Part shown: positions 1 through 24,159 of the stretch, in pieces
How positions within the stretch are numbered: position 1 is the stretch's first letter
Layout of the letters: every line of letters starts with the position of its first letter
Source: a virus
Direction: 5' to 3' (one strand)
DNA: 24,159 bases
IMG/VR virus record: IMGVR_UViG_3300017782_000216
Coordinates: 1 to 24,159 of that record
Made by a program: the position numbers and the translations under genes
The notes under the pieces: model-generated
What the model was told of the DNA's origin: nothing
The model's database searches: none
The model's input: the letters and a program-made list of their open reading frames with translations, nothing else

Positions 1-11
1 CGCGTTGGTAG
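1..11. repeat. Left copy of the 11-bp terminal direct repeat
   Basis: CGCGTTGGTAG at 1-11 is identical to 24141-24151, which lies 8 bases from the right end. If the ends join, the two copies are 19 bases apart, start to start. The sequence is not a simple overlap of contig ends, because the right copy is not at the very end. It may be a terminase-binding or cos repeat. Confidence 0.55.
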
Positions 12-41
12 GTATCGATATTTTACACGCAATATTGATAG

Positions 42-63
42 TAAATCGTAGGGGAACGATTTA
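42..63. promoter_or_regulatory. Perfect 8-bp inverted repeat near left end (candidate packaging-site element)
   Basis: TAAATCGT (42-49) and ACGATTTA (56-63) are perfect reverse complements around a 6-base AGGGGA loop. There is no T-run after it, so it is not an intrinsic terminator. It lies in the non-coding leader between the end of the window and the small terminase gene. In cos phages this is where terminase binding sites sit, so a terminase recognition site is a reasonable inference. A transcription operator for the packaging operon is the alternative. Confidence 0.45.
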
Positions 64-104
64 ACCAAACTAAAACCAGTTTAAGTTCAGTTATGTTATA
101 ACTA

Positions 105-112
105 TATTTTTG
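105..112 (+). promoter_or_regulatory. Bacteroidota-type -7 box upstream of small terminase
   Basis: TATTTTTG fits the Bacteroidota -7 consensus TAnnTTTG and lies 26 bases before the small terminase start. I find no clear TTG at the usual 17-23 base distance upstream, so only half of the promoter is supported. In such AT-rich sequence a chance match is possible. Confidence 0.35.
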
Positions 113-138
113 TTTTTTATAATTGTTTAAAATTAAAA

Positions 139-612
139 ATGAAAGGAAGGAAGCGAATACCAAATAAAGTTAAGGAGCTAAAAGGCACACTCGAAAAGTC
201 TCGGTTAGTAAACAACGAAATGCAGACCACTCAAGTAATCAAGATGCCTGATGCTCCTTCTTTCCTTAATGAATATGGAGGTGCTGAATGGCATTTAGTC
301 ACTAATGAATTGGCTAATATTAAGATGTTGCATCTAACAGATTTATCAATTCTAGCAGCTTATTGTAACGAAATGGGAATTTATCACGAGGTTGCTAAAA
401 GGCTTGGAGGGAATTATACTGAAAGAACCTACGACAAAGATGGTAAACTTAGAGCTTCTAAGATTGCTCCTGATTACAAGATAATGCAAAACGCTTTACA
501 AAATGCGATTAAAATTGCTACGCAATTTGGATTTACTCCTTCCAGTCGAGCTTCTCTTAGTATGCCAAACCAAGAAGAGGAGCAAACAGATGACTTTAAT
601 TTCTTTGACTAA
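139..612 (+). CDS. terS: Terminase small subunit, P27 family
   Basis: This is the likely DNA-recognition subunit of the packaging motor, which binds the packaging site and loads the large subunit. The 157-residue size, the basic N-terminus (MKGRKRIPNKVKELKGT), the following helical region with an EWH motif, and the C-terminal segment with SKIAPDYKIMQNA resemble P27-type small terminases of HK97-like phages. Residues 137-157 form an acidic, Phe-rich tail. The ATG at 139 follows an A/T-rich leader without a Shine-Dalgarno motif, as expected in Bacteroidota. The stop overlaps the next start as TAATG, so translation is probably coupled. The identification rests on family resemblance and on position two genes before the large subunit. 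Confidence 0.85.
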   Translation: MKGRKRIPNKVKELKGTLEKSRLVNNEMQTTQVIKMPDAPSFLNEYGGAEWHLVTNELANIKMLHLTDLSILAAYCNEMGIYHEVAKRLGGNYTERTYDKDGKLRASKIAPDYKIMQNALQNAIKIATQFGFTPSSRASLSMPNQEEEQTDDFNFFD

Positions 613-1265
613 TGATAAACTTATACAACAAAGACTGCTTAGAAGCTTTAAAAGAAATGCAAGACAATGAGTTTGACTTAGCAATAGTTGATCCTCCTTA
701 TGGTATAGCTGCTGATAAAAAAAATAGTGTAAAAAAATTACAATCTAAAAAATCTAGTGCATTGAGCAAAGACTATGGAAATCAAAATTGGGATAGTAAT
801 GTTCCTTCTCTTGATTACTTTGTTGAACTTAAAAGAGTAAGCAAGAACCAAATAATTTGGGGGGTTAATTATTACCCTTATAACATCCTTACTGGTGGAA
901 GAATCTATTGGGATAAATGTGTGACAATGCCAACTTACTCCGATGGCGAACTTGCTTATTGTAGTTTTATTAATTCAATTAAATCTTATAAATTTGCTTG
1001 GCATGGAATGATTCAAGGGGATATGAAAAACAAAGAACAAAGAATACATCCAACTCAAAAACCAGTTAAGTTATATGAATGGCTAATAATGAATTATGCT
1101 AAGGAGGGCGATAAGATACTAGATACTCATTTAGGAAGTGGTTCAATAGCTATCGCTTGTCATAATCTAGGATATGATTTAGAGGGATACGAGTTAGACA
1201 AAGAATACTACGACAACGCAATCAAAAGAATTAAGCAACATCAAGCTCAAACAACTTTATTTTAA
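612..1265 (+). CDS. DNA methyltransferase, beta-class N6/N4 (orphan)
   Basis: This is an S-adenosylmethionine-dependent DNA amino-methyltransferase. The catalytic DPPYG motif is at residues 27-31. The SAM-binding motif is a variant FxGxG loop, DTHLGSGS at 171-178, preceded by HPTQKP at 146-151. The catalytic motif preceding the SAM-binding motif is the order seen in the beta class. At 217 residues it is short, leaving only about 110 residues between the two motifs for target recognition, so its site cannot be predicted. It overlaps both terminase genes by one base (TAATG at each junction) and must be co-translated with them. No restriction partner is present. Likely roles are protection of the phage genome from host restriction or marking of DNA for packaging; both are inference. 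Confidence 0.9.
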   Translation: MINLYNKDCLEALKEMQDNEFDLAIVDPPYGIAADKKNSVKKLQSKKSSALSKDYGNQNWDSNVPSLDYFVELKRVSKNQIIWGVNYYPYNILTGGRIYWDKCVTMPTYSDGELAYCSFINSIKSYKFAWHGMIQGDMKNKEQRIHPTQKPVKLYEWLIMNYAKEGDKILDTHLGSGSIAIACHNLGYDLEGYELDKEYYDNAIKRIKQHQAQTTLF

Positions 1266-2830
1266 TGAAACTTAAAGAAGACAAGAAGTTTTACTTTGAT
1301 GAAAAAGCTGCTAACCGAGTAGTCTATTTTATAGAGACTCATATTAAGCATATTAAAGGAGAGCTAGGAGGTAAACCATTCAAGTTAGAGCCATTTCAAA
1401 AAACAATAGTTAGAGATTTATTTGGATGGAAATATAGAGATTCTGATTTAAGAAGATTTAGAACTGCATACATTTGCTTACCAAGAAAGAATGGTAAGTC
1501 AACTCTTATAAGTGCTATTGCTTTGTATATGTTACTAGCAGATAATGAGCCATCTGCTGAATGTTATATTGCTGCTGGAGATAGACAACAAGCTGGTATT
1601 ATATTTGATGTAGCTAGTGGTATGGTAAGAGCTGACAATCAACTAAACAAGAATCTCAAAGTATTTAAGAACTCTATCATCCACGAAAAAAGCAACTCAG
1701 CTTTCAAGGCTATTAGTTCTGAAGCAAGTTCTAAGTTTGGATATAACGCTAGTTTCATTTGTATGGATGAGTTCTTTGTACAGAAAGATTCTAGCCTATG
1801 GGATGCCTTGACTACTTCGGTTGGTAGTAGAAGGCAACCTTTGACAATAGCAATAACAACGGCTGGATATAATCGTGAGTCTATATGCTATAAGACTGAA
1901 GAATACGGAAGGAAAGTGTCTGAGGGTATAATTAAAGACTCTAGTTTTTATTATATTAAGTATGCTTGTCCTTTAGATGTAGATTGGACAAGCGAGGAGG
2001 CTCTTAAAATTGCTAATCCTGGACTTGCAAGTGGTATTATCAAAATGGATTATTTAAAGCGTGAACAAGAGAAAGCTATTAAAATGCCGAGCGCAGAAAA
2101 TATGATGAGAACATTACATTTAAATCAATGGATGAGTTCTAGCAGTCGCTGGTTATCTGACGCTCAATTCATGGAGTGCAACAAAGCTCCAATACACTTA
2201 GAAGATTATAAAGGTATGACGGCTTATGCTGGACTTGACTTAGCGAGTGTGCGAGATATTTCAGCTTTTGTTCTAATCATTCCAGAAGATGATAGGCTTA
2301 CTGTAATACCTTATTTTTTCGCTCCTAAAGAAAACGCTTATGTAAGAAGTAGACGTGACCAAGTTGATTATATAGGTTGGAGTAAAGAGGGCTTAATGGA
2401 TTTAACTCCTGGCGATGTTACTGATTACAATTACATAAAAGAAAAAATAAAAGAACTAGCTGAAGTTGTAAACATAAAAGAGATAGCTTATGATAGGTGG
2501 AACTCTTCTCAGTTAGTTATTGATTTAGTAAATGACGGACTTCCTTTAGCTCCATTTGGTCAAGGCTTTGCTTCAATGTCTGCTCCGACTAAACAACTTG
2601 AAAAATTAGTTCTAGCAAAAGAAATTAATCACGGAGGGAATAAAGTTCTCCGTTGGATGTGTTCTAATTTAGCTATGAAATCTGATCCTGCTGGTAATAT
2701 TAAAATGGATAAATCCAAAAGTAGTGAGAAGATTGACGGAATGATTAGCCTTGTTATGGCTTTAGGATGCTATATGAATGATGATTCTGATGACTCTTCT
2801 TATGATGATAGAGGAATTTTATGGATTTAA
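1265..2830 (+). CDS. terL: Terminase large subunit, HK97/Terminase_1 type
   Basis: This is the ATP-driven packaging motor and headful or cos nuclease. The N-terminal ATPase domain has the Walker A segment PRKNGKST at residues 73-80 and Walker B with MDE at 167-169. The C-terminal RNase H-like nuclease domain shows D325 (in GLDLASVRD), D410 (in AYDRW) and D491 (in KIDGMI), which fit the three metal-binding acids. The length of 521 residues is normal for the family. The start overlaps the methyltransferase stop by one base. A 55-base gap with a promoter-like box separates it from the portal gene. Confidence 0.96.
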   Translation: MKLKEDKKFYFDEKAANRVVYFIETHIKHIKGELGGKPFKLEPFQKTIVRDLFGWKYRDSDLRRFRTAYICLPRKNGKSTLISAIALYMLLADNEPSAECYIAAGDRQQAGIIFDVASGMVRADNQLNKNLKVFKNSIIHEKSNSAFKAISSEASSKFGYNASFICMDEFFVQKDSSLWDALTTSVGSRRQPLTIAITTAGYNRESICYKTEEYGRKVSEGIIKDSSFYYIKYACPLDVDWTSEEALKIANPGLASGIIKMDYLKREQEKAIKMPSAENMMRTLHLNQWMSSSSRWLSDAQFMECNKAPIHLEDYKGMTAYAGLDLASVRDISAFVLIIPEDDRLTVIPYFFAPKENAYVRSRRDQVDYIGWSKEGLMDLTPGDVTDYNYIKEKIKELAEVVNIKEIAYDRWNSSQLVIDLVNDGLPLAPFGQGFASMSAPTKQLEKLVLAKEINHGGNKVLRWMCSNLAMKSDPAGNIKMDKSKSSEKIDGMISLVMALGCYMNDDSDDSSYDDRGILWI

Positions 2831-2854
2831 TGGTGTAAGTTTTGACATATCTTG

Positions 2855-2862
2855 TATCTTTG
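2855..2862 (+). promoter_or_regulatory. Bacteroidota-type -7 box upstream of portal gene
   Basis: TATCTTTG matches TAnnTTTG exactly and lies in the only gap (2831-2885) between the packaging and head modules, 23 bases before the portal ATG. A TTTTGACA stretch lies upstream (2840-2847), but its spacing of about 10 bases is shorter than the usual 17-23, so the -33 box is weak. It would start the head-gene transcript. Confidence 0.5.
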
Positions 2863-2885
2863 TAAAGTAATTACAACTTATTTTA

Positions 2886-4070
2886 ATGGGACTATTCGAT
2901 TTTCTACGTGGTGAGAAACGTAGTAACAACTTCTTAAGAGCTAATTTGGGAGGGTTTGGAAGTAATAACCAGACACCAGTAACCAAAGAATCTAGCTTAT
3001 CCTTCTCTGCTGTTTATGCTTGTGTAAGAATTATATCAGAATCCATCGCATCACTTCCTGTGAATGTGTACAGAGAAGAAGACGACCAAGATAAAATAAC
3101 AGATAAAGCACATCCAGTCTACAAACTACTAGCTAAAAGACCTAACCAATGGATGACGTCTTATTCTTTTATTGAGTTTTTGATGAGCAATTTATTGCTT
3201 GAAGGGAATACTTACTTTTATATCGAGAGAGATTCTTTAGCTCGACCTATCGCTCTTATACCTATTTTATCTGAAAATGTTAAAGTAGTAAGACATGAAG
3301 ACAAGATTTTTTATGATGTAAAAGATTACGACTTAGCAATTATGCAAGAAGATATGTTGCATTTTTACAATCTAAGTCTAGATGGTATTACTGGTCAATC
3401 TGTAATACAAGCACAAAGAACAACAATAAGCACATCAATAAGTTCAAATGATATGGCTGGAAGTTACTTAGGGAACTCTAGTCAAGTAGGTGGGATAATA
3501 AAACATCCTGGAAAGTTAAGTGCTGAAGCCGTTGCAAGACTTAGAACTAGTTGGAATCAAAATCATTCTGGTAGTTTTACGGCTGGAAAAACTGCAATCC
3601 TAGAAGAGGGAATGACGTTTGAGCAAACTAAAATAAACGCAAATGATTATCAACTAATTGAAACAAGAAGATTTCAAGTTGAAGAGATTGCGAGAATCTT
3701 CAAAGTTCCATTAAGTTTAATTGGACATTTAGAGAAGGCTGCTAACTATTCAAGCATAGAAGCCCTGTCTATTGACTTTGTTAGATTTACTTTAACCCCT
3801 TATATAGTAAACATAGAACAAGAACTTAACAGAAAACTATTTAGAGACAATGAGCAAAGGGATTATTATACTAAGATAAACGTTTCTGGATTATTGAGAG
3901 GAGACTCAAGTGCAAGAGCTACTTATTACAGAGAGATGTCAGCGATTGGAGTTTTATCTATTAATGAAATAAGAAGAATGGAAGACCTTAACAGAATAGG
4001 AGAAGAAGGCGATATGCATTACTATCCTTTAAACTTTGCTCCAATAGGTAAAACAGACGAAGACGAATAA
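2886..4070 (+). CDS. Portal protein, HK97 family
   Basis: This forms the dodecameric ring at the capsid vertex through which DNA enters and to which the tail connects. The 394-residue protein begins with MGLFDFLRGEKRS, a typical short N-terminus. It carries the familiar portal segment with AVYACVRIISESIASLPVNV near residue 44, followed by the HPVYKLL segment and the EGNTYFYIERD strand. The region around VEEIARIFKVPLSLIG (about 267-282) is the conserved clip/stem part. Its place directly before the prohead protease and capsid genes is the standard HK97 order. There is a single base between its stop and the next start. Confidence 0.96.
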   Translation: MGLFDFLRGEKRSNNFLRANLGGFGSNNQTPVTKESSLSFSAVYACVRIISESIASLPVNVYREEDDQDKITDKAHPVYKLLAKRPNQWMTSYSFIEFLMSNLLLEGNTYFYIERDSLARPIALIPILSENVKVVRHEDKIFYDVKDYDLAIMQEDMLHFYNLSLDGITGQSVIQAQRTTISTSISSNDMAGSYLGNSSQVGGIIKHPGKLSAEAVARLRTSWNQNHSGSFTAGKTAILEEGMTFEQTKINANDYQLIETRRFQVEEIARIFKVPLSLIGHLEKAANYSSIEALSIDFVRFTLTPYIVNIEQELNRKLFRDNEQRDYYTKINVSGLLRGDSSARATYYREMSAIGVLSINEIRRMEDLNRIGEEGDMHYYPLNFAPIGKTDEDE

Positions 4071-4071
4071 T

Positions 4072-5367
4072 ATGCCGATCCCTACACAAAATATAAACGA
4101 AGGCAATGAAGAATTCATAGAACGTTGCATGAGCGATGATACTATGCAAGAGTATGACGAAGAGCAAAGATTAGCTATTTGTTCTTTACAACTTGGAGAC
4201 GAAGATAGAGCTTTAGAAGATATTGATACTAAGCCTACTCAAGAAATGGCTAACGAAGCTGAACAAGCTTTAGAATGGAGAGCTGAATTTGGAAGAGGAG
4301 GAACTGAGGTTGGAGTTGCTAGAGCTAGAGATATAAAAAATAGAGTTAATTTATCTATCGAAACTATTAAGAGAATGTACTCTTATTTTAGTAGACATGA
4401 AGTTGACAAAGAAGCTGAAGGCTTTAGAAGCGGAGAAGATGGTTATCCTAGTGCTGGTCGAATAGCTTGGGGACTTTGGGGAGGAGATGTCGGATTCGCT
4501 TGGACTAAAAGAAAAATTGACGAAATAGCTAAAGAAGAAAAAAATTTAGAAGACATGGAAAATAAAGATTATAGACACATACAAAAAATAGAAGAGACAG
4601 AGGAGTCTTACATTATTCATTTTGCGAAAGCACATAATGCAGAAATGAATGCTGAAGAAACTCCTGAAGAAATAGCAGACGAACTAGTTGACGAATTGAT
4701 AGAAGATTCTCCTAATGTAGAAACTTATCAAAGAAGTAATCCTAATAAAGAAGTGAGAACTTTTAACGTTCAAGACTTAGAGCTTAGAATGGATGGCGAT
4801 AAAATGCAAGTTGGCGGTTACGGAGCTGTATTTAATTCTCAATCTAATGACTTAGGTGGCTTTGTTGAATACATTGCTCCTGGAGCTTTTGAAGGACGTT
4901 TAGAGGACGATGTAAGATTCTTAGTTAATCATGAAGGTTTGCCACTTGCAAGAACTACAAACGGAACGCTTAGACTTTCTGTTGATGACAAAGGTCTCAG
5001 ATACGAAGCTGATTTAGCGAATACTTCTGTAAGTAGAGACTTGGTAGAACTTTTGAAAGACGGAACTGTTAGTCAGTCAAGTTTTGCATTTGTTGTGGAA
5101 GATGACTCGTGGGAGTCTAGAGATGGTTTAAACGTAAGGACTATTAATAAGGTTTCACGTCTTTTCGATATTTCTAGCGTCACATTTCCTGCATATGATT
5201 CTGCTGGAAGTTACGCTTTACGTTCTATGGAACAATGGCAAGAAGAAGAAAAGAAAAAACTAGACGCAAGTTTAGAAGAAGAAAAAACAGAGGGCATAAA
5301 AGAACAAGATTTAAAACAACGCTCCCTCAATGAAATGCGTTTGCAAATCTTAAAAAATAAATATTAA
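4072..5367 (+). CDS. Prohead protease (S78/U35-like) with long N-terminal extension
   Basis: The protease domain (about residues 225-390) should cleave the capsid N-terminal region during head maturation. The motif LVNHEG places the catalytic histidine at H287, and VSQSSFAF places the catalytic serine at S337. The protein has 431 residues, while stand-alone prohead proteases are usually about 180-220. Residues 2-40 form a small module (starting PIPTQNINEGNEEFIERC). Residues about 58-150 form another, ending in GYPSAGRIAWGLWGGDVGFAW; both resemble modules I recall from phage head proteins, but I cannot assign a function. An acidic stretch (about 150-225) links them to the protease. The C-terminal tail is charged and probably coiled. 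No separate scaffold gene is visible between portal and capsid. Confidence 0.92.
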   Translation: MPIPTQNINEGNEEFIERCMSDDTMQEYDEEQRLAICSLQLGDEDRALEDIDTKPTQEMANEAEQALEWRAEFGRGGTEVGVARARDIKNRVNLSIETIKRMYSYFSRHEVDKEAEGFRSGEDGYPSAGRIAWGLWGGDVGFAWTKRKIDEIAKEEKNLEDMENKDYRHIQKIEETEESYIIHFAKAHNAEMNAEETPEEIADELVDELIEDSPNVETYQRSNPNKEVRTFNVQDLELRMDGDKMQVGGYGAVFNSQSNDLGGFVEYIAPGAFEGRLEDDVRFLVNHEGLPLARTTNGTLRLSVDDKGLRYEADLANTSVSRDLVELLKDGTVSQSSFAFVVEDDSWESRDGLNVRTINKVSRLFDISSVTFPAYDSAGSYALRSMEQWQEEEKKKLDASLEEEKTEGIKEQDLKQRSLNEMRLQILKNKY

Positions 5368-5377
5368 TATTTTCAAA

Positions 5378-6589
5378 ATGAAAACATCAAAACTTTACAA
5401 AGAAGAAAGAGCTGAAGTTATCGAAAAAATGGAAGGTCTTGTAGCATCTGCTGAAGGACGTGACATGGATACTGATGAACAAGCTAACTTTGATTCTTTA
5501 AATAACAAAGTAGAGGAGTTGAATAAGATGGCTACTAGAGCTGCATCTTTTGAACAACTTCAAGCTACAAAAGCTGTTAAAGAAGTAACAGAAAATACTC
5601 CAAATGAAATAAGAGATTATTCTTTCCAAGATGCTATGCATCAAGCGGCTACTGGTCGTCTTTCTGGATTGGTTAAGGAGATGGATACTGAGGCACGTAA
5701 TGAGGCTCGTTATACTGGTCAATCTTTTAAAGGTATCGGTATTCCAGCTTCAGTTCTAACAAGAGCTGCTGTTGCAACTGCTGCTGGTAATGCTACTGAA
5801 GTAATGGCTTGGACTGACCAATTAGAAGCGAATTTAGTTTTAGCTTCTGCTGGTGCAAACTTTTACTCAGGTATCGACAACATGAAGTTCCCTGTATTTA
5901 GTGCAATCAATTCTGGATTCGTTGCTGAAACTGGAGGAGCTGCTCCTGCTGCTAATGGTACTGCGACAAGCGTAACTTTAGACCCTAAGAAACTTATCTC
6001 TATTGTAAATGTTTCTGCTGAAGCTATTGCTCAAAATGCTTCTATCGAAGCTTCTTTGAGACGTAATATGGCTGCTTCTGTTGCTTCTACTTTGGAACTA
6101 GCTTTATTAGGAGACTCTGATATTGCAAACGCTCCAACTTCTATATTTTTAGACGCTGCAACTCAATCTGTTGCGGGTGCTGCTCCAACTGCTGCTGAGC
6201 TTTTAAATATGGAATCTACATTATTAGGAAATGGTGTAAACTTACAAGGTGCTAGAATGGCTTGGTTATTAGACTCAGGTGCTTTAGCTGAAGCTAAAAC
6301 ATTAGCTCAAGTAAGTTCTGTGTCTCCTGCTTATGACAATGTAGACAAATCATTCTTTGGTTACTTTGCATTTACTTCATCTAATGTAGGTGGTGGTTCT
6401 GGAACAGGAACTAACTATATGCTTTTAGATGCTAGTAAAGTTCACGTTGCTCAGTTTGGTGGTTTAGACGTTATATATGACATCTATACTAATGCTGGAA
6501 CTGGTGAGCCTCGTTATGTATTAACTTCTTTAGTTGATGGTGATATGGTTCAAAATTCTACTGCGGCTGTCAAAATAGACAATGCGTAA
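5378..6589 (+). CDS. Major capsid protein, HK97 fold
   Basis: This is the shell subunit. The 403-residue length and the position after the prohead protease fit HK97 gp5-type proteins. Residues 1 to about 90 are charged and helical (KLYKEERAEVIEKMEGLV and onward), resembling the delta domain that acts as an internal scaffold and is cut off by the protease. The rest is rich in small residues and has the usual NVSAEAIAQN helix segment (about 210-219). The GT-rich coding and A/T-rich leader are typical of a strongly expressed gene. A strong terminator hairpin follows directly (6602-6632), which isolates the head transcript. Confidence 0.96.
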   Translation: MKTSKLYKEERAEVIEKMEGLVASAEGRDMDTDEQANFDSLNNKVEELNKMATRAASFEQLQATKAVKEVTENTPNEIRDYSFQDAMHQAATGRLSGLVKEMDTEARNEARYTGQSFKGIGIPASVLTRAAVATAAGNATEVMAWTDQLEANLVLASAGANFYSGIDNMKFPVFSAINSGFVAETGGAAPAANGTATSVTLDPKKLISIVNVSAEAIAQNASIEASLRRNMAASVASTLELALLGDSDIANAPTSIFLDAATQSVAGAAPTAAELLNMESTLLGNGVNLQGARMAWLLDSGALAEAKTLAQVSSVSPAYDNVDKSFFGYFAFTSSNVGGGSGTGTNYMLLDASKVHVAQFGGLDVIYDIYTNAGTGEPRYVLTSLVDGDMVQNSTAAVKIDNA

Positions 6590-6601
6590 TTTTTTTTAAT
6601 T

Positions 6602-6632
6602 GGAGGGAGGAGAAATCCTCTCTCCTTTATTA
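6602..6632 (+). terminator. Intrinsic terminator after the capsid gene
   Basis: A 10-bp stem pairs GGAGGGAGGA (6602-6611) with TCCTCTCTCC (6616-6625), with one G-T pair and a GAAA tetraloop. It is followed by a T-rich tract (TTTATTATTTTTTT). It lies 12 bases after the capsid stop and would end or strongly reduce the head transcript. Confidence 0.85.
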
Positions 6633-6642
6633 TTTTTTTATA

Positions 6643-7266
6643 ATGGCATATTACCCAAATAATTTACTTAATGGAGACGGATACGTTAACTATGGAAAGC
6701 TAGTTTTAAAAACTGCTCCTGCCTCTACTGCTGTGTCTTTAGCTGAAGCTAAACAACATTTAAGAGTAGATTCTGACTTTGATAGTGACGATGCCTATAT
6801 TACAACGTTAATAGAAGTAGCTACTGATTTAGTGGAACAATTTACTAGACGTAGACTAATTACACAAACATACAATTTGTATTACGACCAATTTCCAGAC
6901 TACATGAATTTACAAGTCGGAATAGTAGCGTCAGTAGTACATATAAAATACAGAGATACTAGTGACGTAGAACAAACGTTAGCTGGTGCAAATTACGTTC
7001 TTGATGACAAGATAAAACCTGGAAGAATATATATCTCAAGCACAGGAACATTTCCAGAAACTTACGACAGACCAAACGCTGTTGAGGTTGAGTTTACAGT
7101 AGGATCGGCTGCGGCTGACGTAGAGTCTGCAATAAAACAAGCGATATTGATAATCGTTGGAAGGTATTTTGAGCAAAGACAAGACGTAGTAATAGGTACA
7201 ATAGCGACCGAGCTACCTTTAATGGTTGAGTATATTTTAACTCCTTACAGATTGCTTGAGTTATGA
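6643..7266 (+). CDS. Head-tail connector, gp6-like (Phage_connect_1)
   Basis: This is the likely adaptor that docks below the portal ring. The segment SLAEAKQHLRVDSDFDSDDAY (about residues 26-46), followed by a helix with TLIEVATDLVEQFTRRRL, is the signature of gp6/DNA-packaging connector proteins. The C-terminal half ends in a helix with KQAILIIVGRYFEQRQDV, typical of the family. At 207 residues it is longer than HK97 gp6 because of an inserted beta-rich middle region. The stop overlaps the next start by four bases (ATGA). Confidence 0.85.
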   Translation: MAYYPNNLLNGDGYVNYGKLVLKTAPASTAVSLAEAKQHLRVDSDFDSDDAYITTLIEVATDLVEQFTRRRLITQTYNLYYDQFPDYMNLQVGIVASVVHIKYRDTSDVEQTLAGANYVLDDKIKPGRIYISSTGTFPETYDRPNAVEVEFTVGSAAADVESAIKQAILIIVGRYFEQRQDVVIGTIATELPLMVEYILTPYRLLEL

Positions 7267-7604
7267 TTTTCGGAAAGTTAGATAGAAAATTAACTTTATA
7301 CAAACAAAATTTCACTAAGAATTTGTATGGAGAACTAGAATCTACTTCTACTACAAATGTGACTATTTATGGAAGCTTTGATTTCAAAGGTGTTAATTTA
7401 AGCTATGAGTCAGATGCTTTAGTTTCTGAAAACAAAATAGAATGTTTAATAAGATACAGAAAATTAATAGATTGCTCTCCTCAGTATTATATTCAAAATG
7501 GGACTAAATCTTATGCTATTAGAGGAATAAGAGAAGTAGGAAGAAAAGATAAAATGATTCTAGATTTAGAGCTAAAAGATTTAGAAAATATATTTACAAG
7601 CTAA
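7263..7604 (+). CDS. Head closure protein (head-tail joining family)
   Basis: This 113-residue, beta-rich protein probably forms the ring that closes the connector and meets the tail. It begins with the short FGKLDRKLTLYK strand and carries paired segments with YGSFDFKGVNLSYESDAL and YAIRGIREVGRKDKMILDL, consistent with the Phage_H_T_join/SPP1 gp16-like group. It is placed exactly where that protein is expected, between the gp6-like connector and the gp10-like protein. It is joined to its neighbours by ATGA and TAATG overlaps. The assignment is by position and fold-like pattern rather than by a catalytic motif. Confidence 0.7.
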   Translation: MIFGKLDRKLTLYKQNFTKNLYGELESTSTTNVTIYGSFDFKGVNLSYESDALVSENKIECLIRYRKLIDCSPQYYIQNGTKSYAIRGIREVGRKDKMILDLELKDLENIFTS

Positions 7605-8095
7605 TGGCAGTATTAAATAAAAATAGTTTTGTAGGTCTTCAAATAGAAAAAAAAGAACTAGATTCTTTAATAAAAGACTTGGACACGTTGTTTCCTGATA
7701 GCGACACTAAGCTTAGAAATACTCTTAGAACTGCTTTAAGGAAGTCTGCTAAACCTCTAGTCGGTGAACTAAGAGCACAAATAAACAGAATAAAACCAAC
7801 TACTAACTCAAAAAATCCAGAAAGAGATACTGGTCAACTTAAAAAGTCTATTGCTATAATAAATGGAAAAACTTCAAGGGGACGTAAACCTGCTGTTTAT
7901 GTAGGGCCAAGAGTTAAGGGGGCTTATGACAAAGAAGATAGAAGTGGTTTTTATTTTTACTTTCATGAGTATGGATACAATGGGATTCCAGGATTAAGAA
8001 TGTTAGATGCAACGGCTTTAAGTAAAGGAGCTGGAGTTTTGAATAGTTTGGTAGGAAATTTAAAGACAATAATTGCTAAAAGATTTGCTAAGTAA
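7604..8095 (+). CDS. HK97 gp10-like head-tail joining protein
   Basis: This 163-residue protein fits the HK97 gp10 family: a helical N-terminus with a TLRTALRKSAKPLVGELRA segment, then RDTGQLKKSIAI, then a beta region (PAVYVGPRVKG) and FHEYGYNGIPG near the C-terminus. The last is a version of the family's conserved E-G-T/PG pattern. It probably acts at the head-tail interface during tail completion. It overlaps both neighbouring genes by one base. Confidence 0.82.
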   Translation: MAVLNKNSFVGLQIEKKELDSLIKDLDTLFPDSDTKLRNTLRTALRKSAKPLVGELRAQINRIKPTTNSKNPERDTGQLKKSIAIINGKTSRGRKPAVYVGPRVKGAYDKEDRSGFYFYFHEYGYNGIPGLRMLDATALSKGAGVLNSLVGNLKTIIAKRFAK

Positions 8096-8502
8096 TGGAA
8101 GTAGGAAAAGCCATATACGATATTTTAACAAATAACTCTCCAGTTAATACAATAATAGCTGGTTCTGTCTATCCGTCACGTTTAAAAATTACTAAAAACA
8201 GACCTAGTTTGCCTTATATTGTTTATCAAGTAGTATCTGATTTACCTACCATAGTGAAAAACAATGCATCTACTTATGATTATGTAACTGTACAGATTAC
8301 TTTAGTAGCTAACAATTATGAAGATATTATTGATTTGAGCGGTAAGGTTAGAACCGCTTTAGATTATGTAAGTGGAACGTTTCAGGGTGTGGTAGTTGAT
8401 AAAATATTTTTTCAAAATAGCAACGAAATTTTTAACGATACGTCTGGAGTGAGTGGTATCTATCAAATATCACATGACTATCAGTTTAATATAAATAGAT
8501 AA
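8095..8502 (+). CDS. Tail completion protein, DUF3168/gp17-like
   Basis: This 135-residue protein has the DUF3168 layout: an N-terminal helix (VGKAIYDILTNN), a VYPSRLKI strand, then PSLPYIVYQVVS. A central TVQITLVANNYEDIIDLSGKVRTAL segment and a C-terminal strand with YQISHDYQFNI follow. SPP1 gp17-type proteins sit at the top of the tail tube and join it to the head. It is the last gene of the four-gene joining cassette. Confidence 0.82.
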   Translation: MEVGKAIYDILTNNSPVNTIIAGSVYPSRLKITKNRPSLPYIVYQVVSDLPTIVKNNASTYDYVTVQITLVANNYEDIIDLSGKVRTALDYVSGTFQGVVVDKIFFQNSNEIFNDTSGVSGIYQISHDYQFNINR

Positions 8503-8519
8503 TATATAAAATAATAGAT

Positions 8520-8678
8520 ATGTATAAAATAAAGTTAAAAAAAGATATTACTTTTAGAGGAGTCGATTATAAAAAAGGCGAATCTTACACAGTAGGTATC
8601 AAAGAATATAGGGTCTTAAAGTCTTGGAAGGCTCTTGATAATAAAAAAGAAAGCAAGAAAGAAGATAATAACAAATAA
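8520..8678 (+). CDS. Small hypothetical protein (52 aa) before tail tube
   Basis: This short frame runs from an ATG at 8520 to TAA at 8678. It encodes 52 residues, with a compact N-terminal part (YKIKLKKDITFRGVDYKKGE) and a highly charged Lys/Glu/Asn C-terminus. It fits cleanly between the tail completion and tail tube genes, with 17 and 13 base gaps. The compact positional fit and lysine-rich coding suggest it is real. I do not recognise a family. Small proteins at this position are common in siphophages, but no function can be assigned. Confidence 0.65.
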   Translation: MYKIKLKKDITFRGVDYKKGESYTVGIKEYRVLKSWKALDNKKESKKEDNNK

Positions 8679-8691
8679 AAAATTTTAAACA

Positions 8692-9120
8692 ATGGCAATT
8701 TTCAATGGGACGAATCTAGTTTTAAAATTACAAGCTGCTACTGGTGCAGCAGATGAATTTAAATTAATGCATTCGCAAAACGTAAGTCTATCATATAATG
8801 TAGACACAATAGACATCACAAACAAAGATTCTAGTGGTAATAGAACTTTATTAGGCGGAACTAAAAGTTTTAGTTTAAGTGCTGACGGACTTATGGATTT
8901 CGTAAGTTCTGGAAGTACAACTGATGTTGACGAAATATTTACACAATCAAGAGATAGAGAGCCAGTAACTTTTACATTTGCACTAGCTACTCCAGCTGGT
9001 TACAAATATACTGGTTCTGGATTTATTACCTCTTTAGAGATTTCTGGCGGCACTGAAGACGCTCCAACTTATTCGGTATCTATCGAAGGGTCTGGAGATA
9101 TACTTCAAACGGCAGTATAA
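8692..9120 (+). CDS. Major tail tube protein
   Basis: This 142-residue protein should polymerise into the tail tube. The pattern is that of the TP901-1/Phage_tail_2-like tube proteins: MAIFNGTNLVLKL at the start, then SLSYNVDTIDITNKDSSG, GTKSFSLSADGLMDF, then a VTFTFA strand and a closing GFITSLEISGGTEDAPTYSVS strand. Its position before the tail chaperones and tape measure agrees. An unusual structured gap (9121-9209) follows. Confidence 0.9.
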   Translation: MAIFNGTNLVLKLQAATGAADEFKLMHSQNVSLSYNVDTIDITNKDSSGNRTLLGGTKSFSLSADGLMDFVSSGSTTDVDEIFTQSRDREPVTFTFALATPAGYKYTGSGFITSLEISGGTEDAPTYSVSIEGSGDILQTAV

Positions 9121-9125
9121 TGATT

Positions 9126-9204
9126 TTATCGTTGTTGAGGTTGGAGCTTAGTCTCCTCCTCTCCAATGATATATAACGATAATTAATAACGATAAAAACG
9201 ATAA
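9126..9204 (+). promoter_or_regulatory. Nested inverted repeats and three AACGATAA repeats before chaperone gene
   Basis: The gap holds an outer inverted repeat TTATCGTT (9126-9133) with AACGATAA (9175-9182). Inside it is an inner one, TTGGAG (9141-9146) with CTCCAA (9161-9166). AACGATAA then recurs at 9188-9195 and 9197-9204, just before the start at 9210. There is no T-run, so it is not a simple terminator. It may be an operator, an mRNA structure controlling tail-gene expression, or a processing site. Confidence 0.45.
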
Positions 9205-9209
9205 TAAAA

Positions 9210-9563
9210 ATGTACGAAGTAGTAATAATAAATAAAAAAGATTACCCTTGCCGATTTGGAATGAACTCTTTGAGAATGTTCTGTAAAGATACTGGGAGAA
9301 GTTTATCAGATTTAGATAGCTTAGGTGATGGAATGAGTTTAGACGATGCTTGTTATCTTATTTTAAATGGAATAAAAGATGGCTCTAGAGTAAGTGGTCA
9401 AGAATGTTCTTTAACTATTGATGATGTTGCTGACCTTTTAGACGAAGATTTTGATGCAATGAATAAAGTTCTTAATGTATTTACTGAGCAATTTTCATCT
9501 AAATTTAGTGACGAAAAAAAGCCGAAGGGAGCAGTCAAGAAGCTCCCGAAAGCAAAGAAGTAA
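9210..9563 (+). CDS. Tail assembly chaperone, short form (gpG-like)
   Basis: This is the shorter of two products expected from the tail chaperone locus; such proteins coat the tape measure during tail assembly and are absent from the virion. It has 117 residues. The N-terminal half resembles tail-chaperone proteins by position and by its acidic, helical composition (SLSDLDSLGDGMSLDD, DDVADLLDEDFDAMNKVLNVF), and the C-terminus is basic (KKPKGAVKKLPKAKK). Near its end lies A AAA AAG (9515-9521), in the correct zero frame for -1 slipping, followed by a stem-loop. Most ribosomes should terminate at 9563 to give this form. Confidence 0.85.
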   Translation: MYEVVIINKKDYPCRFGMNSLRMFCKDTGRSLSDLDSLGDGMSLDDACYLILNGIKDGSRVSGQECSLTIDDVADLLDEDFDAMNKVLNVFTEQFSSKFSDEKKPKGAVKKLPKAKK

Positions 9564-9892
9564 CTTGGAACGATTTAGAAGCCGTTGCTTATGGTTTAGG
9601 ATTGATGCCAGAAGAGTTTTGGGGATTAACATTTCATGAGTTCTTTTGTATTCAAAAGGGTAAAAATGATAGGTTCGAATTGTTGCAACGATATGAATGG
9701 GAGAGGGTAAGATGGTTAGCGACTTGCAACCTCCAACCGCATACAAAAAAAGGACAAAACTTAACCCCTCAAAAGCTTGTTAGGTTTGACTGGGAGAAAG
9801 GAGAAGAGATTAAAGATATTGAAAAACAAAAAAAGAAAGCTTTATACGTAGCTAAAAAATATGGTTTAATAAACAAAAAAAATGGCGACTAA
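9210..9892 (+). CDS. Tail assembly chaperone, -1 frameshift fusion (gpGT-like)
   Basis: A -1 slip at A AAA AAG (9515-9521) would join codons 1-104 of the short form to the overlapping frame, resuming at GCC (9521-9523) and running to 9892. The result is 227 residues, the last 123 new. That second frame is open through AEGSSQEAPESKEVTWNDLE and continues into LMPEEFWGLTFHEFF. The latter resembles the T-domain of lambda gpGT-like proteins, which binds the tape measure. The first possible start within the second frame is a TTG at 9602 with no leader of its own, so independent translation is unlikely. The fusion overlaps the tape measure gene by 11 bases. Confidence 0.8.
9515..9547 (+). promoter_or_regulatory. 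Programmed -1 frameshift signal
   Basis: The heptamer A AAA AAG lies at 9515-9521, with codon boundaries matching the X XXY YYZ rule in the upstream frame. After a 5-base spacer, a perfect 6-bp stem pairs GGGAGC (9527-9532) with GCTCCC (9542-9547) around a 9-base loop. Slippery site, spacer and stimulator are all present, and the -1 frame is open for 123 codons. Confidence 0.85.
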
Positions 9893-11750
9893 AACATTAT
9901 CCGTAAAATTAAGCTTAAATGATAAGCAATTTCAAACTAACCTTAGAAAGTCTACTAGGTCTTTACAGAAGTTTGGCAATAAACTCAAAAATGTAGGGGA
10001 TACTGTTGTTAAGAATTTTACTGTTCCAATGCTTGGAATAGGTGTTGCGGCTGTTAAAATGGCTTCTGATTTTGAGGAAGTTAGAGATAGGTTTGAAGTT
10101 GTTTTTAGTGACATATCTAAAGATGCAAATAAGACGGCTAAAGATTTAGCTGACGGCTTTAATTTAAGCGATAAGGAAGCCTTAGAATTACTAGGAAGCA
10201 CAGGAGACTTATTAGCTGGATTTGGTTTTACGCAAGTTGAAGCATTAGAGTTATCAAATAAGGTACAACAGTTAGCGGCTGACTTAGCTTCTTTTAATAA
10301 TTTTAGTGAAGGTGCTACTGGAGCAAGTAAAATATTAACTAAGGCTCTATTAGGAGAGAGAGATGCATTAGTTAGTTTAGGAATTAAAATAGCAGAAGAA
10401 GATTTAAAAAGCTATGCTTCAGCTCAAGGTTTAGTTTTTAAAGAACTTGACAGGGTCACTAAAGCACAATTGACTTTTGACTTAGCTTTAAAACAAAGTG
10501 CTAATGCTGTTGGTAATGTTAAAGACACATCAGAGTCTTTTGCTAATCAATTGAGAAAGTTACAAGCAGAATTAAAAAACGCAGGTGCAGAATTAGGCGT
10601 AGAACTTTTACCAGTTGCAAAATCTTTAGTTGGAGTTCTAACTGATTTAACAAAACTTACTAAACAATTTACTAGTGAACAAAAACAAGGTGCTATTGAA
10701 ACGGCTGGATATGTTTCTGGTTTAGCTTTATTTGTATCAATTGCTGGAAGATTAGTAACTGTATTTAGTAAAGTAAGAAAATTCTTTTTAGCTTCTTTAG
10801 TTCCTGCTATTCAATTATTTATTAAAGTTCTTGGAAACTTAACTCCTGCAGGTCGTATAATTACTGGCTTAATTACCGCCGCTAGTTTTATAGTAACACA
10901 TTGGGGATATGTTTCTGACGCTTTTACAGATTTAAAAGATAATATTTTAGGAGTTAAAGATGCTAAAGATGAACTAGAAAAAGGTTTAAATTTTGACATA
11001 CAAACTACTGGAGGAAATCCCCAAGACATTATAAATCGAATGATGGGAGGAGCTGTTAATCCAGTTAGTGGCAAACCTTTTATGACCCCTAAACCAGCAG
11101 TATCAACTAAAACAGATAAAGATTCACCATTACCATCATTAGAAGAGCTTGGAGTTGCCCCTATAAAAGCTTTAGCAGTTGCTTTGCCAAAAATAGGAGA
11201 AGGTTTTGAAATGGCTACTGTGGAAGCTAAAGGTTTAGTAGAAACTCTTACCCCAATGCAAGAGATGGTAAATACGATAGAAGATGCTTTTACTCAATTT
11301 GGTTCTAGTTTTGAAATGACTATGAGAAACGCAATGATGACAAGTGGCAACTTTTTAGATACTTTTATTGATGGTATTAAAGTCGCTATAAAACAACTAT
11401 TAGTTCAATTAGCAGTCACGGCATTTATTAATACTTTAATGGGTGGTACTAACGTTGGAAATTTATTAGGATCAGGAGGAGGAGTAGGTAATATTTTTGG
11501 AGATGCTTTAGGCAACGTTTTAGCTTTTGCCTCTGGAGGTTTAGTTAGTGGTCCTACATTAGGATTGATTGGAGAAGGTCCTGGAACAAGTATTAGTAAT
11601 CCTGAAGTAGTAGCTCCTTTAAATCAGTTAAAATCTATGATGGGAGGAGCTGGTGGCGGTGTTGAAGTATTTGGAAGAATAAGTGGTGCAGACATTTTAA
11701 TAAGTTCTGATCGAGCAAGAGATAATAGAAAACGTACAAGAGGATACTAA
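9882..11750 (+). CDS. Tape measure protein
   Basis: This 622-residue protein should set tail length and may be ejected with DNA. The N-terminal part (LSLNDKQFQTNLRKSTRSLQKFG) and the segment around SDFEEVRDRFEVVFSDIS, followed by long helical regions with DLASFNNFSEGATGASK and LLGERDALVSLGIKI, are characteristic. Hydrophobic stretches lie around residues 275-345. A Gly-rich, mobile C-terminal part (about 510-575) ends in the conserved-looking FASGGLVSGPTLGLIGEGP. By the usual rule of about 0.15 nm per residue, the tail would be roughly 90 nm, which is short. It overlaps the chaperone frame by 11 bases and the next gene by one. Confidence 0.93.
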   Translation: MATKTLSVKLSLNDKQFQTNLRKSTRSLQKFGNKLKNVGDTVVKNFTVPMLGIGVAAVKMASDFEEVRDRFEVVFSDISKDANKTAKDLADGFNLSDKEALELLGSTGDLLAGFGFTQVEALELSNKVQQLAADLASFNNFSEGATGASKILTKALLGERDALVSLGIKIAEEDLKSYASAQGLVFKELDRVTKAQLTFDLALKQSANAVGNVKDTSESFANQLRKLQAELKNAGAELGVELLPVAKSLVGVLTDLTKLTKQFTSEQKQGAIETAGYVSGLALFVSIAGRLVTVFSKVRKFFLASLVPAIQLFIKVLGNLTPAGRIITGLITAASFIVTHWGYVSDAFTDLKDNILGVKDAKDELEKGLNFDIQTTGGNPQDIINRMMGGAVNPVSGKPFMTPKPAVSTKTDKDSPLPSLEELGVAPIKALAVALPKIGEGFEMATVEAKGLVETLTPMQEMVNTIEDAFTQFGSSFEMTMRNAMMTSGNFLDTFIDGIKVAIKQLLVQLAVTAFINTLMGGTNVGNLLGSGGGVGNIFGDALGNVLAFASGGLVSGPTLGLIGEGPGTSISNPEVVAPLNQLKSMMGGAGGGVEVFGRISGADILISSDRARDNRKRTRGY

Positions 11751-13909
11751 TGGCGATAGTTAGCAGATTAACAAATGAGTTCACAAGTAATGCAAGTGTC
11801 ACTTATCAAGTAAGCGTAGTAGATACTGATTCTCCTTCTAGTGCTACTTCTGTTGTGAATTTAGGAGATAATGGATTTGATTTAACTTATCAAACAGATA
11901 CTGACGATAGGTTTACAGGTGTGATTCCTTCTGAAGTTGTTTTAGATGTTTTTGTGACTGTCGCTTTTGAACAAGCAATTATCAACGCTATTAGAATAGC
12001 TGACTATAAAAGGTTTCAACTAAAAATAGAAAAGAAAATATCAGGAGGTTCTTATGAATTATTCTGGATTGGAAACATTCTAAATGACATAAATGCTGAA
12101 CAAGACGAAGGTTTTCCGAGACGATTCACCTTAACTGCTATTTGTGGTCTATCACAACTATCAGAGATAACTTACACAGAAGATATTAATTATCTTGACA
12201 TTTCTACTTATGTCACTTTTGAACTTATTAGAAACGCTTTAAAACTTCAAATAGGAACTTCTGCAAACTGGGGAGGAAGTGATACTTATTTATATACTGT
12301 TGTTGATTGGACGAATGATTTAATCCCTAGAAGTAGTGGTGTTGATCCTTTAGGATATACTAGATTCAATCCTTTTGCCTTTGCTACTACTGATCCTGAT
12401 ACAGGTATTATTACAAGACAATCTGCATTTGAACTCCTTAACGGAATTTGCAAAGCTTGGGGAGCTAGATTGTTTCAATCTGATGGATACTGGCATTTTA
12501 TACAAGTTAATTCCTATCACTATATGGGAAGTGCTACTGATGTTTTTTTTAGAACATATAAAACGACAGGAACGATTTTTAATTTTGGAACTGTTGATTA
12601 TAGAAAAACTGAAGGAAGTACTTATACTAGATTAGCTGGAGCTACTTTTGACACTTTGCCAATACTTAGACAAGTAAGTGCGAAATATGATACTATAAAA
12701 GCTTTTGATTTGCCGTTTATCACTTATCAATATGGATCAGGTACGGAGACAGATTTCACTTCTTCTGATGGAAGTAAACCTATTATCACATGGAATGGAT
12801 ATATGAATGGACCAAACCCTGTTGACGCTACAAGTTATGGCATTGCTAATGGTGTGACGCAATGTTTAAAAATTAAACTCGGTGACGTTTCAGCAATTAC
12901 AGGAGGAACAATAAGTTTTAAAAGAGTCTTTAGTAATGCTTTTAATTTAACACAAGCTGACTTCGTTACTGCTAACTTTATGAATCAGTCTTTTGTCATT
13001 AAGCATTATATGAGATTGAGACTTGTAGGGAGTTCCGACACTAAAACTTGTTGTCCTGTTGGCAATGAATGTTCTCCCTGGGAAACGAATACCATTACAA
13101 CTAACTCTTTTAATTCTGCTCCTCAGTTTCCAATACCTTATACTCCTGGCTTTACATGGAATTTATTGATAAATAATTATAGTCCTATAAATAATGAAGA
13201 GTATTTAGTTGAGTTTGAAACTGATGAACTTCCTAATGATGGAACTTTGTTTTTAGATACTTTTTGCATAGTTACACGAAATGATTTAGATACGCCGACT
13301 GTATTAACAACAATCGGATCAAGTGATACTGGGGCGGATGAAATATTTATTTTTTCTAGACCAGATACTAACGATGAACAACACATTCAATATTATGTTA
13401 ATGGAGAAGCGGTTGCTGGTCAAATATTTGAAGCTACTAACACTCCTAGTGGAACTTTAATAGAGAATGGAACAGAGTATGAAGTAGGGGATTTATTTTT
13501 TGGAAGTGGTCCTGATGCAGCAGCAATAGGAAAAATAGAAAGTTATAACGGATCAGTCTGGAGTAATGCTACCAATGCAACTTGGGATTCTTATGGTAGT
13601 GGAACTGATTATAGGTTTACACAACTTTTGACTGAAGAAATTTTAAAAGGTCAAGACGAAGGAGCTGGTATTTTTAATGGATCAATTAAAATAAGAGACA
13701 CATCCGAACTAAATTATTTTAACAGTCTTTCGATAGATGGGAAATACTATTTGCCTTCTCAAATGTCTTTTAATGCTAATCATGATACATGGTCTGGAGA
13801 ATACTATGAAGTAATTGTAAACAGTAATACTCAAGGATTTTCTATTACAGACCTTCCTTTAGGCAAAGACGAAAATAAAAAAGTTGGAAAAAAGATAACA
13901 TCTTGGTAA
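11750..13909 (+). CDS. Large tail-tip / baseplate hub-like protein
   Basis: This 719-residue protein directly after the tape measure probably combines roles of distal tail and tail-associated proteins at the tail tip. The N-terminal 130 residues are beta-rich and include a pattern (VVNLGDNGFDLTYQTDTDDR, later FWIGNILNDINAEQDEGFPR) that resembles tail-tip proteins of Bacteroidota phages as I recall them. The middle has a segment with AFELLNGICKAWGARLFQSDGYWHF (around 222-250), typical of hub-like folds. A cysteine group (C434, C435, C441) is unusual in this protein and could bind metal or form a disulfide. The C-terminal part is Gly/Asn/Thr-rich. The functional assignment rests on position and composition. 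Confidence 0.7.
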   Translation: MAIVSRLTNEFTSNASVTYQVSVVDTDSPSSATSVVNLGDNGFDLTYQTDTDDRFTGVIPSEVVLDVFVTVAFEQAIINAIRIADYKRFQLKIEKKISGGSYELFWIGNILNDINAEQDEGFPRRFTLTAICGLSQLSEITYTEDINYLDISTYVTFELIRNALKLQIGTSANWGGSDTYLYTVVDWTNDLIPRSSGVDPLGYTRFNPFAFATTDPDTGIITRQSAFELLNGICKAWGARLFQSDGYWHFIQVNSYHYMGSATDVFFRTYKTTGTIFNFGTVDYRKTEGSTYTRLAGATFDTLPILRQVSAKYDTIKAFDLPFITYQYGSGTETDFTSSDGSKPIITWNGYMNGPNPVDATSYGIANGVTQCLKIKLGDVSAITGGTISFKRVFSNAFNLTQADFVTANFMNQSFVIKHYMRLRLVGSSDTKTCCPVGNECSPWETNTITTNSFNSAPQFPIPYTPGFTWNLLINNYSPINNEEYLVEFETDELPNDGTLFLDTFCIVTRNDLDTPTVLTTIGSSDTGADEIFIFSRPDTNDEQHIQYYVNGEAVAGQIFEATNTPSGTLIENGTEYEVGDLFFGSGPDAAAIGKIESYNGSVWSNATNATWDSYGSGTDYRFTQLLTEEILKGQDEGAGIFNGSIKIRDTSELNYFNSLSIDGKYYLPSQMSFNANHDTWSGEYYEVIVNSNTQGFSITDLPLGKDENKKVGKKITSW

Positions 13910-13910
13910 T

Positions 13911-14717
13911 ATGAGTCTATTAAATTATTTTAGAAATGAATCTGTCGCTACAATAGCTCAAGCTACTGATGACTTTACGATTACAGGTTTAGAAATTGAA
14001 ACGTGTCCAACTCGTATAGCAGAAACTGGGCAAAATTTAGTTATTATAAATAGATTAAATGGAGAACAATATCCACTTACTTTAACAGCTCCGTTAAAAG
14101 GAGGGGATACAAGTATTTCTTTTTCCTCTATTACTACTGATAGTCTTATATTAATTGGAAGTATAATAATATTTCCACAAAACGAAAAATGGGATAAAAT
14201 TACTAATACTTTCCATTCACGTCATGTAACTTTTAATTTTCCAGTAAATAGTAGAACTCGAACTAGAGACTTTTTTAGTTTACCTTATAATGATAATTTT
14301 ACTGTTGAAACTAGTGTCACAATAGCGGATGGAAGTAATTATGATAATTCTTGGGCTGCTCTGTATTCAATCCTAAATCAAACTGGTTCTAATTTTGTTA
14401 TCCATAAAATAAGAGGAAATGTAGTGACTGATTTAGCTAGTGGCGTTGTCACCAAATTGCAGTTCTGGAAAAAAGCTTTTACAGTTGGAGCTACTACACA
14501 GACAGCCATGAATTTAATAGATACGCAATCATTTACTTCAGTTGCGGATTTAGAACATGGATTTGAATATGACTCAGGAGATATAAGTGCGGCATCAAAT
14601 TCTAGTTTTGCGACTACTGACAATTTAATTCCTAGTATTAGTATGAATACAACTCCAGGAAGTGGAAATTTTTATGTTTACGCAAATATGGAAATAATTT
14701 ACTCAAATACACATTAA
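13911..14717 (+). CDS. Putative tail fibre / tail structural protein
   Basis: This 268-residue protein is Ser/Thr/Asn-rich and dominated by alternating beta-strand patterns, with no catalytic motif and no membrane segment. The first 100 residues include paired hydrophobic strands (ITGLEIE, LVIINRLNGEQYPL, DSLILIGSIIIFP). The C-terminus has GSGNFYVYANMEIIYS, like the end of a beta-sandwich or fibre head. It starts one base after the tail-tip stop, in the same tail operon. A receptor-binding or adhesion role is an inference from position and composition; I do not recognise a family. Confidence 0.55.
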   Translation: MSLLNYFRNESVATIAQATDDFTITGLEIETCPTRIAETGQNLVIINRLNGEQYPLTLTAPLKGGDTSISFSSITTDSLILIGSIIIFPQNEKWDKITNTFHSRHVTFNFPVNSRTRTRDFFSLPYNDNFTVETSVTIADGSNYDNSWAALYSILNQTGSNFVIHKIRGNVVTDLASGVVTKLQFWKKAFTVGATTQTAMNLIDTQSFTSVADLEHGFEYDSGDISAASNSSFATTDNLIPSISMNTTPGSGNFYVYANMEIIYSNTH

Positions 14718-14719
14718 AA

Positions 14720-14887
14720 ATGAAAAATCTCTTAAAAGAAACTCAAGACGTATTATTATTAAATGTAGGGACTTTTACTTTTGTATCTTTAGCTAATATT
14801 GAAATTTTATTAAAGATAGGATTGTTAATCTTAACAATAGTTTATACTGCGGATAAATATATTTACAATAGAAAAAAGCGTAAATAA
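14720..14887 (+). CDS. Small membrane protein (55 aa), lysis-associated candidate
   Basis: This short frame runs from an ATG at 14720 to TAA at 14887, ending in a TAATG overlap with the next start. The 55-residue product has a hydrophobic stretch of about 27 residues (roughly 16-43, containing EILLKIGLLILTIVYTADKY) and a basic C-terminus RKKRK. It could form one long or two short membrane helices. It begins the run of small membrane proteins ahead of the holin, so a holin, antiholin or envelope-related role is possible. Neither can be decided from sequence. Confidence 0.65.
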   Translation: MKNLLKETQDVLLLNVGTFTFVSLANIEILLKIGLLILTIVYTADKYIYNRKKRK

Positions 14888-15351
14888 TGGCAAAAGATAA
14901 TTATACAGATACTTCAATAAAAGATAAATATAAAGCTTTAATTAAAAAGCCTACTAGTGCTTTGCCTAAAATAACAGTAGACAGCACCGAAAAAAGAACG
15001 AGAGCTGAATTGTTAGACATTATAGAGGAGTTATTTACTTCTAGCAAAGATACTGCTAATAGTCTTAATGAGTTAAATCCTCCAATAAATAACGAAAATT
15101 TAAGAGCTATATTTCACATCTTAACTAAAAGTATTCATAATACAGAAGATGACGGCACGACAATAACAACAGCTCAGTCTAATGCCATAACTACTAATAC
15201 TGCTAAAGTAGGTCAAAACCTTACAACGGCAAATCACACTCTTGAATTTCAGGTTACTAATACTAGAGGACGTTATACTTTAGACATAATAGTAGTAGAT
15301 AATTCTGGAAGAAGTGCGGTAACTAAAACGGCATCAATAACACTTAATTAA
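14887..15351 (+). CDS. Tail fibre-associated protein with trimerisation-like repeat
   Basis: This 154-residue protein has a charged N-terminal half (residues 1-60), a helix with LLDIIEELFTS, then NENLRAIFHILTKS. The segment TTITTAQSNAITTNTAKVG (about 95-113) resembles the T/A/N-rich heptad-like repeats that form trimeric stalks in fibre proteins of Bacteroidota phages. The C-terminal 40 residues are beta-rich (LEFQVTNTRGRYTLDIIVVD). A structural role in the tail fibre is the best inference. It overlaps the preceding small membrane gene by one base. Confidence 0.5.
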   Translation: MAKDNYTDTSIKDKYKALIKKPTSALPKITVDSTEKRTRAELLDIIEELFTSSKDTANSLNELNPPINNENLRAIFHILTKSIHNTEDDGTTITTAQSNAITTNTAKVGQNLTTANHTLEFQVTNTRGRYTLDIIVVDNSGRSAVTKTASITLN

Positions 15352-15352
15352 A

Positions 15353-15469
15353 ATGGCAAAGAACGTATCTCGTACATTTATGAAGTCAGCTAAGAAAAAA
15401 AGAAAAGGTGTTCATTCTAAGAATACATCTAAGAAACAAAGAAAAAAACCCTCAAGAGGACAAGGATGA
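15353..15469 (+). CDS. Very basic 38-residue peptide
   Basis: A short frame from ATG 15353 to TGA 15469 encodes 38 residues, of which 15 are Lys or Arg. The core is KSAKKKRKGVHSKNTSKKQ and the end is PSRGQG. The stop overlaps the next start as ATGA, and it begins two bases after the preceding stop, so it fits the operon exactly. Similar lysine-rich peptides ending in RGQG occur near tail genes in marine phages, as I recall, but their role is not known to me. Binding to DNA, RNA or the negatively charged envelope is possible. Confidence 0.7.
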   Translation: MAKNVSRTFMKSAKKKRKGVHSKNTSKKQRKKPSRGQG

Positions 15470-15690
15470 ACAAAGATTTTACTTTAAGCATAGGGAATAT
15501 AATTTGGGTTATAGGTATTATCTTCACTATGGGAATAGCATACTCCCAAATAGGTCAACTAGGAGAAGATATTGTAGTGCTTGAAAAGAGGCTAGAGAAA
15601 AAGATTAAGGTTATAAATGAGAATGAAGATAGAATTGTAGAACTAGAAAAAGAACTAGCTACATATAAAAATTGTAAAAACCATAAATAA
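15466..15690 (+). CDS. Membrane-anchored coiled-coil protein, spanin-like candidate
   Basis: The 74-residue protein has one N-terminal membrane segment (about residues 6-27, with NIIWVIGIIFTMGIAYS). A charged heptad-like coiled coil follows (about 30-68, with VVLEKRLEKKIKVINENEDRIVELEKEL), and a single cysteine is at 70. This is the shape of Rz-type inner-membrane spanins, which link the membranes at the last step of lysis. No paired lipoprotein (o-spanin) is evident. A coiled-coil membrane protein with another role is the alternative. It directly abuts the next gene. Confidence 0.5.
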   Translation: MNKDFTLSIGNIIWVIGIIFTMGIAYSQIGQLGEDIVVLEKRLEKKIKVINENEDRIVELEKELATYKNCKNHK

Positions 15691-15903
15691 ATGGAAGAGA
15701 TACTAAAATTAATAGAACGATACGGATTAACTTTAATACTTTTAATCGGTGCTTTATATGCTTTATATAAATTTTTTGTATTTAGCATCTATGAAGTAAA
15801 AGGAGAGTTCTCTAAACACCATGAGAGAAACGCTAAAGACACGGCATACATCAAGGAAAAAATTAATATTATCCTGGAATTTATTAAGCAAAAGAATAAA
15901 TAA
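15691..15903 (+). CDS. Small membrane protein, BhlA/UviB-like holin candidate
   Basis: The 70-residue protein has a short N-terminal helix (MEEILKLIERYG), one membrane segment at about residues 11-33, and a charged helical tail that ends in lysines (FIKQKNK). This resembles small one-helix holins of the BhlA/UviB type, which have an N-terminal membrane helix and a basic amphipathic tail. It lies immediately before the DUF5675 gene, with a one-base overlap (TAATG). A second holin-type protein follows at 16369, so this one could be an antiholin. Confidence 0.5.
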   Translation: MEEILKLIERYGLTLILLIGALYALYKFFVFSIYEVKGEFSKHHERNAKDTAYIKEKINIILEFIKQKNK

Positions 15904-16394
15904 TGGACTTACTATGTTTAAGGTTTAGCAGTCAAGCTGATTCCACTAATGGTCTTCTTTTTGAAGTTACTGAACTAGGGAATCTATTTCTTTGTTATAC
16001 ATTAGAAGACGAAGCTAGAGTTTTAAAAATAAAAGGCGAGACCAGAATACCAGAGGGAACGTATTTTTTAGGTCTTAGAAAAGAGGGTGGCTTTCATAAC
16101 AAATATTCTAAAAGATTTAAAAGCATTCATAAAGGAATGATACAAGTTTTAGACGTTCCTAAATTTGAATACGTCTTGATCCATTGTGGAAATACTGATG
16201 AACACACGGCTGGATGTTTATTAGTAGGAGATAGTCAAGAAAATAACGTAATTATCAAAGATGGTTTTATAGGCAAATCTACAAACGCTTATAAAAGAAT
16301 TTACCCAAAAATTGCTAAACAGCTTGAACTGGGAAACGAAGTAACAATCACTTATAAAGATTTCAAACATGAGTATAATAGGGAAAATTTTTAG
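15903..16394 (+). CDS. DUF5675 family protein, candidate cell-wall enzyme
   Basis: The 163-residue protein carries the DUF5675 signature: an N-terminal RFSSQADSTNGLLFEV strand region, a central PEGTYFLGLRKEGGFHNKY, then IHCGNTDEHTAGCLLVG. The last contains H94, C95, H101 and C105. The histidine-glycine-cysteine arrangement recalls the active site of L,D-transpeptidase-like enzymes. I see no other lysozyme, amidase or peptidase in the window. Its place between a holin-like gene and the 3TM holin therefore makes it the best candidate for the lytic enzyme. That function is inferred; the family has no activity that I know to be proven. It overlaps the next gene by 26 bases. There is no signal peptide. 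Confidence 0.72.
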   Translation: MDLLCLRFSSQADSTNGLLFEVTELGNLFLCYTLEDEARVLKIKGETRIPEGTYFLGLRKEGGFHNKYSKRFKSIHKGMIQVLDVPKFEYVLIHCGNTDEHTAGCLLVGDSQENNVIIKDGFIGKSTNAYKRIYPKIAKQLELGNEVTITYKDFKHEYNRENF

Positions 16395-16764
16395 TTCTGG
16401 AGCTAAAGAGTTAGTTGATTCGGTAGGAAATGCTATTGATAAAATACACACATCTACTGAAGAAAAAGAAACTATAAAAGCCGAACTAGAAAAACACATT
16501 TTAAATTATGAAGAAAAAATACAGCAACAAGTTAGCGAAAGATGGAAAGCTGATATGCAAAGCGACAACTGGCTCTCAAAAAGTATTCGTCCTCTTAGCA
16601 TGGGTTTTTTACTTATTGTTCTTTCTATATTTACTATCCTTGATTTTAGTTTTGTTGGGCTGGATATAAAAGATAGTTTTATTGATATGTGGCAAATGTT
16701 AGCAATAACAGCTTTCGGAGCATACTTTGGAGGACGCTCGTACGAAAAGATTAAAAGAAAATGA
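16369..16764 (+). CDS. Holin, 3TMs family
   Basis: This protein probably forms membrane lesions that release or activate the lytic enzyme. The 131-residue sequence has a charged N-terminal coiled part (residues 25-58). The characteristic segment RWKADMQSDNWLSKSIRPL (58-76) follows, then membrane helices at about 74-92 and 104-121, and a basic C-terminus. The RWxxDMxSDxWLSKxIRPL pattern with FGGRSYEK at the end is the family hallmark. Only two membrane helices are clear; the first of the three named in the family would have to come from the N-terminus. It overlaps DUF5675 by 26 bases and the next gene by four (ATGA). Confidence 0.85.
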   Translation: MSIIGKIFSSGAKELVDSVGNAIDKIHTSTEEKETIKAELEKHILNYEEKIQQQVSERWKADMQSDNWLSKSIRPLSMGFLLIVLSIFTILDFSFVGLDIKDSFIDMWQMLAITAFGAYFGGRSYEKIKRK

Positions 16765-17816
16765 CAGACTATAAAAGGTATAGGTTAAAAGAAGACGAAT
16801 GGAAACTTGTAGACGAATATAGAGAAGAAAAAAATACTAATAAATTACTATCTAAAGAATGTCTAGAGGCTGGTATTGACATTAATTCTATCTCTCATTA
16901 TTGGTATAAAAGTCAAAAGTTCTCAATCTTTGCCAAACCTAATGAATTTAACAAGGATGACTTCTTAAAATCTATTGAGAAGCTTATAAGTAGCTATTCT
17001 CCTAAATATCCTTCTATTGATTACCCTAAAAGAAAAGATGGCCACTTACTTATTATAAACCCTGCTGACGTGCATATAGGTAAGTATGCTGATGCTTTAG
17101 AAACTGGAGAGGAGTATAATGTAGAAATCGCAAAAAATAGAGTTAGAGAGGGCGTAAAAGGTATTTTAAGAAATGCAGAAGGATACCCACTATCAAAAAT
17201 TTTATTCTGTATAGGGAACGATATACTGCACACAGATAACACAATGGGAAGCACTACAAAGCTTACCCCTCAAGACACAGACGGCAAGTGGTATCGTCAT
17301 TTCACAGAAGCTTTGGAACTTTATGTCGAAATTGTAGAGATGCTTATGCAAATAGCTCCTGTGGATTGTATTCATTCAATGAGCAACCATGACTATATGA
17401 GTGGCTTTCATTTAGCACACGCTCTTAAATCATGGTATCGAAACACAAAAGCCGTCACAGTAGATGCTAATCCTATGCATCGGAAATATTACTCTTGGAA
17501 AAATAGTTTAATAGGATTAACTCATGGCGACGGAGCTAAATTAAACTCGCTGCCTCTCCATATGGCTCAAGAAGAGCCTTTAAAATGGTCTGAAACAAAA
17601 TATCGATACTGGTATCTACACCACTTACATCATAAACAAAGATATAAATTTATGACTTCATTTGATAATATAGGGGTTACTGTTGAATTTCTTAGAAGTC
17701 CTAGTTCTAGTGATTCATGGCATGCTCAAAAGGGATATACTGGAAGCGTAAAAGCAGTAGAAGGTTTTGTTCATAATGAATTTGGACAGATTGCTCATTT
17801 AACCCATATTTTTTAG
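16761..17816 (+). CDS. Calcineurin-like metallophosphoesterase
   Basis: The 351-residue protein shows the metal-binding motifs of the calcineurin-like superfamily in order: D103-x-H105 (ADVHIGK), G152-N153-D154, S208-N-H-D211 (in place of the usual GNHD), H255 in THGDG, and H288/H290/H291 in LHHLHHK (in place of GHTH). The first 60 residues are a separate, charged, possibly DNA-binding part. The substrate cannot be read from sequence; nucleases of the Mre11 type and nucleotide phosphatases share the fold. It is the last gene of the late operon and starts in the holin stop (ATGA), an unusual place for a nucleic-acid enzyme. Confidence 0.88.
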   Translation: MTDYKRYRLKEDEWKLVDEYREEKNTNKLLSKECLEAGIDINSISHYWYKSQKFSIFAKPNEFNKDDFLKSIEKLISSYSPKYPSIDYPKRKDGHLLIINPADVHIGKYADALETGEEYNVEIAKNRVREGVKGILRNAEGYPLSKILFCIGNDILHTDNTMGSTTKLTPQDTDGKWYRHFTEALELYVEIVEMLMQIAPVDCIHSMSNHDYMSGFHLAHALKSWYRNTKAVTVDANPMHRKYYSWKNSLIGLTHGDGAKLNSLPLHMAQEEPLKWSETKYRYWYLHHLHHKQRYKFMTSFDNIGVTVEFLRSPSSSDSWHAQKGYTGSVKAVEGFVHNEFGQIAHLTHIF

Positions 17817-17824
17817 TATATTTG
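17791..17824 (+). promoter_or_regulatory. Promoter-like pair at end of phosphoesterase gene
   Basis: TATATTTG (17817-17824) fits TAnnTTTG exactly. A TTG at 17791-17793 stands 23 bases upstream, at the upper end of the 17-23 range known for flavobacteria. Transcription would begin near 17830, only about 45 bases before a terminator. It overlaps the end of the coding region, whose stop is at 17814-17816. Confidence 0.5.
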
Positions 17825-17829
17825 CAACG

Positions 17830-17901
17830 ATTTTTAGTAGAAACACACTTGTCCTAAGTGTTTAGTGTTATGAGGGAGAGAGTAAAATCTCTCCTTTTTT
17901 T
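17830..17901 (+). ncRNA. Candidate short RNA or attenuated leader
   Basis: Between the promoter-like pair and the terminator lies about 70 bases without a gene. It contains a hairpin ACACTT (17845-17850) with AAGTGT (17856-17861), loop GTCCT. The terminator stem follows at 17875-17894. If the promoter is active, the product would be a two-hairpin RNA of about 70 nt. It might be a regulatory RNA, or a leader whose read-through feeds the early genes. There is no direct evidence of expression. Confidence 0.3.
17875..17901 (+). terminator. Intrinsic terminator ending the late operon
   Basis: A perfect 7-bp stem GGAGAGA (17875-17881) with TCTCTCC (17888-17894), loop GTAAAA, is followed by seven Ts. 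It lies 59 bases after the phosphoesterase stop, at the border between the late and early blocks. Confidence 0.85.
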
Positions 17902-17975
17902 ATATATTATTAAAAAATATTAACTTTTTTTTAATCTAGTAAATAGCATTTATTTTCATTATTTATGTTAATAAG

Positions 17976-17998
17976 TTTGCACAATAAGTAAATATTTG
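17976..17998 (+). promoter_or_regulatory. Candidate early promoter
   Basis: AATATTTG (17991-17998) matches TAnnTTTG at seven of eight positions, and TTTG lies at 17976-17979. The 11-base spacing is shorter than usual. It is 37 bases before the first early gene, in the AT-rich gap 17902-18034, which has no coding potential. One AACGATAA copy at 18010-18017 lies between it and the start. Confidence 0.4.
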
Positions 17999-18034
17999 TA
18001 ATTTAGCCAAACGATAACACTAAAACACAAAACA

Positions 18035-18241
18035 ATGAGAACATTTGAAATTAATAAAATAACAAGAATTACAGACAATACTGCTGAATATGGTTTTGGA
18101 GATTATACTGATAAAAAATATGAAGTAGTTGCAATTATAAAAGCTGATAACATCAGAAAGGCACAATCAATGTATAAAAGAGAATATGATAAATCAGCAA
18201 AATTTAATAGATGGTCTAATTACTACGCAATAGAAAAATAA
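18035..18241 (+). CDS. Hypothetical early protein (68 aa)
   Basis: This is the first gene after the late/early border. The 68-residue product is charged and Tyr-rich (YGFGDYTDKKYEVVAIIKAD), with a C-terminal part KREYDKSAKFNRWSNYYAIEK. It has no cysteine, membrane segment or known motif. The start follows an A-rich leader (ACAAAACA). It is closed by its own terminator hairpin 8 bases later, so it can be expressed as a single-gene early transcript, as is common for proteins that take over the host. That role is speculation; I do not recognise a family. Confidence 0.7.
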   Translation: MRTFEINKITRITDNTAEYGFGDYTDKKYEVVAIIKADNIRKAQSMYKREYDKSAKFNRWSNYYAIEK

Positions 18242-18249
18242 TAACAATG

Positions 18250-18271
18250 GGAGAGCAATCTCCTTTTTTTT
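18250..18271 (+). terminator. Short intrinsic terminator after first early gene
   Basis: A 5-bp stem GGAGA (18250-18254) with TCTCC (18259-18263) and a GCAA tetraloop is followed by eight Ts. The stem is short, so read-through into the following early genes is likely. Confidence 0.7.
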
Positions 18272-18293
18272 AATTAACATAAAAACTAATATT

Positions 18294-18494
18294 ATGAGTG
18301 CAAAAATCAAAAAACGTGAGGCAATAAAAAGTTTAGAAGCTTTGACTCATTGGTTATACAATTCAGATTTCGATTATTCTTATGAAGATTTTAAACTATT
18401 AATAGATGACATAGATTTATCTTATAAATGTTATTTATTTGAAATTAAAAAAGCTAAACAACTAAAAGAAATAAGAGATGAAAGAAATGGATAA
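18294..18494 (+). CDS. Hypothetical early protein (66 aa)
   Basis: The 66-residue product is helical and Lys-rich at both ends (KIKKREAIKSLE and KKAKQLKEIRDERNG), with an acidic, Tyr-rich centre (YNSDFDYSYEDFKLLIDDIDLSY). It resembles no family I know. It overlaps the next gene, so the two are probably co-translated. Confidence 0.65.
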   Translation: MSAKIKKREAIKSLEALTHWLYNSDFDYSYEDFKLLIDDIDLSYKCYLFEIKKAKQLKEIRDERNG

Positions 18495-18669
18495 GAAAGA
18501 AATGTTAAATGATATTATAGAAGAGTATTCAACTATGAGAAGTCTAGAAGTAGGTAAATCTAGACAAGAAGAATCAAGAAACAATAAAGAAATGTCTAAC
18601 TATCATCAAGGAAAAGCGGATGCTTTAGCATTAGTTTTATTAAAACTTGATAAATTAAAAAATTTATAA
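18478..18669 (+). CDS. Hypothetical early protein (63 aa)
   Basis: The product is a charged helical protein of 63 residues with a conserved-looking C-terminal part, NYHQGKADALALVLLKLDKL. Two starts are possible: ATG at 18478 (overlap 17 bases with the upstream gene) or ATG at 18487 (overlap 8 bases, 60 residues). I keep the longer. The stop overlaps the next start by one base. No function can be assigned. Confidence 0.6.
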   Translation: MKEMDKKEMLNDIIEEYSTMRSLEVGKSRQEESRNNKEMSNYHQGKADALALVLLKLDKLKNL

Positions 18670-18911
18670 TGAGAGACTTAGCAAAAAAACAATTTTTAAA
18701 AGACCAAGCAAAGATAGAAATTGGAACTCAAGTTCAATTCTTTGAGTTTGATATGGATGACTATTTAACGTATAATGCTGTTTTAGGGCTTCTAGTTGCA
18801 ATATTATTAATGTTTGCACCTATGCCATTAGATTACATATTAAGTGCTTATACAGGTTCTTTTATTACTTTATTAATATTTTACATAAAATTTGGAACTA
18901 ATGACAAGTAA
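18669..18911 (+). CDS. Small two-helix membrane protein
   Basis: The 80-residue product has a charged N-terminal 30 residues and then two membrane helices (about 33-50, with AVLGLLVAILLMF, and 54-73, with YILSAYTGSFITLLIFYI), separated by a Pro-containing turn. It is made in the early block, far from the lysis genes. A role in the host envelope, such as superinfection exclusion, is therefore possible but unproven. It overlaps the next gene by 11 bases. Confidence 0.65.
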   Translation: MRDLAKKQFLKDQAKIEIGTQVQFFEFDMDDYLTYNAVLGLLVAILLMFAPMPLDYILSAYTGSFITLLIFYIKFGTNDK

Positions 18912-19299
18912 AAGCGAAATAATGAATAGGCTATTTAAAGAGAATAGTTTACTTGAAGAAGATGTTTTTGTTCATAAAAATTTTACAATTATCACAAGAG
19001 GAGGCATTCAAAAGATTCAAGCGAATAATAATATTTCTGTTACATACGAAGTAATAGAATGCTCTAAAAACTACTGTGTAGTTAAAGCAATAGCAAAATC
19101 AGATACTCAAACTATCGAGACTTTTGGAAGTGCTTTAAAAGGAGACACATATAAAGAAGGGAATACGAATAGCTGGTATGTCATGGAAATCTCAGAAAAG
19201 AGAGCTTTAAGTAGAAGTATATTGACTATTTGCGGTTTATATCAATTCGGGGTTTTTGGAGAAGATGAAAGCGAAAGCTTTAAAAAATCAAATAATTAA
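18901..19299 (+). CDS. Putative single-strand annealing protein (ERF/Rad52-like)
   Basis: This 132-residue product (counting from ATG 18901) has a beta-rich N-terminal half (FTIITRGGIQKIQ, ISVTYEVIEC, NYCVVKAIAK). A C-terminal part follows, with WYVMEISEKRALSRSILTICGLYQFGVFGEDES. The latter recalls the helical segment and acidic end of ERF/Rad52-type annealing proteins. The adjacent SSB-like gene supports a recombination role, because the two often form a pair. A longer frame begins at TTG 18892, but the ATG is the better start. The alternative is an uncharacterised DNA-binding family. The family call is from overall resemblance only. Confidence 0.5.
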   Translation: MTSKSEIMNRLFKENSLLEEDVFVHKNFTIITRGGIQKIQANNNISVTYEVIECSKNYCVVKAIAKSDTQTIETFGSALKGDTYKEGNTNSWYVMEISEKRALSRSILTICGLYQFGVFGEDESESFKKSNN

Positions 19300-19315
19300 T
19301 TAAATAATTTTAAAA

Positions 19316-19648
19316 ATGTTAGAACAACAAGTACAAGGAAAAATAATAAAAGTATTAGATTCTCAAGGTGGCACGTCAAAAGCTGGTAGGGAATGGATTA
19401 AACAAGAGTTTGTTATTGAAACAGAAGCTCAATTCAATCCTTTAGTTTGCCTTACTGCATTTGGTGAGGAAAAAGTAAAGATGTTAGAAAACCATAATAT
19501 CGGAGACGTTGTGACTGTCTCTTATAATTTGTCTTCTAAAGAATTTAATGGTCGGTTTTATACGACTGCTAATGTTTGGCAAATAGCCAAGTCTAATGGA
19601 AATTCGGATAAGTTTGAAAAAGTAGAAACCAACGATTTACCATTTTAA
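19316..19648 (+). CDS. ssb: Single-strand DNA-binding protein, DUF3127-like OB fold
   Basis: The 110-residue product binds single-stranded DNA by inference. Its strand order (QGKIIKVLDSQGGTSKAG, EWIKQEFVIETEAQ, LVCLTAFGEEKVKM, DVVTVSYNLSSKEFNGRFYTT) matches the DUF3127 OB-fold proteins of Bacteroidota. The last four residues, DLPF, preceded by acidic residues, form the tip by which SSB proteins bind replication partners. Such a tail is strong support for the SSB role. It follows the putative annealing protein by 16 bases and has an A-rich leader. Confidence 0.82.
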   Translation: MLEQQVQGKIIKVLDSQGGTSKAGREWIKQEFVIETEAQFNPLVCLTAFGEEKVKMLENHNIGDVVTVSYNLSSKEFNGRFYTTANVWQIAKSNGNSDKFEKVETNDLPF

Positions 19649-19649
19649 G

Positions 19650-19886
19650 ATGAAAGAGAATAAAGCAACTATTTTTAATTGGGTCTTTGTAGTTAAAAAT
19701 CCAAAGCTAAACGGAGTTCAAAAGAATTTTGATTTTGGAACTTCTCGTTGGCATTCAGACGCAAGTTATGAAGGAGATTCTTTTTTCTTGGTGGGGACGC
19801 AAGAAGAATCAAGCGATTTTTACAAAGACCTAATTAAAAATGGTTACTGTGTACAGGATAAATATAATTTAGGAGAAAAAAAATAA
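19650..19886 (+). CDS. Hypothetical protein (78 aa)
   Basis: The 78-residue product is rich in aromatic residues and Asn/Lys (IFNWVFVVKNPKLNGVQKNFDFG, SRWHSDASYEG), with a beta-rich core and a helical KDLIKNGYCV part. It starts two bases after the SSB stop and ends immediately before the next start, so it belongs to the replication operon. I do not recognise a family. Confidence 0.65.
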   Translation: MKENKATIFNWVFVVKNPKLNGVQKNFDFGTSRWHSDASYEGDSFFLVGTQEESSDFYKDLIKNGYCVQDKYNLGEKK

Positions 19887-20312
19887 ATGAAGATGGATGA
19901 TTTAGACATATTATTAAAAGAAAAGAATGACATTCAAAGCATAATTAAAGCGACTTGTTTTATTAACAATATAACACCTCAACAATTTGACACAAAATCT
20001 AGAGAAAGGTATTTAATAGACGCTCGGAGGATGGCTTATTCTGCTATCAAAGATATTTGCAATTTTGGATATACACGAATAGCAAAAGAATTCAATATGC
20101 ATCATGCTTCTATGATACATCATTATAAACAACATTCAAACTTATTATTAATGGATAGATTTTATAGTGAAAAATATGAAGCTTTAGTTGAAGTTGCAAA
20201 ATCTGAGATTGGAATAGTTGATGTACAAGACATTTTAAAAGAAGTAAGAAGAAGAAAGCTAGATTTTCAAAAAGCAAAAGTTAAAATTAAACAACACTTA
20301 GATAATTTATAA
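19887..20312 (+). CDS. DnaA domain IV-like DNA-binding protein
   Basis: The 141-residue product resembles only the C-terminal DNA-binding domain of DnaA. SRER (38-41), followed by a helix with RRMAYSAIKDI and then GYTRIAKEFNMHHASMIHHYK (61-81), is the recognition helix-turn-helix pattern (in DnaA: basic helix, then xIGxxFGGRDHTTVLHA). The DHTT signature is replaced by HHASM, so the binding site may differ. No AAA+ ATPase domain is present, so it cannot work as an initiator by itself. The C-terminal part (85-141) is charged and helical. It may recruit or compete with host DnaA, or mark the phage origin. Confidence 0.65.
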   Translation: MKMDDLDILLKEKNDIQSIIKATCFINNITPQQFDTKSRERYLIDARRMAYSAIKDICNFGYTRIAKEFNMHHASMIHHYKQHSNLLLMDRFYSEKYEALVEVAKSEIGIVDVQDILKEVRRRKLDFQKAKVKIKQHLDNL

Positions 20313-20322
20313 AACCAAAACA

Positions 20323-20541
20323 ATGACACAAAAAGAACAAATTTTAGGACATTTAAAAGAGTATGGATCAATAACTAGCTGGGATGCTATAATGGAATAC
20401 GGAGTCACTAGACTAAGCCATCACATATACTGTCTTAGAAATGAAGGGTATATCATTCCAGATAAACGTATTCAAGTTAACACAAGACTAGGAAGAACTA
20501 CTAAGATTTCTAAATATACTTTAAGAGATGAAAAGAATTAG
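20323..20541 (+). CDS. Helix-turn-helix protein, HTH_39-like
   Basis: The 72-residue product is a winged-helix-type DNA-binding protein. It has the HTH_39 pattern: TQKEQILGHLKEYGSITSWDA (about residues 2-22), then GVTRLSHHIYCLRNEGYI, which is the second and recognition helices, and a wing ending in SKYTL. It overlaps the replication protein gene by 14 bases. A regulator of the early operon or an accessory replication factor is possible. It is too small to carry an effector domain. Confidence 0.72.
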   Translation: MTQKEQILGHLKEYGSITSWDAIMEYGVTRLSHHIYCLRNEGYIIPDKRIQVNTRLGRTTKISKYTLRDEKN

Positions 20542-21235
20542 AGTAGTTAAAAACACAAACTTTACTACAATCAACAACGAGTTCATATTTAATAAAGATA
20601 TGAGCTTAAAAGCTAAGGGTTTACTTTGTCACTTATTAGCTTTGCCTAACGATTGGAAGCTTTATGTAGAAGAAGTAGAGAAACATCATAAAGATGGTAA
20701 GAAAGCCATTTATAGTGCATTTAAAGAGCTTACTGATAATGGTTATATGAAACGAGAACAAAAAAGAGAGAATGGAAAGATTGTTTCTTGGGATTATATA
20801 ATCTTTGAAAAGCCATATACCCAAAAGGTAGATGTACAAAATGTAGAAGTAGAAAAAGTAGATATACAAAATGCACCACTACTAAAGACTAATAATACTA
20901 AAGACTTAAATTTATTAAATACTAATAATAATAAAACACACGTTTTGAGTTTTCCAAATGAATTAAATTTAGAAGCTTGGGAATTATGGAAAGAATTTAG
21001 GAAAAAAGAATACAGAAAAAGTTATAAAGTTTTAGGAGAAAAAGCTGCAATAGGTAAACTTTTGAAATTAGCTGGTGATGACAAAGAACTGCAAAAAGAA
21101 ATATTATTGCAATCAATGGAAAATGGTTGGGTCGGATTGTTTCCAATAAAAACAGAAAAAGAAAGAAAAGTTAAAACGATGATGACTGAATACAATAACG
21201 GATTAGAAATACTAAAAAAACAATTTAATGACTGA
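20528..21235 (+). CDS. Replication initiation-like protein (winged-helix, lambda O/DnaD-like)
   Basis: The 235-residue product has an N-terminal winged-helix domain (about 1-92, FTTINNEFIFNKDMSLKAKG, then AIYSAFKELTDNGYMKREQK). This fits the N-terminal domain of phage replication proteins. A low-complexity linker (about 95-130) carries a repeat VDVQN / VDIQN followed by Asn/Thr-rich sequence. The C-terminal part (about 138-200) has WELWKEFRKKEYRKSYKVLGEK and SMENGWVGLFPIK, like the DnaD/DnaT-related helicase-loading part. It would bind the origin and recruit host helicase, by inference. The DNA of the linker contains repeats that may be origin iterons. Confidence 0.72.
   Translation: MKRIRVVKNTNFTTINNEFIFNKDMSLKAKGLLCHLLALPNDWKLYVEEVEKHHKDGKKAIYSAFKELTDNGYMKREQKRENGKIVSWDYIIFEKPYTQKVDVQNVEVEKVDIQNAPLLKTNNTKDLNLLNTNNNKTHVLSFPNELNLEAWELWKEFRKKEYRKSYKVLGEKAAIGKLLKLAGDDKELQKEILLQSMENGWVGLFPIKTEKERKVKTMMTEYNNGLEILKKQFND
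20828..20935. repeat. Direct repeats and AT-rich tract inside replication gene, origin candidate
   Basis: GTAGATGTACAAAATG (20828-20843) and GTAGATATACAAAATG (20858-20873) differ by one base and are 30 bases apart. GTAGA occurs four times here, at 20828, 20843, 20849 and 20858. The decamer ACTAAAGACT then occurs twice (20881-20890, 20897-20906) in a tract that is almost pure A/T (to about 20935). Lambda-type phages place iterons and a melting region inside the initiator gene. The repeats also encode VDVQN / VDIQN, so a protein repeat is the competing explanation. Confidence 0.4.
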
Positions 21236-21479
21236 ACAACAAAAAATAGACGTGACCCCTTTATTAGCTACTTTTAGAGCTTTTAATGAGCAGTTGTATA
21301 ATTTAAAAGGAACACATAAGCAAGTATTAAAACAGAAGTTTAATAGACTTATAAAAATGTCGGCTCAATATGAAGCTGAAATAGTAAAGATGTTAGGAGA
21401 AGAAGAGATTGAAGCTGTTTACGATGCTTTAATGGAATTATTAATGTCAGTAAGAAAAGAGATAGATGGACAAAAGTAA
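21228..21479 (+). CDS. Hypothetical helical protein (83 aa)
   Basis: The 83-residue product is all-helical by composition (FRAFNEQLYNLKGTHKQVLKQ, SAQYEAEIVKMLGEEEIEAVYDALMEL), acidic at the C-terminus and basic in the centre. It overlaps the replication protein by 8 bases and the next gene by 14. No family is recognised. Its place suggests an accessory replication or recombination protein. Confidence 0.65.
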   Translation: MTEQQKIDVTPLLATFRAFNEQLYNLKGTHKQVLKQKFNRLIKMSAQYEAEIVKMLGEEEIEAVYDALMELLMSVRKEIDGQK

Positions 21480-21873
21480 ACAGATATGGTATTTATGGAA
21501 GACAGATGTTAAGTCTTTGACTACGGAATGCTACAAAATACTACAAGAATTATATATACAACTAGGACAGAAGCCTGAGTCTGAGATGGTAGTTTTACAG
21601 ACTAATACGTTAGTAGAGGACTTAGCTACTAAATACAGTAGAATGGAGCTTGATGAGGTTAAATTCGCTTTAAACAAAGGATTGAGAGATAATGACCCTC
21701 CTATTTTCATTAATGTTCCTACTTGGAATAAGTTTTTAAGAGACTATAAAAAGTCAGAACAATATAGAAGGCAATGCAATGCAATTGAAGAATACACAAT
21801 CTATAAGAAACGAATGGAATCTTTTGGAAAGATATTGAAAGCAAGGGAAATTAAAAAGATTAAAAATGGCTAA
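21466..21873 (+). CDS. Hypothetical replication-cluster protein (135 aa)
   Basis: The 135-residue product is helical, with a Trp-rich start (KQIWYLWKTDVKSLTTECYK) and a central pattern EMVVLQTNTLVEDLATKYSRM followed by DEVKFALNKGLRDNDPPIFINVPTW, and a basic C-terminus (REIKKIKNG). The middle portion looks like a conserved module of small phage replication or helicase-loading proteins, but I cannot name a family with confidence. It overlaps NinG-like by 8 bases and the upstream gene by 14. Confidence 0.6.
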   Translation: MDKSKQIWYLWKTDVKSLTTECYKILQELYIQLGQKPESEMVVLQTNTLVEDLATKYSRMELDEVKFALNKGLRDNDPPIFINVPTWNKFLRDYKKSEQYRRQCNAIEEYTIYKKRMESFGKILKAREIKKIKNG

Positions 21874-22273
21874 AACTACCACAAGTAAGCTTAAAGCTAA
21901 GCTAGATAAACTATTTAGCGAATACATAAGAAAAAGAGACTCTGATTATAAAGGGAACTGTTTATGTATTTCTTGCGGTAAGGAAGCTCCAGCTTTTGGA
22001 GGATCTATTCATGCTGGTCATTTTATGTCTAGAAGACATATGGCTACTCGTTGGGATGAAAAGAACGTTAATAGCCAATGTAGTTACTGCAATACTTTTT
22101 TGAATGGAAATCAGTATAGAGCGTCAATAGGCATAGATAAAAAATATGGAGAAGGAACTGCAAAGCAACTTGAAGAAAGAGCTAATACTACTGTTAAATT
22201 AAGTAGAGTAGACTATGAAGAAGCCATTGAGAATATAAAAGAAAAGATAAGAGATATGAAATTAACATTGTGA
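21866..22273 (+). CDS. ninG: NinG/Rap-like recombination protein
   Basis: The 135-residue product resembles lambda NinG (Rap), a protein that helps process branched recombination structures. It has a basic N-terminus (KLKAKLDKLFSEYIRKRDSD), a CLCISCGK zinc-knuckle start, AGHFMSRRHMATRWDEKNVN and QCSYCNTFLNGNQYRA, then IGIDKKYGEGT. The two CxxC-type pairs would bind a metal. The C-terminal 45 residues are a helical tail. It closes the replication block and overlaps the upstream gene by 8 bases. Confidence 0.85.
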   Translation: MAKTTTSKLKAKLDKLFSEYIRKRDSDYKGNCLCISCGKEAPAFGGSIHAGHFMSRRHMATRWDEKNVNSQCSYCNTFLNGNQYRASIGIDKKYGEGTAKQLEERANTTVKLSRVDYEEAIENIKEKIRDMKLTL

Positions 22274-22338
22274 TGTTTATAATTAAAACTAATCGATATT
22301 AAAATATTTTATAAATTGCAAACAATAATACTAAAAGA

Positions 22339-22701
22339 ATGAAAAAAACAGTAGTTTTTGAAGGAGGAGTAAATAAGGTCTCAACATTAGCTGACGGATC
22401 AATGAGTATTAATATACACACTCAAGAGCTAAACGATGACACAATGACTAGGATATTCGCACTTAGAAAGACTCCTGGAATGGTTCTAATAAGCTCTGAC
22501 GACATTACACAAGCTGAAGTAGAAGTTGTAGAGCAATATACTTCAGACTACGAAGTAGGAAAGACTAAGACATCTTCTCAAAGACTTAGAGCCGTTCTAT
22601 ACAGAGTATGGGAACAAGGAGACCAAAAGTATGACTTTCCAATATGGTATGAATCTACAATTGAAAGGATAATTAATAAATATAAAACTACTCTTGACTA
22701 G
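22339..22701 (+). CDS. Conserved-looking hypothetical protein (120 aa)
   Basis: This 120-residue product starts after the 65-base AT-rich gap 22274-22338, which holds no clear promoter or terminator. It is a compact alpha/beta protein: KKTVVFEGGVNKVSTL, ADGSMSINIHTQELNDD, RIFALRKTPGMVLISSDD, and a helical end SQRLRAVLYRVWEQG. Several features (IHTQEL, PGMVLISS) recall small phage proteins near the HNH/terminase border, but no function is known to me. The next gene starts within its last codons. Confidence 0.7.
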   Translation: MKKTVVFEGGVNKVSTLADGSMSINIHTQELNDDTMTRIFALRKTPGMVLISSDDITQAEVEVVEQYTSDYEVGKTKTSSQRLRAVLYRVWEQGDQKYDFPIWYESTIERIINKYKTTLD

Positions 22702-22909
22702 AGCCACCAGACATCAGATTATTTGGTTCTATGATAAAAAGTCAGAAGAGTTTATTTTAAAACTACCTAAAGTAATTAAGTCAGATGTTGGATATCAATT
22801 AATGTTCGGAGAAACAGAAGATTATAGGACTGAGAGAAGTCGAGTTGATATTAATAATCAAAATAGCGATATTAAAGTTTATGAAGATAAAAAAATATAC
22901 AATTATTAA
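22694..22909 (+). CDS. Hypothetical protein (71 aa), TTG start
   Basis: The frame begins at a TTG (22694) and overlaps the preceding stop by 8 bases; there is no in-frame ATG near the start. The 71 residues include HQIIWFYDKKSEEFILKLPKV and GYQLMFGETEDYRTE, an alpha/beta pattern. The coding pattern and tight spacing support translation. Only the exact start is uncertain. It overlaps the next gene by 29 bases when the ATG there is used. Confidence 0.5.
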   Translation: MTRATRHQIIWFYDKKSEEFILKLPKVIKSDVGYQLMFGETEDYRTERSRVDINNQNSDIKVYEDKKIYNY

Positions 22910-23051
22910 ATCTATTTATTATATATTATCTAAGCTAATAATGTTTATATTATTTTTGCCATTATTTATAATAGTATTAATAGCTTCTTTTATTAAAGTA
23001 ATTACAGAAGAAGAAAACAAAAAACAAAGTGAAAATAATCGCATCAGTTAG
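22881..23051 (+). CDS. Small membrane protein (56 aa)
   Basis: I chose the ATG at 22881 over an upstream TTG at 22845. The product has 56 residues, with a basic N-terminus (MKIKKYTIIK), a hydrophobic stretch (about 12-40, with LSKLIMFILFLPLFIIVLIASF) and a charged C-terminal tail (VITEEENKKQSENN). It would span the membrane once. It overlaps the upstream gene by 29 bases and the downstream by 23. No function can be assigned. Confidence 0.5.
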   Translation: MKIKKYTIIKSIYYILSKLIMFILFLPLFIIVLIASFIKVITEEENKKQSENNRIS

Positions 23052-23226
23052 TATTGAAGTCTATTTAAAAGACACAGAATCTTTAGACGATGGAAACGCT
23101 AGAGCAATAGAAGAACTTATGGATTTTGTAGATAATTGGATTAATGAAGACGGAATACCTCCTATAATCAAATTAGAATACAAGATGCCACAAATAGATG
23201 AAGAAGACAATATTTTATTAAACTAA
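23029..23226 (+). CDS. Hypothetical acidic protein (65 aa), GTG start
   Basis: The start is a GTG at 23029, followed by KIIASVSIEVYLKDTESLDDGNARAIEELM. The 65 residues are acidic (many Asp/Glu) and probably alpha/beta. The stop overlaps the next start by one base (TAATG), which supports the frame. No family is recognised. Confidence 0.6.
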   Translation: MKIIASVSIEVYLKDTESLDDGNARAIEELMDFVDNWINEDGIPPIIKLEYKMPQIDEEDNILLN

Positions 23227-23558
23227 TGCCAACACTACCTAAATCAAAGAAAAAGAAATGGATTGCTTCAAGTAGTAAGAAGTCTGGATATAAAGCTAAA
23301 CATTTATCTGTTCATTCTGATTTTTATAATTCTACTGCATGGAGAGAACTAAGGAAATGGTTTATTAAATCAAATCCTGTTTGTAAATGGTGTCAAGAAG
23401 AAGGTAGAGCTAATATAGAGAATTTGATTGTTGACCATATAGTAGAGATAATAGACGGAGGAGAGAAGCTTGACCCAAGTAACTTACAGACGTTATGTTT
23501 ATCACATCACAATCAGAAAACTAATTGGGCAAAGGCTAAAAGAAAAAAGGGGGATTAG
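23226..23558 (+). CDS. HNH endonuclease, HK97 gp74-like
   Basis: The 110-residue product is a zinc-stabilised HNH nuclease. C53-x-x-C56 (CKWC) and C91 with H94/H95 (CLSHH) are the likely zinc ligands, D70-H71 (VDHI) is the catalytic start, and N96 completes the HNH core. The N-terminus is very basic. In HK97-type phages this enzyme acts with terminase at the packaging site. Its position close to the window end, next to the terminase genes on a circle, agrees. The last codons and the TAG stop lie inside the tRNA-Ala gene, with 10 bases of overlap (23549-23558). Confidence 0.92.
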   Translation: MPTLPKSKKKKWIASSSKKSGYKAKHLSVHSDFYNSTAWRELRKWFIKSNPVCKWCQEEGRANIENLIVDHIVEIIDGGEKLDPSNLQTLCLSHHNQKTNWAKAKRKKGD

Positions 23559-23622
23559 CTCAGCTGGCTAGAGCGCCTGCCTTGCACGCAGGAGGTCATC
23601 GGTTCGAATCCGATATTCTCCA
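23549..23622 (+). tRNA. tRNA-Ala(TGC)
   Basis: The cloverleaf folds well. The acceptor is GGGGGAT (23549-23555) with ATTCTCC (23615-23621), including a G3-T70 pair, the main alanine identity mark. The D arm is GCTC with GAGC (23558-23561, 23571-23574). The anticodon stem is CCTGC with GCAGG (23576-23580, 23588-23592), and the loop CTTGCAC has anticodon TGC. The T arm is ATCGG with CCGAT (23598-23602, 23610-23614) and contains TTCGAAT. The discriminator is A and CTA follows, so CCA is not encoded. It overlaps the HNH stop by 10 bases. Confidence 0.97.
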
Positions 23623-23636
23623 CTAATTAAAAGACT

Positions 23637-23915
23637 ATGAAAAAAAGTAAATATTATTACGACATTGAAAGAAACATGAATACAACTGAAGACAATACTA
23701 AGATAGACATAGACATCCCACACTATTACATAGGGAATAATGGATATGAAGCTAGGAAAGTAATAGAAGGCTTTGACTTGAATTGGAATTTAGGAAACGC
23801 CGTAACTTATCTCTTACGTGCTTATCGTAAGCATGACAGTCCTTATGAGTGCATAAAAAAAGCGATAAACCATTTAGAATTTGAACTAGAAAAGATAAAC
23901 AGAGATGAGTTGTAA
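23637..23915 (+). CDS. DUF3310 family protein
   Basis: The 92-residue product has a Lys/Asp-rich start and the DUF3310 core: PHYYIGNNGYEARKVIEGF (about 30-48), then LNWNLGNAVTYLLRAYRKH (49-67) and a closing helix with CIKKAINHLEFELEKI. Small proteins of this family are common in phages and may act in nucleotide metabolism, but no activity is known to me. It starts 14 bases after the tRNA and overlaps the next gene by 11 bases. Confidence 0.85.
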   Translation: MKKSKYYYDIERNMNTTEDNTKIDIDIPHYYIGNNGYEARKVIEGFDLNWNLGNAVTYLLRAYRKHDSPYECIKKAINHLEFELEKINRDEL

Positions 23916-24117
23916 GTGCAAAGACAAAGAAGTAAAGGCTTTAGAAGAGATAATATCAATACAAAATAAATCTATAAAAAGACTTACAGGTATGATGGGA
24001 CAGTTAGAATGTCAAATGATAGGAGCTAATTTATCCCTACTATTACAGACAAAAAAAATAAAAGATTTAAGAGATACTATAAATAATAAAAATAATATTA
24101 AGGGGGGCGGTCAATAA
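23905..24117 (+). CDS. Hypothetical coiled-coil protein (70 aa)
   Basis: The 70-residue product has a Cys-rich start (MSCKCKDK, with C3 and C5, plus C36) and a long helix likely to form a coiled coil (VKALEEIISIQNKSIKRL and LSLLLQTKKIKDLRDTI), ending in KGGGQ. It is the last gene of the window, ending 42 bases before its end. I do not recognise a family. Confidence 0.6.
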   Translation: MSCKCKDKEVKALEEIISIQNKSIKRLTGMMGQLECQMIGANLSLLLQTKKIKDLRDTINNKNNIKGGGQ

Positions 24118-24159
24118 GTATAGGGAGATCCCAAGCACACCGCGTTGGTAGCCTCTTTC
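24118..24159. other. GC-rich terminal non-coding segment, probable packaging-site region
   Basis: These 42 bases contain GGGAGATCCC (24123-24132), an imperfect palindrome, and CGCGTTGGTAG (24141-24151), which recurs exactly at 1-11. Together with the GGGGGGCGG just upstream (24103-24111) they form a GC-rich patch in a strongly AT-rich genome, as seen at cohesive ends. HNH, tRNA and terminase genes flank it on a circle. I infer a cos-type site; no cut position can be fixed from sequence alone. Confidence 0.45.

Follow-up and report, generated by a model that had tools for sequence, protein, structure and literature searches.

A gene for an HNH endonuclease runs into a complete tRNA-Ala(TGC) gene near one end of the window, the whole 24,159-base virus record analyzed here. 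The HNH gene is without a stop codon of its own, and its frame runs on into the following sequence until it meets a stop, which in the window lies in the tRNA. It is likely that this arrangement reflects the insertion of a compact, functional tRNA cassette, with the HNH stop supplied by the following sequence and with exchange of the cassette between phages. According to this proposal, a Bacteroidota-type tRNA-Ala(UGC) would constitute a small cassette, mobile over evolution, placed between the HNH gene and the next gene, close to a cos end of a phage of ∼24.1 kb that carries no recognizable integrase. When the tRNA is present, the HNH reading frame would stop at U8-A9-G10 or, in another frame, at a TAG in the D-loop; when it is absent, the frame would stop within the beginning of the next gene. 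Recombination between related phages via the conserved flanks may have added, removed, or swapped the tRNA, and the tRNA sequence would be replaceable or quick to change by itself.

The HNH Gene and the tRNA

The features that define the junction and the ends of the window, all on the plus strand, are as follows.

1..11, +, left copy of CGCGTTGGTAG, a probable cos overhang, which matches joints in relatives
23226..23558, +, HNH endonuclease ORF of 110 aa, of the type adjoining cos and terminase genes; the final G-D and the stop are tRNA bases
23549..23558, +, 10-nt overlap of the HNH coding sequence with the 5′ strand of the tRNA acceptor stem and bases 8–10
23549..23622, +, tRNA-Ala(TGC) by ARAGORN and Rfam, a full cloverleaf through A73 with G3-U70; CCA is not encoded
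23556..23558, +, TAG stop of the HNH gene, which is U8-A9-G10 of the tRNA (from the sequence and the ORF)
23623..23636, +, short A/T-rich spacer that separates the tRNA from the following start codon; tRNA and spacer together form the extra cassette
23637..23915, +, next gene, 92 aa, overlapped at its start by the HNH stop in relatives that lack the tRNA
24141..24151, +, right copy of CGCGTTGGTAG, a probable cos overhang; the joint is intact in contigs L008 and L024

The HNH ORF matched the Pfam HNH profile PF01844 (E = 3.6e-9; 37.1 bits against a curated cut-off of 21.4) and the HNH endonuclease family phrog_144 (E = 6.7e-25), and the nearest solved structure was that of an HNH endonuclease (5h0m, E = 2.1e-15). 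Residues DH71, N86, and HH94-95 are invariant. On these sequence matches, the predicted assignment is firm. The product of the next gene was weakly similar to phage "nucleotide kinase" families in their C-terminal part (phrog_236, E = 4.4e-8).

Direct reading of the sequence gave KRKKGD as the C terminus of the HNH protein, with AAG GGG GAT TAG as the final codons, which span tRNA bases 1–10. Because the tRNA starts at 23549, GGG GAT belongs to the acceptor stem and TAG to bases 8–10. An earlier note on this DNA had described the nuclease gene as ending within a tRNA-Ala(TGC) gene, with its last codons forming the acceptor stem and its stop formed by bases 8–10. Both statements were borne out, the first by the ORF, ARAGORN, Rfam, and the sequence and the second by this direct reading, and the range given there (23496–23622) is correct for the tRNA end, A73 included.

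The tRNA is the sole one that ARAGORN predicted in the window (tRNA-Ala(tgc), 23549–23623), and it matched Rfam family RF00005 over 23549–23622 with 68.8 bits, above the cut-off. A73 is followed by CTA, i.e., the CCA end is not encoded. The tRNA had been called complete and equipped with the G3-T70 pair of alanine tRNAs, and this was confirmed; G3-U70 is the alanine identity pair, and it is invariant across the seven distinct tRNA sequences of the family. In these seven full sequences, with 21 pairs each, all 147 helix cells hold standard pairs, and both sides have changed in 7 of the 21 pairs; none of 500 shuffles reached this level. Judged from this pattern, the tRNA looks functional and under constraint. 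When the tRNA was folded by itself, the minimum energy was uninformative (z = −0.63).

Alanine codons in the window are mostly those that the tRNA would read. GCT occurs 312 times, GCA 112, GCG 33, and GCC 21 among 7,280 codons, so GCT and GCA make up 424 of the 478. The earlier remark that the phage is rich in GCT and GCA thus holds by codon count, and such a bias is expected at 33% GC. Supplying a tRNA-Ala that reads GCA and GCT during infection would be the most ordinary role for a predicted tRNA of this kind, and it is most likely the role here.

Presence, Absence, and History of the tRNA

Scans with the HNH protein or its alignment yielded 68 close HNH contigs, including the window. A tRNA-Ala is found at the HNH junction in nine of them (the window, L005, L236, L237, L244, L016, L017, L019, and L011). 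In seven of the nine (the window, L005, L016, L017, L019, L236, and L244), the stop is at bases 8–10 and the HNH tail reads KGD or KGN. In L237 and L011, a different HNH frame leads into the tRNA and runs on to the TAG in the D-loop, which gives the tails RGISSAG and RGISSDG, respectively. The frame of L011 could be an assembly error, since that contig ends inside its tRNA; L237 has the same frame with a complete tRNA. All four tRNA-bearing lineages have the junction at one and the same codon, which counts against repeated random insertion. The earlier note had suggested a search for the same junction in related phages. It was found, and relatives had either an overlapping junction or no tRNA at that place; none of them had a nuclease gene that stopped short of a separate tRNA.

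In relatives where the slot is empty, the HNH stop lies within the start of the next gene. Small ORFs fill the slot after the HNH gene in the tRNA-less contigs L002, L003, L027, L034, and L056. The HNH gene therefore borrows its stop either way, as tRNA-less sisters end it in the start of the following protein gene. It had been proposed that the nuclease gene was adapted to the edge of the tRNA, but at two of the nine junctions the frame is a different one and the stop lies in the D-loop, and the sisters without a tRNA take the stop from the next protein gene. The tail and frame of the HNH gene are therefore not finely adapted to the tRNA.

Two natural pairs with and without the tRNA are available in the family. 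Comparison of L237 with L239 and L240 showed a clean difference of 87 nt, comprising the tRNA and spacer, with near-identical flanks; the HNH stop of L239 and L240 falls within the beginning of the next gene. Likewise, L013 and L014, which have no tRNA, share ∼94% identity with L011 over 1 kb upstream. On the HNH tree, the presence or absence of the tRNA changes six times, at least five of them forced by well-supported branches, although the 108 columns of the tree are too few to separate gains from losses. Several insertions and an ancestral presence followed by several losses are both compatible with it. Together with a likely swap of the tRNA between L016 and L019, the pairs provide a usable case for studying how single tRNAs come and go in phages and are exchanged among them. 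Of the present findings, it is this variable presence and likely swapping of one tRNA at a fixed junction that is of some mild interest.

Two observations concern other contigs of the family. In L053, an ORF of ∼500 nt (∼6340–6860) occupies the slot in place of a tRNA and looks methyltransferase-like by eye (motif TNPPY). In the more distant, larger relatives L028 and L030, no gene follows HNH at the right end, where the contig breaks off ∼25 nt past the HNH stop.

The tRNA appears to have a history of its own. The tRNA-Ala genes of L016 and L019 (6324–6398 in both) differ at 11 of 75 positions, with compensated stems, whereas the flanks differ at 23 of 1,400 positions (14 of 1,000 upstream and 9 of 400 downstream), or under 2% (Fisher p = 3e-7, with independent sites assumed). 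This difference indicates that the tRNA of this group was probably replaced or is fast evolving. The window and L017 show the opposite balance, with 115 differences in 320 bases of the HNH gene and only 6 in the 75 of the tRNA. From these comparisons, the tRNA was probably either exchanged for another tRNA-Ala or subject to fast compensated change.

The closest cellular matches are tRNA-Ala genes of Bacteroidota, with 3–7 mismatches, as would suit the host-like character ascribed to the tRNA earlier. In this comparison, which drew on Bacteroidota plasmid records, the genes of Flammeovirga, Rufibacter, Prevotella, and Flavobacterium were 91%–96% identical over 75 nt and had the same anticodon. 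In three of the four Bacteroidota cases examined, tRNA-Ile(GAT) lies beside the tRNA-Ala, as in rRNA spacers. The phage tRNA is unlike these rRNA-operon genes in that its flanks differ and no tRNA-Ile stands alongside. The idea that it was acquired together with its flank did not hold, as no match was seen between the phage flanks and the host flanks examined, and the basic KRKK tail of the HNH protein is also present in relatives without the tRNA. Like lone phage tRNA genes in general, it is complete, host-like, and restricted to some relatives, but it differs from them in sitting directly in the end of an HNH gene and in changing faster than its flanks in the L016/L019 group. Lone tRNA-Ala(TGC) genes are also frequent in unrelated Bacteroidota-type viral contigs (L091–L170), often right after a small gene.

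Rapid change of the tRNA may also be read as evasion. Phage tRNAs have been proposed as counter-defense (PMC10264068), and the tRNA could replace a host tRNA-Ala cut by tRNA-targeting defenses. The anticodon loop and arms indeed differ among family members, and the tRNA of L016 has changed sharply, but the window has the same anticodon loop, CTTGCAC, as Flammeovirga. We regard this explanation as unlikely.

Gene-into-tRNA Overlaps in Other Viral Loci

The earlier note had implied that such an overlap is rare. This is wrong. Tight junctions were defined as those where a same-strand ORF of at least 80 aa ends ≤60 nt upstream of a tRNA or inside it, a count that takes in ORFs not all shown to be genes. 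At 13 of 60 such junctions outside the HNH family, the ORF runs into the tRNA (14 of 61 when the family copy L181 is counted), and 8 of the 13 overlapping ORFs stop exactly at tRNA base 10. Among the ORFs counted, that of L157 clearly encodes a replication initiation protein. TAG occupies bases 8–10 in 285 of 484 distinct tRNAs (59%) from the fetched loci of unrelated viral contigs. The sample behind these counts was gathered with tRNA-Ala patterns, is hence biased to tRNA-Ala, and contains some near-duplicates. Two of the three reading frames of the window tRNA meet a stop within 23 nt, at the TAG of bases 8–10 or at the TAG in GGCTAG. A stop at bases 8–10 is thus unsurprising once the HNH gene enters the tRNA.

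Gene-into-tRNA overlap is common in compact phage loci and hence ordinary here. Because tRNA bases 8–10 are so often UAG, it can be regarded as an ordinary product of compact phage packing, in which the tRNA serves as a ready-made stop for the preceding phage gene. The overlaps in other viral contigs involve other genes and Leu, Arg, Thr, and Glu tRNAs, and there, too, the stop comes from bases 8–10 or from the D-loop. The present case differs in being recurrent with one gene family, HNH, at one spot. No paper dealing directly with phage genes that overlap tRNA genes turned up in a literature search.

The geometry of the overlap invites a regulatory interpretation. One transcript would be unable to give both a mature tRNA and an intact HNH message, because an RNase P cut between 23548 and 23549 would remove the stop and leave the HNH mRNA stopless. 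The overlap might then act as a switch, in which RNase P strips the HNH stop, translation of the HNH gene blocks folding of the tRNA, and the two products are separated in time. The overlap is kept in nine contigs from at least four lineages, which speaks for a switch, but similar overlaps are common with unrelated genes and other tRNAs, the frame and the HNH tail vary, and most relatives have the HNH gene without any tRNA. Given the variable frame and the tRNA-less relatives, a required switch is unlikely, and we consider a switch of any kind improbable. A more elaborate version, in which maturation by RNase P destroys the nuclease message and so couples loss of the nuclease to supply of the tRNA, with the cassette exchanged to match the host, is decidedly improbable.

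Genome Ends and Integration

The record is classed as linear. The two direct copies of CGCGTTGGTAG, the contigs of several relatives that start or terminate at the corresponding position, and the intact joint through which L008 and L024 run suggest that the window holds a complete cos-ended genome of ∼24.1 kb followed by 8 stray bases; these final bases (CCTCTTTC) are no continuation of the direct repeat. The window phage thus has probable cos ends. Around the joint one finds, in succession, the HNH gene, the tRNA, two small genes, the presumed cos site, small terminase, methylase, and large terminase. The phage is a small one (∼24 kb) of Bacteroidota-type bacteria, and isolated phages are only distantly related to it.

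The tRNA could instead be an attachment site, with the phage integrating into a host tRNA-Ala and restoring a full copy, and with the swaps reflecting different hosts. Such a site would account for a full, host-like tRNA that changed independently of its flanks and whose closest cellular match is a tRNA-Ala of the rRNA-operon type. Against it, no tyrosine integrase (PF00589) was detected in 27 family records and no serine resolvase (PF00239) in 17, the tRNA lies beside cos rather than beside an integrase, it is absent in most relatives, which are otherwise alike, and a single profile scan of genome contigs with the HNH alignment gave distant matches and no close prophage. With these integrase families absent and the genome apparently whole, this reading is mostly refuted and very improbable. 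The earlier note had judged an attachment site unlikely for want of an integrase while allowing that a fuller sequence might hold one; neither of the two families was found in the records scanned, and the window looks like a whole genome. Taken overall, the earlier interpretation stood where it called the tRNA complete, host-like, and unlikely to be an attachment site, and fell on acquisition with a flank, on adaptation to the tRNA edge, and on rarity. Least probable of all is a passive, functionless leftover, which would fit the lack of the tRNA in most relatives but not the pairing kept throughout seven distinct sequences, the seven doubly changed pairs, or the invariant G3-U70.

The position of the HNH gene, by comparison, points to a function in packaging. 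In phage HK97, the HNH protein gp74 stimulates cos cleavage by terminase (PMC9410871). The HNH protein of the window shares with gp74-like cos HNH proteins the HNH domain, a small size, and a gene beside cos and the terminase genes; its sequence match is to PHROG HNH families. By its position, it probably promotes cos cleavage as gp74 does. Elsewhere in the window, the gene at 19887–20312 encodes a protein with a DnaA-type C-terminal helix-turn-helix (PF08299, E = 3e-9), and a replication-initiation-like gene lies beside it at 20528–21235.
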